64,000 nt of DNA from Microbacterium sp. Marseille-Q6965 (GTDB taxonomy: Bacteria; Actinomycetota; Actinomycetes; Actinomycetales; Microbacteriaceae). The stretch lies in assembly GCF_946151065.1 (NCBI RefSeq), contig NZ_CAMGZA010000001.1, forward strand, positions 496,001 through 560,000, read 5' to 3'. The translations under genes and the position numbers were made by a program. The notes below the pieces were generated by a model that saw only the letters and a list, made by a program, of their open reading frames with translations, searched no databases and had not been told where the DNA came from. This document shows, piece by piece, positions 1 through 64,000 of the stretch (position 1 is the stretch's first letter; each line of letters opens with the position of its first letter).

Positions 1-105
1 CTTGACGAGGACCTCGTCGGGCTGCAGATCGGCCAGGGTGAGGTCTTCGAAGCGGAACGGCTCGTCGACGCCGTGGAGCACGGCGGCGCGGACGGATGTG
101 GTCAT
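1..105 (-). CDS. zinc-type alcohol dehydrogenase, N-terminal fragment
   Basis: Only the first 35 codons lie in the window; the gene runs off its left edge. The N-terminus (MTTSVRAAVLHG, then EPFRFEDLTL and PDEVLVK) is the typical first strand set of the GroES-like domain of medium-chain zinc-dependent alcohol dehydrogenases. The start is an ATG with an AAAGGA ribosome site about seven bases upstream. Substrate cannot be told from this fragment. It is preceded by a promoter containing a short inverted repeat, so it is probably transcribed on its own rather than from the upstream ABC transporter operon. Confidence 0.7.
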   Translation of the reverse strand, partial: MTTSVRAAVLHGVDEPFRFEDLTLADLQPDEVLVK

Positions 106-122
106 CTCAGTTCCTTTCAGAT

Positions 123-137
123 GCATAGAAGCTATGC
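123..137 (-). promoter_or_regulatory. inverted repeat, operator candidate
   Basis: GCATAG-AAG-CTATGC is a perfect 6-bp inverted repeat with a 3-base centre. It lies just downstream of a TAGCGT -10 hexamer and upstream of the alcohol dehydrogenase start, where a repressor would block initiation. No regulator gene is next to it in the window. Confidence 0.4.
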
Positions 138-141
138 CTCC

Positions 142-147
142 ACGCTA
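142..147 (-). promoter_or_regulatory. -10 hexamer TAGCGT of the dehydrogenase gene
   Basis: TAGCGT on the minus strand fits TANNNT. It gives a leader of about 30 bases with a good ribosome site before the ATG at 105. Confidence 0.4.
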
Positions 148-216
148 CGCCTGTCTGAGAGAAAGGGAACGGGCGGGGATCAAACTCTGCGTTCGATCCG
201 GCATAACCTGACGCGG

Positions 217-981
217 TCAGCGCACCTTGCCGAGGAACTCGCGCGTGCGGGCATGCTGCGGGCGTTCGATGACCTCGGCCGCAGGACCCTCCTCGACCAC
301 GACACCGCCGTCCATGAAGATCACGCGGTCGGCCACGTCGCGGGCGAAGCCCATCTCGTGGGTGACGACGATCATCGTCATGCCCTCGGCGGCGAGCTCC
401 CGCATCACGTCGAGCACCTCGCCGACCAGCTCGGGGTCGAGCGCCGACGTCGGCTCGTCGAAGAGCATGAGCTCGGGCTTCATCGCGAGCGAGCGGGCGA
501 TCGCCACGCGCTGCTGCTGACCGCCCGAGAGCTCGTGCGGATACGCATCGATGCGGTGGGCGAGCCCCACGCGGGTGAGCAGGGCCCGCGCCTCCTCGTG
601 CGCCTGCGCACGGGGCACGCCCCGCACGCCGATCGGCCCCTCCGAGACGTTCTCGAGCGCCGTCATGTGGCCGAACAGGTTGAAGCGCTGAAAGACCATG
701 CCGATCTTCGCGCGGCGCGCGGCCACTTCCTTCTCGCGCAGCTCGTAGAGCTTGCCGTTGCTCTCGCGGTAGCCGACGTGCTCCCCCGCGACCCGCAGCG
801 CGCCCCCGTCGATGCGCTCGAGGTGGTTGATGCAGCGCAGGAACGTCGACTTGCCCGATCCGCTCGGGCCGATGAGGCACACGACCTCCCCCGGCGCCAC
901 GGCCAGGTCGATACCCTTGAGCACCTCGTTGTCGCCGAAGCGCTTGCGCACACCGACGGCCTGAACCAGCGCAGCGGTCAT
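217..981 (-). CDS. polar amino acid ABC transporter, ATP-binding protein
   Basis: A 254-residue ATPase that drives uptake of an amino acid at the cytoplasmic face of the membrane. Walker [10 protein letters not shown] is at residues 38-46, the Q-loop VFQRFNLF at 97-104, the signature LSGGQ at 151-155, Walker B LMLFDEP at 171-177 and the H-loop histidine near 208. The sequence resembles the GlnQ/HisP branch. The chosen ATG overlaps the permease stop by four bases (ATGA), so the open frame further upstream is not used. It is the last gene of a three-gene operon: binding protein, permease, ATPase. Substrate is uncertain among polar amino acids. Confidence 0.9.
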
Positions 982-1847
982 CGGGTCCTCCCGGGCAGGA
1001 CGCGGCGCAGCACGTCGCCGACACTCGAGGCGTCGCTCACCGAGGAGTACTCGAAGCGACGCTCGATGAAGTACTGGCCGACGCTGAACACGGTGGTGAG
1101 GATCAGGTACCAGATCGACACCGTCAGCAGCAGCTCGACCACGAGCAGGTTGTTGGAGTAGATGGTCACCGCCGACAGCAGCAGCTCGCCGTACTGGATC
1201 GTGTACGCCAGCGACGACGTCTTGAGCATGTTGATGAACTCGTTGCCGGTGGGCGGCACGATCACCCGCATCGCCTGCGGCAGCACGATGCGGCGCATGG
1301 TGCGGCCGGGCCGCATGCCGATCGACTTGGCCGCCTCGATCTGGCCCTTGTCGACCGACGCGATGCCGGCGCGCACGATCTCGGCCATGTACGCGCCCTC
1401 GTTGATCCCGAGGCCCAGCAGCGCCGCGAGGAACGGCGTCATGATCGTGTTCGTGTCGACCGAGCCGGCGAAGGGGATCCACACCTCGGGGAAGACCAGC
1501 GACAGGTTGTACCAGAGCAGCAGCTGCACGAGCACGGGCGTGCCGCGGAACAGCCACACGTAGCCGCCGGCCACGGCGCGCGCCACGGGGTTCCGCGACA
1601 GCCGCATGATGGCGGCGACGACGCCGAGCACGATGCCGAGCGCCTGGGCGGCGACGCTGATGAGCAGCGTGCCCGCCATGCCCTGCAGGATCGTGGGGAC
1701 CGTGAGGAAGCGCAGGGTCGCGTCGTACTGGATGTCGGCCTGGGAGAAGGCGTAGACGAGCGCGGCGAGCAGAGCGAGCACCACGGCGCCCGTGACCCAG
1801 CGCCCCCAGTGGCGCACCGGCACCGTGGTCATCGTCGGCTCGTCCAC
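978..1847 (-). CDS. polar amino acid ABC transporter, permease
   Basis: A 289-residue integral membrane permease of the HisM/GlnP type. Several hydrophobic helices are visible, the first at about residues 19-35, plus the EAA loop that contacts the ATPase ([15 protein letters not shown], then [12 protein letters not shown]). A GTG one base after the binding-protein stop is taken as the start. An ATG five codons later (MTTVPVRHW) is a possible alternative because neither has a strong ribosome site. Translation is probably coupled to both neighbours. A single permease is present, so it presumably homodimerises. Confidence 0.9.
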
Positions 1848-1848
1848 G

Positions 1849-2739
1849 TCAGCCGCCGTTGATGGTCGCTTCGTCGACCGCGCCGAGCGGCGTCTCGTAC
1901 TTCTCGATCAGCTCGCCGTACTCGCCGTTGTCGATGACGGCCTGCACGGCCTGCTGGATCGCGTCGCGCAGCTCGGTGTCCTCCTTGGCCACGCCGATGC
2001 CCATCGGGCCGGCCTGCACCTGGTCGCCCACGACCTCGAAGTCCTCGCCATCGCCCGACACGCGCGCGTTGTACGCGGCGACCGGGTAGTCCTGCATGCC
2101 CGCCACGGCCCGGCCGTTCTTGATCTGCAGCATGGCCTCGGTCTCGCGGTCGAACGAGAGGATCTCGATCGGCTGCTGGCCGTCGGTCTCGCACTGCGCC
2201 GACTGCTCCTGCGCGTAGCCCTCCTGCACCGTGCCGCGCTGCACGGCGATCGTCATCCCGCACAGGTCCGCGATGCCGCTCAGGCCCTCGGGGTTGCCCT
2301 TCGGGACGAGCAGGACGGCGCCCGCCATGTAGTAGTCGACGAAGTCGATCTCCTGCTGGCGCTCCTCGTTGTCGCTCATGCCCGACACGATGATGTCGAT
2401 GCGGCCCGAGTTCAGCTGCGTGATGAGGCTGTCGAAGACGACGTTGTTCCACTCGAACGGCACGCCGAGCTGCTCGCTCAACAGGTCGGTGAGCTCCTTG
2501 TCGAAGCCGAGGATGGTCGTGCCGTCCTCGTCGTAGTACTCCATCGGCGCGTACGCGATGTCGCCGCCGACCACGATCTTGCCGGCGTCCTTGATGTCCT
2601 GCGGCAGCGCCTCGTACAGCGGCGCCTCGGTGTCGGCGGCCTGCTCCTGAGTGCCGCCCGCGCAGCCGGCGAGGACGAGGGCGGCGGTCGCGCCCGCGGC
2701 GGTCAGCGCGAGCGCGCGGCGAAGAGTGGGGATTCGCAT
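1849..2739 (-). CDS. amino acid ABC transporter, substrate-binding lipoprotein
   Basis: A 296-residue extracytoplasmic binding protein. MRIPTLRR is followed by a hydrophobic stretch and the lipobox LVLAGC with the acylated cysteine at residue 26, so it is a membrane-anchored lipoprotein. The mature part fits bacterial solute-binding protein family 3 (KIVVGGDIAYAPMEY, FDKELTDLL, MSDNEERQQEIDFVDYY). The start at 2739 is preferred over one nine codons upstream because GAGGAA precedes it at good spacing and it gives a normal signal peptide. It is the first gene of the transporter operon. Confidence 0.92.
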   Translation of the reverse strand: MRIPTLRRALALTAAGATAALVLAGCAGGTQEQAADTEAPLYEALPQDIKDAGKIVVGGDIAYAPMEYYDEDGTTILGFDKELTDLLSEQLGVPFEWNNVVFDSLITQLNSGRIDIIVSGMSDNEERQQEIDFVDYYMAGAVLLVPKGNPEGLSGIADLCGMTIAVQRGTVQEGYAQEQSAQCETDGQQPIEILSFDRETEAMLQIKNGRAVAGMQDYPVAAYNARVSGDGEDFEVVGDQVQAGPMGIGVAKEDTELRDAIQQAVQAVIDNGEYGELIEKYETPLGAVDEATINGG

Positions 2740-2774
2740 GGAGTTCCTCGTGGATCGGTGACGCAAACCGCATC

Positions 2775-2780
2775 ATTCTA
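2775..2780 (-). promoter_or_regulatory. -10 hexamer TAGAAT of the amino acid transporter operon
   Basis: TAGAAT on the minus strand sits about 35 bases before the binding-protein ATG, leaving a short leader with a GAGGAA ribosome site. Confidence 0.5.
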
Positions 2781-2813
2781 CGCGGCCGGCCCGAGATCCC
2801 CCTGCAGACGCAA

Positions 2814-2848
2814 CTCGGCCCCCGCGCCTCGTGAGCGCGGGGGCCGAG
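2814..2848 (-). terminator. transcription terminator of the ilv operon
   Basis: A perfect 14-bp GC-rich stem (CTCGGCCCCCGCGC and its complement) with a 7-base loop, lying after the ilvC-derived tandem repeat and before the transporter promoter. There is no long T run, as is usual for high-GC actinobacteria. The 313-base gap from 2740 to 3052 holds this hairpin, the repeat array at 2867-3076 and the transporter promoter; no gene was seen in it. Confidence 0.7.
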
Positions 2849-2866
2849 CATGCGGCGATCGGAGGA

Positions 2867-4631
<1,765 letters not shown>

Positions 4632-4632
4632 C

Positions 4633-6426
4633 TCAGGCCTCCTCGTCGAATGCGGGCGCGTTGTCGCGCGCGTACTGGATGTAGCTGTTGCTGACGCCCT
4701 GCGGCACCATCGGCCACACCATGGCGTCGGCGCTCACGACGAAGTCGATCACGACCGGCTTGTCGTTGATCGCCAGCGCCTCCTGGATCGCCGCGTCCAC
4801 CTCGTCCTCGCGCTCCACGCGGATGGCGTGGCAGCCGTAGGCCTCGGCGAGCTTGACGAAGTCGGGGATCCGGATGGAGCCGGCACCCGTGTTCAGCTCG
4901 GTGTTGGAGTAGCGGCCGTCGTAGAAGAGCGTCTGCCACTGCTTGACCATGCCGAGCGAGGAGTTGTTGATGACGGCGACCTTGATCGGGATGTTGTTGA
5001 TCGCGCAGGTCGCGAGCTCCTGATTGGTCATCTGGAAGCAGCCGTCGCCGTCGATCGCCCACACGACGCGGTCCGGCTGCGCGACCTTCGCGCCCATCGC
5101 GGCGGGCACGGCGTAGCCCATCGTGCCGGCACCGCCCGAGTTCAGCCACGAGTTGGGGCGCTCGTACTTGATGAACTGCGCCGCCCACATCTGGTGCTGG
5201 CCCACGCCCGCCGCGTACACGCCCTCGGGGCCGGTGAGCTCGCCGATCCGCTGGATGACGTGCTGGGGCGCGAGCAGGCCGTCGCTCGTGGGCGTGTAGC
5301 CCAGCGGGTACTGGTCCTGCAGGCCGTGCAGGTAGGCCCACCACTCGTCGGTGTCGGCGCGCTCCGTGACGCGCAGTGCGGCGTCGAGGTCGACGAGGAC
5401 GTCCTTCAGGTCGCCCACGATCGGCACGTCCACGGCCTTGATCTTGCCGATCTCGGCCGGGTCGATGTCGACGTGCACGATCTTGGCGTGCGGGGCGAAC
5501 TGGCTCGCCTTGCCGGTGACGCGGTCGTCGAAGCGCGCGCCGAGGGCGACGACGAGGTCGGCCTCCTGCAGCGAGAGCACGGCCGGCACCGACCCGTGCA
5601 TGCCGGGCATGCCGAGGTGCTGCGGGTGGGAGTCGGGGAACGCCCCGCGCGCCATCAGCGTGGTCACCACGGGCGCGCCGCTCGTCTCGGCGAGGGTCTT
5701 CAGCTCGGCCGCGGCGCGGGCGCGGATCACGCCGCCGCCCACGTACAGCACGGGCTTCTTCGCCTCCGCGATGAGGGCCGCGGCGGCCTGGATCTGCTTG
5801 CCGTGCGCCTTGGTGACGGGCCGGTAGCCCGGCAGGTCGTACCTGGGCGGCCACTCGAAGGTGAGCTCGGCCTGCTGCGCGTCCTTGGTGATGTCGACGA
5901 GCACGGGACCGGGGCGCCCCGTGGTCGCGATCTCGTAGGCCGCCGCCAGCGCACCCGGAATGTCCTCGGCCGTGCGCACGAGGAACGAGTGCTTGGTGAT
6001 CGGCATCGTGATGCCGACGATGTCGGCCTCCTGGAACGCGTCCGTGCCCATCAGCGTCGAGAACACCTGCCCGGTAATCGCGAGCATCGGCACCGAGTCC
6101 ATGTAGGCGTCGGCGATGGCCGTGACGAGGTTGGTCGCGCCGGGGCCCGAGGTGGCGATCGCGACGCCGAGCTTGCCGCTGGACGAGGCATAGCCCTCGG
6201 CGGCGTGGCCGGCGCCCTGCTCGTGACGCACGAGCACGTGGCGCAGCTTCTGCGCCGACATCAGGGGGTCGTAGACGGGAAGGATCGCGCCCCCGGGCAG
6301 GCCGAAAACGTCGGTCACGCCGAGCATCTCGAGCGAGCGGACGACCGCCTCGGCGCCCGTGAGCACGGGCGCGTTCGCGGTGCGGGCAGGCGGCCGGGGC
6401 ACGGCCGAGGCAGTGTCGGATGACAT
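4633..6426 (-). CDS. ilvB: acetolactate synthase large (catalytic) subunit
   Basis: A 597-residue thiamine-diphosphate and FAD enzyme condensing pyruvate with pyruvate or 2-oxobutyrate. The N-terminal domain has [12 protein letters not shown] and [14 protein letters not shown] with the catalytic glutamate; the C-terminal domain has the diphosphate motif [18 protein letters not shown]. Two in-frame ATGs are close together. The second (MSSDTAS, 6424-6426) is chosen because GGAAG lies seven bases upstream of it and almost touches the first. It follows ilvD after about 47 bases and precedes ilvN by one base. Confidence 0.96.
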
Positions 6427-6473
6427 GTACATGCTTCCTGGATCTGAGATGCGGGGCTGGTCGCGGACGCGCG

Positions 6474-8186
6474 TCAGCCCGTCGTGGCGCCCTCCGCCGC
6501 GGAGCGGACGAGCTTCGAGTACTTCGCCAGAACACCGCGGGTGTAGCGCGGAGGCAGGGGCTCCCAGCCGGAACGGCGGGATTCGAGCTCAGCGTCGTCG
6601 ACGAGTAGGTCGAGAGTGCGAGCCGCGATATCGACCCTGATCAGATCACCATCGCGCACGAAGGCGATCGGACCTGCGTCCACCGCCTCGGGTGCAATAT
6701 GGCCGATGCACAGGCCGGTTGTGCCGCCGGAGAATCGACCGTCCGTCAAGAGTAGTACATCCTTGCCGAGCCCAGCGCCCTTGATGGCCGCAGTGATCGC
6801 GAGCATCTCGCGCATGCCGGGCCCTCCCTTGGGCCCCTCGTAGCGGATGACGATCACGTCGCCGGCGCCGATCTCGCCGTTCGCCAGGGCGTCCATGGCG
6901 GCGCGCTCGCGCTCGAACACGCGGGCCGGGCCCTCGAAGACGTCGGCGTCGAAGCCGGCCGACTTCACCACGGCGCCGTCGGGGGCCAGCGACCCGTGCA
7001 GGATCGTGATGCCGCCGCTGGCGTGGATCGGGTCGTCGAAGCGGTGGATGACCTCGCCGTCGACCGGGTCGGGGTTCAGCTCGCGCAGGTTCTCGGCGAC
7101 GGTCTTGCCCGTCACGGTGAGCGCGTCGCCGTGCAGCAGCCCCTCGTCGAGCATCGCCTTCATGATGACGGGGATGCCGCCGTGGCGGTCGACGTCGTTC
7201 ATCACGTACTTGCCGAACGGCTTCATGTCGGCCACGTGCGGCACCCTGTCGCCGATGCGGTTGAAGTCGTGCAGGCTCAGCTCGACCTGCGCCTCGCGCG
7301 CGATCGCGAGCAGGTGCAGCACGACGTTCGTCGATCCGCCGAGCGCCATCGCGAGCGCGATCGCGTTCTCGAAGGACTCCTTCGTGAGGATGTCCTTCGT
7401 CGTGATGCCCTGGCGCAGCAGGTTGACGACGGCCTCGCCGGAGCGGTGCGCGAAGTAGTCGCGGCGGCGGTCGGCGCTGGGCGGCGCGGCCGAGCCGGGC
7501 AGGCTGAGCCCGAGCGCCTCGGCGACGGACGCCATGGTGTTGGCGGTGTACATGCCACCGCACGCGCCCTCACCCGGCGCGAACGCGCACTCGATGCGCT
7601 TCAGGTCCTCCTCGCTCATGAGGCCGGCGCGGCAGGCGCCCACGCCCTCGAACGAGTCGATGATCGTGATGTCCTTCTCCGTGCCGTCGCTGAGCTTGAC
7701 CCAGCCCGGCGCGATCGATCCGGCATAGAGGAACACGCTCGACAGGCCCAGGCGCGCGCTGGCCATGAGCATGCCGGGGATCGACTTGTCACACCCGGCC
7801 AGCAGCACCGTGCCGTCGAGGCGCTCGGCCATGATCACGGTCTCGACGCTGTCGGCGATGACCTCGCGGCTCACGAGCGAGAAGTGCATGCCCTCGTGAC
7901 CCATCGAGATGCCGTCCGAGACGCTGATCGTGCCGAACTGCAGCGGGTAGCCCCCACCCGAGTGCACGCCCTCCTTGGCGCCCTGCGCGAGCCGGTCGAG
8001 GCTCAGGTTGCAGGGGGTGATCTCGTTCCAGCTCGACGCGATGCCGATCTGGGGCTTCTCCCAGTCCTCGTCGCCCATGCCGACCGCACGGAGCATGCCC
8101 CGTGAGGTGGTGGCCTCGATCCCGTCGGTGATGACGCGACTGCGGGGCTTGATGTCGATAGATGCGCTGGGGACTGCTTCGGCCAT
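6474..8186 (-). CDS. ilvD: dihydroxy-acid dehydratase
   Basis: A 570-residue Fe-S dehydratase forming 2-oxo acids for branched-chain amino acid synthesis. Three conserved cysteines, candidate cluster ligands, are at residue 59 (TPCN), 132 (GCDKSIPG) and 209 ([14 protein letters not shown]). The start is an ATG seven bases after a TAGACT hexamer, so it is probably a leaderless transcript heading the operon; no attenuator leader was seen. About 200 bases near the 3' end (6600-6790) use rare codons such as GTA, CTA, TTG and ATT that the rest of the gene avoids. Confidence 0.96.
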
Positions 8187-8193
8187 GATCCCG

Positions 8194-8199
8194 AGTCTA
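8194..8199 (-). promoter_or_regulatory. leaderless -10 TAGACT of ilvD
   Basis: TAGACT ends seven bases before the ilvD ATG, leaving no room for a ribosome site. Confidence 0.6.
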
Positions 8200-8263
8200 G
8201 GCGCGCGCGAACCGTGCCCCGTGACGCGTGTGCGATCCGCTGCGACCGCCGCGCGACGGCCGG

Positions 8264-9064
8264 TCAGGATGCGCGCAGATCGGCCAGTTCGGCGAGCAGG
8301 TCGGCGAACTCGCGGGCGTCCTGCACCCGCACGCTCGCCGCGGTCTCCCCCGGGCCCACGCGCACGCCGAGATCGTGCGGCTCCAGGCTCGCCAGCGCGT
8401 CCTCGTCCGTGACGTCGTCGCCGGCGAACAGCACCGCCGTCGCGCCCGTGTCGGCGCGCAGCCGCGCCACCGCCGCGTCCTTGCCCTCCTGCCGCCAGGA
8501 GTACTCGATGAGGTTGTGTCCGGAGCGGCGGCGCCAGTGCGGCGCCTCCCGCGAGACGAGCGCGTCGACGACGCCCTGCACGCCCGGCGCCAGCTCGCGC
8601 GGCGTGAGCCGCGTGTGCACCGCGAATCCGTGGGTCTTCTTCTCGATCCACGCGCCCTCGATGCCGTCCACCAGCTGGCCCGCCTCGTCGGTCAGCCGCC
8701 GCAGCAACTGCTCCTCCTGCGCGTCGTCGGCGGCCGCCGCCGCCTCGGCCTCGACGACGGCGGCGTGCGCCGGGCGCCAGTACTCCACGCCGTGGGAGCC
8801 CGCGAGCCAGACGAGCGAGTCGTCGTCGTGCTCGGCGATGACGCGCAGGTCGGGCAGGCTCCGCCCCGAGACGAACGCGACGACCGTGTCGGGCAGCGCC
8901 GCGATGCGCGCCACCGCGGCCGCCGATTCGGGCAGCGCGCGCGCCGACATCGGGTCGTCCTGCAGCAGGGCCAGCGTGCCGTCGAAGTCGAGCGCGACGA
9001 GGAGGCGCTCGGTGTGCGCGATGCGGGTGAGCGCGGTGCGCCAGTCGTCCTGCGTGTCTGTCAT
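8264..9064 (-). CDS. otsB: trehalose-6-phosphate phosphatase
   Basis: A 266-residue HAD-superfamily phosphatase that removes phosphate from trehalose 6-phosphate. HAD motif I is DFDGT (residues 26-30), motif II includes VAFVSGRSL, and the late motif is [12 protein letters not shown]. Its ATG overlaps the otsA stop by four bases (ATGA), so it is the second gene of the otsA-otsB operon and translation is coupled. Length and motifs are normal. Confidence 0.95.
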
Positions 9065-10539
9065 TCGCGAGGCTTCTTCCTGAGGGTCGGCTTCACTTTC
9101 ACGTCGACGGGGATGGGGTCGCCCGTGGCGCGCTTGCGTCGGACCGCGTCCACCGCCCGGAGGAAGCTCTGGCCCCACGCCTCGACGTCGTTCTCGAGCA
9201 CCTTGCGGCGAAGCGCCCGCATGCGGCGCGACTGCTCGGCGGCCGGCATGTTGATGGCGCGCAGGATCGCCTCCTTCATGCCGTCGATGTCGTGCGGGTT
9301 CACGAGGAGCGCCGTGTTGAGCTCGTCGGCGGCGCCGGCGAACTCGCTGAGCACCAGCACGCCGCGGTTGTCGGTGCGCACCGCCACGTACTCCTTCGCG
9401 ACGAGGTTCATGCCGTCGCGCAGAGCCGTGATGAGCATGACGTCGGCGGCCAGGTACAGCGCCACCATCTCCTCGCGCGGGAAGCCCTGGTGCAGGTAGC
9501 GAACGGCGGTGTGGTGCATCGTGTCGTAGTCGCCGTTGATGCGACCCACCGTGAGCTCGATCTCGTCGCGCAGCTCCTGGTACGCCTCCACGCCCGGGCG
9601 GCTGGGGCTGGCGATCTGGACGAGCGTGACCTCGCCCACGGTCACCTTGCCGTCGTCCAGCAGCTCGCCGAACGCCTTCAGGCGATGGCGGATCCCCTTG
9701 GTGTAATCGAGCCGGTCGACGCCCAGCAGGATCTTGTCGGGGTTGCCCAGCTGCTCGCGGATCTCGGCGGCCCGGGCCCGCACCTCGGGCCGCTGCGACA
9801 GCTCGATGAACGCCTGCGCGTCGATCGAGATCGGGAATGGCGCAGCGATCACGCTGCGCGATCCGCCCTCGGGGGTCGGCACCGCGATCTCGCTGGCCCG
9901 CGTCGGGTAGCGGAAGATGCGCCGCACGGAGCGCTGGAAGTTGCCGGCGTCGGCCACGCGCTGGAAACCGAGCACGTCGGCGCCCAGCAGCCCCTCGAGC
10001 ACCTGGCGGCGCCACGGCAGCTGGGAGTACAGGCCGTATGCCGGGAAGGGAATGTGGTGGAAGTACCCGATGGTGAGGTCGGGCCGCAGCTCCCGCAGCA
10101 TCTGCGGCACGAGCTGCAGCTGGTAGTCCTGAACCCAGACGAACGCCTCGTGCTCGGCCGCCTCCGCCGCCGCCTCGGCGAACCGGCGGTTCACGCGCAC
10201 GTACGCGTCCCACCACGACCGGCGGTACACCGGCGCCGCGATGACGTCGTGATAGAGCGGCCAGATCGTGCCGTTCGAGAAGCCCTCGTAGTAGTCGTGC
10301 AGCTCCTGCGCCGACAGCCGCACGGGCACGAGCAGCGTGCCGTCGAACTCGAACGGATCCATCTCGAGGTCGGCCTTGCCGCCCCAGCCGACCCACGCCC
10401 CATCGGTCTTCGCCATCACCTGCTCGAGCGCGGTGACGAGGCCGCCGGGCGAGCGCCGCCAGGTCTCGCTTCCGTCCGCCTCCGTCACACGATCGACGGG
10501 CAGACGATTGGCGACCACGACGAGATCGGCCTTCTGCAT
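9061..10539 (-). CDS. otsA: alpha,alpha-trehalose-phosphate synthase
   Basis: A 492-residue retaining glycosyltransferase (GT20) joining UDP- or GDP-glucose and glucose 6-phosphate. Family blocks include [60 protein letters not shown] and [15 protein letters not shown]. The start MQKADLVVV follows an AAGGGAG site about eight bases upstream; the longer open frame beyond it is not supported. A TAGCCT -10 lies about 80 bases upstream. The operon makes trehalose, an osmoprotectant. Confidence 0.95.
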
Positions 10540-10619
10540 GACTGTCTCCCTTGCCCCGGGGTTCGTCCTCTGTCCCGGGTCGCCATTCGCTCCGGGACCG
10601 TCCTTCTGCCGGGATCGCC

Positions 10620-10625
10620 AGGCTA
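10620..10625 (-). promoter_or_regulatory. -10 hexamer TAGCCT of otsAB
   Basis: TAGCCT on the minus strand predicts a leader of roughly 75 bases for otsA, one of the longer leaders in the window. Confidence 0.4.
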
Positions 10626-10656
10626 TCAGCGAGCGCGTGTCGGGCACGTTGCGCGC

Positions 10657-10662
10657 TAGCGT
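10657..10662 (+). promoter_or_regulatory. leaderless -10 TAGCGT
   Basis: TAGCGT ends seven bases before the ATG of the small membrane protein at 10670. Confidence 0.55.
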
Positions 10663-10669
10663 GGTTGAC

Positions 10670-10927
10670 ATGGGGATGCGGAAGTATGTAGCAGGGACAG
10701 GAATCGTCGGCGCCGTGCTCAGCGGCATCTCGCTGCTCCGCGGCGCCGGTGAGCAGCCGTTCACGTGGCGCGTGGCACTGCAGTGGCTGAGCTGGGCCAT
10801 CACGTTCGCGCTCGCCATCGGCATGGTGCGCGACATCCGGCGCGCCAGCCGCGGTCAGATGGTGCCCGACGACTCGCCCATCAGGGGCAAGGAGTCGCGG
10901 TACTACCACCCGCGCGCGGCGAAGTAG
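10670..10927 (+). CDS. small membrane protein of unknown function
   Basis: An 85-residue protein with two likely membrane helices (about residues 8-24 and 33-55) and a polar tail ending near SRYYHPRAAK. No family is recognised. The ATG is placed by the TAGCGT hexamer seven bases upstream; the longer open frame reading in from otsA is antisense noise. It is divergent from otsA and converges on a CDP-glycerol transferase gene. Confidence 0.6.
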   Translation: MGMRKYVAGTGIVGAVLSGISLLRGAGEQPFTWRVALQWLSWAITFALAIGMVRDIRRASRGQMVPDDSPIRGKESRYYHPRAAK

Positions 10928-10942
10928 CCGCCGGGGCGGGCG

Positions 10943-12211
10943 TCAGTCCTCGCCCTCGTCGTCGCCCTCGTCCGGGGCGACGTCCTCGTCGGTGCGGGTG
11001 TGCCACGCCTCCCACTCGCCCATGAGGCGCTCGATCGCCGCGTGGAAGCGCTGCGTGGGCGCGCCCGGTGCGGTGTCGCCGAAGTAGTGGCGCACCCAGT
11101 GCTGCAGGCGGGCCGTGGCCTCCGCGTCGCTGCGCACGCGCTCGACCTGCGCGATGACGTCGGCCGCGTCGCGGGCGTGCAGCCACTCGCACGCGCCGAG
11201 GTAGCCGCCCTCGTCCACCTGGGCGCGCTCGTCCACCGGTCGCGTGACGAGCAGTGGCCGGCCCGCGGCCAGCCGGTCGTAGACCATCGCCGAGATGTCG
11301 ACGATGGCGACATCCGCCGCCGCCAGCTGCCATCCCAGCTCCGGCCGGTCGTCGTACACATGGTGCGCCGAGGGGTCGGCCTGGTTCGCCGCCCGAAGGG
11401 CGCGGATGATGCGCCGGTTCGCCTCGCCGAACTCCGGGTCGACGACGCCGCTGCGCGGGTGCGGGCGGTAGATCACGCGGTAACGGGGATCGGACAGCAG
11501 CGCGGACACGAGCGCCTCGCCGTGCGAGCGCACCGAGCCGTAGAAGGCGGCCGGACGGTCGCCCTCCCATGTGGGGGCGTACAGCACCACCGTGCGGTCG
11601 TCGGGCTCGTAGGGAACGACGCCCGAGTAGTGGTCGGCCTGGGGGCGGCCGATCTCGATCGTGCGCCGCTCGACGTCGTAGTCCCACAGCGTGCGCGACA
11701 ACCGGTCGCGCGCCGCCTGACCGGCCACCAGCGCGTAGTCGTACGCCTTGTACTGGTTGGTCGTCATGTACATCTTGTCGGACTCGCCGTGGTTGATGAA
11801 CACGTGCCAGCGGCGCCCGTAGCGGAACATCTGGAAGTTTCGCGTGTTCTGGTTCACGTACAGCACGACGCGGATGTCCTGGCGACGCAGCAGCCGCTCG
11901 ATGCCGCGCACCTCGGGCACGAAGGCGACCGGCAACGCCCCGTCGGCGATGAGCGCCTGTGCCCCGGCGGCGTTGCGGGCGAGCACCAGCACCGGCCACG
12001 TCTTGGCCAGCTCCTGCAGCGGCTTGTACCACTGGCGCATCTGGTACATGTTCACGTCGCTGTCGGCGAAGTAGACGGCGATCTGGTACCGCCCCCGCTC
12101 GAGCGGCCCTCGCTCGGTCAGCGCGGCCCGGACGGCACGGTATGCGTTGCGGCCCTTGACCGCTTTGCGCACCAGGTCGACGGCCTTCTTCGCATCTCTC
12201 ACGACTCCCAC
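10943..12211 (-). CDS. CDP-glycerol glycerophosphotransferase-like protein
   Basis: A 422-residue TagF/TarB-type protein, expected to add glycerol phosphate or a related unit to a cell-wall polymer on the inner membrane face. Visible family features are FINHGESDKMYM with the putative catalytic histidine, VVLYAPTWEGDRP, and IVDISAMVYDRLAAGRPLL, where paralogues have TDYSS. The last motif is therefore divergent. The start is a GTG (MGVVRDAKKAVDL) seven bases after a TAGCGT hexamer, not the ATG 21 codons upstream. It is divergent from the family 2 glycosyltransferase at 12319. Confidence 0.8.
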   Translation of the reverse strand: MGVVRDAKKAVDLVRKAVKGRNAYRAVRAALTERGPLERGRYQIAVYFADSDVNMYQMRQWYKPLQELAKTWPVLVLARNAAGAQALIADGALPVAFVPEVRGIERLLRRQDIRVVLYVNQNTRNFQMFRYGRRWHVFINHGESDKMYMTTNQYKAYDYALVAGQAARDRLSRTLWDYDVERRTIEIGRPQADHYSGVVPYEPDDRTVVLYAPTWEGDRPAAFYGSVRSHGEALVSALLSDPRYRVIYRPHPRSGVVDPEFGEANRRIIRALRAANQADPSAHHVYDDRPELGWQLAAADVAIVDISAMVYDRLAAGRPLLVTRPVDERAQVDEGGYLGACEWLHARDAADVIAQVERVRSDAEATARLQHWVRHYFGDTAPGAPTQRFHAAIERLMGEWEAWHTRTDEDVAPDEGDDEGED

Positions 12212-12218
12212 ACCCTCC

Positions 12219-12224
12219 ACGCTA
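12219..12224 (-). promoter_or_regulatory. leaderless -10 TAGCGT
   Basis: TAGCGT ends seven bases before the GTG at 12211. The intervening GGAGGGT could alternatively act as a ribosome site but lies too close to the start. Confidence 0.5.
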
Positions 12225-12318
12225 TCCGGGCGGACTGGAATCGCCCTGGGCGGGCGACGGCCCGGGCGCGTCACCGGGCATCACGGGTCACGCATGCGGC
12301 GCATGCGATGATCGAGCC

Positions 12319-13431
12319 ATGCACAGCGTCCCGGAGACCGGCCGCGCCCGCGTCCCCCGGCGCAGCGCCCCGGTGCCCCCGCCCGGCAGCGGCGTGTCGT
12401 TCGTCATGCCGGTGCTCAACGAGCGCGCCTACCTGCGCCGGGCGGTCGAGACCGTGCTCGAGCAGCAGGTCGACGGCCCCGTCGAGCTGGTGCTGGCGCT
12501 CGGTCCGTCCTCGGACGGCACCAACGACCTCGCCCGCCAACTGGCCGAGGAAGACGAGCGGATCGTGCTCGTCGACAACCCCGCCGCCGACATCCCCGTC
12601 GGGCTGAACCGCGCGATCGGCGCGAGCCGGTACCCCACCATCGTCCGCGTCGACGCGCACTCCGAGCTCGCCCCGGGCTACACCGCCCGCGCGCTCGAGA
12701 CGCTGCGGCGCACGGGCGCGGCGAACGTGGGCGGCGTCATGCACGCCGAGGGCCGCACGCCTTTCCAGCGAGCCGTGGCACGGGCCTACAACTCCCCCAT
12801 CGGCCTCGGCGGCGGCGCGTACCACGGCGGACGGCGCGAGGAGGAGGCCGAGTCGGCCTACCTCGGCGTCATGCGCCGCGCCGTCATCGAGGAGGTCGGC
12901 GGGTTCGACGAGACGATCCGCCGCGGTGAGGACTGGGAGCTGAACCTGCGCATCCGATCCGCCGGATACCTCGTGTGGTTCGATCCCGAGCTGTCGGTGA
13001 CGTACTGGCCGCGCGACAGCTGGGTGCGGCTGGCGCGGCAGTTTCACGCCACAGGCACGTGGCGCGGTGAGCTGGTGCGCCGCTACGGGCTGCGCAACTC
13101 GCTGCGCTTCTTCGCGCCCCCGGCGCTCGTGCTCGCGGTGCTCACCGCCGTCGTCGTCGGCCTGCTGCACCTGACGCGGGCGCTGGCCGGCACGTGGGCG
13201 CTCATCGCGGCGCTCGTCTACGTGCCGGTGCTCGCCTACATCGGGCTCGTGGCGCTGGTCGCGGCCGGGAAGGGCGGCGGCCGGGGCTGGCGTGACAAGC
13301 TGTGGACCCTCGCCGTGCTGCCGACGATGCACCTCGCATGGGGCGTCGGCTTCCTCGGCGGCGCCCTGCGCGGCGCCCACGACACCGTGGACACCTCCCG
13401 CCTCTCGGGCCGCAACACCCCGCTGCCGTAG
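12319..13431 (+). CDS. family 2 glycosyltransferase, membrane-anchored
   Basis: A 370-residue GT-A fold glycosyltransferase similar to succinoglycan-type ExoA proteins. The nucleotide-sugar domain shows SFVMPVLNERAYLRRAV, the metal-site variant RVDAHSEL and the acceptor motif RRGEDWELNLRIR. The C-terminal third has three hydrophobic helices (near residues 270-295, 298-318 and 335-355). It is flanked by CDP-glycerol transferases, suggesting a role in decorating or priming a wall polymer. A GATGAT element lies six bases before the ATG, a weak leaderless-type promoter. Confidence 0.85.
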   Translation: MHSVPETGRARVPRRSAPVPPPGSGVSFVMPVLNERAYLRRAVETVLEQQVDGPVELVLALGPSSDGTNDLARQLAEEDERIVLVDNPAADIPVGLNRAIGASRYPTIVRVDAHSELAPGYTARALETLRRTGAANVGGVMHAEGRTPFQRAVARAYNSPIGLGGGAYHGGRREEEAESAYLGVMRRAVIEEVGGFDETIRRGEDWELNLRIRSAGYLVWFDPELSVTYWPRDSWVRLARQFHATGTWRGELVRRYGLRNSLRFFAPPALVLAVLTAVVVGLLHLTRALAGTWALIAALVYVPVLAYIGLVALVAAGKGGGRGWRDKLWTLAVLPTMHLAWGVGFLGGALRGAHDTVDTSRLSGRNTPLP

Positions 13432-13442
13432 CGCGGGCCGCC

Positions 13443-14873
13443 TCAGGACCGCTCGATGAAGCCCTGATCGAGCAGGCGCGCCACCACCCGCTCGGAGGCG
13501 TGGCCGTCGTCGCGGGAGTTGAACTGTTGGCGCCACGCGTCGTAGCGGTCGGCGTACGCCGACGGCTCCTGACCGAGCGCGCGCACGAGATCGTCGTACG
13601 TGCGCACGAGCGGGCCGGGCGCGCGCGCGGCGAGGTCGAAGTAGAAGCCCCGCAGCTCGCCGCGGTAGTGCTCGAGGTCGGGCACGAGGAAGTACATCGG
13701 CTTTCCCGTGGCGGAGTAGTCGAACATCACCGAGGAGTAGTCGGTGACGAGGGCGTCCGCGACGAGCAGCAGGCTCGCCGTGTCGGGGTAGCCCGTCACA
13801 TCGATCACCCGGGGCCCGGCGACATCGTGGCCCGGCTGCAGGGTGCGGGAGTGGCCGCGCACCAGCACGACCGACCCCGTGTCCGCCGCCAGGCGCGCCG
13901 GGTCGATGAAGTCGACCATCTCGGCCCGGTCGTCCCGCCACGTCGGCGCGTAGAGCAGCACGCGCTCGTCGGCGCGGATGCCCAGCGCCGCGCGCACGTG
14001 CTCGGCCGTGCCGGTCACGAGCACGTCGTTGCGCGGGTAGCCCTCGACCCACACCGGTCGCCCGAAGAACGCGTATGCCTTGCGCAGGATGCGCTCGGCA
14101 TACGTGTTCTGCGCGAGCAGCACGTCCCAGCGCCGTGACTCCTTGACGACGGCACCCCAGCGCCGCGGCTGGAAGCCGGACCGGTGCAGCGCCAATCGCT
14201 TCAGCGGCGTGCCGTGCCACGTCTGCAGCACCCGCTGCCCCGGACGGCGCACGAAACGCCGGCGCAGCCAGTCGTTGACGATGAGCAGCCGGGCCACACC
14301 TCGGGCGCGCCACCACTCGGGTGTGCCCTCGATGACCGCCACGGCGCCGTCGGGCACGTGGACCGAGCCGTCGCGCACGCTCCAGTAGCGTGTGACGCCC
14401 GGCGCGACCCGCGCGATCTCGCGGTCGAGCGCGAGCGGGTTGCAGCCTGCGGCGCTGCCGTAGAAGCTCTCGAAGAACACGGCGTTCTCCAGGGGGTCGG
14501 CCCGCGAGGCGTACCGCAGCTCCAGAGCGCGCTGGCCCTCCGCCGAGCTGTACGCGGGGTCGACCGGCGCGCCGATCTCCACCCGGTCCTCGGCGGCCGA
14601 GGCCCGCAGGCCGGGCAGCATCGTGGCCGGCAGGCTCAGCGCCACGCGCACGCCGTCGATCTCGACGCGATACGACCCCGACGGCAGCGGCAGCTCCGGC
14701 CCGCCCCAGCGCGCCGCCGTGAGCGGAAAACGCGCCTTCCACGTCTTGCCGCGCCCCGTGAGGCGCCCCGTCACCGCGGCGCGGGGTCCGATGAGCGCCG
14801 CCCGCTCGGGTCGCGCGCCCTCGCCCTCGATGAGGAGCGCGGGTCCGTCGGGAATGAACCGGGCCGTCGTCAT
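13443..14873 (-). CDS. CDP-glycerol:poly(glycerophosphate) glycerophosphotransferase-like
   Basis: A 476-residue protein with an N-terminal domain of about 110 residues in front of the TagF catalytic region. The catalytic part has WHGTPLKRLAL, LLYAPTWRDDRAEM and VTDYSSVMFDYSATGKPMYF, matching the family's conserved histidine, nucleotide loop and DYSS motif. The ATG overlaps the stop of the upstream paralogue by four bases, so the two transferases are coupled. It converges on the GT2 gene, with only 11 bases between stops. Exact polymer is unknown. Confidence 0.87.
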   Translation of the reverse strand: MTTARFIPDGPALLIEGEGARPERAALIGPRAAVTGRLTGRGKTWKARFPLTAARWGGPELPLPSGSYRVEIDGVRVALSLPATMLPGLRASAAEDRVEIGAPVDPAYSSAEGQRALELRYASRADPLENAVFFESFYGSAAGCNPLALDREIARVAPGVTRYWSVRDGSVHVPDGAVAVIEGTPEWWRARGVARLLIVNDWLRRRFVRRPGQRVLQTWHGTPLKRLALHRSGFQPRRWGAVVKESRRWDVLLAQNTYAERILRKAYAFFGRPVWVEGYPRNDVLVTGTAEHVRAALGIRADERVLLYAPTWRDDRAEMVDFIDPARLAADTGSVVLVRGHSRTLQPGHDVAGPRVIDVTGYPDTASLLLVADALVTDYSSVMFDYSATGKPMYFLVPDLEHYRGELRGFYFDLAARAPGPLVRTYDDLVRALGQEPSAYADRYDAWRQQFNSRDDGHASERVVARLLDQGFIERS

Positions 14874-16138
14874 TCGCTGCCTTCCCTCGGCGGTCCGTTC
14901 CGCCCATCCAGTCGCGCCCGCACGAGGTCGTACAGGCGACGGGTGTTCCGTCCGTCACGATACGCGTGCACGCGCGCGCTGAGCGCCTCCGCCCGGGCGA
15001 CGCGCTCCTCGCGCTCGTCGGGGTCGGCCAGCACGACGTCCAGCTGGTGCAGGAGATCCCGCCACGACCTCGCGGGGTCGGGCCCCGCCACGTCGGCGTA
15101 CGTGCCATAGAAGCCGCGGCGCGCGGCGTACTCCTCCTCGTCCGGCGCGAGGTACAACACCGGCAGCGGCACGAGGGCCGCGTCGTAGGCGAGCGAGGAG
15201 TAGTCGGTCACGAGCACGTCGACGCCGGGCAGCGCGGCGGTCACGTCGCCCAGCACGTCCGACCCGAGCGGGCGCACGCGATCCGTCGCGAACGGCGGGA
15301 CGTACTCCCCCGCTCCCAGGCGGTGCGAACGCACGAGCAGGACCGCGTTGTGACGCTCGAGCGTGGCGCTGATCAGGTCCCAGTCCTCCGCCGTCGGCAC
15401 CGCCGGATCGGGTGCCCCGTCCCGCCACGTCGGCGCGTACAGCACCAGGCGGGTGTCGTCGCCCAGCGGCCCCACCGCCGCGCGGATCGCCGCACGGGCC
15501 CGCGACCGACGCTCCGTCGCCGTGCCGGCCGAGAGCGGGTCCACGCGCGGCTCGCCCGTGACGACGACCCGTTCCCCCGACAGCCCGAACGCCGACTCCA
15601 GGCGCCCCCGCACGAGGTGCGACGCGGCGGGCAGCACGTCGATGCGGCGTTGCGAGGCCCGGTACAGCACACCGAGCAGGCGGCTGATCGCCGCCGCCGC
15701 GAAGGGAAGAGGGCTGCGCAGCGTCTCGGGGGAATCGAGGCCGATTCGCTTAAGCGGGATGCCGTGCCACAGCTGCACGACGAACGCACCCGAGACGGCA
15801 TACGGGTTCACGTCGCCGAGTCCGTATGCCACGACGAGCACCCGCGCGCGGGCCGTGGCCCAGAAGCCGCGCAGGGAATCGCGCCGCAGGGTCGGGATGC
15901 CGCGCGCTGCCGCCTCGCGCTCCTCGTCGTCGGAGCGCACGAGCCACACCGCGTCGAGCCCGTCGGCCGCCGCGACGTGCCAGAGCGCGAGAGGACCGTC
16001 GCCGATCCCGGCACCGCATCCGAAGACCCAGCGCTCACCGCGCGGCACGACGAGAGTGACGAGGCGCCCCAGCAGGTAGAGCGGAGCCCGGAGCAGTTTG
16101 GCCGCGTTGCCCGCACCGAACGAAAACGAAGACGCCAC
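14870..16138 (-). CDS. CDP-glycerol glycerophosphotransferase-like protein
   Basis: A 422-residue TagF-family protein with WHGIPLKRIGL, VLYAPTWRDGA and VTDYSSLAYDA, all three catalytic-region motifs intact. The N-terminal 30 residues are hydrophobic and may be a membrane-associating segment. The start is a GTG six bases after TAGTCT; the overlapping ATG two bases earlier belongs to a different frame. It is the first gene of a two-gene transferase operon and its promoter is built from one copy of a triple palindromic repeat. Confidence 0.86.
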   Translation of the reverse strand: MASSFSFGAGNAAKLLRAPLYLLGRLVTLVVPRGERWVFGCGAGIGDGPLALWHVAAADGLDAVWLVRSDDEEREAAARGIPTLRRDSLRGFWATARARVLVVAYGLGDVNPYAVSGAFVVQLWHGIPLKRIGLDSPETLRSPLPFAAAAISRLLGVLYRASQRRIDVLPAASHLVRGRLESAFGLSGERVVVTGEPRVDPLSAGTATERRSRARAAIRAAVGPLGDDTRLVLYAPTWRDGAPDPAVPTAEDWDLISATLERHNAVLLVRSHRLGAGEYVPPFATDRVRPLGSDVLGDVTAALPGVDVLVTDYSSLAYDAALVPLPVLYLAPDEEEYAARRGFYGTYADVAGPDPARSWRDLLHQLDVVLADPDEREERVARAEALSARVHAYRDGRNTRRLYDLVRARLDGRNGPPREGSE

Positions 16139-16140
16139 AT

Positions 16141-16280
16141 CGCGAGACTATCTCGCGAGGCGGCGTCCCCGACGCAGTGCCGACTCCCCCAGGCTCGCGA
16201 GACGATCTCGCGAGGCGGCGTCCCCGACGCAGTGTCCCCCAGGCTCGCGAGACGATCTCGCGAGGCGGCGTCCCCGACGC
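16141..16280. repeat. triple palindromic repeat
   Basis: Three units starting at 16141, 16196 and 16246 (spacing 55 and 50). Each has a palindrome CTCGCGAGA-CGA-TCTCGCGAG followed by CGGCGTCCCCGACGC, itself a small hairpin. The unit nearest the transferase gene has CTA instead of CGA at its centre, which on the minus strand creates TAGTCT. The array fills the 149 bases between htrA and the transferase operon. Confidence 0.9.
16145..16150 (-). promoter_or_regulatory. leaderless -10 TAGTCT inside a palindromic repeat
   Basis: TAGTCT ends six bases before the GTG at 16138. The corresponding bases in the other two repeat copies read TCGTCT, so only this copy has the consensus A. Confidence 0.5.
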
Positions 16281-16287
16281 GAGCGCC

Positions 16288-17763
16288 CTACTCGAGGGTG
16301 CCCAGCGTCACGTCCACCGTGTGGGCCTCGCCGTCGCGCACGTAGGTGAGCGTGGCGTCGCTGCCGCCCGCGGCCGCACGCACCTGGGCGGTGAGGTCGG
16401 TCGAGCTCGTGATCGGCACGCCGTTGAACTCCGTGACGATGTCGCCCTCGCGCAGGCCGGCCTCCGCGGCGGCCCCGCCCTGCACGACCTCCGCGATCAT
16501 CGCGCCCTCGATCTCGGCGTCCTCGTAGGCCGCGGCGCTCGTGACGCTGGCGCCCAGCAGGCCGTGGCTCGCCGCGCCGTTCTCGATGATCTCGTCCGTC
16601 ACGCGCTGAACGACGTTCGACGGGATCGAGAACCCGATGCCCACCGAGCCGGACTCCTCCGAGGTGCTGCCCGACGCGGTAGCGATCGCCACGTTGATGC
16701 CGATCAGCTGCCCCTCCGAGTTCACGAGGGCACCGCCGGAGTTGCCGGGGTTGATCGCCGCGTCGGTCTGAATGACGGCGATCGAGATCGTCTCGTTGGC
16801 GCTGCCCTGGTTCTCCTCCTGACCCGGAATGTCGAAGAAGAACGGCGAGTCCTCGCCCGATCCCTGATCCGAGTCCTGCTCCTGGTCGGCGCTGTCCGGC
16901 GCGGCGGCCGAGGCGATCTGGATGCTGCGGTTCAGGGCGCTGACGATGCCCGTCGTGACGGTGTTCGGCAGCCCGAGCGGGGCGCCGATCGCGACCGTCG
17001 TGTCACCGACGTTCAGCTCGGAGGAGTCGGCGAACTCGATGGGCGTCATACCCTCCGCGCCCTCGAGCTTGATGACGGCGAGGTCGTACACGGGGTCGGT
17101 GCCGACGATCTCGGCATCGTAGATGCGGCCGTTCGCGTCGGTCACCCGGATGGCGCCGTCCGCCGAGGCACCGCCCAGCGTCACGACGTGCGTGTTGGTG
17201 ACGACGTAGCCGTCCTCGCTGAGCACGACGCCCGTTCCGCTGCCGCCCGCGTCCCCGGTCGTGACCGAGATCGTCACGGTGCTCGGCAGCGCCTCGGCCG
17301 CGATCGCTGTGGCCTCGTTCACCGAGCCCGGGTTGTTGACGGTGATGGACGACGGGCTCTCGGCACCGCCGCCCGCGGCGGGAGCCCACAGCTGCGAGCC
17401 GGCGTACGATCCGCCCAGGCCCGAGGCGCCGCCGACGACGGCCGCCGCGACGAGCGCGCCGACCAGAAGGCGGCCGCGGCCCTTGCGCTCGGCGGGCCGG
17501 TCGGTGGTGCCCTCGCCCGGCGCGCGGTCCTCGGGGGCGATGTACGGCGGCAGCTCCGTCGTCGTGCCGGTGAGCGGGGTGGTGGGGTGCTCGTCGGTGC
17601 GGCCGGTCGCCCACGGCTGCGAGAGCGTCGGGGGCGCGGCGTGCCGCGCGGCGGCGTCGGCTGCCGACATCACGGGCCGCGGCGGGACCACGTGCGACGC
17701 ACGCTCCTGAGGGGTGCCGTTCTCGGCCGGGGCGCTGCCGGTACCGGGTGCCTGGTTGTCCAT
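16288..17763 (-). CDS. HtrA/DegP-like serine protease with PDZ domain
   Basis: A 491-residue membrane-anchored protease for extracytoplasmic protein quality control. A proline-rich cytoplasmic part of about 95 residues precedes one membrane helix (about 99-117). The trypsin-like domain has H192 (TNTHVV), D227 (YDLAVIK) and S342 (GNSGGAL), and a PDZ domain fills about 400-485. An acidic Ser/Gln/Asp-rich insertion lies near 288-322. The start has AGAAGGAG seven bases upstream. It stands as its own transcription unit between the aminotransferase promoter and the repeat array. Confidence 0.95.
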   Translation of the reverse strand: MDNQAPGTGSAPAENGTPQERASHVVPPRPVMSAADAAARHAAPPTLSQPWATGRTDEHPTTPLTGTTTELPPYIAPEDRAPGEGTTDRPAERKGRGRLLVGALVAAAVVGGASGLGGSYAGSQLWAPAAGGGAESPSSITVNNPGSVNEATAIAAEALPSTVTISVTTGDAGGSGTGVVLSEDGYVVTNTHVVTLGGASADGAIRVTDANGRIYDAEIVGTDPVYDLAVIKLEGAEGMTPIEFADSSELNVGDTTVAIGAPLGLPNTVTTGIVSALNRSIQIASAAAPDSADQEQDSDQGSGEDSPFFFDIPGQEENQGSANETISIAVIQTDAAINPGNSGGALVNSEGQLIGINVAIATASGSTSEESGSVGIGFSIPSNVVQRVTDEIIENGAASHGLLGASVTSAAAYEDAEIEGAMIAEVVQGGAAAEAGLREGDIVTEFNGVPITSSTDLTAQVRAAAGGSDATLTYVRDGEAHTVDVTLGTLE

Positions 17764-17876
17764 CGGGTGCTCCTTCTGACGAGTCCCCTCCAGGGTGATC
17801 CGCCAACCTTTGCGCTTCCTATGTCCCGCTTCTGACGTCTCCGTGAGGCCGGAACGACCGCCCGGGGCGCCGACGG

Positions 17877-17882
17877 TAGCCT
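17877..17882 (+). promoter_or_regulatory. leaderless -10 TAGCCT
   Basis: TAGCCT ends six bases before the aminotransferase ATG at 17889. Confidence 0.6.
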
Positions 17883-17888
17883 GGAACG

Positions 17889-19091
17889 ATGCGATCCGTA
17901 CCCGGCGCCTGGCGGCGCACCGCCGCCGGGGCAGGACTTCTCTCCGACGACGGCTCGGTCGCCGCCACCATCTTCGCAGAGATGTCGGCGCTTGCGGCCC
18001 GCACGGGCGCCGTCAACCTCGGCCAGGGCTTCCCCGACGAGGACGGCCCGGCGGAGGTGCTCGAGGCCGCCCGACGCGCCATCGCCGACGGCGCCAACCA
18101 GTACCCGCCCGGCCGGGGCGTCCCCGCGCTGCTCGAGGCCATCGCCGCGCACCAACACCGCTTCTACGGCATCGAGCTGGACCCCGCGACGGAGGTGCTC
18201 GTGACGGCCGGGGCCACCGAGGCGCTCGCGGCCGCGCTGCTCGCGCTCGTCGACGGCCCGGACGACGAGGTGGTCGTCTTCGAGCCGTACTACGACTCCT
18301 ATGCGGCCTGCGTCGCGCTCGCCGGGGCCACGCTGCGCACCGTGCCGCTGCGCGCCCCCGACTTCCAGCCCGACCTCGACGAGTTGACCGCCGCCGTGAC
18401 CGACCGCACGCGCGTCATCCTCGTCAACGACCCCCACAACCCGACCGGAGCGGTGTTCTCGGCCGAGACGCGGGCGCTCATCGCGCAGCTGGCGGAGCGG
18501 CACGACGCCGTCATCCTCACGGACGAGGTGTACGAGCACCTCGTGTTCGACGGGCGGCACGTGCCGATGGCGACGCTGCCGGGCGCGAGCCGGCGCACGC
18601 TCAGCATCTCGTCGGCGGGCAAGACCTTCCGCACCACCGGGTGGAAGATCGGGTGGATCACGGGTCCCGCCGAGCTCGTCACGGCAGTGCTGACCGTGAA
18701 GCAGTATCTGACCTACGTCAACGGCTCACCGTTCCAGCCGGCCATCGCCGTGGGATTGGGCCTGCCGGACGCGTTCTTCCGCGGCCTCGCCGAAGACATG
18801 CGCCGCAAGAAGGACGTGCTGGGCGCGGGCCTGCGCGCCGCCGGCTTCGCGGTGTTCGATCCGCAGGGCTCGTACTTCACGGTCGCCGATGCCGCGCCAC
18901 TGGGCGCGCGCGACGCGGCGGAGTTCTGCCGCGCCCTACCCGACCGGGCCGGCGTGGTCGGTGTACCGCTGACCGCGTTCGTCACGCCCGCGCGTCGACC
19001 CGAGTACGGCACCCTCGTGCGCTTCGCCTCGTGCAAGCGGATCGAGGTGCTGCAGGATGCCGCGGCGCGTCTGGCGGCCGCGCCGGCCTGA
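17889..19091 (+). CDS. class I/II pyridoxal-phosphate aminotransferase
   Basis: A 400-residue fold-type I aminotransferase. Substrate-binding GQGFPDEDGP is near the N-terminus, NDPHNPTGAVF at 180-190, TDEVYEHL at 211-218, and the PLP lysine is K245 in SISSAGKTFRTTGWK. It resembles the group that includes mycobacterial Rv0858c (called DapC) and kynurenine-type aminotransferases, so its amino donor is uncertain. A separate DapC candidate lies at 58310 beside ferredoxin. It is monocistronic with a leaderless promoter and a hairpin after its stop. Confidence 0.88.
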   Translation: MRSVPGAWRRTAAGAGLLSDDGSVAATIFAEMSALAARTGAVNLGQGFPDEDGPAEVLEAARRAIADGANQYPPGRGVPALLEAIAAHQHRFYGIELDPATEVLVTAGATEALAAALLALVDGPDDEVVVFEPYYDSYAACVALAGATLRTVPLRAPDFQPDLDELTAAVTDRTRVILVNDPHNPTGAVFSAETRALIAQLAERHDAVILTDEVYEHLVFDGRHVPMATLPGASRRTLSISSAGKTFRTTGWKIGWITGPAELVTAVLTVKQYLTYVNGSPFQPAIAVGLGLPDAFFRGLAEDMRRKKDVLGAGLRAAGFAVFDPQGSYFTVADAAPLGARDAAEFCRALPDRAGVVGVPLTAFVTPARRPEYGTLVRFASCKRIEVLQDAAARLAAAPA

Positions 19092-19109
19092 CACCGGCCC
19101 CGAAGCGCT

Positions 19110-19130
19110 GGCGGGGACCGGTCCCCCGCC
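19110..19130. terminator. hairpin between convergent genes
   Basis: GGCGGGG and CCCCGCC flank a 7-base loop, between the stops of the aminotransferase and the carbon-nitrogen hydrolase. It could act on both strands. Confidence 0.5.
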
Positions 19131-19147
19131 GCGTCTGGACGAGCGTC

Positions 19148-19948
19148 TCAGCGGCGCGGCACGACGCCGTAGCGGCGCATCTCCAGCGCGGGATTGACCG
19201 CCCGGGTGCGCCGAATCGCGTCGGGGTCGAGCCAGGCGATCGCGAGCCCGGGCTCCGCGCCCAGCCCGGCGAGGGCGACGCCCTGCGGGTCGAGCACGGC
19301 GGAGCGCCCGACGCCGATCGGCGCGGGATGATCCGCCGCCGCGACGAAGACGGTGTTCTCGATGGCGCGGGCGGCCAGCAGGGTCGTCCAGTGGTGCTCC
19401 TTGAGCGGGCCGCGCACCCATTCGGCCGGTACGAGGATCACCTCGGCGCCCGCGTCGACGATCATGCGGGAGATCTCGGGGAAGCGCAGGTCGTAGCAAG
19501 TCATGAGGCCGAACGCGAGGCCGTCCACCGCGAACGTGTGCGGCTGCTCGGGCGCGCCCGGCTCGACCCAGTCGGACTCCCGCTGCCCGAAGGCGTCGTA
19601 CAGGTGCTGCTTGCGATACGCCGCGATGACCCCCGACCCGTCCACGGCGACCGCGGTGTTGCGCACGCGGCCGTTGTCTCCCGTTTCGATGAGGCCCGCG
19701 ACGAGCGTCATGTCCAGCTCGGCCGCCAGGGCCCGCAGCCGCGCCGTGAAGGGCCCATCGACGGGCTCCGACTCGCGCGCGAGGGTGGGATCCATCGGAT
19801 TGACGAAGTAGCTGGAGTACTCGGGGAACAGCGCGACGCGGGCGCCGCATGACCGCGCCTCGCGCGCGAGCCTGTCGATTTCGCTGAGGTTGCCCGCCTT
19901 GTCTGCCGTGGGCGCGAACTGCCCCACGGCGATGCCGACCGCCGCCAT
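19148..19948 (-). CDS. carbon-nitrogen hydrolase (nitrilase/omega-amidase family)
   Basis: A 266-residue amidase-type enzyme with the Glu-Lys-Cys triad at E43 (FPEYSSY), K113 (YRKQHLYD) and C151 (MTCYDLRFPE). Such proteins hydrolyse small amides; the exact substrate is unknown. The ATG overlaps the upstream DUF6328 stop (TGATG) with GGGGAGG seven bases before it, so the two genes are coupled. It converges on an aminotransferase, which would suit an omega-amidase, but that pairing is only suggestive. Confidence 0.88.
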   Translation of the reverse strand: MAAVGIAVGQFAPTADKAGNLSEIDRLAREARSCGARVALFPEYSSYFVNPMDPTLARESEPVDGPFTARLRALAAELDMTLVAGLIETGDNGRVRNTAVAVDGSGVIAAYRKQHLYDAFGQRESDWVEPGAPEQPHTFAVDGLAFGLMTCYDLRFPEISRMIVDAGAEVILVPAEWVRGPLKEHHWTTLLAARAIENTVFVAAADHPAPIGVGRSAVLDPQGVALAGLGAEPGLAIAWLDPDAIRRTRAVNPALEMRRYGVVPRR

Positions 19949-20445
19949 CACGACACCTCCCCCGCTCGCCGCGCGCGCAGCACGAGCGGCACGAACAGCC
20001 ACAGCACGAGGACGAACGCCGCCAGCAGCGACGCCGCGAGCCACGCCGCAGCATTTCCGAGCACGACTTCGAACACGAAGCCCACCACGCCCACGAGCAG
20101 CGCCGAGACGATCACCAGGGCGGTGAGCAGCGCGACGTGCCCGTACGAGACGATCGTGCGCTTCATGCCGCCGCGGAAGGCGATGCGATGCAGCGCGACA
20201 GGCGCGAGCGCGATGACGGCGCTCAGCCCCGAGAGGGCGACGAGCACGAGGTAGAACGTGCGCTGCCCCTCGTCCAAATCGGCGAACGCCGGCTGGAACG
20301 CCAGGGCCAGCAAAAAGCCCGTGATGATCTGCGTGCCCGTCTGCAGCACGCGCAGCTCCTGGAGCGCCTCGAGCCAGTTGCGGTCGTAGCGCTCCGCGGG
20401 CGTCTCGTTGCGGTACTGCGCGCTTTCCTCGGCCGGGCTGGGCAT
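19948..20445 (-). CDS. DUF6328 family membrane protein
   Basis: A 165-residue protein with a charged N-terminal region (RYDRNWLEALQELRVLQTG) and four hydrophobic segments, ending in a short basic tail. The start MPSPAEESA has GGGAGG eight bases upstream; the ATG 25 codons earlier lacks one and would read into the terminator region. Function is unknown. It is the first gene of a two-gene unit with the carbon-nitrogen hydrolase. Confidence 0.8.
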   Translation of the reverse strand: MPSPAEESAQYRNETPAERYDRNWLEALQELRVLQTGTQIITGFLLALAFQPAFADLDEGQRTFYLVLVALSGLSAVIALAPVALHRIAFRGGMKRTIVSYGHVALLTALVIVSALLVGVVGFVFEVVLGNAAAWLAASLLAAFVLVLWLFVPLVLRARRAGEVS

Positions 20446-20505
20446 GCGCCCATCCTCCCATGAGCGCGCCCGAGGCCGTCGCGCTTCCCGTTCCCGACAT
20501 GGCAG

Positions 20506-20534
20506 AAGGCCCGGATCCAAGGGATCCGGGCCTT
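20506..20534. terminator. terminator downstream of tRNA-fMet
   Basis: A perfect 13-bp stem AAGGCCCGGATCC with an AAG loop, directly after the tRNA on the minus strand. It separates the tRNA from the DUF6328 gene. On the plus strand it is followed by CTTCTTGTTG. Confidence 0.8.
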
Positions 20535-20541
20535 CTTCTTG

Positions 20542-20615
20542 TTGCGGGGGCAGGATTTGAACCTGCGGCCTCCGGGTTATGAGCCCGGCGAGCTACCGAA
20601 CTGCTCCACCCCGCG
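20542..20615 (-). tRNA. initiator tRNA-fMet (CAU)
   Basis: The cloverleaf reads CGCGGGG acceptor, anticodon loop CUCAUAA and T-loop GGTTCAAAT. Two initiator hallmarks are visible: the C1-A72 mismatch at the end of the acceptor stem, and three consecutive G-C pairs at the base of the anticodon stem. The 3' CCA is not encoded. A TAGGCT -10 lies just upstream and a strong hairpin just downstream, so it is a single-gene transcript. Confidence 0.95.
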
Positions 20616-20627
20616 GCACAAGAGATA

Positions 20628-20633
20628 AGCCTA
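20628..20633 (-). promoter_or_regulatory. -10 hexamer TAGGCT of tRNA-fMet
   Basis: TAGGCT lies 12 bases before the mature tRNA 5' end, leaving a short 5' trailer for RNase P to remove. Confidence 0.55.
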
Positions 20634-20694
20634 GCACGGGATTCACGAGTGCGCCAATCGGGCCTGCCGAGGTGTGCCGGAGCACGCTGAAACG

Positions 20695-20731
20695 GCGATG
20701 CGCCGGGTCCCCGAGGGGCCCGGCGCATCGC
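20695..20731 (-). terminator. terminator after the UPF0182 gene
   Basis: A 13-bp stem, GCGATGCGCCGGG with its complement, extended by a further CCCC/GGGG pairing, 15 bases after the UPF0182 stop. Confidence 0.75.
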
Positions 20732-20746
20732 GCAGTGGAGAGAGGG

Positions 20747-23683
20747 TTACTCCTCGCCGCCCTCCGGCGCCGAGGCGCCTTCGAGATCGAGCAGACGCTG
20801 CAGGGCGTCCATCAGGCGAGCGTCGGCCTCCGCGTAGGCCACCATGTCGCCCTCGGCCAGTGCGGTGTTCTTGGCGTCGACCGCCTCCGCCGCGTCGGCC
20901 AGGGCCGTCTCGCGCGCGTTCTCTTCGCTGGGGTCGGCCGGCGTGCCGCCCTGGTCCGGATCGGTCGGTTCCGTCGGCTCCGCGGGATCCGCCGGGTCGG
21001 TCGGCTCGATGTCCTCGTCACCCGTCTCCGATCCCGAGTCGCCGCCGAAGATCACATCGAGCGCCTCGGCGAGCGTGTCCTCGAACGCGATCTGGTCGCC
21101 GAACGAGACGAACACCTTCCGCAGCAGCGGGTACGAGGTGCCCGCCGTCGACTGCACGTACACGGGCTGCATGTAGAGGAACCCGCCACCGACGGGCACC
21201 GTGAGCAGGTTGCCGAGCGCGAGCTCGGAGTCGCCCAGCTGCAGCACGTTGCGCTCGTCCGCGATCTCCGGATCAGAGTCGAAGGTGTTCTGCACCTGGC
21301 CGGGACCGGCCACGGTGCTGTCGGCCGAGACCTCGAGCAGGCGCAGCGTGCCGTAGTCCTCCCGTTTCACGCCGGCCTCGGATCCCGCATCGGAATCGAC
21401 CGCCAGGTAGCCCATGAGCACGTCGCGGCTGTTCTCGCCCGTCCCCGGCGGGATGAACGTCGTGAACATCGAGTACGCCGGCTCCTCCTGACCCGGCATC
21501 TGCATGGTCAGGTAGTACGGCGGCTGCTTGGTGTCGGGGTCCTGCGGGTCGGCCGGCGTGGCCCAGACGTCGTCACGCTGGTAGAAGCTGTTGGCGTCGT
21601 CCACGTGGTAGACGCCGAGCATGGCGCGCTGCACCTTGAACAGGTCGGTGGGGTACCGCACGTGGCTCATGAGCTCGCCGCTCATCTCGCTGATCGGCTC
21701 GACGGTCGTGGGGTAGACCTTCTGCCACGCCTGCAGCACCGGATCCTCCTCGTCCCACGCGTACAGCGTCACGCTGCCGTCGTACGCGTCGACCGTGGCC
21801 TTGACCGAGTTGCGGATGTAGTTGATCTCATCCACCAGCAGCTGCGGCGTCGGCACGTTGGAGTCGCTGATCGCGTCCGACAGGCTCACCGTCGACGAGT
21901 ACGGATAGCTCGCGCTCGTCGTGTAGCCGTCGACGATCCAGACGATGCGCCCGTCCACGACGCTCGGGTAAGGATCGCTGTCGATCGTCAGGTACGGCGC
22001 CACCTTCTGCACGCGCAGGCTGGGGTCGCGGTCGTAGAGGATCTGCGACTCCTCGTTCACGTACTGCGAGAGGAAGATCTCCTCCGACTGGAACTTGAGC
22101 GCGTAGACGATCTTGTTGAGCAGGTTGCCCACGCTCGGACCGCCGTCGCCCTCGAACGTCGTCTTGGTGTCGCCGGCGCCCTCCTCGCCGCGCGGGTAGT
22201 CGAGCTCGATCGGCTCGGCACCCTCCGGCGCCCCGACGATCGAGTACTGCGGCGAGTTCTCGCCGAAGTACACGCGCGGCTGGTAGTCCTGCTCGGTGAG
22301 GAAGCCCTGCGACGGGATGCCGTCCTCGATGAAGACGGGCTGGCCCTCGCTCGTGCGCTCGTTGCCCTTGGCTGCCACGAGGCCGTAGCCGTGGGTGTAA
22401 ACCATGGCGGTGTTCTGCCACGACGGGCTCTCCAGCTGCGCCTGGTTCAGCTCGCGGATGGCGACGACGGTGTCCTGCACCTCGCCGTCGATCTCGTAGC
22501 GGTCGACGTCGAGGTTGCGCTCGAAGCTGTAGTACTGGCGGAACTGCTGCAGCTGGCGCACGGTCGGGCTGATCACGCCCGGGTCCATGAGTCGCAGCGA
22601 CGCCGTCGTGTCGGCGTCGTTGCGCAGCTGGCCCGCCTCGGTCGAGGTCTCGGCCGTGTACTCCGTGGTCTCGATCGTGTCGATGCCGTACGCCTCGCGG
22701 GTCATGTCGACGTTGCGCTGGTAGTAGTCGCGCTCCATGGCCAGCTGGTTGGGACGCACCTGGATCGTGTTGACGACCCAGGGATAGCCGACACCGACGA
22801 CGAGCGACGTCACCAGCAGCAGCGCCGTGCCGGCGAGCGGGAGGCGCCAGCGGCCGATGACGGCGGTGACGATGAACAGCGCCGCGACGACGATGGCGGC
22901 GATGGCGAGGATCGTCAGTCCGGGGATCTGCGCGTTGACGCCGGTGTAGCCGGGGCCGGTGATGCGGTCGCTCGGGGCCACGAGCGTGTTGAAGCGGTCC
23001 AGCCACAGGCTCACGGCCTGGATGAGGATGTAGACCGCCGCCGTCACGGCGATCTGGATGCGCGCGGGCTTGGAGATGCGCAGCTCGCCCTGCCCGATCC
23101 GGACGGATCCGTACAGGTACGACACGATCGCCGCCATCACGAAGCTGATGAGCACCGCGGCCGAGGCGAAGGCGACGACCCCGGAGTAGAACGGCATGGA
23201 GAACAGGTAGAAGCCCATGTCCATGCCGAACTCGGGGTCGGCCTCGCCGGTCGAGACGCCGTTCAACCACAGCGCGGCGGACTCCCACTGCGCCGACGCG
23301 GCGAAGCCGGCGAAGAACCCGAAGAAGACCGGGATGCCCCACATCGCGAGGCGGCGCAGCGGCTCGACGACCTCCTGGTAGCGGTCGAGCTGCGAGCTCA
23401 GGCGCGCGTAGACGGGCCGCATGCGGTAGGCGAGGAAGATCGACACCCAGATCGGCGCCGCCATCCCGACGAACCCGATGACGAACATCAGCGCGCGGCC
23501 GAGCCACTGTGTCAGCAGCACGGAGTCGTACCCGAGCTGCTCGTACCAGAGGAAGTCGGCGTACAGCGTCGCGAAGACGAAGAACGCTCCGACGAGCGCG
23601 GCGATCACGACGAGCGAGATCGTCACCACTCGCCGGAAGGGACTGGGGGCTGTGGCGGGCGTCGGCGCTGAGGTCGATGTCAC
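20747..23683 (-). CDS. UPF0182 family large membrane protein
   Basis: A 978-residue protein of the COG1615 family. About seven hydrophobic helices occupy the first 330 residues, then a large, probably extracytoplasmic domain, and a low-complexity acidic Thr/Pro/Asp-rich segment near 880-930. The start is a GTG six bases after TAGGAT, so probably leaderless. Function is unknown. It has the same neighbours as Rv3193c in M. tuberculosis: the PDZ/Lon-like protease gene lies immediately upstream. Confidence 0.93.
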   Translation of the reverse strand: MTSTSAPTPATAPSPFRRVVTISLVVIAALVGAFFVFATLYADFLWYEQLGYDSVLLTQWLGRALMFVIGFVGMAAPIWVSIFLAYRMRPVYARLSSQLDRYQEVVEPLRRLAMWGIPVFFGFFAGFAASAQWESAALWLNGVSTGEADPEFGMDMGFYLFSMPFYSGVVAFASAAVLISFVMAAIVSYLYGSVRIGQGELRISKPARIQIAVTAAVYILIQAVSLWLDRFNTLVAPSDRITGPGYTGVNAQIPGLTILAIAAIVVAALFIVTAVIGRWRLPLAGTALLLVTSLVVGVGYPWVVNTIQVRPNQLAMERDYYQRNVDMTREAYGIDTIETTEYTAETSTEAGQLRNDADTTASLRLMDPGVISPTVRQLQQFRQYYSFERNLDVDRYEIDGEVQDTVVAIRELNQAQLESPSWQNTAMVYTHGYGLVAAKGNERTSEGQPVFIEDGIPSQGFLTEQDYQPRVYFGENSPQYSIVGAPEGAEPIELDYPRGEEGAGDTKTTFEGDGGPSVGNLLNKIVYALKFQSEEIFLSQYVNEESQILYDRDPSLRVQKVAPYLTIDSDPYPSVVDGRIVWIVDGYTTSASYPYSSTVSLSDAISDSNVPTPQLLVDEINYIRNSVKATVDAYDGSVTLYAWDEEDPVLQAWQKVYPTTVEPISEMSGELMSHVRYPTDLFKVQRAMLGVYHVDDANSFYQRDDVWATPADPQDPDTKQPPYYLTMQMPGQEEPAYSMFTTFIPPGTGENSRDVLMGYLAVDSDAGSEAGVKREDYGTLRLLEVSADSTVAGPGQVQNTFDSDPEIADERNVLQLGDSELALGNLLTVPVGGGFLYMQPVYVQSTAGTSYPLLRKVFVSFGDQIAFEDTLAEALDVIFGGDSGSETGDEDIEPTDPADPAEPTEPTDPDQGGTPADPSEENARETALADAAEAVDAKNTALAEGDMVAYAEADARLMDALQRLLDLEGASAPEGGEE

Positions 23684-23689
23684 CCTGTC

Positions 23690-23695
23690 ATCCTA
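23690..23695 (-). promoter_or_regulatory. leaderless -10 TAGGAT
   Basis: TAGGAT ends six bases before the GTG of the UPF0182 gene. The remaining bases to 23809 are very GC-rich and show short hairpins but no gene. Confidence 0.6.
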
Positions 23696-23809
23696 GGCGG
23701 GCCGGGTCGCGCGGGGGCGCCGGGGAGGCGGCCCCCCGGCGGATTCGGGGGATTCCCCCCGTGCGCCGGCCGCCCGGCCGGGCGCGGACGGGCGCTCTCG
23801 CCTGCGGAC

Positions 23810-24946
23810 CTACCCGGCCGCGCAGGACGGGAGCTCGTCCGCGTCGCCCGCCGCGATCGCCTCGACGGCCGCCACCGCGTCGTCGAGGGAGGCGATCGAC
23901 ACCACGGTGAGGCCGTCGGGCACGTGCCCGACCACCTGATCGCAGTTGTCCCGCGGCGCGAGGAACCATTCCGCCCCCGCGTCGCGGGCGCCGTGGAGCT
24001 TCTGACGAATGCCTCCGATCGGCCCTACCTCGCCGGCGCCGTCGATCGTTCCCGTGCCGGCGATGTCCTCGCCGCCGGTCGCCTCGCCCGGCGTGAGCAC
24101 GTCGATGATCCCCAGCGCGAACATCGTCCCCGCGCTCGGTCCACCCACGTTGTCGAGCTGGATGTGCACGTCGACGGGGAAGTCGTCGTAGTCGGTCGTC
24201 AGGCTGACGCCGATCGCCCAGGCCTCCTCGCCCTCGATCACCGAGCGTGCGGGCGTGATCTCGGCCACGCCTGCCTCGCCCTCGCGCACGTAGCCGACCT
24301 CGATCGGTTCTCCCTCGCTGCGCTGGATCAGCTCACGCAGGCGCGCGACGTCGGTGACCTCGGCGCCGTCGGCCGTGGTGATCACGTCGCCCTCGTGCAG
24401 CAACCCGTTCGCCGGCGAGTCGTCGGTGAGCGAGACCACCTGGATGCGCGAGCCGATGTCGTAGCCGAGCTGTCGCAGCGCCGCGGCGGTCGCATCCGCC
24501 TGCGAGTCGACCATGAGCATCGCGTTCTGCTCCTCGCGCTGCTCGCTCGTCGTGCCCCGGGGGAACACCGCGTCGAGCGGCACGACGGCCTTCGACGGAT
24601 CGAGCCACGCCGCGGCGACCTGGATCCACCGCGGCGTCCAGTCCCGGTTGCCGACGACCTGCACCGTGGTGAGATCGAGACTGCCGCCGGTCTCGTACGT
24701 CTCGGCGCCCTGCACCTCGATGAGGGGGACATCTTCGCCCTCGGCGTTCTCGGCGACGCCGATCGTGTTGTACACGGGGCCGGGCTGCTGGATCACGTAC
24801 CCGGAGGGCATGAGCGTCAGCGCGAACAGCACCACGAGGGCGACCGCGAGCGAGACCGCCCCGATCGCGGTGCGGCGAGACATCCGCCTGATCGCCGACA
24901 GCGGGGTGGATCCGGGCTTCTCCCCCGGTTCGTCGAACAGGCTCAC
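23810..24946 (-). CDS. PDZ domain protein with Lon-type (S16) protease domain
   Basis: A 378-residue YlbL-type protein. An N-terminal membrane anchor (about residues 25-48) is followed by a PDZ domain around 150-250 and a Lon-like C-terminal protease domain. The serine of GGPSAGTMFALG and the lysine of GGIRQKLHGARDAG form the expected Ser-Lys dyad. The active domain lies outside the membrane. The start is a GTG (MSLFDEPGEK) in the only frame that gives a normal N-terminus; the ORF extending to 25363 is not used. It is divergent from the hydrolase at 25095. Confidence 0.9.
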   Translation of the reverse strand: MSLFDEPGEKPGSTPLSAIRRMSRRTAIGAVSLAVALVVLFALTLMPSGYVIQQPGPVYNTIGVAENAEGEDVPLIEVQGAETYETGGSLDLTTVQVVGNRDWTPRWIQVAAAWLDPSKAVVPLDAVFPRGTTSEQREEQNAMLMVDSQADATAAALRQLGYDIGSRIQVVSLTDDSPANGLLHEGDVITTADGAEVTDVARLRELIQRSEGEPIEVGYVREGEAGVAEITPARSVIEGEEAWAIGVSLTTDYDDFPVDVHIQLDNVGGPSAGTMFALGIIDVLTPGEATGGEDIAGTGTIDGAGEVGPIGGIRQKLHGARDAGAEWFLAPRDNCDQVVGHVPDGLTVVSIASLDDAVAAVEAIAAGDADELPSCAAG

Positions 24947-25035
24947 GCGCGTGCCATCTCCCTGTGAATCGTGGCCGTTCGCGCCCGGCGTAAGGCGGAT
25001 CACCCGCCCGGCGTGCTGGTCGTCAACGGCGCGAC

Positions 25036-25042
25036 TAGCGTA
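25036..25042. promoter_or_regulatory. overlapping divergent -10 elements
   Basis: TAGCGTA reads TAGCGT on the plus strand (25036-25041) and TACGCT on the minus strand (25037-25042). Both fit TANNNT. They would serve the hydrolase and the PDZ protease gene, each with a leader of 50-90 bases. Confidence 0.35.
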
Positions 25043-25094
25043 GAACGCAATACCTTCTGGCGCGCTGATACGGCGCACACGAGAGGCGGCTGAC

Positions 25095-26576
25095 GTGTCC
25101 CAGGACGACCCCCGACCGGATGACGACCTGCCCGAGTTCCTGCGGCGCATGTTCGAGGGGATGCCCGGCGGATTCCCCGGCGGATCCCTCGATCCCGAGC
25201 AGTTGCGGCGGCTTTCGGAGGCGATGGGCGACGGCTCGGGCAGCCTGCCGTTCGACCCCGCGATGCTGCAGCAGATGATGCAGCAGATGCAGCGCGCGTT
25301 CGCCCAGGCGGGCGACGGCATCTCGTGGGACGCCACCAAGCGCGGCGCACTGCACATCGCCAATCAGGACGGCAAGGGGGTGACCGACGGGCAGCGCACC
25401 GACCTCGATCAGGCGTTCGCCCTCGCCAACCTCTGGCTCGGCGAGGCGACCGCCATCTCGGAGCTGACCGAGACCCCTCGCGCCATCACGCGCGGTGCCT
25501 GGGTGGAACTGACGCTGCCCGTGTGGCAGGAGCTCGCCGAGCCGGTCGCCACGAGCATCGCCGACGCGCTCATCGAGGCGCTGCGCACACAGTCGCCCGA
25601 GGAGATGCGGCCCATGCTCGAGGGCGCCGGGCGACTCATCCGCGGTATCGGCGGCCAGCTGTTCGCCGCCCAGTTCGGGCAGGTCATCGGGCGACTGTCG
25701 CTGGAGGTGATCTCGGGCGGCGACGTGGGCGTGCCCGTGATGCCGGCGGGCACCGCCGCGATCCTGCCGCAGAATTTCGCCGATCTGGGCCGCGGCCTGG
25801 AGATCCCGGACGACCAGCTGGCGATCTACGTGGCGGCACGGGAGCTCGCCCACGCGCGCCTGTTCCGGCACGCCAAGTGGCTGCGCCTGCAGGTGATCGC
25901 ACAGGTCACCGAGTACGCACGCGGCGTGGACATCGACGTCGAGCGGCTCGAGGAGATGGCCTCACGCTTCGACCCGCAGAACCCGGAGGAGCTGCGCGAC
26001 GCGCTGCAGAGCGGCGCGCTGCTGCCCCAGCAGTCCGAGGCACAGCGCCTGGCGTTGACCCGCCTGGAGAACCTGCTCGCGCTGATCGAGGGCTGGGTCG
26101 ACGTCGTGACCGCCGACGCGACGAACCGGATGCCCGATCTCGAGCGGATCGCCGAGACGATCCGCCGGCGCCGGGCCGCCGGCGGACCCGCCGAGGACGC
26201 CCTCGCGGCGCTGGTGGGTTTGCAGCTGCGCCCGCGCCGACTGCGCGAGGCGGCGGCGATGTGGCGAGCCGTGACCGAGGCGGTGGGCGTGACGGCGCGC
26301 GACGCGCTGTGGGACTACCCCGATCTCATGCCGCAGGGCGAGGACATCGACGAGCCCTCCCGCCTCATCGCGCGGCTCGAGGCCAAGGCGCGCGGCGACG
26401 AGCCCGAGCCCGACGAGATGGACGCCGCTCTCGCGCAGCTGCTTGCCGAGGCCGAGGGCGATCCGGGCGCACCCGACGAGCGCGCGGACCGGCCCGCGGA
26501 GGGAGAGGTGCCCGGCGACGCCCCGGACTCGCGCGAGGACAATGGCGAGGGCCCGGAGGGCCCGCGCGCCGTCTGA
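25095..26576 (+). CDS. zincin-like putative hydrolase (Rv3195-type)
   Basis: A 493-residue protein of the actinobacterial zincin-2 type family often labelled zinc-dependent metalloprotease. The N-terminal 60 residues are Met/Gln/Gly-rich (AMLQQMMQQMQRAFAQAG). The putative metal motif reads RELAHARLF, so the first histidine of HExxH is an arginine here. The tail after about residue 440 is acidic and disordered. The start is a GTG with GAGAGG upstream. The gene is divergent from the PDZ/Lon-like protease gene, as in M. tuberculosis. Proteolytic activity is doubtful. Confidence 0.82.
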   Translation: MSQDDPRPDDDLPEFLRRMFEGMPGGFPGGSLDPEQLRRLSEAMGDGSGSLPFDPAMLQQMMQQMQRAFAQAGDGISWDATKRGALHIANQDGKGVTDGQRTDLDQAFALANLWLGEATAISELTETPRAITRGAWVELTLPVWQELAEPVATSIADALIEALRTQSPEEMRPMLEGAGRLIRGIGGQLFAAQFGQVIGRLSLEVISGGDVGVPVMPAGTAAILPQNFADLGRGLEIPDDQLAIYVAARELAHARLFRHAKWLRLQVIAQVTEYARGVDIDVERLEEMASRFDPQNPEELRDALQSGALLPQQSEAQRLALTRLENLLALIEGWVDVVTADATNRMPDLERIAETIRRRRAAGGPAEDALAALVGLQLRPRRLREAAAMWRAVTEAVGVTARDALWDYPDLMPQGEDIDEPSRLIARLEAKARGDEPEPDEMDAALAQLLAEAEGDPGAPDERADRPAEGEVPGDAPDSREDNGEGPEGPRAV

Positions 26577-26651
26577 CCCGCCCCGGTGGCGCGGCGCGTC
26601 GGTATCGGCCCGCTCCCACCGGCGCCGCCTGGCGCCCCTCCCGCTCCGCCC

Positions 26652-26660
26652 TGTGGATAA
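26652..26660. other. single perfect DnaA-box match
   Basis: TGTGGATAA is the complement of TTATCCACA, the strict DnaA consensus. It is isolated, 38 bases before the next gene, so it is not an origin. Confidence 0.4.
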
Positions 26661-26697
26661 CGACCGCTGACGGCCGTCGCGGCGACAGAATCGCGGC

Positions 26698-27603
26698 ATG
26701 ACCCCGCTGCGACTCGACCCCGCACACGTGCCCCTCTGGCGCGACGGCTCGACGCTGCAGTTCGGGCGCGAGGGCGCCGTCGTGCTGCACGACCCCGCGC
26801 CGTGGCAGGAGCGCATCCTCACCGAGCTGGAGCGCGGCGCCGATCCGGGGCGCCTCGAACGGCTGGCGGCCGCCCTGCGCGTGCCCCGCGAGGCGCTCGA
26901 AGCGCTCCTCGACCGGCTCTCCCCCGTGCTGCGTCGTGAGGACGAGCCGCGTCGCGTCGCCGTGATCGCCGCCGACGGCTTCCCGGAGCGCGCCGTCCAC
27001 GACGTGCTCGATGCCCTCGAGGGGTGCGGCTGCGAGCCCGCCTGGATCGCTCCGGGTCAGCCCCCCGCCGTCGTGCGTGATGGCCGAATCGAACGCATCC
27101 CCGTGCTGCTGCTGGCTGCCCACGCCGTCGCGCCGTACCTCTGGGCGGCGCTGCAACGGGCCGACGCCCCCCACCTTCCGATCGTGTTCGCGGGAGGGCG
27201 CGCCGACATCGGCCCCCTCGTTCTGCCCGGACGCACCGCGTGCCTCGGCTGCCTCGCGCTGCACGACCGCGACGGCGATCCCGCCTGGCCCACGCTCGCC
27301 GCCCAGCTCCTCGCCCGCCGGGCGCCCGAGATCCCCCTGCCGCTCGCCGTGGAGGCGGCCGCCCTCGCGGCTCGCCTGCTCGACGACGAGCCCGAGCCCG
27401 GCAGGTCCGAGCGGTCGCGATCCGTCAGGATCGGCGCGGACTCCCGCCGGCGGTGGCGCTCCCATCGACCGCACGCAGAATGCCTGTGCCGCCTGATGCC
27501 GGACGAGGACCGGCGATCTCCGTCAGGAAGCGCGACGGCCGGCGCGCCGTGCGGCCCGAGCCCCGCGACCACGACAGCGACAGCGTTCGCGCGGCCCGCG
27601 TGA
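26698..27603 (+). CDS. ThiF/TOMM cyclodehydratase-like protein
   Basis: A 301-residue protein of the Rv3196-like group, related to the leader-binding part of azole-forming cyclodehydratases. The N-terminal domain (PAHVPLWRDGSTLQFG) resembles the peptide-clamp domain. The later part has GPLVLPGRTACLGCLALHD and ends near HAECLCRL, giving a plausible four-cysteine zinc site. About 60 residues of the C-terminus overlap the uvrD gene on the other strand, including the codons for helicase motif VI. No RiPP precursor or partner enzyme is nearby. A CAGAAT element lies six bases before the ATG. Confidence 0.75.
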   Translation: MTPLRLDPAHVPLWRDGSTLQFGREGAVVLHDPAPWQERILTELERGADPGRLERLAAALRVPREALEALLDRLSPVLRREDEPRRVAVIAADGFPERAVHDVLDALEGCGCEPAWIAPGQPPAVVRDGRIERIPVLLLAAHAVAPYLWAALQRADAPHLPIVFAGGRADIGPLVLPGRTACLGCLALHDRDGDPAWPTLAAQLLARRAPEIPLPLAVEAAALAARLLDDEPEPGRSERSRSVRIGADSRRRWRSHRPHAECLCRLMPDEDRRSPSGSATAGAPCGPSPATTTATAFARPA

Positions 27604-29161
27604 TGCCGACGTACGCCAGGCGCCGCTCCTCGTCGATCTGCTCGAGGGTCGTCGCGTACGAGATCGGCAGCAGCCCCTCCGACAGGCCGGCGAGGTGCAC
27701 GTGCGGCCACTCGAGGCCCTTGGCGGCGTGGATGGTCGCCAGCGTCACGGTGCGCAGCGACGGCTCGTGGTTGTCCTTCGCCCGCGCCAGCAGCCCGTCC
27801 GCGAAGCCGCGAAGCGTCGTGCCGGGCCGGGCCTCCTCCGCCAGTCGGAGGATCGCCTGCCGCGCCTCCCATGCGTCGCGCAGGGCACCGCCGGCCGCCG
27901 GCGGCTCGGCGTCGTGACCCAGGCTCCGCAGCACATCGCGCACCGTGCGAACGAAGTCGGCGTGCTCCTGCGGTGCGACGGCGGCGCCCCGCAGCGCCAG
28001 CACCGCCTGGCGCACCTCGGGCAGGTCGAAGAACCGGGTGCCGCCCAGCACCGACGTCGCCACGCCCCGGGCCGCGAGCGCCTGCTGCAGGGCGGCCGAC
28101 TGCGCGTGGGAGCGATACAGGACGGCGATCTCATCGGGGCGTGCTTTCTGCAGCTGCCGTTCGATGGCGAGCGCGACCCCCGCCGCCTCCGCCGTGTCGT
28201 CGGGGTACTCCGTCACCGTCGGGGTCGGCGAGAGGCGCTCCTCACGCCCCGACACGAGCGTGAGGGCACCGGGTCGGCCGCGCATGAGCGCATTGGCGAC
28301 GTCGATGACCGAGCGATCCGAGCGGTAGTTGCGCTCCAGGCGCACGACCGTCGCGTCGGGATAGCGCCGCTCGAAATCGAGCAGGAAGCGGGCGTCGGCA
28401 CCGGCGAACGAGTAGATCGTCTGGCTCGCGTCCCCCACCACGCACACGTCGCGCCGCTCCCCCAGCCACAGCTCGAGCAGCCGGTTCTGCAGCGGCGAGA
28501 CGTCCTGGTACTCGTCCACCGTGAAGTGCCGGTACTGCTCACGCACCGCCGCGGCCACGCGCGGCTCGGCCTCGAGCATGCCGGCGCACGCCAGCAGCAC
28601 GTCCTCGAAGTCGAGCTGGCGTCGCTCGTCCTTGAGCGCCTCATACGACCGCATGAGCGCCACCAGCGCGTCGGGGCCGATCGCTCCGACGCGTCGCTCG
28701 AGCCGCGCGTACTGATCGATCGACCGCATCGTGATCTTGCGCCACTCGATCTGGGCAGCCACGTCGCGCAGCGTCGCCGTGTCGGGCTTCAGACCGACGC
28801 CGTCGGCCGCATGGGCCAGCAGGCGCACCTTGTTGTCGATGATCTTCGGCGCCACGTCGCCGGCCACCGTCGGCCAGAAGAAGTTCAGCTGCGCGAGCGC
28901 GGCCGAGTGGAACGTGCGCGCCGCCACCCCGTCGACGCCGAGCGCGCGCAGGCGCCCGCGCAGCTCGCCCGCGGCCTTCGTCGTGAAGGTGAGGGCCATG
29001 ACGCGCTGCGGCGAGTACTCGCCCGTCTCCACCCCGTACGCGATCCGGTGCGTGATCACGCGCGTCTTGCCCGCGCCGGCGCCGGCCAGCACGGCGACCG
29101 GTCCGCGCAGCATCTCGGCCGCCTCGCGCTGGCGCTCGTCGAGCGCATCCAGTGCGCTCAC
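27425..29161 (-). CDS. UvrD/PcrA-type 3'-5' DNA helicase
   Basis: A 578-residue SF1A helicase. Walker A is AGAGAGKTR (residues 26-34), motif II is VDEYQDVSP, motif III GDASQTIYSF, motif V HAAKGLEWPHV and motif VI YVGITRA. It corresponds in context to uvrD2 (Rv3198c) but lacks an evident HRDC or four-cysteine C-terminal module, ending about 35 residues after FLTEI. The GTG start overlaps the NudC stop by four bases, so it is translated as the second gene of nudC-uvrD. Confidence 0.9.
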   Translation of the reverse strand: MSALDALDERQREAAEMLRGPVAVLAGAGAGKTRVITHRIAYGVETGEYSPQRVMALTFTTKAAGELRGRLRALGVDGVAARTFHSAALAQLNFFWPTVAGDVAPKIIDNKVRLLAHAADGVGLKPDTATLRDVAAQIEWRKITMRSIDQYARLERRVGAIGPDALVALMRSYEALKDERRQLDFEDVLLACAGMLEAEPRVAAAVREQYRHFTVDEYQDVSPLQNRLLELWLGERRDVCVVGDASQTIYSFAGADARFLLDFERRYPDATVVRLERNYRSDRSVIDVANALMRGRPGALTLVSGREERLSPTPTVTEYPDDTAEAAGVALAIERQLQKARPDEIAVLYRSHAQSAALQQALAARGVATSVLGGTRFFDLPEVRQAVLALRGAAVAPQEHADFVRTVRDVLRSLGHDAEPPAAGGALRDAWEARQAILRLAEEARPGTTLRGFADGLLARAKDNHEPSLRTVTLATIHAAKGLEWPHVHLAGLSEGLLPISYATTLEQIDEERRLAYVGITRAARTLSLSWSRGSGRTARRPSRFLTEIAGPRPASGGTGILRAVDGSATAGGSPRRS

Positions 29162-30054
29162 GCCGGCTCCCCGTCGCGCTCCGCCCACTCGCGGATGAGC
29201 CGGTGGGCGATCGAGACGCGGCCAGGCAGACCCACACCCCGGCCGGCGAGGCCCTCCCGGATCTCGTCCCGTGTGAACCACCGCACGTTGACGATCTCGG
29301 TGCCGTCCGCGCGCGCCTCCCCGTCCGCGACGGCGCGCGCGTGGAAGCCGAGCATGAGGGAACGCGGGTACGGCCAGCCCTGCGATCCCGCGTAGCGCAC
29401 GTCGATCAGACGGACGCCGGCCTCCTCCGCGATCTCGCGGTGGATCGCCGATTCGAGCGACTCGCCCGCCTCGACAAAGCCCGCGAAGCAGGAGTGCATG
29501 CGCCCACCCCATGCCGCGTTCGCGCCCAGGAGCAGCCGCTGGCCGTCCTCGCTCTCGACGGCGACGATCACCGCCGGATCGGTGCGGGGGAACACCTCAC
29601 GGCCGCAGCCCGCACAGCGGCGCGCCCAGCCGGCGAGAGTGAGCGGCGCCGGCGAGCCGCACGCCGGGCAGAAGCCCTCGCCGAGGAACCGCGACAGGCT
29701 CACGGCCACGACGAACGTCTCGGATTCCCCCGGCGGCAGGTCGGCACCGATCTCGCGCAGCGCGACCCAGCCGTCGGGCGCAGCCACAGGGTCACCCTCG
29801 CCGTGCCACGCGGCCAGCAGCACGGCCGCCCCGCGCTCGTCACGGCCGAGGAAGGCCCATTCCGCGCCGGCCGTGACCTCCTCCGGCGCGACCCAGCGCA
29901 GCGCCGGCGTCTCGCCCGCCGCGCGGGGCGCCGCATCGCCGCGCACGACGAGCACGCGGGCGTCGCTGTCGGCGCGGAGCGCGTCGAGCAGGCCGTCCCG
30001 CTCCCGCTCCGCGGCGCTGCGTTCGACGGTTCCGACGGGGGCGGGACGGGGCAT
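29158..30054 (-). CDS. nudC: NAD(H) pyrophosphatase NudC
   Basis: A 298-residue Nudix hydrolase that cleaves NADH and may remove NAD caps from RNA. The zinc ribbon cysteines are at 129, 132, 147 and 150 (CPAC, CAGC), followed by FPRTDPAVI. The Nudix box is GFVEAGESLESAIHREIAEE from residue 192. The downstream family block SQGWPYPRSLMLGF is present. The start MPRPAPVGT has AAAGAGG six bases upstream; the ORF extending another 64 codons is not supported. It forms an operon with the helicase. Confidence 0.93.
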   Translation of the reverse strand: MPRPAPVGTVERSAAERERDGLLDALRADSDARVLVVRGDAAPRAAGETPALRWVAPEEVTAGAEWAFLGRDERGAAVLLAAWHGEGDPVAAPDGWVALREIGADLPPGESETFVVAVSLSRFLGEGFCPACGSPAPLTLAGWARRCAGCGREVFPRTDPAVIVAVESEDGQRLLLGANAAWGGRMHSCFAGFVEAGESLESAIHREIAEEAGVRLIDVRYAGSQGWPYPRSLMLGFHARAVADGEARADGTEIVNVRWFTRDEIREGLAGRGVGLPGRVSIAHRLIREWAERDGEPA

Positions 30055-30195
30055 GCGGGACCTCTTTCGCGTCACGGGCGTGTCGGGAACTCCTCGCCGG
30101 CGTGCGACGGGCGCTCCCCTGGGGGACACGCCCGAGCGCGGTTCGCGTGTGGCGTGCTCGCGGGCGTGGCGCGGGTGCCGGGCGGTTCGCCCGAA

Positions 30196-30201
30196 TACCC
30201 T
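30196..30201 (+). promoter_or_regulatory. leaderless -10 TACCCT
   Basis: TACCCT ends seven bases before the phosphotransferase-like ATG at 30209. Confidence 0.55.
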
Positions 30202-30208
30202 GAAACGC

Positions 30209-31468
30209 ATGGCACGCTCTCCCCTCACTCTAGCGGCGGCGGTCACGGCGGCCGTGCCCGGCGCCGAGGTCGTCGCGACTCGGCCGCTGACGGCGGACGG
30301 GGCCGGGCGCTACGACTCCGCGGTCGCGACCCTGACCGACGGGAGCGAGGTCGTCATCCGCACCCCCGTCGACGAGTCGGCCGAGAGCGAGCTGGCGGCC
30401 GAGGCGGTGGCGCTGCGGGCGCTCACGCCCGGCGTGCGCGAGCTGCTCCCGGTCGCGGTGCCCGAGTACCTCGGATCGGCGGTGCTGCGTGAGGGGCGCG
30501 CCACGGCCATGACGATGCTGCCGGGCTATCAGATCGACGCGGCCGAGATCCCGCCCGGCGAGGGCGCCGCCACCTCGATCGGCCGCACGATCGCCGCGAT
30601 CCATGCTCTCCCCCCGTCGGTGGTCCGCGCCGCGGGGCTCCCCGAGCGCACCCCCGAGCAGTCGCGCACCGACGTGTCGCGCGTCATCGATGCCGCGGCC
30701 GCGAGCGGCCGGGTCCCCGTGCGGCTCACGGTGCGGTGGCGTGCCGCGGCCGACGACGACCGGCTGTGGGCGTTCGAGTCCGCCGTGGGCCTGGGCGGCA
30801 CGCAGGCGGCGTCGTTCGTGTTCACCGACGACGCGCGCGACGCGCCGGTCGTGACCGGGGTGCTCGACTGGCACGGGCTGTCGATCGACGACCCGGCCAT
30901 CGACCTGCAGTGGGTGGCCTCGGCCCCCGACGCCGCCCCGCACGTCTTCTCGGCCTATGCGGCCGCCGCTCACCGCGCCCCGGACGACGCGCTCGAGGTG
31001 CGGGCGCGGCTGCACGCCGAGCTCGAGTTCGCCCGCTGGCTGCTGCACGGCCTCGAGACGCACCGGGCCGATGTCGTCGACGACGCGGCCGGCTTGCTCG
31101 AGTCGCTCGCCGAGGGCGTGCGCGACAACGACCTGCTCGCCGGGCTGCGTCGCGACGGCGAGACCGACATGGACGACGCCATCGCGGTCCTCGGGCGCGT
31201 GCCCGAGAGCGCCGAGCGCGCCGCGGGTGGCGGCGGCATCGCCATGGAGACCGACGCCTACGATCCCGCCGATCTGTCGCTCACCGCGGACGTGCCGTGG
31301 GACGACGCCGACGGCGGGGAGCGGGAGGGCGACGCGCCGGGCGCGCGTCAGGACGCCGGGGAGCCCTCGCCTACCGAGCCGATCGACGTCGCCGACCTCC
31401 AGCGCTCGACGAGCTCCTCCTCGGACCAGACCTCCCCGCCGCGCAGCACCAGCTCGTCCGACACGTAG
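30209..31468 (+). CDS. aminoglycoside/macrolide phosphotransferase-like protein, catalytic loop lost
   Basis: A 419-residue protein with the fold signature of APH-type kinases: an N-lobe with VVIRTPVDES and the helix ELAAEAVALRAL, and the late block VLDWHGLSIDDPAIDLQWV. Where active members have HGD in the catalytic loop, this one reads FESAVGLGGTQAASF, so the catalytic aspartate appears absent. The last 80 residues are acidic and Ser-rich. Its 3' end overlaps adnB on the opposite strand by 121 bases. It may be a pseudokinase with a binding or regulatory role; resistance function is unlikely. Confidence 0.75.
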   Translation: MARSPLTLAAAVTAAVPGAEVVATRPLTADGAGRYDSAVATLTDGSEVVIRTPVDESAESELAAEAVALRALTPGVRELLPVAVPEYLGSAVLREGRATAMTMLPGYQIDAAEIPPGEGAATSIGRTIAAIHALPPSVVRAAGLPERTPEQSRTDVSRVIDAAAASGRVPVRLTVRWRAAADDDRLWAFESAVGLGGTQAASFVFTDDARDAPVVTGVLDWHGLSIDDPAIDLQWVASAPDAAPHVFSAYAAAAHRAPDDALEVRARLHAELEFARWLLHGLETHRADVVDDAAGLLESLAEGVRDNDLLAGLRRDGETDMDDAIAVLGRVPESAERAAGGGGIAMETDAYDPADLSLTADVPWDDADGGEREGDAPGARQDAGEPSPTEPIDVADLQRSTSSSSDQTSPPRSTSSSDT

Positions 31469-34400
31469 AACAGCGCCACGTCGATCCGGTCCAGCGGCAC
31501 ACCGTGCCGGCGGTGGTACGCCAGCCGGTACAGCGCCAGCTGCAGCATGCGGTCGCGCTTTTCCGCCTCGGTGCGGGGCGCGGCGCCCGTCTTCCAGTCG
31601 ACGATCTCGATGCGATCCCCACGGCGATAGACGGCGTCGAGCTTGCAGATGACGATGTGCGGCGGCTCCCCGGCGCGCCCCGGCAGGACGAAGTCGATCT
31701 CGGTCTCCACCTCGAGCGGCTGAAGGTCGGCCCACTCGCTGCGCTCGAAGATCGCGCGCAGTCGCGCCAGCTCTGCCTCGTCCGTGGCCGACAGCGCCTC
31801 GCCGAGGACCTCACCCGCAGCGTCGTCGCCGAAGAGCTCGTCGTCGCTCTCCCAGAGGGCGTCGTCCGGCGACGGTCCGCGGCCCACCAGTCCGGAGCGC
31901 TGCTCCACCCACTGGTGGAAGAGGGTGCCGAGGCGCGTCTGGCGATACGGACGCTCGGGCATGGGGCGTGCGATCTGCGACACGGTGCCGGCGTAGTCGG
32001 TGACGTAGTCCTTGAAGCGCGATGCCGGCACGCGCGTGGGCGGGCGCAGCGCCGGGCCGTTGTCTCGACGGCGCCGTTCCTCCAGCAGGCGGCGCAGCTG
32101 CGGCGTCGGCTCGGTCGGCTCGGAGTCCTGCGCGGCGCGCACCAGCTCCGCCGCGCGCTCCACGGCGCCGCGGCGGGACCCGAGCGGGTCGAGCGGCCAC
32201 TGCAGGGTGCCACCCTCACCGTCGTACGGGTTCTCGTCGACGTCGGCCGGCTCGATCGGCGCCAGGCCGAGCTCGTCGATCACCTCGGTCAGGTAGATGC
32301 TGGGATCGCGCGGTTTCGACTGGCCCGCCCACGAGGATCCCGTCAGCAGCAGGTGCGAGCGTGCGCGCGTGACGGCCACGTACGCCAGGCGGCGCTCCTC
32401 CTCGAGCTGGTGCTCGCGGCTGGCCGCCTTGAACGCCGCGATCGCCGCCCCCAGCTCCTTCGCGGTGCTCTCGGGCCCGGGCCGCCAGTCGAGGTGTGGA
32501 AGGGCGTCGCGGTCGCCGCGGAAGGCGTAGGGCAGCTGACCGAAACCCAGCCAGCCGAACGTGCTCGGCGGGCTCTTGGGCAGCTCGTCCTTGACCATGC
32601 GCACCACCGCCACGGCGTCCCACTCCAGACCCTTCGCGCCGTGGATCGTGAGCAGTTGCACGACGCCGGGTTCGGGCGGCTCGATGCGGGGCATCAGCTC
32701 GTCGGTCTCCTCGGCGTGCGCGAGCCACGCCAGCAGGCTGCCGATCGTGCCGCGCTCGTCGGCGTCGAGGAAGGCGCGCACCTCGTCGACGAACGCCCGC
32801 AGCTGCGTGGCGGCCACGCGCGCGGGGCCGCGGGCCTCGTTCGAGGCGAGCTCGACGTCGAGGCGCAGCTCCAGCTCGATGAGGCGGATCAGCTCCGGGA
32901 TGGGTTGCCCCGCCGCCCGCCGCAACCGGTCGAAGACGCTCGCCGCCTCGCGCAGGCGCGCGCGCCCCTCAGGGGTGATCGCCTGCAGCAGCCGGTAGTC
33001 GTCCGGCACGGACCGCACGAACTCCAGCGCGTCGACGATCGACACCTGCTCGTCGGCGCCCGAGGAGGCGCGGATCCGCGCGAGCAGCTCGTCGGAGAGC
33101 GGCATGAGTGCACCGTCGCGGCGCGAGAGCGTGGTGGCGAGGTCGTACAGCGCCGCCATGTCGGCCACCCCCACCCCGAAACGCGGCCCCACGAGGAGCC
33201 GGATGAGCGAGGAGCCCTGCGTGGGGTCGTGGATGACGCGCAGGGCCGCGAGGACGTCGGTGACCTCGGGCGTGGCGAGCAGCCCTCCCAGTCCGAGGAT
33301 CCGGTGCGGGATGCCGCGGCGGTCCAGCGCATCCGCGAACGTCTGCATGTGCTTCTTCGCGCGGAACAGGATCGCCCCGCTCGGTGCGTGCCCGGCGCTG
33401 CGCGCGGGGTCGCCCCCGGCCGCGGGGTCCGCCGCCTCGCCGCGCACCTGCGCGAACCACTCCGCGACCGCCTCGGCCTCCTCGTCCACCGTCGCCGTGA
33501 AGCGGTGCTCGACCCGCCCCTCGCCGACGCCCGGCCGGTCGCGGAGGGGTTCGACGGGAAGACGCCCGGGCTGCCGCAGCGGTGCGAGCAGGCGGTTGGC
33601 CGCGCGCAGCACGGCACGGTCGTTGCGCCAGCTGATCATGAGGTCGTAGCGCGACGCCGGCACGTCGTCGGCGAACGCCGTCGCGAACGCGTGCAGGTTG
33701 TCGGCGCTGGCACCGCGCCACCCGTAGATGGACTGGTTCGGGTCGCCCACGGCCATCACCGCCGCATCGCGGAAGACGGTGGCCAGCAGCCGGGTCTGAA
33801 TGACCGAGGTGTCCTGGTACTCGTCGAGCAGCACCACGCGGTACTGCTCGCGCAGCTCGCGACCCACCTGCGGCGCCGCCTCGATGATCTCGAGCGCCCC
33901 TGTCACCTGATCGGCGAAGTCGAGTACGCCGCGCCGGTCCTTCTCGGCGCCGTACTCGCGCACGAGCTCCAGCAGCCGCGGCAGCGCCCGGAGGTTGTCG
34001 CACGCCTTCTCGATGTCGCCCTTGGTCGCGCGATCGCGGTTCGCGAAGGGCTCCATGCGCTCGGCGAGATCCGCGGCATGCCGCGCCACCGCGTCGAGGT
34101 CGGCGCGGTGGTCGAGCGCGTCGCCGGCCAGCCGCTGCACGGCCTCCACGATGGTCGAGAGGGCGGGATCGATCTCGTCGAGCCCCGCCTCGTCGGCCCG
34201 CATCACGACGGCGCGGCTGAGCAGCCACGACGCCGACTGCGACAGCAGCGCCGCCTCGGGATCGCGCCCGATGCGGGCGGCGTGCTCGCGCACGATGGCG
34301 TCGGCGAAGGCGTTGTAGGTCGCCACGCGCGGGCGCTCGAGCAGACCGGCGATGCCGGAGGCGCGCGCCGGGTCCCAGCCGATGTCGTAGGCGGCGGCCA

Positions 34401-34839
34401 GCTCATCGAGCACGGCACGGCGCACGGCGCGCTGAGCCTCGGGTGCCGCCGCCGCGATGCGGTCGAGGGCGCCGGATGCGACGATCTCGGGCAGGTGCGG
34501 CAGCAGACCGCGTTCGCCGAACTCGCCGATGCGCTGCAATCGCGCGCCGATCCGCTCCGCCAGCTCGCCGGCGGCCTTTCGCGTGAAGGTGAGCCCGAGG
34601 ATCTGCGATGCGTCGACGTGGCCGTTCGCGACGAGCCAGACGACGCGCCCCGCCATCGTCTCGGTCTTGCCGCTGCCGGCGCCGGCGACGACGAGGGCCG
34701 GTCCGGCCGGCGCCTCGATGACCTCGCGCTGTGCCGCCGTGGGCGTGGGCTGACCCAGCGCGGTCGCGATGACATCGGCCGACAGCGCGAGCGGTCCGGT
34801 CCATACCGGGGCGACGGCGACGGCGGCGGGCGCGCTCAC
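31348..34839 (-). CDS. adnB: AdnB-like helicase-nuclease subunit
   Basis: A 1163-residue SF1 helicase joined to a RecB-family nuclease, half of the actinobacterial double-strand-break resection motor. Walker A is AGAGSGKTE, motif II LLDEYQDTS, motif V HGAKGLEWDAVAV and motif VI YVAVTRAR. The C-terminal nuclease has GTLFHQWVEQR, KLDAVYRRG, EIVDWKTG and QLALYRLAY, giving the catalytic His, Asp, Asp-Lys and Tyr. The GTG start overlaps the stop of the upstream gene by four bases. Gene order adnA-adnB matches M. tuberculosis Rv3202c-Rv3201c. Confidence 0.92.
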   Translation of the reverse strand: MSAPAAVAVAPVWTGPLALSADVIATALGQPTPTAAQREVIEAPAGPALVVAGAGSGKTETMAGRVVWLVANGHVDASQILGLTFTRKAAGELAERIGARLQRIGEFGERGLLPHLPEIVASGALDRIAAAAPEAQRAVRRAVLDELAAAYDIGWDPARASGIAGLLERPRVATYNAFADAIVREHAARIGRDPEAALLSQSASWLLSRAVVMRADEAGLDEIDPALSTIVEAVQRLAGDALDHRADLDAVARHAADLAERMEPFANRDRATKGDIEKACDNLRALPRLLELVREYGAEKDRRGVLDFADQVTGALEIIEAAPQVGRELREQYRVVLLDEYQDTSVIQTRLLATVFRDAAVMAVGDPNQSIYGWRGASADNLHAFATAFADDVPASRYDLMISWRNDRAVLRAANRLLAPLRQPGRLPVEPLRDRPGVGEGRVEHRFTATVDEEAEAVAEWFAQVRGEAADPAAGGDPARSAGHAPSGAILFRAKKHMQTFADALDRRGIPHRILGLGGLLATPEVTDVLAALRVIHDPTQGSSLIRLLVGPRFGVGVADMAALYDLATTLSRRDGALMPLSDELLARIRASSGADEQVSIVDALEFVRSVPDDYRLLQAITPEGRARLREAASVFDRLRRAAGQPIPELIRLIELELRLDVELASNEARGPARVAATQLRAFVDEVRAFLDADERGTIGSLLAWLAHAEETDELMPRIEPPEPGVVQLLTIHGAKGLEWDAVAVVRMVKDELPKSPPSTFGWLGFGQLPYAFRGDRDALPHLDWRPGPESTAKELGAAIAAFKAASREHQLEEERRLAYVAVTRARSHLLLTGSSWAGQSKPRDPSIYLTEVIDELGLAPIEPADVDENPYDGEGGTLQWPLDPLGSRRGAVERAAELVRAAQDSEPTEPTPQLRRLLEERRRRDNGPALRPPTRVPASRFKDYVTDYAGTVSQIARPMPERPYRQTRLGTLFHQWVEQRSGLVGRGPSPDDALWESDDELFGDDAAGEVLGEALSATDEAELARLRAIFERSEWADLQPLEVETEIDFVLPGRAGEPPHIVICKLDAVYRRGDRIEIVDWKTGAAPRTEAEKRDRMLQLALYRLAYHRRHGVPLDRIDVALFYVSDELVLRGGEVWSEEELVERWRSATSIGSVGEGSPAS

Positions 34840-37800
34840 GAGGCGCTCACCGCCTTCACGGTGTGCGGTCGGCACAGCGTGGGTCGGTGCGAGCCCTGGC
34901 AGTGCACATCCACATTGGCGGTGAAGCCGGCGGCCGACATGCCCCGGGCCGCGTCGACCACGCGCCGCAGGAACGCCGCCCGCGCCTCGGGACCGAGCGC
35001 GGGCTGGTGAGCCACCCGGTAGGCGGACTTGGCCGTCTTCTGCGACACCACGACGAGCCGGGCGCCGGCGAGCGATCCCGGATCTGCTCCGGGCACGAGG
35101 CCGGCCTCGACCGCGAGCTGGTAGGCGGCCAGCTGCGCGTCCTCGGCGACCTTGATGTCGGACGTGCGGTCTTCGTACCGGCCGGTCTTCAGGTCGGCGA
35201 TGACGACGGTCTCCCCCGCTGAAGCGTCCGCGGGGCGCGTGGGGGTCCATCCGCGTCCGCGCGCCTCCGCGTGCTCGCCGGCACCGACCGGATACGCCTC
35301 GACGCGGTCGATGATGCCGCTGAGGAGCGCGTGCGGACCGAGCTCCGCTCGCTCCGCGCCCTCCGGGATGCCGACCACGCGCGGCTCGTCGTCGAGCGTG
35401 ACGGCGAGGCGGAACGGTGCCTCGGCCGCCACCGGGCGGCCGCCCTCGTGGCGCACGTGTCGCAGGTAGTGATGCAGGCGCTCGACGTACTCCTCGGCGC
35501 GACGACGCTCCTTGCGCTCGATCCAGCCGGCCTCGAACTCCAACTCGCCCCAACGGGCGTCCAGCACGCCGCGCATCGTGTCGAGATCTCCGTCGGGCGC
35601 GGCCTCGAGCGCCGCGTGCAGGATCGTGCCGATGCCGGCCGACGGGGCGCCCGCCGTGTCGCCGCCGAGCGCGCGCACCGCCCAGTCCAACCCGCACGCC
35701 TCGAACGTCTCCACGCGCGATGGCGAGACCCGCACGGGCCGCACGTCGGGATCGATGAGGGGAGCCGTCGTCGACGGGCCGCGCACGCCGTACCACTGGG
35801 CAGGGTCGGCACCGGGTACGCCCTCGCGCGCCATCACGGCGAGCTGCGCGGCGGCCTGCTGCTTCGCGGCGTCGGGCGCGGCCGAGGTGAGCGTGCGGCG
35901 ATGCCGCGCGACGAGCCCGCGCAAGGTCAGCGGGTGCTCGATCGGCTCGGCGGCCGCGTCGTCCGGGCCCTCGGGAAGCAGGCTCAGCAGCGGACTGGGT
36001 GAGCTGGCATCGTCGTCCACCGCCGTCACGAGCAGGCGCGAGCGTGCCCGCGAGACGGCGCGGACGAACAGCCGCAGCTCGTCGTGCAGCGCCGCACGTC
36101 GCCGATCCAGCACGCCCGCGGGCTCGGGCGCCGCGGTACCCGAGCGCGCCGCGGCGACGGCGTCACCCAGCCGCCACGAGTCGAGCAGCCCCCCGCGCAG
36201 GCGCACGTTGGGCCACACGCCGTCCTGCACGCCCGCGATGACGACCGCGTCGAACTCGGTGCCCAGCGCCATCGCCGGCGTCATGAGCGTGACGGTGCCG
36301 GGGCGCTCCGGTGCGGTGAGCGAATCCTCGGGCACATCACTGTCGAGGATGTCGTGGATGAACGGCTCTGGCCCCTCGCCGGGCGAGCGCTCGTTGTAGC
36401 GCTTGGCCGCGTCGAACAGCGCGACGAGCCCGTCGAGCGCGCGCCCGGTCTCGGCGGCCAGCGGCTGCGCCGACACGGCCACCTCGTGCCATGCCCCCGA
36501 CAGTCGCCGTCCGTCCGATGTGCGCGCGCGATCCCACGCCTCCCAGAGCAGCTCGTGGATGGTGGCGCCCGCACGGCCCATCTCGTGGAGGCGGCGGAGC
36601 GTCTCGGCGAGCCTGTGCGCCGCACGTGCCTCGGCGGTGTCGATGAACGTGAGATGCACGGGTTCGTTGAGCGCCTCGCGCAGCAGCTCGCGTGCGGGGC
36701 GCGTGCCCCCGGACTCTAGTTCGCGGTGCCGCAGGCGGGCGCGCAGCCGGCGCACCCCGACCCCGTCGAGTCCCCCGAACGGCGAGCGAAGCGCCTCCAG
36801 CAGCGCGTCGCCCTCGCGCTGCTCGGGCACCGTCAGCCCGAGCCTGACGAGCTCGACGAGCTCGCGCACGGCCCGCTCGCTGCCGAGCGGCCGCTGCACG
36901 CCCGCCGCCCGGGTCGGCACCTCTCGGGCGGCGAGCTCGGTCTCGAGTGCCGTGATCTGCCGGGTGTCGTGGGCGATCACCGCCATGCGGTCCCACGGCA
37001 CGCCGTCGTCCAGGTGCCAGGAACGCAGCGTCCAGGCGATCCGGTCGGCCTCCTCGTACGGCGACGCTGCGACCCTCGCCTCCACGACCCCGGGCGCCTC
37101 GATCTCCGGGCCGGGGGCGCGGCGGTGCTCCACGCGGCCGCCGGCACCGATCTGCTGCGTCACGGCGCGCGCCAGCCGCGAGATCGCCGCGTGACCGCGG
37201 TGGTCGCCGTCCAGGACGTGCACCGGACCGAGCGCACCCGCCAGGCGCGCGAACAGCTCGGGAGTCACACCGCGGAACGCCCCCGACCCGATGTCGGGAT
37301 CGCCGAAGGCGAGCACCGCGACGCCGCGGGCGCGCAGCGCCTCGACGAGATCGACGCCGCCGCGCGTGAGCTCCTGGGCGTCATCGATCAGCACGGCGCG
37401 CAGGCGATCCAGCTCCCCCAGCCGGTGCCCGCCCGCGAGCACCTCCGCAGCCTCACGGTACAGCTCGGCGCTGTCGCGGTGCGAGGCCCGCATGCCTGCC
37501 AGCACGTTGCGGTAGTCGCGGACGAAACCCGCGACGGCCGCCCACGTGTCCGACCCGAGAGACTCCAGCTCGCCCGGCTGGACGCCGCGTTCCGTCAGCT
37601 CGGAGAGGAAGGCGCGCAGCTCGGAGCGGAAACCCGCCGACCGACGCACCGTGGGTCCGAGGTGTGCCGGCCAGCGGCTTAGCCCCGCGCGCTCGTCCAG
37701 CTCGTCGCCCTCCAGGATCTCGGCGATGATCCGATCCTGGTCCGCGCCGGTGAGCAGCTGGGGCGGTTCCTCGCCCCGGCGCACGGTATCGGCCCGCACG

Positions 37801-38081
37801 ATCTGGAACGCCAGCGACCCGACGGACCGGGCCAGCGGACCGGGAGTCGCCACCGCCACCCGCACGCCGAGTGCGTCCCGCAGCCGCGTGGCGGAGGGCC
37901 GCGTGGGCGTGAGCACGACCAGAGCCTCCGGCGCGAGCGCACCCGAGCCGAGCAGGCGTGCGACACGCTCGATGAGCACGGCGGTCTTGCCCGTGCCGGG
38001 CGCGCCGATCACGGTGCCCGACGCCTCGGCGGGCAGCTCGACCACCGCGCGCTGGGCGAGGTCGGGGGTCTCCAGGGGCAC
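34836..38081 (-). CDS. adnA: AdnA-like helicase-nuclease subunit
   Basis: A 1081-residue partner of AdnB. Walker A is GAPGTGKTAVL, but motif II is LIDDAQELT and motif VI RAVSRARSRLL, matching the divergent motor of AdnA proteins. The nuclease region has GTILHAALEAA, SGIIDRVEAYP, VIADLKTGRYED and QLAAYQLAV, so the active site is intact. Cysteines in FEACGLDW and near the C-terminus (CQGSHRPTLC) may mark an iron-sulfur site with one ligand changed. The start is a GTG six bases after TACGTT, 35 codons inside the longest ORF. Confidence 0.9.
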   Translation of the reverse strand: MPLETPDLAQRAVVELPAEASGTVIGAPGTGKTAVLIERVARLLGSGALAPEALVVLTPTRPSATRLRDALGVRVAVATPGPLARSVGSLAFQIVRADTVRRGEEPPQLLTGADQDRIIAEILEGDELDERAGLSRWPAHLGPTVRRSAGFRSELRAFLSELTERGVQPGELESLGSDTWAAVAGFVRDYRNVLAGMRASHRDSAELYREAAEVLAGGHRLGELDRLRAVLIDDAQELTRGGVDLVEALRARGVAVLAFGDPDIGSGAFRGVTPELFARLAGALGPVHVLDGDHRGHAAISRLARAVTQQIGAGGRVEHRRAPGPEIEAPGVVEARVAASPYEEADRIAWTLRSWHLDDGVPWDRMAVIAHDTRQITALETELAAREVPTRAAGVQRPLGSERAVRELVELVRLGLTVPEQREGDALLEALRSPFGGLDGVGVRRLRARLRHRELESGGTRPARELLREALNEPVHLTFIDTAEARAAHRLAETLRRLHEMGRAGATIHELLWEAWDRARTSDGRRLSGAWHEVAVSAQPLAAETGRALDGLVALFDAAKRYNERSPGEGPEPFIHDILDSDVPEDSLTAPERPGTVTLMTPAMALGTEFDAVVIAGVQDGVWPNVRLRGGLLDSWRLGDAVAAARSGTAAPEPAGVLDRRRAALHDELRLFVRAVSRARSRLLVTAVDDDASSPSPLLSLLPEGPDDAAAEPIEHPLTLRGLVARHRRTLTSAAPDAAKQQAAAQLAVMAREGVPGADPAQWYGVRGPSTTAPLIDPDVRPVRVSPSRVETFEACGLDWAVRALGGDTAGAPSAGIGTILHAALEAAPDGDLDTMRGVLDARWGELEFEAGWIERKERRRAEEYVERLHHYLRHVRHEGGRPVAAEAPFRLAVTLDDEPRVVGIPEGAERAELGPHALLSGIIDRVEAYPVGAGEHAEARGRGWTPTRPADASAGETVVIADLKTGRYEDRTSDIKVAEDAQLAAYQLAVEAGLVPGADPGSLAGARLVVVSQKTAKSAYRVAHQPALGPEARAAFLRRVVDAARGMSAAGFTANVDVHCQGSHRPTLCRPHTVKAVSAS

Positions 38082-38087
38082 AACTCC

Positions 38088-38093
38088 AACGTA
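38088..38093 (-). promoter_or_regulatory. leaderless -10 TACGTT of adnAB
   Basis: TACGTT ends six bases before the GTG at 38081. It fixes the start inside a longer open frame. Confidence 0.5.
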
Positions 38094-38185
38094 ACCAGCG
38101 GCACCGACATCCCGCGGCCGGATCGCGGCGGGGCGCACCCTGTTCGCCGTCAGCGTGCGCGCCGCCCCCGCCCCGGCCGATCGCA

Positions 38186-38198
38186 TAGGCTGACGTCA
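38186..38198 (+). promoter_or_regulatory. -10 TAGGCT with adjoining TGACGTCA palindrome
   Basis: TAGGCT (38186-38191) is followed by the 8-bp palindrome TGACGTCA (38191-38198) over the likely start of transcription. It leaves a leader of about 45 bases for the DUF3107 gene. Confidence 0.45.
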
Positions 38199-38241
38199 GC
38201 CCGGCACCGGCCGTGGCGCGCGCGACGAAAGGCAGTCACCC

Positions 38242-38466
38242 GTGGAGATCCGCATCGGCATCACCAACTCCGGCCGTGAGCTCAGCTTCGAGTCCTCCGA
38301 GTCGGCCGAGACCGTCCGCCAGACCGTCGCCACGGCGCTCAAGGACGGCACCATGCACATCGAGCTGACCGACACGAAGGGCACGACGTATCTCGTTCCC
38401 GTGGCGAACCTCGCGTACGTCGAGATCGGTTCCGAGGGCAAGCGCCCGGTCGGCTTCGTCTCCTGA
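38242..38466 (+). CDS. DUF3107 family protein (Rv3208A-type)
   Basis: A 74-residue protein conserved in actinobacteria (MEIRIGITNSGRELSFE, YLVPVANLAYVEIG). Its role is not known from sequence. The GTG start has GAAAGG nine bases upstream. It is the first gene of a short operon with the membrane protein that starts two bases after its stop, and sits between adnA and rhlE as in mycobacteria. Confidence 0.9.
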   Translation: MEIRIGITNSGRELSFESSESAETVRQTVATALKDGTMHIELTDTKGTTYLVPVANLAYVEIGSEGKRPVGFVS

Positions 38467-38467
38467 C

Positions 38468-38758
38468 ATGTACATCCTCCTGGCGCTCATCGCCGCCGCG
38501 GGTCTCGGCATCGCGCTGCACTACGCGCTGCCGCAGCGCGACACGCGCGGCGTCGTGCTGACACCGGGGGTCGCCGCGCTCGCGGCCGCGGTGGTCTACG
38601 CCGTGCTGACGTGGCTTGGCTGGGGCGAGGACAACGTCTGGCAGTGGGTCGCGACCCTCGGCGCGGCGGTCGTCGTCGCCGTCGTGGTGACGGTCGTGCT
38701 CGGCACCCTGCGCGCCCGGCGCGACGAGGCGGAGCGCCGGCGACTCCGGATCGCCTGA
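38468..38758 (+). CDS. small membrane protein of unknown function
   Basis: A 96-residue protein with three hydrophobic segments (about residues 1-18, 30-47 and 57-77) and a basic tail RARRDEAERRRLRIA. No family is recognised. The ATG is two bases after the DUF3107 stop, so it is probably co-translated with it. It converges on the ferritin-like gene 24 bases away. Confidence 0.65.
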   Translation: MYILLALIAAAGLGIALHYALPQRDTRGVVLTPGVAALAAAVVYAVLTWLGWGEDNVWQWVATLGAAVVVAVVVTVVLGTLRARRDEAERRRLRIA

Positions 38759-38782
38759 CCGCCCCGGCGCCGATCCGGCCGA

Positions 38783-39496
38783 TCAGGCCGCGAGGCCGAG
38801 CGCGTCCATGCGCCGCGCGTGCGCGGCCATGAGCGCCGTGAAGACGGGCTCGACCCGCTTCTCGTCATCGAGGCCCAGCCGTTCGGGAGCCAGCGCCGCG
38901 CGGGCCACGAGCAGCGTGTCGCCCACGAGTCGGCGGGCCCACATCGACAGGAGCGAGCGCATCTCGTCGTCGCTCTCGATCGTCGCTCGCAGCAGCTCCT
39001 CGAGCTGCTCGCGGTCGCTCGCCTCGCCGAGGATCTCCGAGACCCGACGCCCGGTGGTGCCGTAGCCCGAGGCGAGGGCGAGGTAGAAGTCGTCGAGCAT
39101 GCCCGCGGTGATGTACACCGACAGCATCGTCTCCCGCGGACGCGCGCCGATCGTCGCGCCCCGGAAGGCGTCGAGCTGCTCACGGAACGGCAGCATGACC
39201 TCGGTGGGATCGCCCACGCGGTCCTGGATGAGCCGCACGATCTGGCGGTGCTTGCGCAGTGCGCGGCCGGCGGCGAGCGAGAGCGCCTCCTTCTCGGCCA
39301 GTTCCGGCGTGGCGCGAATGAGCCTCGTGAGGGTCTCGAAGTACCCCAGCTGGAGATACGCCGCCTGGCCGAGGAACGTCGCGACGTCGGGCGCCAGCTC
39401 CGCGAAGTCCACGCGTCGCGCATCGCCCAGATCGCCGCGCGAGCGCAGCTTCAGGATGCGCGCGGGCGGTCGGCGCCTCCAGAACCAGTTCACCAC
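38783..39496 (-). CDS. ferritin-like fold protein (Rv3210c-type)
   Basis: A 237-residue helical protein of the MiaE-like/ferritin-like group. Regions such as FAELAPDVATFLGQAAYLQL and YFETLTRLIRATPELAEKEA look like a four-helix bundle, but a full set of di-iron EX2H motifs is not obvious. The first of two adjacent GTGs lies six bases after TAGGAT and is taken as the start. It is divergent from rhlE; function is not established. Confidence 0.75.
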   Translation of the reverse strand: MVNWFWRRRPPARILKLRSRGDLGDARRVDFAELAPDVATFLGQAAYLQLGYFETLTRLIRATPELAEKEALSLAAGRALRKHRQIVRLIQDRVGDPTEVMLPFREQLDAFRGATIGARPRETMLSVYITAGMLDDFYLALASGYGTTGRRVSEILGEASDREQLEELLRATIESDDEMRSLLSMWARRLVGDTLLVARAALAPERLGLDDEKRVEPVFTALMAAHARRMDALGLAA

Positions 39497-39502
39497 GCAG
39501 CG

Positions 39503-39508
39503 ATCCTA
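39503..39508 (-). promoter_or_regulatory. leaderless -10 TAGGAT
   Basis: TAGGAT ends six bases before the GTG at 39496. Confidence 0.55.
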
Positions 39509-39579
39509 CGCGGCGCCGGTCGGGAGGCGCGGATGCGCTGCGCCCCGCGCCGCTCAGCGGCTTCCCCGCCGCCATCCCC

Positions 39580-39585
39580 TAGGCT
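39580..39585 (+). promoter_or_regulatory. -10 TAGGCT of rhlE
   Basis: TAGGCT lies 105 bases before the helicase GTG and predicts a leader of about 100 bases, long for this window. The leader contains a 17-codon ORF ending on the start codon. Confidence 0.45.
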
Positions 39586-39690
39586 GGAACACGGCCCCGC
39601 CGACGGACGCGGGGCGCCGCGCCTGGGAATCGAGAAGGGCGTGGGCTCTTCGCACGGGCGGCGCGCGCCGCCGGACAGGCTTGATTCACA

Positions 39691-41133
39691 GTGACCGCAT
39701 TCGCCGACCTCGGTGTCGACCAGGACATCATCGACGCACTCACCTCCAAGGGCATCGCCGACGCCTTCCCCATCCAGGAGCAGACGATCCCGCTGTCGCT
39801 GCCCGGCCAGGACGTCATCGGCCAGGCCAAGACGGGTACCGGCAAGACCTTCGGCTTCGGCATCCCCGTGGTGCAGCGGCTCGGCGCCGACCCCGAGCCC
39901 GGCGTGAAGGCCCTCATCGTCGTGCCCACCCGCGAGCTCGCGGTGCAGGTGTACGAGGACATGGACCTGCTCACCTCGAACCGATCCACCACCGTCGTCG
40001 CGATCTACGGCGGCAAGGCCTACGAGGGGCAGATCGACCAGCTCAAGGCCGGCGCACAGATCGTCGTCGGCACGCCGGGCCGTCTCATCGACCTCGCCAA
40101 CCAGCGGCTGCTCGACCTCTCGCACGCGAGCGAGGTGGTGCTCGACGAGGCCGACAAGATGCTCGACCTCGGCTTCCTGCCCGACATCGAGAAGATCTTC
40201 TCGCGCCTTCCCGCCAAGCGGCACACGCAGCTGTTCAGCGCCACGATGCCGGGGCCGATCCTCACGCTCGCGCGGCGCTTCATGTCGAACCCGATCCACA
40301 TCCGCGCGACCGACCCCGACGAGGGGCTGACGCAGGCCAACATCAAGCACATCGTCTACCGGGCGCACTCGCTCGACAAGGACGAGATCATCGGACGCAT
40401 CCTGCAGGCCGAGGGCGTGGGCAAGGTCGTCATCTTCACGCGCACGAAGCGGGCCGCCCAGCGTCTCGTGGACGAGCTCAACGACCGTGGCTTCAACGCC
40501 GGCGGGGTGCACGGCGACATGGGCCAGGAGCAGCGCGAGCGCTCGATGGCGGCGTTCAAGGCCGGGAAGATCTCGGTGCTCGTCGCAACGGACGTCGCCG
40601 CCCGCGGCATCGACGTGGATGACATCACGCACGTGATCAACCACACCATCCCCGACGACGAGAAGACGTACCTGCACCGCGCCGGCCGCACGGGCCGCGC
40701 GGGGCGCACCGGCATCGCCGTGACGTTCGTGGACTGGGACGACCTGCACAAGTGGGCGCTCATCAACCGTGCGCTCGATTTCGGGCAGCCGGAGCCGACC
40801 GAGACGTACTCGTCGAGCCCGCACCTGTTCACCGACCTGAACATCCCCGAGGGCACGAAGGGTCGCATCGCGACGGCTCCGAAGGCCGAGCGGCGCCAGC
40901 CGTCCGGCGAGCGTGCGGGCGAGCGCGCGCCGCGTCGCCGTCGCCGCCGCACGGGCGGGTCGGAGGCGGGCGAGGGCACGCAGGCCGCCGCGCCCGGCGA
41001 CGGCACGGAGCGTGCCGAGGGCGCGGGCACGCACGACGGCACGGGCAAGGAGCACCACGACGGGCGGCCCGCCGCGGCGCGTCGCCGCCGTCGTCGCCGC
41101 CGTTCCCCCGGCCAGGCCGCACAGGGCGCCTGA
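39691..41133 (+). CDS. rhlE: DEAD-box ATP-dependent RNA helicase, RhlE type
   Basis: A 480-residue RNA helicase. Q-motif FPIQEQTIP, motif I AKTGTGKTFGFG, motif II DEADKMLDLGF, motif III SATMPGP and motif VI HRAGRTGRAG are all present. After about residue 390 comes a basic, Arg/Gly/Ala-rich tail with two runs of arginines, typical of RNA-binding extensions. The start is a GTG overlapping the TGA of a short upstream ORF. It likely remodels RNA in ribosome assembly or decay. The position matches Rv3211. Confidence 0.93.
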   Translation: MTAFADLGVDQDIIDALTSKGIADAFPIQEQTIPLSLPGQDVIGQAKTGTGKTFGFGIPVVQRLGADPEPGVKALIVVPTRELAVQVYEDMDLLTSNRSTTVVAIYGGKAYEGQIDQLKAGAQIVVGTPGRLIDLANQRLLDLSHASEVVLDEADKMLDLGFLPDIEKIFSRLPAKRHTQLFSATMPGPILTLARRFMSNPIHIRATDPDEGLTQANIKHIVYRAHSLDKDEIIGRILQAEGVGKVVIFTRTKRAAQRLVDELNDRGFNAGGVHGDMGQEQRERSMAAFKAGKISVLVATDVAARGIDVDDITHVINHTIPDDEKTYLHRAGRTGRAGRTGIAVTFVDWDDLHKWALINRALDFGQPEPTETYSSSPHLFTDLNIPEGTKGRIATAPKAERRQPSGERAGERAPRRRRRRTGGSEAGEGTQAAAPGDGTERAEGAGTHDGTGKEHHDGRPAAARRRRRRRRSPGQAAQGA

Positions 41134-41155
41134 TCCCGAGGCGCGCGGAGCGGGC

Positions 41156-41647
41156 GTGGAGAGCTGGCGGGCGATCGTCGCGGCGCTCGCGAACGACGCC
41201 GCCCGCGTGGCCTACGCCCGCATCGTCGCCGGCGACCCCGCTCGGGCCTTCGACGGGCTGAGCCCGTCGCGACGACGACACGTCGTCGACACCCTGCTCG
41301 GCGCAGGACTCATCGCCCGGGACGGCGACAGCTGGACCGCCGACGGTGAGCCGTTCCGTACCGCGCTGCGCGACGCGCCGGCGCCGGCCCGCGCGACGGG
41401 GCCCGAGCGCTTCCTCGACGCGCACGGCCGGATCACGCAGTACCCCGCGAACAAGACGACCCGCGGGGAGCTGCTCGCCCTCGTCGCCGAGCGAGCGCTG
41501 CGTCCCGACGAGGTTCTGACGGAGCGCGAGCTCAACGCGCGCCTGGGGGCCTTCACCGACGACGTCGCCGTGCTGCGGCGCTACCTCGTCGATTACGAGC
41601 TGTTGGAGCGCACGCCCAGCGGCTCGGAGTACGCCCGCACGCGCTGA
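41156..41647 (+). CDS. DUF2087 domain protein with N-terminal winged helix
   Basis: A 163-residue protein. The N-terminal half (AALANDAARVAYARI, LLGAGLIARDG) looks like an ArsR-type winged helix. The C-terminal half matches DUF2087 (HGRITQYPANKTTRGELLAL, LTERELNARLGAFTDDVAVL, YLVDYELLERT). Likely a DNA-binding protein, but the target is unknown. The GTG start has GGAG about seven bases upstream. It follows rhlE by 22 bases and may be cotranscribed. Confidence 0.78.
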   Translation: MESWRAIVAALANDAARVAYARIVAGDPARAFDGLSPSRRRHVVDTLLGAGLIARDGDSWTADGEPFRTALRDAPAPARATGPERFLDAHGRITQYPANKTTRGELLALVAERALRPDEVLTERELNARLGAFTDDVAVLRRYLVDYELLERTPSGSEYARTR

Positions 41648-41653
41648 CGCGTC

Positions 41654-42511
41654 TCACGGGGAGACGGGCTCGGTTCCCGTCGCGGCGGCGATGATCCGCT
41701 CCACCATCTCCGCCGAGGTGGTGTTCTCCCCGATCCGGTTCGGCTTGCCCGATCCGTGATAGTCGCTCGATCCCGTCACGATGAGGCCGTGTGCGTCGGC
41801 GAGCTCGCGCAGCGTGGCGCGCCCGGGCGCGGTGTTCTCGCGGTGATCGATCTCCAGCCCGCCCAGCCCGGCCTCGACGAGCTCCTCCAGCACCGGGATC
41901 GGCAGCATGCCGCGCCCGGCCGGGTGCGCGATCACCGAGACTCCCCCGGCGCGCGCGATCGCCCGCACCACGTCCCGCGGCGACGGCGCGTAGTGCGCCA
42001 CGTAGTACGGGCTGGCCGGATGAAGCATCTCGGCGAAGGCCTCCTCGCGGCTGAGGACGATGCCCTTCGCGACGAGCGCGTCGGCGATGTGCGGGCGCCC
42101 CACCGTCGCGTCGCCCGTCCGCTGCGCGAGCACGTCCTCCCACGCGATGTCGTAGTCGCGGGCCAGGTTGCCGACCAGTCGCTCGGCGCGGCCGATCCGG
42201 TCCTCGCGCACGCGCTGCATCATGGCCGCCAACTGCGGCTCGGCGGGATCGAAAAGATACGCCAGCACGTGCACGCTGCGACCGCGGTGCTTCGCCGACA
42301 CCTCCGCACCGGGCAGCAGCGTCATGCCGAGCGAGGCGGCGGCGTCGGCCGCCTCGTCCCAGCCGATGGTCGTGTCGTGGTCGGTGAGGGCGATCGTGCG
42401 CATGCCGGCCGCGTGCGCCGCGACGCAGACGGCGGCGGGTGGCTCTGTGCCGTCGGAGCAGGCCGAGTGCAGGTGCAGGTCCGCGGGGCCGGCCGCTCGT
42501 TCTTCGCGCAT
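41654..42511 (-). CDS. PHP-domain phosphoesterase (RNase AM/YciV-like)
   Basis: A 285-residue metal-dependent phosphoesterase. Metal-binding signatures are ADLHLHSACSDG, LTDHDTTIGWDEA, LLPGAEVSAKH, VIAHPAG and GSSDYHGSGKP. Related proteins act as 5'-3' exonucleases on RNA or as nucleotide phosphatases; the substrate here is unknown. The start MREERAAGP is seven bases after TACCAT, so probably leaderless. It is divergent from an EEP-family protein across an inverted repeat. Confidence 0.9.
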   Translation of the reverse strand: MREERAAGPADLHLHSACSDGTEPPAAVCVAAHAAGMRTIALTDHDTTIGWDEAADAAASLGMTLLPGAEVSAKHRGRSVHVLAYLFDPAEPQLAAMMQRVREDRIGRAERLVGNLARDYDIAWEDVLAQRTGDATVGRPHIADALVAKGIVLSREEAFAEMLHPASPYYVAHYAPSPRDVVRAIARAGGVSVIAHPAGRGMLPIPVLEELVEAGLGGLEIDHRENTAPGRATLRELADAHGLIVTGSSDYHGSGKPNRIGENTTSAEMVERIIAAATGTEPVSP

Positions 42512-42518
42512 TCCCCCG

Positions 42519-42524
42519 ATGGTA
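42519..42524 (-). promoter_or_regulatory. leaderless -10 TACCAT
   Basis: TACCAT ends seven bases before the PHP-protein ATG at 42511. Confidence 0.5.
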
Positions 42525-42575
42525 ATGCGCGCGCGTGCGCGGGCCGGGGGCGGGAGGGCTGACACGAGACGGCAC

Positions 42576-42612
42576 ACGGTCGACATCCGCCTTTTGCCCA
42601 GGTGTCGACCGT
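42576..42612. promoter_or_regulatory. long-spaced inverted repeat, operator candidate
   Basis: ACGGTCGACA (42576-42585) and TGTCGACCGT (42603-42612) are perfect 10-bp complements with a 17-base spacer. The right arm overlaps the first base of the TAGGCT -10 of the EEP-family gene, so protein binding here would occlude RNA polymerase. Confidence 0.5.
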
Positions 42613-42617
42613 AGGCT
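42612..42617 (+). promoter_or_regulatory. leaderless -10 TAGGCT
   Basis: TAGGCT ends seven bases before the GTG at 42625. Confidence 0.6.
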
Positions 42618-42624
42618 CCCTGTC

Positions 42625-43650
42625 GTGCGTCTGCTCGGGTTCCTCATCACGGTGCTGTTCGCATGCGCCACCGCGGTGCTCTCGTTCCCACAGTTCTTCC
42701 GCGTGGAACACGCCTTCCCCATCGCGCAGATCATCGCCGTCCGCGGCGTGCTCGTCGTGTGCTTCGCGGGCGTCGCGCTGTTCTTCCTGCTGCTGGCCGC
42801 TTCCCGGGCCATGCGCGGCTTCGCGCTGTCGATGGCGATGGTTGCGGCGATCGGCGCGATCGTCGGTGGCGTCACGCTCGGCATGCGCGGCTACGGCGAC
42901 GACTCGCTGCCCGCCGCCACCGAGACGAGCGTGCGCGTCATGACGTGGAACACCGCCGGCGACGCGACGGGCGCCTACCGGGTGGCACAGACGGCGATCG
43001 CCATGGACGCCGACATCATCGCCCTCCCCGAGACGGCACAGTCCGTGGGCGAACAGGTGGCGATCGAGATGCGCGAACTCGGCCGGCCGATGTGGGTGCA
43101 CCACGTGGCGTACAACGACCAGGAGGTGCCGACCCCGCAGGCGTGGGAGACGACGATCCTCATCTCCCCCGAGCTGGGCGACTACTCCGTGATCGAGTCC
43201 TCGAGCGACGGGTCGAGCAACACCGCCGTGCTGCCCAGTGCCGTGGCGATGCCCGTCGACGGCACGGGGCCGATCGTCGTGGCCGTGCACGCCGTGGCGC
43301 CCCGCGCGGAGTACATGGACGCGTGGCGCGACGACCTGCGGTGGATCGCGGATCAGTGCGCCGAGGGCAACGTGATCATCGCCGGCGACTTCAACGCGAC
43401 GATCGACCACATGCAGCGCTTCGGCATGGAGGGGCACGATCTGGGCTACTGCTCCGACGCGGCGGCCGAGACGGGCAACGGTGCCGTCGGCACCTGGCCC
43501 ACGAGCATCCCCTCGCTGCTGGGCACGCCGATCGACCACGTGCTGCACTCCGACGCGTGGCGGCCCACGGGCTCGCTCGTCTTGACGAACCTCGATGAGG
43601 CCGGCAGCGACCACCGCCCGCTCGTGGTGCAGCTCGAGCCGACGGGCTGA
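42625..43650 (+). CDS. membrane-anchored endonuclease/exonuclease/phosphatase family protein
   Basis: A 341-residue protein with three N-terminal membrane helices (about residues 2-22, 30-58 and 65-90) and an extracytoplasmic EEP domain. EEP motifs are VMTWNTAG, IIALPETAQS with the catalytic glutamate, IIAGDFNATID and the final GSDHRPLVV. Substrate may be a phosphodiester in lipid or nucleic acid; it cannot be told. The GTG start is set by the -10 seven bases upstream. Its promoter carries a perfect 10-bp inverted repeat. Confidence 0.85.
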   Translation: MRLLGFLITVLFACATAVLSFPQFFRVEHAFPIAQIIAVRGVLVVCFAGVALFFLLLAASRAMRGFALSMAMVAAIGAIVGGVTLGMRGYGDDSLPAATETSVRVMTWNTAGDATGAYRVAQTAIAMDADIIALPETAQSVGEQVAIEMRELGRPMWVHHVAYNDQEVPTPQAWETTILISPELGDYSVIESSSDGSSNTAVLPSAVAMPVDGTGPIVVAVHAVAPRAEYMDAWRDDLRWIADQCAEGNVIIAGDFNATIDHMQRFGMEGHDLGYCSDAAAETGNGAVGTWPTSIPSLLGTPIDHVLHSDAWRPTGSLVLTNLDEAGSDHRPLVVQLEPTG

Positions 43651-43696
43651 TACGCGCACCGCACGCCGCAGCGCCCCGGGTGAGACACTGGAAGGC

Positions 43697-45097
43697 ATGA
43701 GCGACACGACGACCGCGGAAGAGCAGCAGGCGCAGGCGATCTCGAACCGCAAGCAGCCGTTCCCGCAGGGGTTCCTCGACACGATCGGCGAGGGCTGGGC
43801 GGACCGGACCGCGCCCGCCGCCGGTGAGCGCGAGCAGGCGACCTACGCCGCCACCCGGCGCGCCGCCGTGTCGGCGGCCTTCTCCGGTCAACGACTGGTG
43901 GTGCCGGCCGGATCGCTCAAGCAGCGCAGCAACGACACCGACTATCCGTTCCGCGCACATTCCGCCTTCTCCCACCTCACCGGCTGGGGCAGCGACGCGG
44001 AGCCCGACTCGGTGCTCGTGTTCGAGCCGACCGACGACGGCCACGACGTCACGCTCTACTTCCGCGAGCGCGCCGACCGCGCGACGGCCGAGTTCTACTC
44101 GGACGCCTCCATCGGCGAGTTCTGGATCGGGCCGCGCCCGTCGCTCGACGCCGTCGCCGCCGACCTGGGCATCGCCACGGCGCATGTCGACGCGTTCGAG
44201 GCCCGCGAGGGCGACCTCGTCGTGGACGACGACCCCGAGCTCACCCGATTCGTCTCCGAGCTGCGGCTCGTCAAGGACGCCTACGAGGTGGCGCAGCTGC
44301 GCCTGGCCGTGGACGTGACGGCGCGCGGCTTCGACGACATCATCCGAGAGCTGCCCCGCGTGATCGAGCACCCGCGCGGGGAGCGGATCATCGAGGGCGT
44401 GTTCCACCAGCGGGCCCGCAGCGACGGCAACTGGGAGGGCTACGACACGATCGCCGCCGCCGGGCCGCACGCCTGCTACCTGCACTGGACGCGCAACGAC
44501 GGGCGCGTCGTGCCCGGAGACCTCGTCCTCATCGACGCCGGCGTGGAGGTCGACAGCCTCTACACCGCCGACATCACGCGCACGCTGCCGGTGAACGGCA
44601 CCTTCAGCCCCGTGCAGCGCCGCGTGTACGAGGCCGTGCGCGAGGCAGCCGACGCGGCATTCGCCGCGGCACGGCCCGGCGTGCCGTTCCGCACCGTGCA
44701 CGAGGCGGCCATGGAGGTCATCGCGGCTCGCACGGCGGAGTGGGGGCTCCTGCCCGTCACGGCGCAGGAGGCCCTCGACGCCGACCGTGGCGGCCAGCAC
44801 CGCCGTTACATGGTTCATGGGACGAGCCACCATCTCGGCATCGACGTGCACGACTGCGCCGCCGCTCGCCGCGAGATGTACTACGACGGCATCCTCGAGC
44901 CGGGGATGGTCTTCACGATCGAGCCGGGCCTCTACTTCCAGATCGACGACCTGACCGTCCCGGAGGAGTACCGGGGCATCGGCGTGCGCATCGAGGACGA
45001 CATCCTCATGACCGCCGACGGCCCGGTGAACCTCTCCGCCGCCATCCCGCGGACGGCCGACGAGGTCGAAGCCTGGATCGCGCGTCTGTCCCACTGA
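43697..45097 (+). CDS. pepP: Xaa-Pro aminopeptidase (aminopeptidase P, M24B)
   Basis: A 466-residue dinuclear metallopeptidase that removes an N-terminal residue before proline. The N-terminal creatinase-like domain spans about residues 45-190. The catalytic domain supplies the metal ligands: two aspartates in LIDAGVEVDSLYTADITRT, a histidine in HHLGIDVHD, and glutamates in FTIEPGLYF and GVRIEDD. The ATG is preceded by GACACT with a 7-base gap, a weak leaderless-type promoter. Monocistronic, with a hairpin after the stop. Confidence 0.93.
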   Translation: MSDTTTAEEQQAQAISNRKQPFPQGFLDTIGEGWADRTAPAAGEREQATYAATRRAAVSAAFSGQRLVVPAGSLKQRSNDTDYPFRAHSAFSHLTGWGSDAEPDSVLVFEPTDDGHDVTLYFRERADRATAEFYSDASIGEFWIGPRPSLDAVAADLGIATAHVDAFEAREGDLVVDDDPELTRFVSELRLVKDAYEVAQLRLAVDVTARGFDDIIRELPRVIEHPRGERIIEGVFHQRARSDGNWEGYDTIAAAGPHACYLHWTRNDGRVVPGDLVLIDAGVEVDSLYTADITRTLPVNGTFSPVQRRVYEAVREAADAAFAAARPGVPFRTVHEAAMEVIAARTAEWGLLPVTAQEALDADRGGQHRRYMVHGTSHHLGIDVHDCAAARREMYYDGILEPGMVFTIEPGLYFQIDDLTVPEEYRGIGVRIEDDILMTADGPVNLSAAIPRTADEVEAWIARLSH

Positions 45098-45104
45098 CCG
45101 CGCG

Positions 45105-45140
45105 GCGCTGAGGCCGTCGGCGACGGTCGGGCCTCAGCGC
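45105..45140. terminator. terminator between convergent genes
   Basis: An 11-bp stem GCGCTGAGGCC and its complement around a 14-base loop, after the aminopeptidase P stop. The right arm includes the stop codon of the cystathionine enzyme, so it can serve both strands. Confidence 0.65.
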
Positions 45141-46291
45141 AGCGCGTCGTCCAGGTCCTGCAACAGGTCGTCGACGTCCTCGATGCCGACCGAGAGGCGC
45201 ACGACCTCCGGGGGCACCGCGAGCGCCGTGCCGCGGACGGAGGCGTGCGTCATCGCGTCCGGGTAGTTCACGAGCGACTCCACGCCACCGAGCGACTCGG
45301 CGAGCTGGAAGAGGCGGGTGCCCTCGGCGAAGCGCCGGGCGGCGGCCGCATCCTCCAGCGCGAGGGACACCATGCCACCGAAACCCGACATCTGGCGTGC
45401 GGCGATCTCGTGCCCCGGGTGCGTCGGCAGGCCCGGGTAGAAGACGCGCGCGACGCGGTCGTGTTCGTGCAGGAAATCGGCGATCCGCCGCGCGTTGGCG
45501 CTGTGCCGCTCCATCCGCAGACCCAACGTCTTGATTCCTCGTGTGGTGAGCCAGGCGTCGAGGGGCCCGGAGACAGCACCCGCTCCGAACTGCAGGAAGC
45601 CGACCCGTTCCGCGAGCGCGTCGTCGTCGAGTACCACGGCCCCGCCGACGACGTCGGAGTGCCCCCCGAGGTACTTGGTCGTCGAGTGCACGACCACGTC
45701 GGCCCCGAGCGTGAGCGGGCGCTGCAGGGCGGGCGAGGCGAAGGTGTTGTCGACGACCACCGTCGCGCCGTGTTCGTGGGCGAGCCCGGCCAATGCCGCG
45801 ATGTCGACGATCCTCAGCAGCGGGTTGCTCGGAGTCTCGAGCCACACCACGCGCGGGCCCTCGCGCCGCAGCGCCTCCGCGACCGCCTCGGCGTCGCCGA
45901 GGTCCGCGACCGTCACGCGGACACCCCACGGGCCGAGGATGCGGGTGAGCAGCCGATAAGTGCCGCCATACACATCGTCGCCCAACAGCACCGCGTCGCC
46001 CGGCTGCAGCAGGGCGCGCAGCAGCGCGTCCTCGGCCGCGAGCCCCGACGCGAACGACAGGCCGTGCCGCCCGCCCTCGAGTGCGGCGAGCTGCCGCTGC
46101 AGGGCCGTACGCGTGGGGTTGCCGCTGCGGCCGTACTCGTACCCGTCGCGCAGGCCGCCGATCCCGTCCTGCACGTAGGTGGACGAGAGATGGACGGGCG
46201 GAATCACGGCGCCCGTCATCGCATCGGCGTGCTGTCCGGCGTGCACCGCCTCGGTGTCGAATCGGGGGCGGTGGGCGGAAGCGTCGTTCAT
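45134..46291 (-). CDS. cystathionine gamma-lyase/gamma-synthase (PLP)
   Basis: A 385-residue Cys/Met metabolism PLP enzyme. Motifs include YEYGRSGNPTR, FASGLAAEDALL, VWLETPSNPLLRIVDI and the PLP lysine in HSTTKYLGGHSDV. Sequence alone does not separate gamma-lyase from gamma-synthase. The upstream cystathionine beta-synthase, 13 bases away, favours gamma-lyase, which would release cysteine. GAGGAGACC precedes the ATG. The operon lies behind a Cys-rich leader ORF. Confidence 0.88.
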   Translation of the reverse strand: MNDASAHRPRFDTEAVHAGQHADAMTGAVIPPVHLSSTYVQDGIGGLRDGYEYGRSGNPTRTALQRQLAALEGGRHGLSFASGLAAEDALLRALLQPGDAVLLGDDVYGGTYRLLTRILGPWGVRVTVADLGDAEAVAEALRREGPRVVWLETPSNPLLRIVDIAALAGLAHEHGATVVVDNTFASPALQRPLTLGADVVVHSTTKYLGGHSDVVGGAVVLDDDALAERVGFLQFGAGAVSGPLDAWLTTRGIKTLGLRMERHSANARRIADFLHEHDRVARVFYPGLPTHPGHEIAARQMSGFGGMVSLALEDAAAARRFAEGTRLFQLAESLGGVESLVNYPDAMTHASVRGTALAVPPEVVRLSVGIEDVDDLLQDLDDALR

Positions 46292-46304
46292 GATGGTCTC
46301 CTCG

Positions 46305-47339
46305 TCAGGCTCGGGGGTCGCCGGCGCCGGGTCGCAGCCGGCGGGCGGGCGTTCGGCGGGCGGGCATGGTGGGGGTGAAGACGGGCGCGGCGGTCCCAGG
46401 GTGCGCGCCGCCGGCTTCATCGAACACGGTGCCGAGGTACCCGCGCCCGTGATCGGGCAGCAGCACCACGACGAGGGCATCGGCGGGAAGGTCTCGGGCC
46501 ACCCGCAGCGCGGCCACGACGGCGAGCCCGCTGGAGCCCCCGACCAGCAGCCCCTCCTCCCGGGCGAGCCGACGCGCCATGGCGAACGACTCGGCATCGC
46601 AGACACGCTCGTAGGCGTCGACGACCCGCGGATCGAACGTGCCCGGCCAGAAGTCCTCCCCCACGCCCTCGACGGCGTAACGGTGCACGGGGCCGCCGGA
46701 GTAGATCGACCCCTCGGGATCCGCCCCGACGATGCGCACGCGGCCCGCGGACGCCTCGCGCAGGTACCGCCCGGTGCCCGTGATCGTGCCCCCGGTCCCG
46801 ACTCCGGCGACGAAGTGCGTCACGGCGCCGTCGGTGTCGCGCCAGATCTCGGGGCCGGTGGTCTCGTAGTGGCTGCGGGGGCCGTGCGGGTTGTCGTACT
46901 GATTCGGCTTGTACGCGCCAGGGGTCTCGGCCACGATGCGGTCCGAGACGCTGTAGTACGAGCGGGGGTCGTCGGGCGACACGTCGGTGGGCGTCACGAC
47001 CACCTCCGCCCCATACGCCCGGAGCACCGCGCGCTTGTCCGGCGAGACCTTGTCGGGCACGACGAAGATCGTGCGGTAGCCGCGCTGTTGCGCGACGAGA
47101 GCCAGGCCGACTCCCGTGTTGCCGCTGGTGGGCTCGACGATGGTGCCTCCGGGCCGGAGACGTCCGTCGCGTTCGGCCGCGTCGATGATGCGGGTGGCGA
47201 TGCGGTCCTTCGCCGAGCCGCCCGGATTGAAGTACTCGACCTTGGCGAGGACCGTGGCGGCGATCCCCTCGGTCACGCGATTGAGCCGCACGAGCGGGGT
47301 GTTGCCGACGAGGTCGGCGATGGTGCGCGCGTAGCGCAT
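46305..47339 (-). CDS. cystathionine beta-synthase (no CBS regulatory domains)
   Basis: A 344-residue fold-type II PLP enzyme joining homocysteine and serine. The PLP lysine is K44 (NPGGSAKDR), with EPTSGNTGVGLA, GVGTGGTITGTGRY and VGGSSGLAVVAA. Tyr/Asp-rich text such as YYSVSDRIVAETPGAYKPNQ resembles the beta-synthase rather than the O-acetylserine sulfhydrylase group. It ends without the paired CBS domains found in M. tuberculosis Rv1077. Its 5' leader of about 100 bases carries a Cys-rich ORF and a hairpin. Confidence 0.87.
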   Translation of the reverse strand: MRYARTIADLVGNTPLVRLNRVTEGIAATVLAKVEYFNPGGSAKDRIATRIIDAAERDGRLRPGGTIVEPTSGNTGVGLALVAQQRGYRTIFVVPDKVSPDKRAVLRAYGAEVVVTPTDVSPDDPRSYYSVSDRIVAETPGAYKPNQYDNPHGPRSHYETTGPEIWRDTDGAVTHFVAGVGTGGTITGTGRYLREASAGRVRIVGADPEGSIYSGGPVHRYAVEGVGEDFWPGTFDPRVVDAYERVCDAESFAMARRLAREEGLLVGGSSGLAVVAALRVARDLPADALVVVLLPDHGRGYLGTVFDEAGGAHPGTAAPVFTPTMPARRTPARRLRPGAGDPRA

Positions 47340-47395
47340 GGGTGATTCCTCTCGGAGCCGCGCCGCGGCGCGGATGCTGTCGATGGCTGCCGGAA

Positions 47396-47413
47396 GAGCG
47401 CGCGAGCGCGCTC
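47396..47413 (-). promoter_or_regulatory. hairpin following the cysteine leader ORF
   Basis: GAGCGCG-CTCG-CGCGCTC is a perfect 7-bp stem starting inside the stop codon of the leader ORF. A ribosome paused on the Cys codons or at the stop would change whether it forms. A second GC palindrome (47358-47373) precedes the ribosome site of the synthase gene. Confidence 0.6.
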
Positions 47414-47441
47414 AGCGACAACAGCGACAGGTGAGGATCAC
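47412..47441 (-). CDS. cysteine-rich leader peptide MILTCRCCR
   Basis: Nine codons starting with GTG and ending TGA: Met-Ile-Leu-Thr-Cys-Arg-Cys-Cys-Arg. All three cysteine codons are TGT, although genes in this window mostly use TGC. A CAGGCT element ends six bases before the GTG, so the peptide is probably read from a leaderless transcript. It lies about 70 bases upstream of the cystathionine beta-synthase gene. Cys-rich leaderless ORFs of this kind attenuate cysteine-related operons in mycobacteria; the same role is inferred here. Confidence 0.7.
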   Translation of the reverse strand: MILTCRCCR

Positions 47442-47447
47442 GTCGTC

Positions 47448-47453
47448 AGCCTG
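47448..47453 (-). promoter_or_regulatory. -10 CAGGCT of the leader peptide and transsulfuration operon
   Basis: CAGGCT keeps the A at position 2 and T at position 6 of the TANNNT pattern, with a 6-base gap to the leader GTG. Confidence 0.45.
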
Positions 47454-47509
47454 CCGCACTCCCCCCGCGATGCGGCGGCATGTGACGAAAGATTGCGGCG
47501 GCCTCGGGT

Positions 47510-48178
47510 CTACGCGGTGAGAACGAAGTCCGCCACGAGAGGCGCGAGGCCGCGCCCGATCTCGTCGGCGGGCCGGCGAGCGCCCTTCACCTCGAAGGAG
47601 TGGCCCGCGCCCGCGACCCACGCGATCCGCGCGTCGCGGCACGCGGCAACCGCCTCCTCGAGCTGCGCGTGCGGGTCGACGAACGGATCGTTCTCACCCT
47701 CGACGAACAACTGCGGAGGGACGACACGGGGCAGGTGCTCGGTGCGGGGCTTGTCGGGGCGGCCGGGCGGGTGCAGCGGGTAGCCCAGGTACACCAGACC
47801 CTCCACGTCCGCATCGCCCTCCGCGGCGACCATCGACGCCATCCGTCCCCCGTACGACTTGCCACACGCCCACACGCGCTCCGCCCGTGAGCGTGCCTCG
47901 GCGAGGGCGGCGCGCCACGCGAGGATCGCGTGGGCGGCCGGTCCCGGCATGCGCCGGCCGGCGGCGACGTAGGGGAACTCGAACCGCAGCGTGCGCACGC
48001 CGAGGTCGTTCAGCCCCGCGGCGAACCCCCGCAGGAAGGGGTGATCCATCCCGGAGCCCGCGCCGTGCGCGATCACGACCGTCTGCGCCGCGTCACGGGG
48101 TCCGCTCCACGCGGCGCCGATCTCGACCCGGCCGGCCGGCAGCGCCACCGGAACGCGGATGCGCTCCTCGTCGGTCAC
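47510..48178 (-). CDS. alpha/beta hydrolase, dienelactone hydrolase-like
   Basis: A 222-residue hydrolase of the YdeN/KANL3-like group. TVVIAHGAGSGMDHPFL begins the fold, the nucleophile elbow is GKSYGGRMAS, the acid is in EGENDPFVDPH and the histidine in GAGHSFEV. The substrate is unknown. The GTG start (MTDEERIRV) overlaps, in GTGA, the stop of the general stress protein frame. An uninterrupted frame joins it to that protein's N-terminus, but the joining stretch is Arg/Gly-rich and looks like out-of-frame sequence. Confidence 0.82.
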   Translation of the reverse strand: MTDEERIRVPVALPAGRVEIGAAWSGPRDAAQTVVIAHGAGSGMDHPFLRGFAAGLNDLGVRTLRFEFPYVAAGRRMPGPAAHAILAWRAALAEARSRAERVWACGKSYGGRMASMVAAEGDADVEGLVYLGYPLHPPGRPDKPRTEHLPRVVPPQLFVEGENDPFVDPHAQLEEAVAACRDARIAWVAGAGHSFEVKGARRPADEIGRGLAPLVADFVLTA

Positions 48179-48988
48179 GCGCGACCGGTCGGCTCGTCGC
48201 CCTCCCGGCGCTCGCCGTCGGCCGCGCCGTCTGCCTGGCCCTCGTCCTCGGGCCGCTGCGCGGGGCTCGCGGCCGCCGGCACCTCCGCGTCCGCGGCCGC
48301 GGCGGCCGGCGCGGGGTCGGCGGCCGGGGCTGCGGGGCGGGGCGCGGCAAGCGCCTCGGCCTGCGGAGCGGGCGGCACCGGCGGCGCCTGGGGCGGCAGC
48401 GGAGGCGTGTGGGTGCGCGACCGGCCGGTCGTCGATTCGGATGCCGTAGCGCGGCGGCTCCTGGGACGACGGCCCGCACGCGGGTGCCGCGGGCGCCGCG
48501 GCCTGGGGGCCGGCGGGACGGTCGCCGCCGCCCAGCACTCGCCGCGCGCTCGAGACGTGCGAACCCGACACGGCGATCTCGTAGTGGTCGGCGATCGGGG
48601 CGGTGATGCTCGTGTAGTCGCGCCGGCGACGCGTCAGCGAGTAGGTCAGGATCTGCATGAGCATGCCGATCGCCACGCCCACCAGCAGACAGCCCAGGAG
48701 CACCTGGATCGAGAGGGTGGGCGAGAGCAGCGTGAAGATGGCCCCGAACATCAGGCCGAGGAAGGCGCCGTTGAGGGCGCCGGACCACGCCGCGCGGGCG
48801 TAGCCCATGCGGCCCGTCACCATCTCGACGGCCTTGAGCCCCGCCCACACGATGCTGATCTCACGGGCGGGGATCTCCGCCTCGATGAGCCGCGACACCG
48901 CCTTCTGAGCGCTCTCGTAGTCCCCGTAGCGCGCCACCGTCTCGCCGACGTTCTGCGGGGTCCGACCGGTCCCACCCATCATGCTCAT
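48175..48988 (-). CDS. general stress protein 17M-like membrane protein, apparent frameshift
   Basis: The N-terminal half (ARYGDYESAQKAVSRLIEAE, then two membrane helices with GLMFGAIFTLL and GCLLVGVAIGMLM, then RRRRDYTSITAPIADHYEI) matches actinobacterial general stress proteins. After EPPRYGIRIDD the natural Pro/Ala/Glu-rich tail continues one base out of phase (PPAPQAEALAAP to EGDEPTGRA) and stops at 48175, overlapping the next gene's GTG. The 814-base span is one more than a multiple of three. The extra base lies between about 48395 and 48442. It may be a real mutation or a sequence error. Confidence 0.7.
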
Positions 48989-49104
48989 GCCACGATCATC
49001 CCACGCGGGCGCAGCCGGCACCTTTGCGTCGCCTATGGATCCACTGTGCTGTGGGCGTCGTCGGCGACCCCGCCCGGCGCCGGCCCGGGCACAGTCCCGC
49101 GGTC

Positions 49105-49110
49105 TACGCT
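49105..49110 (+). promoter_or_regulatory. leaderless -10 TACGCT
   Basis: TACGCT ends six bases before the GTG at 49117. Confidence 0.6.
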
Positions 49111-49116
49111 GGATGC

Positions 49117-50418
49117 GTGAGTACGCAGAGGGTGTTCGTGGCGCGCCTGGCCGGGTGCCCGGTCTTCGATCCCTCCGGCGACCGTCTCGGTCGCGTCCGC
49201 GACGTCGTCGTCGTGTACCGAAGTTCCGGCTCCCCGCGCGTGATCGGGCTCGTCTGCGAGATCCCGGGGCGTCGCCAGGTGTTCCTGTCCATCGGCCGGA
49301 TCACCTCGATCGCGACGGGCCAGGTGATCACCACCGGCCTCATCAATGTGCGCCGCTTCCAGCCCCGCGCGGGCGAGGTCCGCGTCATGGCGGAGATGAT
49401 CGGGCGCCGCGTCGAGTTCGTCGACGGCACCGGCACCGCCGTCATCGAGGACGTCGCCATCGAGCCCAACCGGCTCGGCGAGTGGTCGGTGGGTCAGCTG
49501 TTCCTGCGCAAGCCGAAGACGAGCGCCTCACCCTTCGCGAAGGGCCCCACCACGTCGGCCACCTGGGCCGAGGTGCGGGAGCAGCGCCGCCCCGGCGAGG
49601 CGCAGTCCGCCGAGCAGCTCGCCCAGAGCCTGGCCGACCTCAAGCCGGCCGATCTCGCGAACACCCTGTTGGACCTTCCCGAGGCCCGCCTCATCGAGGT
49701 CGCCGAGGAGCTCTCCGACGAGCGCCTCGCCGATGCTCTCGAGGAGATGCCGGAGGAGGATCAGGTGCGCATCCTCGAGCGGCTCGGCGACGAGCGCGCG
49801 GCGAACATCCTCGACTCGATGGATCCGGACGACGCGGCCGACGTGCTCGCCGAGCTGCCCCAGCAGCGCCTCGAGGAGCTGCTGGGGCTGATGGAGCCCG
49901 ACGAGGCCGAGGACGTGCGCATGCTGCTGCGCTACGGACCCGACACCGCCGGCGGATTGATGACGAGCGAGCCGATCATCCTGCCCGCCGACGCGACGAT
50001 CGCCGAGGCACTCGCCCTCATCCGTCGCCACGAGCTGCACCCCGCGCTGGCGGCGAGCGTGTTCGTGACGCTTCCCCCGTACGAGACGCCCACGGGCCGC
50101 TTCCTCGGCGCCGTGCACTTCCAGCGCATGCTGCGCTACCCCCCGCATGAGCGCATCGGCGCGATCCTCGACGACACGCTCGAGCCGCTGCTCGTCACGG
50201 CTCCCGGTGCCGAGGCGGCGCGGCGGCTGGCGAGCTACGACCTCGTCTCGATGCCCGTGGTGGACGCGGCGCACCGCCTCGTCGGGGCCGTGACCGTCGA
50301 CGACGTGCTCGACTATCTGCTGCCCGACGACTGGCGGTCGCAGGACGCCAACGATGAGCGCATCACGGCGCCGCCCGAGACCGGCACGATCTCGCTGCCG
50401 CCGGGAGGTGCGCGCTGA
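49117..50418 (+). CDS. MgtE N-terminal and CBS domain protein without transporter domain
   Basis: A 433-residue soluble protein. A PRC-barrel-like region (about 1-150) precedes an MgtE-type helical domain (LADLKPADLANTLLDLPEAR, EEMPEEDQVRILERL, MDPDDAADVLAELP) and a CBS pair from about 285 to 415. MgtE channels carry five membrane helices after this point; none are present. It may be a magnesium sensor or scaffold. The GTG is six bases after its -10. It is the first gene of an operon with DUF1003 and Mrp. Confidence 0.9.
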   Translation: MSTQRVFVARLAGCPVFDPSGDRLGRVRDVVVVYRSSGSPRVIGLVCEIPGRRQVFLSIGRITSIATGQVITTGLINVRRFQPRAGEVRVMAEMIGRRVEFVDGTGTAVIEDVAIEPNRLGEWSVGQLFLRKPKTSASPFAKGPTTSATWAEVREQRRPGEAQSAEQLAQSLADLKPADLANTLLDLPEARLIEVAEELSDERLADALEEMPEEDQVRILERLGDERAANILDSMDPDDAADVLAELPQQRLEELLGLMEPDEAEDVRMLLRYGPDTAGGLMTSEPIILPADATIAEALALIRRHELHPALAASVFVTLPPYETPTGRFLGAVHFQRMLRYPPHERIGAILDDTLEPLLVTAPGAEAARRLASYDLVSMPVVDAAHRLVGAVTVDDVLDYLLPDDWRSQDANDERITAPPETGTISLPPGGAR

Positions 50419-50960
50419 TGGCCCGCGCTCACGACCTCGAGGCACCGCGGGGACGCACGCCGCGCTTCGTCGAGAGCCAGCCGCGCCAGAGCGACCGGTT
50501 CGGCCAGGCGACCGAGCTCATCGCCCGGGCGATGGGCACCCCCTGGTTCCTGCTCGCGCTGACGCTGTTCTGCGCCCTGTGGATGGGCTGGAACACGCTC
50601 GCGCCGGTGGCCTGGCGCTTCGACTCCGCAGCGCTCGGCTTCACGGCGCTCACCCTGATGCTCTCGCTGCAGGCGTCGTACGCGGCCCCGCTGATCCTGC
50701 TCGCCCAGAACCGGCAGGATGACCGCGACCGCGTCTCGATGGAGCAGGACCGCCAGCGCGCCGAGCGCAACCTCGCCGACACCGAGTACATGGCGCGCGA
50801 GATCGTGGCCCTGCGCATGACGATCGACGAGCTCCGCGAGCAGCAGGTCACCCGCGAGGCGCTGCGCGACGAGCTGCGCGCCCTGCTGACCGAGCTCGGC
50901 GACACCGGCGAGGGCGGCGACGAGCGTCAGGACGAGGGGTCCCGGAGGGAGCGGGCGTGA
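50418..50960 (+). CDS. DUF1003 family membrane protein
   Basis: A 180-residue protein. Two hydrophobic helices (about residues 43-60 and 72-95, with WFLLALTLFCALWMGWN and LQASYAAPLILLAQNRQ) are followed by a long charged helix with heptad spacing that could be a coiled coil. The family signature APLILLAQNRQ is intact. The ATG overlaps the upstream stop (TGATG), with GGGAGGTG as ribosome site. Function is unknown. Confidence 0.9.
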   Translation: MARAHDLEAPRGRTPRFVESQPRQSDRFGQATELIARAMGTPWFLLALTLFCALWMGWNTLAPVAWRFDSAALGFTALTLMLSLQASYAAPLILLAQNRQDDRDRVSMEQDRQRAERNLADTEYMAREIVALRMTIDELREQQVTREALRDELRALLTELGDTGEGGDERQDEGSRRERA

Positions 50961-52102
50961 CCGATCTCGCCGAGCGGGTGCGCGCGGCGGTCGGCCGCGT
51001 CGCGGACCCCGAGCTGCGGCGCCCGCTGTCGGAGCTCGACATGGTGCGCGGCGTGACGGCCGAGGGCGGCGACGTGCGGGTGCAGATCGCGCTCACCATC
51101 GTCGGCTGCCCCGCCGCGGACCGGATCGAGTCCGACGTGCGCCGGGCGGCCGAGAGCGTGCCCGGCGTGGACGCGGTCGCCCTCGAGATCGGGGTCATGA
51201 CCCCGGCCGAGCGGCAGGCCCTCACGGAGCGACTGCGTGGCGGCGCCGCGCGCGTCATGCCGTTCGGGCCGGATTCGCTGACGCGCGTCGTGGCCGTCAC
51301 GAGCGGCAAGGGCGGCGTCGGGAAGTCGACGGTCACGGCGAATCTCGCGGTGGCCCTCGCCCAGCGGGGCCTGAAGGTCGGGCTGGTCGACGCCGACGTG
51401 CACGGCTTCTCGATCCCGGCGCTGCTCGGCCTGGCGCGCGGCGGTGAGATCGCCCAGCCCACGCAGCTGGACGACCTCATGCTGCCGCCCGTCGCGCACG
51501 GGGGGAAGGCCATCTCGATCGGCATGTTCCTCCAGCGGGGGCAGGGCGGGCGGCTCGGGGCCGTGGCCTGGCGGGGACCGATGCTGCATCGCACCGTCCA
51601 GCAGTTCCTCACCGACGTCTATTTCGGCGACCTCGACGTGCTGCTGCTCGACATGCCCCCCGGGACGGGCGACGTCGCGATCTCCGTGGGGCAGCTGCTG
51701 CCGCACGCCGAGGTGCTCGTGGTCACCACCCCGCAGGCCGCCGCCTCCGACGTGGCCGCGCGCAGTGGGCTGGTGGCGCGTCAGACGGGGCAGCGCGTCA
51801 TCGGGGTCGTCGAGAACATGACGGCCATGACGCTGCCGGACGGCACGACGCTCGACCTGTTCGGGTCGGGCGGCGGTGCCGAGGTCGCACGCACGCTGTC
51901 CGAGGGCCAGGACATCGAGGTGCCCGTGCTGGCCGCGATCCCGCTCAGCCCCGCGCTGCGAATCGCCGCCGACGCGGGCGAACCCGTCGTGGTCGCGGCA
52001 CCCTCCGATCCCGCCGCCTCCGCCATCGCCGGCCTCGCGGCCGCGATCGCCTCTCAGCCGCGCGGCCTCACGGGACGCCGTCTGCCCGTCGCACCGTCCT
52101 GA
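50957..52102 (+). CDS. mrp: Mrp/ApbC-type iron-sulfur cluster carrier ATPase
   Basis: A 381-residue P-loop protein that carries or transfers Fe-S clusters. An N-terminal DUF59/MIP18 domain covers about residues 5-80; the deviant Walker A SGKGGVGKST is at 116-125, with VDADVHGFSIPALLG and LLDMPPGTGD. The CxxC seen in many homologues is absent after VENMTAM. The GTG start overlaps the DUF1003 stop (GTGA). It converges on tatB. Confidence 0.9.
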   Translation: MTDLAERVRAAVGRVADPELRRPLSELDMVRGVTAEGGDVRVQIALTIVGCPAADRIESDVRRAAESVPGVDAVALEIGVMTPAERQALTERLRGGAARVMPFGPDSLTRVVAVTSGKGGVGKSTVTANLAVALAQRGLKVGLVDADVHGFSIPALLGLARGGEIAQPTQLDDLMLPPVAHGGKAISIGMFLQRGQGGRLGAVAWRGPMLHRTVQQFLTDVYFGDLDVLLLDMPPGTGDVAISVGQLLPHAEVLVVTTPQAAASDVAARSGLVARQTGQRVIGVVENMTAMTLPDGTTLDLFGSGGGAEVARTLSEGQDIEVPVLAAIPLSPALRIAADAGEPVVVAAPSDPAASAIAGLAAAIASQPRGLTGRRLPVAPS

Positions 52103-52120
52103 CCGGCGGCGCGGAGAACC

Positions 52121-52543
52121 TCAGGTGGCCTCGGGGTCGTACGGCGGCGGCTCGGCCGCGCTGAAGTGGCGGCGCACCGCGGGCTTGGCGGGGGCGATCG
52201 CGGCGCCCGGTCGCCCGGCGCCCGTGCGCTGCGCCGCGGCCCCCGCGCTGCGCGGCGCGGCGGTCGCGGCGACCGCCGGCTCCTCCAGCAGCGCCTCGCG
52301 GATGATGCGGCGCGGGTCGTACTGCCGGGGGTCGAGCTTGCGCCAGTCGACGTCCTCGAAGTCCTCGCCCATCTCGCGCTTCACGCGGTCCTGAGCGCCC
52401 TGCAGCCAGTCGCGGGCCCGCCGCACGAACTGGCCGAGCAGCTCGGCGTAGTGCGGCAGCCGTTCCGGACCGATCAGGAGCGCGGCCACGACGCCGATCA
52501 GGATGATCTTCTCGAAGGACAGGCCGAACTCCACGGGCTTCAT
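52121..52543 (-). CDS. tatB: Sec-independent protein translocase subunit TatB
   Basis: A 140-residue twin-arginine translocase subunit. One N-terminal membrane helix with the hinge LIGPERLPHYAELLG is followed by an amphipathic helix (VRRARDWLQGAQDRVKREMG) and an Ala/Pro-rich tail ending FSAAEPPPYDPEAT. The motif placement distinguishes TatB from TatA. The ATG at 52543 is the only start giving a correct helix. No clear ribosome site is seen. Confidence 0.92.
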   Translation of the reverse strand: MKPVEFGLSFEKIILIGVVAALLIGPERLPHYAELLGQFVRRARDWLQGAQDRVKREMGEDFEDVDWRKLDPRQYDPRRIIREALLEEPAVAATAAPRSAGAAAQRTGAGRPGAAIAPAKPAVRRHFSAAEPPPYDPEAT

Positions 52544-52612
52544 GGTACCCGCGGCGGGTGTGCTTCTCCCCGCCCCACGGCGGCGCCGACCGCGGTTCGT
52601 GTCGCGGCGCCG

Positions 52613-52618
52613 TAGGCT
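52613..52618 (+). promoter_or_regulatory. leaderless -10 TAGGCT
   Basis: TAGGCT ends seven bases before the methyltransferase ATG at 52626. Confidence 0.6.
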
Positions 52619-52625
52619 TCTGACC

Positions 52626-53261
52626 ATGAGCGAGCACGATGCGATCGCCCGATTCGTCCGAGAGAGCGTGGTCGAGCCGGAGCACATCTCCCGCGCGCGG
52701 CAGCACGCCCGCGAGCTGGGCGCGGCGCCCGTGAGCGCCGCGGTGGGCGCGCAGCTGGCCTTCCTCGCGGCCGCGACGGGCGCGCGCACGATCATCGAGG
52801 TCGGCACCGGCGCCGGCGTCTCGGGCCTGTGGCTGCTGCACGGCGCCCCGGAGGCGACGCTCACGACCATCGACAGCGAGCCGGAGCACCTCGCCGCCGC
52901 GCGCGAGGCGTTCCAGTCGGCGCGCGTGCCGTCGACGCGTGTGCGCTGGATCACCGGGCGCGCCGCGGAGGTGCTGCCGAGAATGAACGAGGCGGCATAC
53001 GACCTCGTGCTCGTCGACGCCGACCCGGAGCGCGTCATCGACTACGTGGGGCACGGGCTCCGCCTCGCGCGCCCCGGCGGCACGGTGCTCGTGCCGCGCG
53101 TGCTCGCGGGGGGCCGCGTCGCCGATCCCGTGCAGCGCGACGACCTCACGACCGCCTACCGCACGCTCCTGCGCGAAACGCAGGAGTCCCCTGCCGTCGT
53201 CGCGTCGCTGGCCCCCATCGGCGAGGGGCTGCTGCAGCTCACGACGGTCGCGGCCGCCTGA
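52626..53261 (+). CDS. O-methyltransferase (Rv1220c-type)
   Basis: A 211-residue SAM-dependent methyltransferase of the catechol/caffeoyl-CoA type. The SAM loop is IIEVGTGAGVSGLWLL, the acidic ribose-binding block TTIDSEPEH, and YDLVLVDADPERV holds the usual metal-site aspartate. Substrate is unknown. It is divergent from tatB; the same two families lie near sigE in mycobacteria, though no sigma factor gene is here. Confidence 0.9.
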   Translation: MSEHDAIARFVRESVVEPEHISRARQHARELGAAPVSAAVGAQLAFLAAATGARTIIEVGTGAGVSGLWLLHGAPEATLTTIDSEPEHLAAAREAFQSARVPSTRVRWITGRAAEVLPRMNEAAYDLVLVDADPERVIDYVGHGLRLARPGGTVLVPRVLAGGRVADPVQRDDLTTAYRTLLRETQESPAVVASLAPIGEGLLQLTTVAAA

Positions 53262-53276
53262 GCCCCGCCGGAACGC

Positions 53277-53310
53277 GAGAAGGCCCCGAGCGCATGCTCG
53301 GGGCCTTCTC
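53277..53310. terminator. bidirectional terminator
   Basis: A perfect 15-bp stem GAGAAGGCCCCGAGC with a GCAT loop, between the convergent methyltransferase and DUF3117 genes. Confidence 0.88.
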
Positions 53311-53321
53311 GGATGAAGCGG

Positions 53322-53495
53322 TCAGGCAGCGTTCACGACCTCGCCGAGGACGCCGTAGAGCTCCTTCGCCTCGTCGTCGTTGACCGAGACGACCAGGCGG
53401 CCGCCGCCTTCCAGTGGCACGCGAACGATGATGAGGCGCCCCTCCTTCACGGCCTCCATCGGTCCGTCACCGGTTCTGGGCTTCATGGCTGCCAT
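53322..53495 (-). CDS. DUF3117 family protein
   Basis: A 57-residue protein, MAAMKPRTGDGPMEAVKEG to EVVNAA, matching the small actinobacterial DUF3117 family. The ATG has AAAGGGAG about eight bases upstream. A TAAACT -10 lies 34 bases further up. Function is unknown. It is too short to stand out in a simple long-ORF search but codon use and family match are clear. Confidence 0.93.
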   Translation of the reverse strand: MAAMKPRTGDGPMEAVKEGRLIIVRVPLEGGGRLVVSVNDDEAKELYGVLGEVVNAA

Positions 53496-53528
53496 GGCGG
53501 GCTCCCTTTCCTAGGTGTCTGCTTCCCT

Positions 53529-53534
53529 AGTTTA
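53529..53534 (-). promoter_or_regulatory. -10 TAAACT of the DUF3117 gene
   Basis: TAAACT on the minus strand predicts a leader of about 25 bases including the AAAGGGAG site. Confidence 0.5.
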
Positions 53535-53590
53535 TCGGTCGGCCACGCCTGGTCCATTCCCGAACGGTTAAGACCTGGTGCCGGCGCGGT

Positions 53591-54829
53591 TCACGGGATC
53601 TGCCAGTAGGCGCTTCCCTGCCCGTACATATTCCAGATCCACCACCACTGGGCGAGCAGTCCGAGCGCGAGCACGGCGATCCGGATGCCACGCACCCGCA
53701 CCGCCGCGAATGCGCCCCACAGCGGAGACAGGGGCGCGAGCAGGCGGAAGACGCTCGACTGCGGGAAGAACACGAGGAAGAGATACACGAGGTAGCTCGC
53801 GGCCCACAGCCGCAGCTCGGGTCCCACGCGGCGCACGGCGCGCGGCAGCACGAGCAGTGCGGCGGCGGTGACGATGAGCGCGACCACGGCGACCGGAGCG
53901 AGCCAGGCGGGCAGTCCCCACACGCGGAACCACACGTCGGCGCCCTGGAACCACCCCTCCACCGGAAGGAAGTGCTCGGTGCCCACCCACGAGCGCCGCC
54001 AGGCCAGCTCGGTGTCGAGGTAGGCGCCGGGCTCACCGGTGACGACGGCCGCGATCACCTGCCATGCGAAGCCGACGGCGGTCGAGAGGGCGCCGAGCGC
54101 CACGATGTGAAGGACCTCGGCCGTCCGCAGCGGGTCGGTGCGGCGCGTGACCCACCGGTGGATGCTGTACAGCCCGAGCAGGAGCGCGAAGGCGAGGATG
54201 CCCGGACGCGTGAAGCCCATCACCGGGACGAGGAGATAGAGCCACCACCAGCGGCGCCGGACGACGCACGTCAGCGCGAGGAACAGCAGCAGGAGGAAAA
54301 GCGACTCGGCGTAGCCCGCGTGGAACAGTCCGGCGAGCGGTCCGGATGCGAACAGCGCGACCGCCCACATGGCCTCGCCCTCGCCCTGCCGCGCCCGCAG
54401 GAGACGGAACAGCGCCAGGCAGGCGAGGTAGCCCGCAACGAACGAGACGAGGAAGCCGCCCGCGCCCCAGGGGACGCCCAGGACCGTGGCGACCGCCTGC
54501 GCCAGGTATGCGTACACCGGCATGAAGGCCCACGCGTTCTCGGTCACCTGCCCCTCGGCCGTGCGCGGCAACTCGGCCGGGTAACCCTCGTAGGCCACCG
54601 TCCAGTACCACTGCGCGTCCCACGCGAGCGCGAAGTCCGCGAGCGGGTTCGCGGAGGGAAGCTGGGTGCGGGCCGAGGCGAGCGCCCCCGCCAGGAGGAT
54701 GAATCCGACCGTGACGAGCCGCGCCAACGCGTACACCACCGCGATGCGAAGCGCGGCGGGCAGGCCGCGCCAGGCGGCCCCTACGCCGTCCTCGCGCCGT
54801 CGGCGAGGCGTCAGGACCCGCTCAGCCAC
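53591..54829 (-). CDS. mannosyltransferase-like integral membrane protein (PIG-V type)
   Basis: A 412-residue protein with about nine to eleven membrane helices. The first extracytoplasmic loop has FALAWDAQWYWTVAYEGYPA, the WD-x-x-WY-GY pattern of polyprenyl-phosphate-mannose dependent mannosyltransferases. It probably adds sugar outside the membrane. The GTG start (MAERVLTPRR) lies inside the dapE 3' end, overlapping it by 19 bases, so it is likely cotranscribed with dapE. Confidence 0.82.
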   Translation of the reverse strand: MAERVLTPRRRREDGVGAAWRGLPAALRIAVVYALARLVTVGFILLAGALASARTQLPSANPLADFALAWDAQWYWTVAYEGYPAELPRTAEGQVTENAWAFMPVYAYLAQAVATVLGVPWGAGGFLVSFVAGYLACLALFRLLRARQGEGEAMWAVALFASGPLAGLFHAGYAESLFLLLLFLALTCVVRRRWWWLYLLVPVMGFTRPGILAFALLLGLYSIHRWVTRRTDPLRTAEVLHIVALGALSTAVGFAWQVIAAVVTGEPGAYLDTELAWRRSWVGTEHFLPVEGWFQGADVWFRVWGLPAWLAPVAVVALIVTAAALLVLPRAVRRVGPELRLWAASYLVYLFLVFFPQSSVFRLLAPLSPLWGAFAAVRVRGIRIAVLALGLLAQWWWIWNMYGQGSAYWQIP

Positions 54830-55887
54830 GCTCGCAGGCCCCGCTCCACCCGCTCGATCTGTGCGACGGGCACGCGCTCCTGATCGTGATGCGCCAGCGA
54901 CGGGTCGCCGGGGCCGTAGTTGACGGCCGGCACGCCGAGGGCCGAGAAGCGGGCCACGTCGGTCCAGCCGTACTTCGGCCGCGCGGTACCACCGACCGCG
55001 CGCAGGAAGTCCTGCGCGAGCGGCGCGTCGAGTCCGGGGCGGGCGGCGGACGCGCTGTCGGTGATATCCACGTCGTAGCCCTCGAACACCTTCCGCACGT
55101 GTGCGGACGCCTGCTCGACCGACCGGCTCGGGGCGAAGCGGAAGTTCACCTCGACCTCGCAGAGATCCGGGATCACGTTGCCGGCCACACCGCCCTCGAT
55201 GCGTACGGCGCTGAGGCCCTCGCGATACGCGAGGCCGTCGACGTCGATCGTCTTCGGGTGGTACTCCGCCAGACGCATGAGCAGCGGCGCCGCGGCGTGG
55301 AGGGCGTTCTCTCCCATCCACCAGCGCGCGCTGTGGGCGCGCACGCCGTGCGTGCGCACGACGGCGCGCAGCGTGCCGTTGCAGCCGCCCTCCACCTCGC
55401 CCGCTGTCGGCTCGCCCAGCACGGCGAAGTCGGCGGCGAGGAGGTCGGGCCGCTCGCGCTCGATGCGGCCGAGGCCGTTCCGCGACGCCTCGACCTCCTC
55501 GTGGTCGTACCAGATCCACGTGATGTCGACGGCGGGATCGGTCAGCTCGGCGGCGAGCTTGAGCTGCACCGCGACCCCCGCCTTCATGTCGACGGTGCCG
55601 CGGCCCCAGATGACGGCCTCGCCCTCCTCCTCGACCTCGCGCGTGGGCAGGTTGCCGTTGATCGGCACGGTGTCGATGTGCCCCGCGATGGCCACACGCT
55701 GTGCCCGGCCGAGGTCGGTGCGCGCCACGATCGTGTCGCCGAAGCGCAGGACCTGGAGGTGGGGCAGGGCCGAAACCGCGTCGTGGATCGCGTCGGCGAG
55801 CGTCGTCTCGTCGTCCGAGACACTCGGGATGTCGCAGATCGCGCGGGTGAGGTCGGCGGAGGAGGCGGTCAGGTCGAGCGTCGGCAT
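54811..55887 (-). CDS. dapE: succinyl-diaminopimelate desuccinylase
   Basis: A 358-residue M20-family metallohydrolase releasing LL-diaminopimelate for lysine and peptidoglycan. Metal-site motifs are IAGHIDTVPING, WGRGTVDMKAG, the catalytic pair in YDHEEVEAS, and HHDQERVPV near the end. The ATG is six bases after TAGGCT. It is divergent from dapD, which supplies the succinylated pathway upstream of it. Confidence 0.94.
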   Translation of the reverse strand: MPTLDLTASSADLTRAICDIPSVSDDETTLADAIHDAVSALPHLQVLRFGDTIVARTDLGRAQRVAIAGHIDTVPINGNLPTREVEEEGEAVIWGRGTVDMKAGVAVQLKLAAELTDPAVDITWIWYDHEEVEASRNGLGRIERERPDLLAADFAVLGEPTAGEVEGGCNGTLRAVVRTHGVRAHSARWWMGENALHAAAPLLMRLAEYHPKTIDVDGLAYREGLSAVRIEGGVAGNVIPDLCEVEVNFRFAPSRSVEQASAHVRKVFEGYDVDITDSASAARPGLDAPLAQDFLRAVGGTARPKYGWTDVARFSALGVPAVNYGPGDPSLAHHDQERVPVAQIERVERGLRAWLSGS

Positions 55888-55893
55888 GCCCCC

Positions 55894-55899
55894 AGCCTA
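55894..55899 (-). promoter_or_regulatory. leaderless -10 TAGGCT of dapE
   Basis: TAGGCT ends six bases before the dapE ATG at 55887. Confidence 0.6.
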
Positions 55900-55932
55900 G
55901 GCGCGCTCGGCGAGTCGCCACGCGCGCATCCC

Positions 55933-55938
55933 TAGGAT
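55933..55938 (+). promoter_or_regulatory. leaderless -10 TAGGAT of dapD
   Basis: TAGGAT ends six bases before the dapD ATG at 55945; the two dap promoters are back to back within 60 bases. Confidence 0.6.
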
Positions 55939-55944
55939 TGAACC

Positions 55945-56865
55945 ATGACGGATGAGCGCTGGATCTCCGGTGTCGGGCTCGCGACGATCGCGGCCGACGG
56001 CACCGTCCTGGACACCTGGTACCCCGCCCCGCAGCCCGGCCGCGCCGGCGACGTGAGCGACGAGATCGAGTCGCTGGACCGACTCGCGGCCCCGGACGAC
56101 AAGCGGGGCGTGACCGTCGAGGTGGTCACGGTCGAGATCGACCTGGACGCCGCGCCCGCCTCGACGTCGGACGCCTACCTCCGCCTGCACGCGCTCTCGC
56201 ACCGACTCGTCCGTCCCAACGAGCTGAACCTCGACGGCATCTTCGCCCACCTGCCCACCGTCGCCTGGACCAACGCCGGCCCGATGCTGGCCGCGGACGC
56301 CGCGCGCCTGCGCCCCTACCTGCAGCGCGACGGCGTCCAGGTGGTCTCGCTCGACAAGTTCCCGCGCCTGACCGACTACGTCGCGCCGGAGGGGGTGCGG
56401 ATCGCCGACACCTCGCGCGTGCGCCTCGGCGCCTACCTCTCCCCTGGCACCACCGTGATGCACGAGGGCTTCGTGAACTTCAACGCGGGCACGCTGGGCG
56501 CCTCCATGGTCGAGGGCCGCATCTCGCAGGGTGTGGTCGTCGGCGACGGATCGGACATCGGCGGCGGCGCCTCGATCATGGGCACGCTCTCGGGCGGCGG
56601 CACGCACCGCGTGTCCATCGGCTCCCGCACGCTGCTCGGCGCCAACGCCGGCATCGGCATCTCCCTCGGCGACGACTGCGTCGTGGAGGCGGGACTGTAC
56701 GTCACGGCCGGTACGAAGATCCGTCTCGAGGACGGCTCCGTCGTCAAGGGCGCGGAGCTGTCGGGATCCAGCGGCCTGCTGCTGCGCCGCAACTCCCTCG
56801 ACGGCGCGGTGGAGGCCGTGCGGCGCGAGGGCGTCGGCGTGGTTCTCAACGCCGCCCTGCACTGA
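55945..56865 (+). CDS. dapD: tetrahydrodipicolinate N-succinyltransferase
   Basis: A 306-residue acyltransferase of the actinobacterial DapD type. The N-terminal domain is mixed ([20 protein letters not shown]); from about residue 150 hexapeptide repeats form a left-handed beta-helix ([53 protein letters not shown]). It succinylates tetrahydrodipicolinate using succinyl-CoA. A 20-bp-stem hairpin follows the stop. Confidence 0.95.
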
Positions 56866-56872
56866 GCCGCAA

Positions 56873-56916
56873 ACGCGAACGGCCGCCGCTCCCGAGGGAG
56901 CGGCGGCCGTTCGCGT
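56873..56916. terminator. bidirectional terminator with 20-bp stem
   Basis: ACGCGAACGGCCGCCGCTCC, a CGAG loop and the exact complement, between convergent dapD and citrate synthase. It is the longest perfect stem seen in the window. Confidence 0.9.
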
Positions 56917-56923
56917 GTTCCGA

Positions 56924-58222
56924 TCAGGCGCCGGGGTAGGCCCGCTCCGGCGAGCCCGTGTAGAGCTGCTGCGGGCGGCCGATCTTGCCGCGCGCGTCGA
57001 GGTTCGCCTCGCGCCAGTGTGCGAGCCAGCCGGGCAGGCGCCCGATGGCGAACAGCACCGTGAAGACGCGGGTCGGGAAGCCCATGGCCTTGTAGATGAC
57101 GCCGGTGTAGAAGTCGACGTTCGGGTAGAGGCGACGCTCCTTGAAGTAGTCGTCCTCGAGCGCGATCTCCTCGAGCTCCTTCGCGAGGTCGAGCAGCGGG
57201 TCGTGCACGCCGAGCGCCGAGAGCACCTCGTCGGCCGACTCCTTCACGAGCTTGGCGCGCGGGTCGTAGTTCTTGTAGACCCGGTGCCCGAAGCCCATGA
57301 GCTTCACGCCCTCTTCCTTGTTCTTCACCTTCTCGACGAAGCGCTTGACGCCCTGGCCGGACTCCTGGATCTGGCTGAGCATGTTCAGCACCGCCTCGTT
57401 CGCGCCGCCGTGCAGGGGGCCGGAGAGGGCCTGGATGCCCGCGGCGATCGAGGCGAACTGGTCGGCGCCGGTCGAGCCGACGAGGCGCACCGTCGAGGTC
57501 GAGGCGTTCTGCTCGTGGTCCTCGTGCAGGATGAGCAGCCGCTCGAGCGCCTTGGCCATGACGGGGTCGATCTCGTACGGCTCCGCCATGTTGCCGAAGT
57601 TCAGGCGCAGGAAGTTCTCGACGTAGCTGAGCGAGTTGTCCGGGTACAGGAAGGCCTGCCCGATCGACTTCTTGTGCGCGTACGCCGCGATGACGGGAAG
57701 CTTCGCGAGCAGCCGGACGGTGGTGAGGTCCACGTGCTCCGGGTTGTCCGGGTCAGAGTCGTTCTCGTAGTAGGTCGAGAGTGCGGCGACGGCCGACGAG
57801 AGCACGGCCATCGGGTGCGCGCCGGCCGGCATGGCCGTGAAGAAGTTCTTGAGGTCTTCGTGCAGCAGCGTGTGGTGCCGGATGCTGTCGTCGAACTGCG
57901 AGAGCTGGTCGGCGGTGGGCAGCTCCCCGTAGATGAGCAGCCAGGCGATTTCGAGGAAGCTGGCCTCGCCCTTCACGAGCTGCTCGATGGGGTAGCCGCG
58001 GTAGCGCAGGATGCCCTGGTCGCCGTCGATGTAGGTGATGTCCGACATCGTGGAGGCCGTGTTGACGAAGCCGTAGTCGAGCGCCGTGAAGCCGGTCTGC
58101 TTCGTGAGCGACGAGACGTCGATCGCGGACTTTCCGTCCGTGGCGGGCAGGACGGGGAACTCCGCGGTCTTGTCGCCGACCGTCAGAACGGCCTTCTCGG
58201 GCAGGCTTCCTGCGTCGCTCAC
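56924..58222 (-). CDS. gltA: citrate synthase
   Basis: A 432-residue hexameric-type citrate synthase condensing acetyl-CoA and oxaloacetate. Catalytic blocks are SGPLHGGANEAVL, GFGHRVYKNYDPRAK and the aspartate in PNVDFYTGVIYKAMG; EHEQNAST-like HEDHEQNASTSTVR is also present. The start is a GTG (MSDAGSLPEKAVL) with AAGGAGG six to eight bases upstream, not the ATG 25 codons earlier. A TAGGGT -10 precedes it by about 75 bases. Confidence 0.96.
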   Translation of the reverse strand: MSDAGSLPEKAVLTVGDKTAEFPVLPATDGKSAIDVSSLTKQTGFTALDYGFVNTASTMSDITYIDGDQGILRYRGYPIEQLVKGEASFLEIAWLLIYGELPTADQLSQFDDSIRHHTLLHEDLKNFFTAMPAGAHPMAVLSSAVAALSTYYENDSDPDNPEHVDLTTVRLLAKLPVIAAYAHKKSIGQAFLYPDNSLSYVENFLRLNFGNMAEPYEIDPVMAKALERLLILHEDHEQNASTSTVRLVGSTGADQFASIAAGIQALSGPLHGGANEAVLNMLSQIQESGQGVKRFVEKVKNKEEGVKLMGFGHRVYKNYDPRAKLVKESADEVLSALGVHDPLLDLAKELEEIALEDDYFKERRLYPNVDFYTGVIYKAMGFPTRVFTVLFAIGRLPGWLAHWREANLDARGKIGRPQQLYTGSPERAYPGA

Positions 58223-58295
58223 GGCGCCTCCTTGCGATTCGGGATGCTGGTACTCGCGCGAATGGGCCGAGCGGATCCGCGCGCGGCCGTCATCC

Positions 58296-58301
58296 ACCCT
58301 A
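58296..58301 (-). promoter_or_regulatory. -10 TAGGGT of citrate synthase
   Basis: TAGGGT on the minus strand predicts a leader of about 68 bases containing a strong ribosome site. Confidence 0.45.
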
Positions 58302-58309
58302 GCCGCTGA

Positions 58310-59422
58310 TCAGCGTGCGGATGACCGCAGGCGATCGGCCGCCTGCCGGATGCGCTCGTCCGTTGCCGTCAGCGAGAACCGCACGTGCTGCGGGTGATAC
58401 GGGCCGTAGAACACGCCGGGCCCGGCGAGGATGCCGAGGCCGGCGAGACGGTCCATCGTCTCCCACGCGTCGCGCCCCTCCGTCGCCCACAGGTACAGAC
58501 CGGCCTCGCTGCGGTCGATCCGGAAGCCCGCCGCCTCGAGCGCCGGCTTGAGCACGTCGCGACGCACACGGTAGCGCTCGCGCTGCTCGGCGACGTGCGC
58601 GTCGTCTCCCAGCGCCGCCGCCATGGCGTGCTGCACGGGCGCCGGGAGCATGAGGCCGAGGTGCTTGCGGTTCTTCAGCAGCTCTCCGACGATCTGCGCG
58701 CAGCCGGCCACGAAGGCGGCCCGGTACCCGGCGAGGTTGGACTGCTTGCTGAGCGAGTACACGCTCAGCAGGCCCGCGCGGCTGCCGCCCGTGACGCGCG
58801 GGTCGAGCACGCTGGGCACCGGGCCCGCAACCCACTCGCCGTCCCAGCCGAGCTCGGCATAGCACTCGTCGCTCGCGAGCACGGCCCCCAGCTCGCGCGC
58901 GCGCACGACGGCGCGCCGCAGCTCCTCGACGCCCCACACGCGGCCATCGGGGTTGCCGGGCGAGTTGATCCAGATGAGCCGAGCCCCCTCGGGCCACTCA
59001 TCGGGGTCGTCGGCGGCGACCGCGGTCGCGTCGGCGACGGCCGCGCCCACCGCGTAGGTGGGGTATGCGGCACGCGGGTGCACGACGATGTCGCCGCTGC
59101 CCAGGCCCAACAGGGTGGGCAGCAGCGCGACGAGCTCCTTCGACCCGATGGTGGGCAGCACGTTGCGCGGCTGAAGATCCGTCACGCCGCGACGGCGCGC
59201 GTACCAGTCGACGATCGCCTCTCGCAGGGCCGGCGTCCCGACAGTCTGCGGGTACGCATGCGCGTCGGTGGCGGCCACGAGTGCGTCGCGGACGACGCGC
59301 GGCGTCGGGTCGACGGGCGAGCCGATCGAGAGGTCGCACAGCCCGTCCGGGTGCGCCGCGGCGCGCTCGGCGAAGGGGGTGACGGCGTCCCAGGGGTAGT
59401 CGTCGAGATCGCGGATGCCCAT
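58310..59422 (-). CDS. dapC: succinyldiaminopimelate aminotransferase
   Basis: A 370-residue class I aminotransferase. SIGSPVDPTPRVVRDAL and YPQTVGTPALREAI begin the fold, WINSPGNPDGRVWG and SDECYAELGWDG bind cofactor, and the PLP lysine is in VYSLSKQSNLAGYR. Sequence type and the gene pair fdxA-dapC (Rv1177-Rv1178 order) support the DapC call, which also fits dapD and dapE nearby. It starts 13 bases after the ferredoxin stop, so the two are probably cotranscribed. Confidence 0.88.
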   Translation of the reverse strand: MGIRDLDDYPWDAVTPFAERAAAHPDGLCDLSIGSPVDPTPRVVRDALVAATDAHAYPQTVGTPALREAIVDWYARRRGVTDLQPRNVLPTIGSKELVALLPTLLGLGSGDIVVHPRAAYPTYAVGAAVADATAVAADDPDEWPEGARLIWINSPGNPDGRVWGVEELRRAVVRARELGAVLASDECYAELGWDGEWVAGPVPSVLDPRVTGGSRAGLLSVYSLSKQSNLAGYRAAFVAGCAQIVGELLKNRKHLGLMLPAPVQHAMAAALGDDAHVAEQRERYRVRRDVLKPALEAAGFRIDRSEAGLYLWATEGRDAWETMDRLAGLGILAGPGVFYGPYHPQHVRFSLTATDERIRQAADRLRSSAR

Positions 59423-59435
59423 GTCAGGCGGACGC

Positions 59436-59759
59436 TCAGTGCGTGCCCTGCGGCGGCAGCGCGGCGATGATCGGGTGGTCCTTCGGGATCACGCCGACCT
59501 TGGCGGCACCGCCGGGCGAGCCGATCTCGTCGAAGAACTCGACGTTCGCCTTGTAGTAGTCGGACCACTCCTCGGGCAGGTCGTCCTCGTAGTAGATCGC
59601 CTCGACGGGGCACACGGGCTCGCAGGCGCCGCAGTCCACGCACTCGTCCGGGTGGATGTAGAGGCTGCGCTCACCCTCGTAGATGCAGTCGACCGGGCAC
59701 TCATCGATGCAGGCGCGGTCCTTGACGTCCACGCACGGAAGGGCGATCACGTAAGTCAC
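59436..59759 (-). CDS. fdxA: 7Fe (or 8Fe) ferredoxin
   Basis: A 107-residue FdxA/FdxC-type ferredoxin. Cluster cysteines are in [20 protein letters not shown] and [16 protein letters not shown], giving one full four-cysteine site and a second site shared between the two blocks. The C-terminal extension includes [17 protein letters not shown]. The first GTG, six bases after TAGAAT, is the start. It heads a two-gene unit with dapC. Confidence 0.95.
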
Positions 59760-59765
59760 GTGTCG

Positions 59766-59771
59766 ATTCTA
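59766..59771 (-). promoter_or_regulatory. leaderless -10 TAGAAT of fdxA
   Basis: TAGAAT ends six bases before the GTG at 59759. It overlaps the last codons of the upstream membrane protein gene. Confidence 0.6.
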
Positions 59772-60200
59772 CGCTCCGGCTCGCTGACCCTTCCCCGAAC
59801 CGGCACGCACGCCGCGCAGGTCGGGCCAGGCGACGACGACGACCACGACGATCGCGACGACCCACGACCAGATCACGCCGAGCGGCGCCTCACCGGGTGC
59901 CGCCCGCGGCACGACGACCGATCCACCCGGGCCCTCGCCCGAGAACACCAGCAACATCGCGAGGGCACCCAGCCCCGCCGCGAGGACCGTGCCGCGCCCC
60001 TCCGAGAGGCAGCGCACCGCGACAAGCAGCGCGAGCAGACCCACCGCGGCGAGGATCGTCCCCAGCGGCACGATGAGCCCGGCAAGGCCGGTGGGGATGA
60101 CGGACGCCGAGTGCATCACGGTCCCCGCGATGCCGTAGACGGCGCCGGCGACGAAGGCGCCGGCCCAGGTCAGCAGGCGGATGGGCCACACGGAGCGCAT
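59769..60200 (-). CDS. small four-helix membrane protein, DUF6113-like
   Basis: A 143-residue protein with four hydrophobic segments (about residues 7-25, 36-60, 68-86 and 104-122) and a basic tail. It resembles small actinobacterial DUF6113-type proteins found beside fdxA and dapC, but the assignment is tentative. The ATG is six bases after TACGCT. Function is unknown. Confidence 0.65.
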   Translation of the reverse strand: MRSVWPIRLLTWAGAFVAGAVYGIAGTVMHSASVIPTGLAGLIVPLGTILAAVGLLALLVAVRCLSEGRGTVLAAGLGALAMLLVFSGEGPGGSVVVPRAAPGEAPLGVIWSWVVAIVVVVVVAWPDLRGVRAGSGKGQRAGA

Positions 60201-60206
60201 GGGATC

Positions 60207-60212
60207 AGCGTA
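60207..60212 (-). promoter_or_regulatory. leaderless -10 TACGCT
   Basis: TACGCT ends six bases before the ATG at 60200. Confidence 0.55.
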
Positions 60213-60226
60213 CGCCGTGGCCGCTG

Positions 60227-60541
60227 TCACACCGCCCAGCCGAGCAGGCGCAGCAGGGCCGCGGTCGCCGCCGCCACCACGACGACGACGAGGAACGACG
60301 CCCCGCGCCACAGCAGGAGGGCCGCCACGGCCACGGCGGGCAGACGCGCGTCCAGACGGATCGCCATGCCGTCTCCGAGCGTCTGCACGGCCACGAGCGC
60401 CGAGAGCAGCGCCACCGTGAGCAGGTCCGTGATCCGCGCCGGTCGCGGGCGCTCCAGCCATTCCTCGGGCACGAGGTACCCGACGAGCTTGAGAGCGGCC
60501 ACCGCGATGCCGGCGAGCAGGATCGCCGTCCAGGCGCTCAT
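60227..60541 (-). CDS. azlD: AzlD-type branched-chain amino acid exporter small subunit
   Basis: A 104-residue membrane protein with about four helices and the family block KLVGYLVPEEWLERPR followed by VALLSALVAVQTL. It works with AzlC to export branched-chain amino acids or related compounds. The ATG overlaps the azlC stop by four bases (ATGA). Confidence 0.87.
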   Translation of the reverse strand: MSAWTAILLAGIAVAALKLVGYLVPEEWLERPRPARITDLLTVALLSALVAVQTLGDGMAIRLDARLPAVAVAALLLWRGASFLVVVVVAAATAALLRLLGWAV

Positions 60542-61266
60542 CCGGCCGCCTCCGATCCGGCGTCGCCCGGCGCGGGCTGGGCCGCGCGGCGGCCCAGCCA
60601 ATTCGTCCACCCCACGACCACGGCGACGACGGCGGCGAGCAGCACGGGCACGCCGGGGGCGAGCCACGGCGTGGCCACTGCCGCGACGACCGCCGCGGCG
60701 GCGCCCACCGCGACCGCCTGGCGGGAGCGCAGGCGCGGCCAGAGCAGGGCGAGGAACGCGGCGGCCGCGGCCGCGTCGAGACCGTACGCACGCACGTCGC
60801 CGAGCACGTCCCCCAGCAGAGCCCCGGCGAGCGTCGCCAGGTTCCAGCCGATGAAGATGCCCAGGCCCGTCACCCAGAACCCGATGCGGCGCGCCGCCGG
60901 ATCTTCGTGGGCCAGCGAGACCGCCGTGGACTCGTCGATCGTGAACTGCGCCGCCGCGAGACGCCGCGGCCAGGTGCGGCCGACGATCGGGTTCATCCGC
61001 GCGGCGTAGACGGCGTTGCGCACGCCGAGCAGCGCGGCCGAGGCGATCGCGGCCGGCCCCCCGCCGCCCGACCCGAGCACGCCGATGAACGCGAACTGCG
61101 ATCCGCCCGAGAACATCAGCAGACTCAGCACACACGTCTGCCACACGTCCAACCCGGAGGCGGTGGCGAGAGCGCCGAACGAGACCCCGTACGCGCTCGT
61201 CGGCAGCGCGACCGCGATGCCCTGACGCCAGGCTCCCCGGCGCTCGGAGGGGGACGGGGAACTCAC
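60538..61266 (-). CDS. azlC: AzlC-type branched-chain amino acid exporter large subunit
   Basis: A 242-residue membrane protein with about seven helices. Family motifs are PTSAYGVSFGALATASGLDV, LMFSGGSQFAFIGVL and TIDESTAVSLAHED. The GTG start overlaps the MFS gene stop (GTGA), so it is coupled to it, yet a TACCCT hexamer seven bases upstream may give an internal leaderless promoter. Confidence 0.9.
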   Translation of the reverse strand: MSSPSPSERRGAWRQGIAVALPTSAYGVSFGALATASGLDVWQTCVLSLLMFSGGSQFAFIGVLGSGGGGPAAIASAALLGVRNAVYAARMNPIVGRTWPRRLAAAQFTIDESTAVSLAHEDPAARRIGFWVTGLGIFIGWNLATLAGALLGDVLGDVRAYGLDAAAAAAFLALLWPRLRSRQAVAVGAAAAVVAAVATPWLAPGVPVLLAAVVAVVVGWTNWLGRRAAQPAPGDAGSEAAG

Positions 61267-62432
61267 CCGTCCGAGGGTACCGGTCCTCGTCGCTTCCGCA
61301 GGCCCAGCACCGCCGCCGCCACGGCGACCGCCGCCGCGGCGAGGAACGTCGTGCGGTACCCGGCCTCGTCGATGGCGAGACCCCACGCGGCCGCTCCCAC
61401 CGCCTGCCCGAGGACGAGCACGATGAACAGCAGCGCGGTGCCGGTGGCCGCCCGGGCCGGATGGATCTCGGAGGTCCAGGCGATGAGGGCGCCGCTGGCG
61501 GCCGTGTACGCCCACCCGAAGACCACGCAGGCGACCACGGCGAGCCACGGCACCGCGATGGCGCCGACGAGCGCCGCCGTGGCGGCCGCGAGGACGACGC
61601 TCGTCAGAGACCAGGCGATGCCCGGCCCGAGGCGCGCCATGACCCCGGCGGTGCCGATGACCGCGGCGCCACCGGCGCCGAGCGCCATCCACGCGACCAC
61701 CGACACCGTTTCGGTGACGCCGGATTCGGTGAGCAGCACGCGGCCGTAGGTCCAGACGACGGCCGACCCCGCACCCAGCAGGAACGCCGCGACGACCACC
61801 CTCGCGTGGGCCGCGAACCATGGCGCGGACGGCAGCAGCGCGGCGGGGCGCCCGCGCTCGGGCCGGCGCCGGTCGAGCGCCGCGACCGCGCACGCGGCCA
61901 GCAGCGTGATCCCCGCGGCGAGCAGCCATGCCGTGCGCCAGTCAGGCAGCAGCGTGAGCGCGAGCGAACCGGCGGCGACGAGGCCGGGTCCGGTGCCGGC
62001 GTTCACGATCGCCTGACCGCGCTCGCTCTCCGCCGGCGGCAGGTTGCGCTGCAGGATGTCGACGAGGGCCGGCGAGGCCAGCCCCGCACCCGCCGAGGAG
62101 AGGACCGCGCACGCGGCGAACAGCGGAAGCGAGCCCGCCGCCGCCATGCCGACCGCGCCCGCGCCCGCGCTCAGCCCCGCGGCGATCGCGAGCAGCGACG
62201 CGCGGCGATGCGCGAGCAGGAAGCCCGCCGCCGCCCCGGCGCCGTACACCACCGAGCCGCCCGCCGAGATGGCGCCCGCGGCGCCGGCCCCGAACCCCAG
62301 CTCCGCCTGCACGTCGGGCAGGAACAAACCGTAGGCGAAGCGGACAAGACCGTAGGTCGCCGCGATCAGCGCCGTTCCCGCCACGAGCAGACCCGGCCGT
62401 GCCGCTCCAGCAAACGAAAACGGGCGTTTCAC
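61263..62432 (-). CDS. MFS transporter (12-helix efflux type)
   Basis: A 389-residue transporter with twelve hydrophobic segments in two halves. Signatures include YGLVRFAYGLFLPDVQAELG and GAGAAAGFLLAHRRASLLA around the loop between helices 2 and 3. The substrate is unknown. Two GTGs are possible; the second (MKRPFSFAGAARPG) lies seven bases after TAGAGT and is preferred. It is divergent from a TetR gene only 23 bases away and heads an operon with azlC and azlD. Confidence 0.85.
   Translation of the reverse strand: MKRPFSFAGAARPGLLVAGTALIAATYGLVRFAYGLFLPDVQAELGFGAGAAGAISAGGSVVYGAGAAAGFLLAHRRASLLAIAAGLSAGAGAVGMAAAGSLPLFAACAVLSSAGAGLASPALVDILQRNLPPAESERGQAIVNAGTGPGLVAAGSLALTLLPDWRTAWLLAAGITLLAACAVAALDRRRPERGRPAALLPSAPWFAAHARVVVAAFLLGAGSAVVWTYGRVLLTESGVTETVSVVAWMALGAGGAAVIGTAGVMARLGPGIAWSLTSVVLAAATAALVGAIAVPWLAVVACVVFGWAYTAASGALIAWTSEIHPARAATGTALLFIVLVLGQAVGAAAWGLAIDEAGYRTTFLAAAAVAVAAAVLGLRKRRGPVPSDG
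61274..61279 (-). promoter_or_regulatory. internal -10 TACCCT candidate for azlCD
   Basis: TACCCT ends seven bases before the azlC GTG and lies inside the last codons of the MFS gene, so chance occurrence is possible. Confidence 0.35.
62412..62429. promoter_or_regulatory. short inverted repeat in the MFS 5' end
   Basis: AAACG and CGTTT arms with an 8-base spacer, a candidate TetR half-site pair just downstream of the MFS start. The pattern is short and may be chance. Confidence 0.25.
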
Positions 62433-62439
62433 TTTGCCC

Positions 62440-62449
62440 ACTCTAGAGT
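62440..62449. promoter_or_regulatory. overlapping divergent leaderless promoters
   Basis: ACTCTAGAGT is a perfect palindrome that reads TAGAGT on both strands. The minus copy (62440-62445) ends seven bases before the MFS GTG; the plus copy (62444-62449) ends six bases before the tetR ATG. The two promoters cannot be occupied together. Confidence 0.65.
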
Positions 62450-62455
62450 GCCGTC

Positions 62456-63016
62456 ATGGGAATCCGCGCGACCACCGAGACGAAGTTGCTCGACGCTGCC
62501 GACGCCCTGCTGTTCTCACGGGGCGTCGTCGCCACGCCGATCGACGCCATCACCGAGCGCGCCGGCGTCTCGGCGGCGACCCTGTATCGGGGCTATCCGA
62601 GCAAGGAGGCGCTGCTCGCGGCCGCGCTCCGGCGTCGCGAGCGGGCGTGGCGCGAGACGTGGGAGCACGCGGTGGCACGCGCAGCGTCACCGCGCGAGAG
62701 GCTGCTGGCCGTCTTCACCGCACTCGACGAGTTCCGGCACCGCCCGGGCGCCGCCCGATGGTGCGCGTTCCTCGGGACCGCCGCCGAGTTGCCCGATCCT
62801 CCCGCCGACGTCGCCGCCGCGATCCGAGACGACACCGACGGCTTCCGGCGCCGACTGACGGAGCTCGCCGAGCCGATCGCCGGCGACGAGGCCGCGGAGC
62901 TCGCCGAAGAGATCCTGCTCGTCGTCACCGGCGAGCTGGCCATGCGGCTGCGCTCCCCCGGGCGCGACGGCATGACCGCGCGTCGCGTCGCGGAGGCGCT
63001 CATCGACCGGCGCTGA
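62456..63016 (+). CDS. TetR-family transcriptional regulator
   Basis: A 186-residue repressor. The N-terminal helix-turn-helix reads GVVATPIDAITERAGVSAAT then LYRGYPSKEALLAAAL. The C-terminal ligand domain begins near residue 75. It is divergent from the MFS/azlCD operon across 23 bases, the usual arrangement for local repression of both units. The ATG is fixed by TAGAGT six bases upstream. Confidence 0.9.
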   Translation: MGIRATTETKLLDAADALLFSRGVVATPIDAITERAGVSAATLYRGYPSKEALLAAALRRRERAWRETWEHAVARAASPRERLLAVFTALDEFRHRPGAARWCAFLGTAAELPDPPADVAAAIRDDTDGFRRRLTELAEPIAGDEAAELAEEILLVVTGELAMRLRSPGRDGMTARRVAEALIDRR

Positions 63017-63052
63017 CCCGCCCGCGGGCCGAGCGGGGATCGGGAGCCGACC

Positions 63053-64000
63053 TCAGGCGTTGGCGTCCTGGCGCTTGCGGCGCGACGCCTCGCGCCCGCG
63101 GACGGTGGCGTCGAGGATCACCTTGCGGATGCGCACGGCCTCGGGCGTGACCTCGACGCACTCGTCCTCGGCCGCGAACTCGAGCGACTCCTCGAGCGAG
63201 AGGATGCGCGGCGGGGTCATGGACTCGAACGTGTCGGCCGTGGAGGAGCGCATGTTCGTGAGCTTCTTCTCCTTGGTGATGTTCACGTCCATGTCGTCGG
63301 CGCGCGAGTTCTCGCCGACCACCATGCCCTCGTAGACCTCGTCGGTCGGGTTCACGAAGAACGTCATGCGCTCCTGCAGCGCGATCATCGCGAACGGCGT
63401 GGCCACGCCGGCCCGGTCGGCGACGATCGAGCCGTTCTGGCGCGCGACGATCTGACCCGCCCAGTCGCCGTAGCCGTGCGCGATCGCGTTGGCGATGCCC
63501 GTGCCGCGCGTGATCGACAGGAACTGCGTACGGAAGCCGATGAGGCCGCGCGACGGCACGATGAACTCCATGCGGATCCATCCCGTGCCGTTGTTGACCA
63601 TGTTCTCCATGCGGCCCTTGCGTGCCGCCAGGAGCTGGGTCACGGCGCCGAGGTGCTCCTCGGGCACGTCGATCGTGAGGTGCTCGTAGGGCTCCTGGAC
63701 CTTGCCGTCCGGGCCCTTGCGCGTGACGACCTGCGGCTTGCCGACGGTGAGCTCGAAGCCCTCGCGGCGCATGTTCTCGACGAGGATCGCGAGCTGCAGC
63801 TCACCGCGGCCCTGCACCTCCCACGCGTCGGGGCGACCGATGTCCTTCACACGGATCGACACGTTACCGATGAGCTCACGGTCCAGGCGGTCCTTGACCA
63901 TGCGCGCCGTGAGCTTGTGGCCCTTCACCTTGCCGACCAGCGGCGAGGTGTTGGTGCCGATCGTCATCGAGATCGACGGCTCGTCGACCGTGATCTGCGG
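63053..64000 (-). CDS. typA: GTP-binding protein TypA/BipA, C-terminal part
   Basis: About 315 C-terminal residues of a ribosome-associated translational GTPase; the G domain lies beyond the window edge. Visible are the domain III start PQITVDEPSISM, GRGELQLAILVENMRREGFE, the BipA-specific block VPSRGLIGFRTQFL with GTGIANAIAHGYG, and the C-terminal TKEKKLTNMRSS. Length after this point and the basic end RREASRR-like REASRRKRQDANA are normal. It converges on tetR. Confidence 0.95.
   Translation of the reverse strand, partial: PQITVDEPSISMTIGTNTSPLVGKVKGHKLTARMVKDRLDRELIGNVSIRVKDIGRPDAWEVQGRGELQLAILVENMRREGFELTVGKPQVVTRKGPDGKVQEPYEHLTIDVPEEHLGAVTQLLAARKGRMENMVNNGTGWIRMEFIVPSRGLIGFRTQFLSITRGTGIANAIAHGYGDWAGQIVARQNGSIVADRAGVATPFAMIALQERMTFFVNPTDEVYEGMVVGENSRADDMDVNITKEKKLTNMRSSTADTFESMTPPRILSLEESLEFAAEDECVEVTPEAVRIRKVILDATVRGREASRRKRQDANA

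Follow-up and report, generated by a model that had tools for sequence, protein, structure and literature searches.

Does the short, cysteine-rich open reading frame (ORF) in front of a cystathionine beta-synthase (CBS) gene of Microbacterium sp. Marseille-Q6965 control that gene, and through which step? The locus lies on the minus strand of a 64,000-nt stretch of contig NZ_CAMGZA010000001.1, here called the window. A preliminary description of this DNA took the ORF for a leader through which cysteine controls the genes behind it, an interpretation that the sequence comparisons below support. Conservation and RNA modelling suggest that the CBS operon is likely under cysteine-responsive translational attenuation by this conserved nine-codon leader, which is predicted to be leaderless, a reading to which we assign a probability of about 0.68. 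The genes and leader elements are as follows.

47448..47453, minus strand: predicted -10 hexamer CAGGCT, 6 nt before the leader GTG (TAnnnT at equal spacing in relatives)
47412..47441, minus strand: leader ORF of nine codons, (M)ILTCRCCR, with GTG start and TGA stop, predicted leaderless, with the G of GTG as transcript start
47418..47429, minus strand: the Cys codons (47429-47427, 47423-47421 and 47420-47418), all TGT, with one Arg codon between the first two
46305..47339, minus strand: CBS, catalytic part, 344 aa, without the C-terminal CBS-domain pair
45134..46285, minus strand: gene of the cystathionine gamma-synthase/lyase family, 383 aa, 19 nt after CBS

The nine-codon ORF with its three TGT Cys codons is present as originally claimed, the minus-strand reading at 47441-47412 being GTG ATC CTC ACC TGT CGC TGT TGT CGC TGA. 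It is separated by 72 nt from the ATG of CBS (47339) and sits inside a 170-nt gap, the nearest upstream ORF on the same strand ending at 47510. The window CBS matches TIGR01137 over positions 3-312 of 457 with 479 bits, under the cut-off of 510, and its only Pfam domain is PALP, whereas a long CBS of the genus (L217) additionally has PF00571. The second gene passes the NCBIfam cut-off of cystathionine gamma-synthase (PRK07811), not that of gamma-lyase. The earlier label of the pair as CBS and a gamma-lyase that make cysteine, and with it the direction of the pathway, is uncertain. In Bifidobacterium longum, according to excerpts of PMC11540073, a CBS homologue was able in vitro to form cysteine from acetylserine and H2S, and its neighbour degraded cysteine.

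We compared the upstream regions of 65 CBS genes, hereafter the Microbacterium set, of which 20 came from a genome scan and 45 from 59 genomes of the genus (this CBS gene being present in 45 of the 59). Two of these regions are an identical pair (L008 and L104). By title or genus code most of the set is Microbacterium, the exceptions being Aurantimicrobium (L009), two unclassified Microbacteriaceae (L006, L021) and L016. The last comes from an assembly titled Planococcus sp. APC 4015 with a Microbacterium-type CBS (78% identity) and leader, and is probably mislabelled or contaminated. A leader precedes CBS in 55 of the 65 loci (20/20 from the scan and 35/45 from the genus genomes). It is 8-12 codons long and encodes MLTCRCCR or variants such as MSLTCRCCR, MALTCRCCR, MLTCRCCRPCC, MLTLRCCRR and MLSCRCCR. 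With a strict detector (at most 20 codons, at least two Cys in the last seven, TAnnnT 5-8 nt before ATG or GTG, and at most 300 nt from CBS) the ORF is found in 53/65 loci, compared with 0/65 reverse complements and a mean of 0.05 in 20 rounds of dinucleotide shuffling. By these controls the leader ORF at CBS is not a chance occurrence.

The ORF has stayed while its flanks have drifted, the pattern that had been put forward as a check: among 32 distinct core-class leaders the mean frequency of the commonest base is 0.95 in the last 18 nt plus stop, against 0.43 at -50 to -20 and 0.56 just after the stop. A covariance model built from 22 sequences and searched against 149 genus genomes gave one match per genome in 81 of them, and of the 36 genomes in which both positions are known, 35 have the match next to CBS, no more than 34 nt away. 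In the 36th (G029) it is a weak match of 30.8 bits on a different contig, not repeated at E 0.001. Two individual loci deserve mention. In L226 the CBS gene is split over two neighbouring matches that differ in frame, owing to a broken gene or a sequencing error, and the leader before it looks intact. L209, a short-CBS genome scored as leader-free with no ATG or GTG in the leaderless position, has the run TGT TGT TGT TGC about 95 nt upstream of CBS, which would be a leader that has decayed or that starts differently.

In 53 of the 55 leaders of the set the distance from the end of TAnnnT to the start codon is 6 or 7 nt, and the mRNA is therefore predicted to be leaderless. In the Aurantimicrobium leader TAnnnT ends 9 nt before the start, and the window hexamer CAGGCT (CAnnnT, spacing 6) is atypical as the only non-TAnnnT among the 55. 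Elsewhere in the same genome there are 24 matches to TGYTGYCGNTRA, of which only the one at CBS has a start codon with -10 spacing. Upstream regions of cysK-like genes in the genus carry a leader in 0/20 cases, cysK being called from second-best identity to CBS only. Hence a second leader in the same genome was dropped as a candidate after searches that covered TGYTGYCGNTRA with this geometry and the cysK-like regions.

Beyond the genus, a CBS gene occurs in 68 of 90 family genomes, the window's own included. At the other 67 loci the strict detector found a leaderless-type Cys ORF in 17, with 0/67 in reverse complements and a mean of 0.0 in shuffles. Three more leaders, lacking TAnnnT, were seen by eye (VINTRLCCCCL, MNFSSTCCCL and VITRLCCCCR), which brings the total to 20/67, with none visible in the remaining 47. 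A nucleotide-pattern search added one further genus (VTFTCRCCR). As a family-wide probe this pattern was too narrow (9/299 genomes), and CBS neighbourhoods were therefore used for the survey. By genus code, leaders thus occur in 21 other genera of the family, and their peptides, for example VSTVKSCCCCR, MFAGFRCCRR, VFVNLLCCRR and MSQLCCRR, are otherwise unrelated, yet the Cys codons, RNA pairing and leaderless geometry all recur. The expectation that the Cys codons would be conserved in relatives is borne out by these 21 genera together with the 55/65 loci of the Microbacterium set. In other families of the order, 5 of 41 CBS loci, a count that excludes three further loci belonging to Microbacteriaceae, have a leader (MVLCTRLCCC, MVLCIRLCCC, VLTCRCRP, MMYLSCCCCR and MQIFSCCCR), and these represent three families. 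The strict detector, limited to 300 nt from CBS, found none at 60 loci outside the family. When the search was extended to 400 nt in Bifidobacterium, two of three loci had a leader (MINRSCCCR and MTYFSCCCCR), both with TACGGT 7 nt before the ATG.

The Cys codons of the leaders are nearly all TGT (167 TGT to 12 TGC among 179 codons of 61 distinct leaders). This agrees with the contrast first noticed in the window, where the genes use TGT 4 and TGC 90 times (40 GC3-filtered ORFs, a filter that may slightly disfavour TGT). The ratio is 8 to 59 for genes in 20 loci of the Microbacterium set and 4 to 35 for genes at the other-genera loci. When all Cys codons were changed to TGC, 68 of 76 leaders lost predicted fold stability and 7 gained it, with a mean change of 4.4 kcal/mol. 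This folding test suggests that UGU is kept over UGC because it also forms the strand that pairs in helix P2 (see below). The TGT bias would thus have at least partly a structural cause, and slow decoding may act alongside it. As a separate observation, an Arg codon directly follows the last Cys in 59 of the 76 leaders (R, RR, RH, RL or RS before the stop), with RNA pairing (TGTCG) and a peptide effect as alternative causes.

The predicted mRNA of the window (112 nt) folds into a closed multibranch structure with the following elements.

47433..47441, minus strand: P0 5' strand, the first nine bases GUGAUCCUC (nt 1-9), predicted to pair with the CBS Shine-Dalgarno region
47342..47351, minus strand: P0 3' strand in the predicted fold, GAGG (the Shine-Dalgarno core), a bulged A and AUCAC
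47396..47413, minus strand: P1 hairpin of 7 bp, starting inside the stop codon, from the fold and species swaps
47377..47392, minus strand: P2 3' strand, predicted to form two helices with the Cys codon stretch 47430-47416
47358..47373, minus strand: P3 hairpin before the Shine-Dalgarno sequence, from the fold and the covariance model

Its energy is -51.9 kcal/mol, against -43.0 for shuffles (z -2.62), with 2 of 200 shuffles equally stable. Both palindromes pointed out earlier are found here: a perfect 7-bp hairpin that merges with the leader stop (GAGCGCG-CTCG-CGCGCTC, its first bases inside TGA), and a second, GC-rich one ahead of the CBS ribosome site (hairpin 47373-47358). Fold tests used 40 sequences kept from 54 distinct leaders of the Microbacterium set after removal of near-duplicates. 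The native sequences fold better than middle-shuffled versions in 40/40 and their Cys-codon pairing is above the shuffles in 39/40, in a test that holds both ends fixed and is uninformative on P0. In an alignment of 59 covariance-model matches, two of which (L088 and L103) lie outside the leader and are due to chance, covariation scores 0.171, compared with 0.105 when shuffled and at most 0.071 when slid, and 15 of 23 modelled pairs change on both sides. In this alignment, which is fitted to the model itself, only 78.8% of cells in modelled pairs are paired, and about 63% in the P1 columns, which counts against the proposed fold. RNAalifold on a MAFFT alignment yielded only six pairs, and in none of them did both sides change, since hairpin arms of unequal length had been misaligned; the covariance model replaced it. 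At the CBS leaders, the hairpins and the Cys-codon pairing are conserved with covariation.

Species swaps bear on P1 and P0 separately, with the proviso that kinship among the sequences inflates all swap and shuffle tests. The arms of P1 fit their own genome better than in any of 20,000 swaps (61 sequences), and for the 21 other-genera sequences alone 148 of 20,000 swaps were equally good. For P0, the native match between the first 11 nt and the 22 nt upstream of CBS exceeded all 20,000 species swaps (61 sequences); 21 of 20,000 were equally good for the 21 other-genera sequences. Within the 40 Microbacterium-set sequences the corresponding numbers are 1189, 417 and 633 of 20,000 with 9, 11 and 13 nt, and the native pairing is better in 30/40 than shuffles around the Shine-Dalgarno core and in 28/40 than leader-end shuffles. 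The comparison across genera therefore gives good support for pairing of the mRNA 5' end with the Shine-Dalgarno region, and the Microbacterium set on its own gives only moderate support.

These elements suggest a switch. With ample Cys-tRNA, the ribosome would clear the leader and the RNA would close: P1 would form at the stop codon, the Cys codons would pair with the P2 strand, and the mRNA 5' end including the start codon would pair with the CBS Shine-Dalgarno region (P0), leaving CBS poorly translated. With scarce Cys-tRNA, the ribosome would stall at the first UGU codons and cover roughly nt 1-25, so preventing P0 and P2 and freeing the Shine-Dalgarno sequence with P1 still folded. A ribosome positioned at the first Cys codon of a leaderless mRNA would have a footprint of about nt 1-25, which holds strands of P0 and P2. 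In a stall model with P1 held, which leaves out four sequences without a recognisable Shine-Dalgarno core, the mean unpaired probability of the core rises from 0.29 to 0.43 (57 sequences), increasing by more than 0.2 in 18 and decreasing in 1, and in the window it goes from 0.00 to 0.31. With P1 free it rises from 0.30 to 0.39 in the 40 Microbacterium-set sequences (up in 8, down in 2) and from 0.32 to 0.51 in 17 sequences from other genera (up in 7, down in 0); the window core then reaches only 0.09, i.e. it is not freed. The stall models thus free the core in a minority of sequences, and we take them to support translational attenuation without proving it.

The main rival keeps the same cysteine-sensing leader and replaces sequestration of the Shine-Dalgarno sequence by Rho-dependent transcription termination in the C-rich spacer between leader and CBS. 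Rho was proposed for actinobacterial cys and cbs leaders by Seliverstov et al. (excerpts of PMC1262725), and the search for an intrinsic terminator came up empty, with 0 terminator-like sites at 47300-47560 and hence none between leader and CBS. The spacer has a mean C content of 0.47 and G content of 0.26, with C above G in 61/61 sequences (25 C and 19 G in the window), and this is why we leave Rho some probability. However, the spacer is strongly structured, and the Shine-Dalgarno region varies in step with the mRNA 5' end. In addition, a ribosome stalled close to the 5' end would open up the C-rich strand instead of shielding it, so that a Rho model would predict the wrong sign. Taken together we consider Rho an improbable output.

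Somewhat less probable still is that the leader is real and works by another route, with ribosome occupancy altering mRNA stability or delivering ribosomes to CBS and the fold being secondary. In mycobacteria, short leaderless ORFs often precede genes, and further routes have been considered for them (parts of PMC4633059), but the distance from leader stop to CBS start (64-192 nt, median 76) is far for coupling, and the fold is conserved with covariation. The strong nucleotide conservation and the inverted repeats might also point to an operator or a regulator-bound RNA that reads as a Cys-rich ORF by accident. We regard this as very unlikely, given that the DNA is largely different in the 21 other genera, yet the start at fixed -10 spacing, the Cys run and the stop share one frame. 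That the peptide itself acts in trans, e.g. by binding metal through its closely spaced Cys residues, often followed by Arg, appears the most remote of all: the peptides share little except the Cys run, the leader is a single copy adjoining CBS, and the strong synonymous TGT bias is not required by peptide function. The only Rfam match at the curated threshold in the whole window is a tRNA (20542-20615), with no riboswitch or T-box.

Cysteine-responsive translational attenuation by a leaderless leader would have counterparts. Polycysteine leaderless short ORFs in mycobacteria reportedly act as cysteine-responsive attenuators (Canestrari et al. 2020, Mol Microbiol 114:93); in that work, the stalled ribosome is said to prevent an RNA structure in which the downstream ribosome site is hidden, and a genome is said to have several of these leaders acting together. 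Such mycobacterial attenuators are cited in passages of PMC9031893, PMC9094748 and PMC13236596, and Shell et al. 2015 detected Cys leaders among the leaderless transcripts of mycobacteria (excerpts of PMC4633059). The Microbacterium-type leader shares with them a short ORF, here predicted to be leaderless, with clustered Cys codons before cysteine-related genes, kept in relatives. It differs in its length of 8-12 codons, in being found once per genome, at CBS, in its almost exclusive use of TGT for Cys and in an mRNA 5' end that is the predicted anti-Shine-Dalgarno strand. On this anatomy, membership in the mycobacterial type is plausible.

Seliverstov et al. 2005 predicted Cys leaders in mycobacteria and Propionibacterium acnes, and one at the cbs gene of B. 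longum, which like those here has a Cys run near the stop of a short ORF upstream of cbs. That paper (PMC1262725) found no conserved hairpins in aligned mycobacterial cys leaders, whereas the CBS leaders here have conserved hairpins and Cys-codon pairing. In the LEU element at actinobacterial leuA it is the Leu codons that bind the Shine-Dalgarno box, and the structure was proposed to include a pseudoknot (same excerpts), whereas in the CBS leader the start region would pair with the Shine-Dalgarno sequence and the Cys codons with a separate strand. Because a cbs Cys leader had been predicted in B. longum in 2005 (PMC1262725, in part), the extension of the mycobacterial mechanism, correct in that the leader is kept in Microbacteriaceae, is less new than the preliminary description held. 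Transcription attenuators of the trp type likewise use a leader peptide in which ribosomes stall at codons of the amino acid being sensed, but the window lacks an intrinsic terminator between leader and CBS. No prior report of such a leader in Microbacteriaceae was among the matches listed in our literature search. Leifsonia xyli belongs to this family. It is in the genome list of PMC1262725, and the portion of the paper at hand gives no leader for it. If our reading is true, cysteine attenuation by leaderless mini-ORFs extends beyond mycobacteria to Microbacteriaceae. Bifidobacterium has related leaders, and so do three other families of the order, among which its own may be. The sensor would consist of only 8-12 codons, its 5' end would be the anti-Shine-Dalgarno strand, and the TGT bias would be tied to RNA structure.

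The leader was also compared with the form of the enzyme. Two CBS lineages occur in the Microbacterium set, a short one without the C-terminal CBS-domain pair and a long one (L214-L221 and L225). With short and long assigned by length (<430 aa) and Pfam run on one of each, the leader is found in 55/55 short-CBS and 0/9 long-CBS loci of the set (one contig is cut), in 5/7 and 16/61 in other genera, and in 3/4 and 2/37 outside the family. SAM activation of the M. tuberculosis CBS acts via the C-terminal domain. The CBS enzyme of M. tuberculosis is allosterically activated by SAM (PMC9232105, in part). The 55/55 against 0/9 raises the possibility of a trade-off between the regulatory domain of CBS and an RNA leader. 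On a tree of 162 CBS proteins, from which L226 (row too short), L104, L134, L224 and 28 of the 35 loci L046-L080 were left out, the leader state changes 15 times and the short/long state only 2 times. Loss of the regulatory domain was therefore rejected as a correlate of the leader, and the link between short CBS and leader is a lead, not a correlation. A tentative idea, which we hold to be rather doubtful, is that the switch lies in the leaderless start codon itself: roughly the first nine mRNA bases would serve as ribosome entry for the leader and as anti-Shine-Dalgarno strand for CBS, so that two entries compete for one helix, and since the sensor accompanies the CBS lineage without the C-terminal regulatory domain, control would have moved from protein (SAM) to RNA (cysteine). 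One locus in another family of the order (L284; family f12, genus g96) has a short CBS with the leader VLTCRCRP, nearly identical to that of Microbacterium, and here leader and CBS gene may have been horizontally transferred together.
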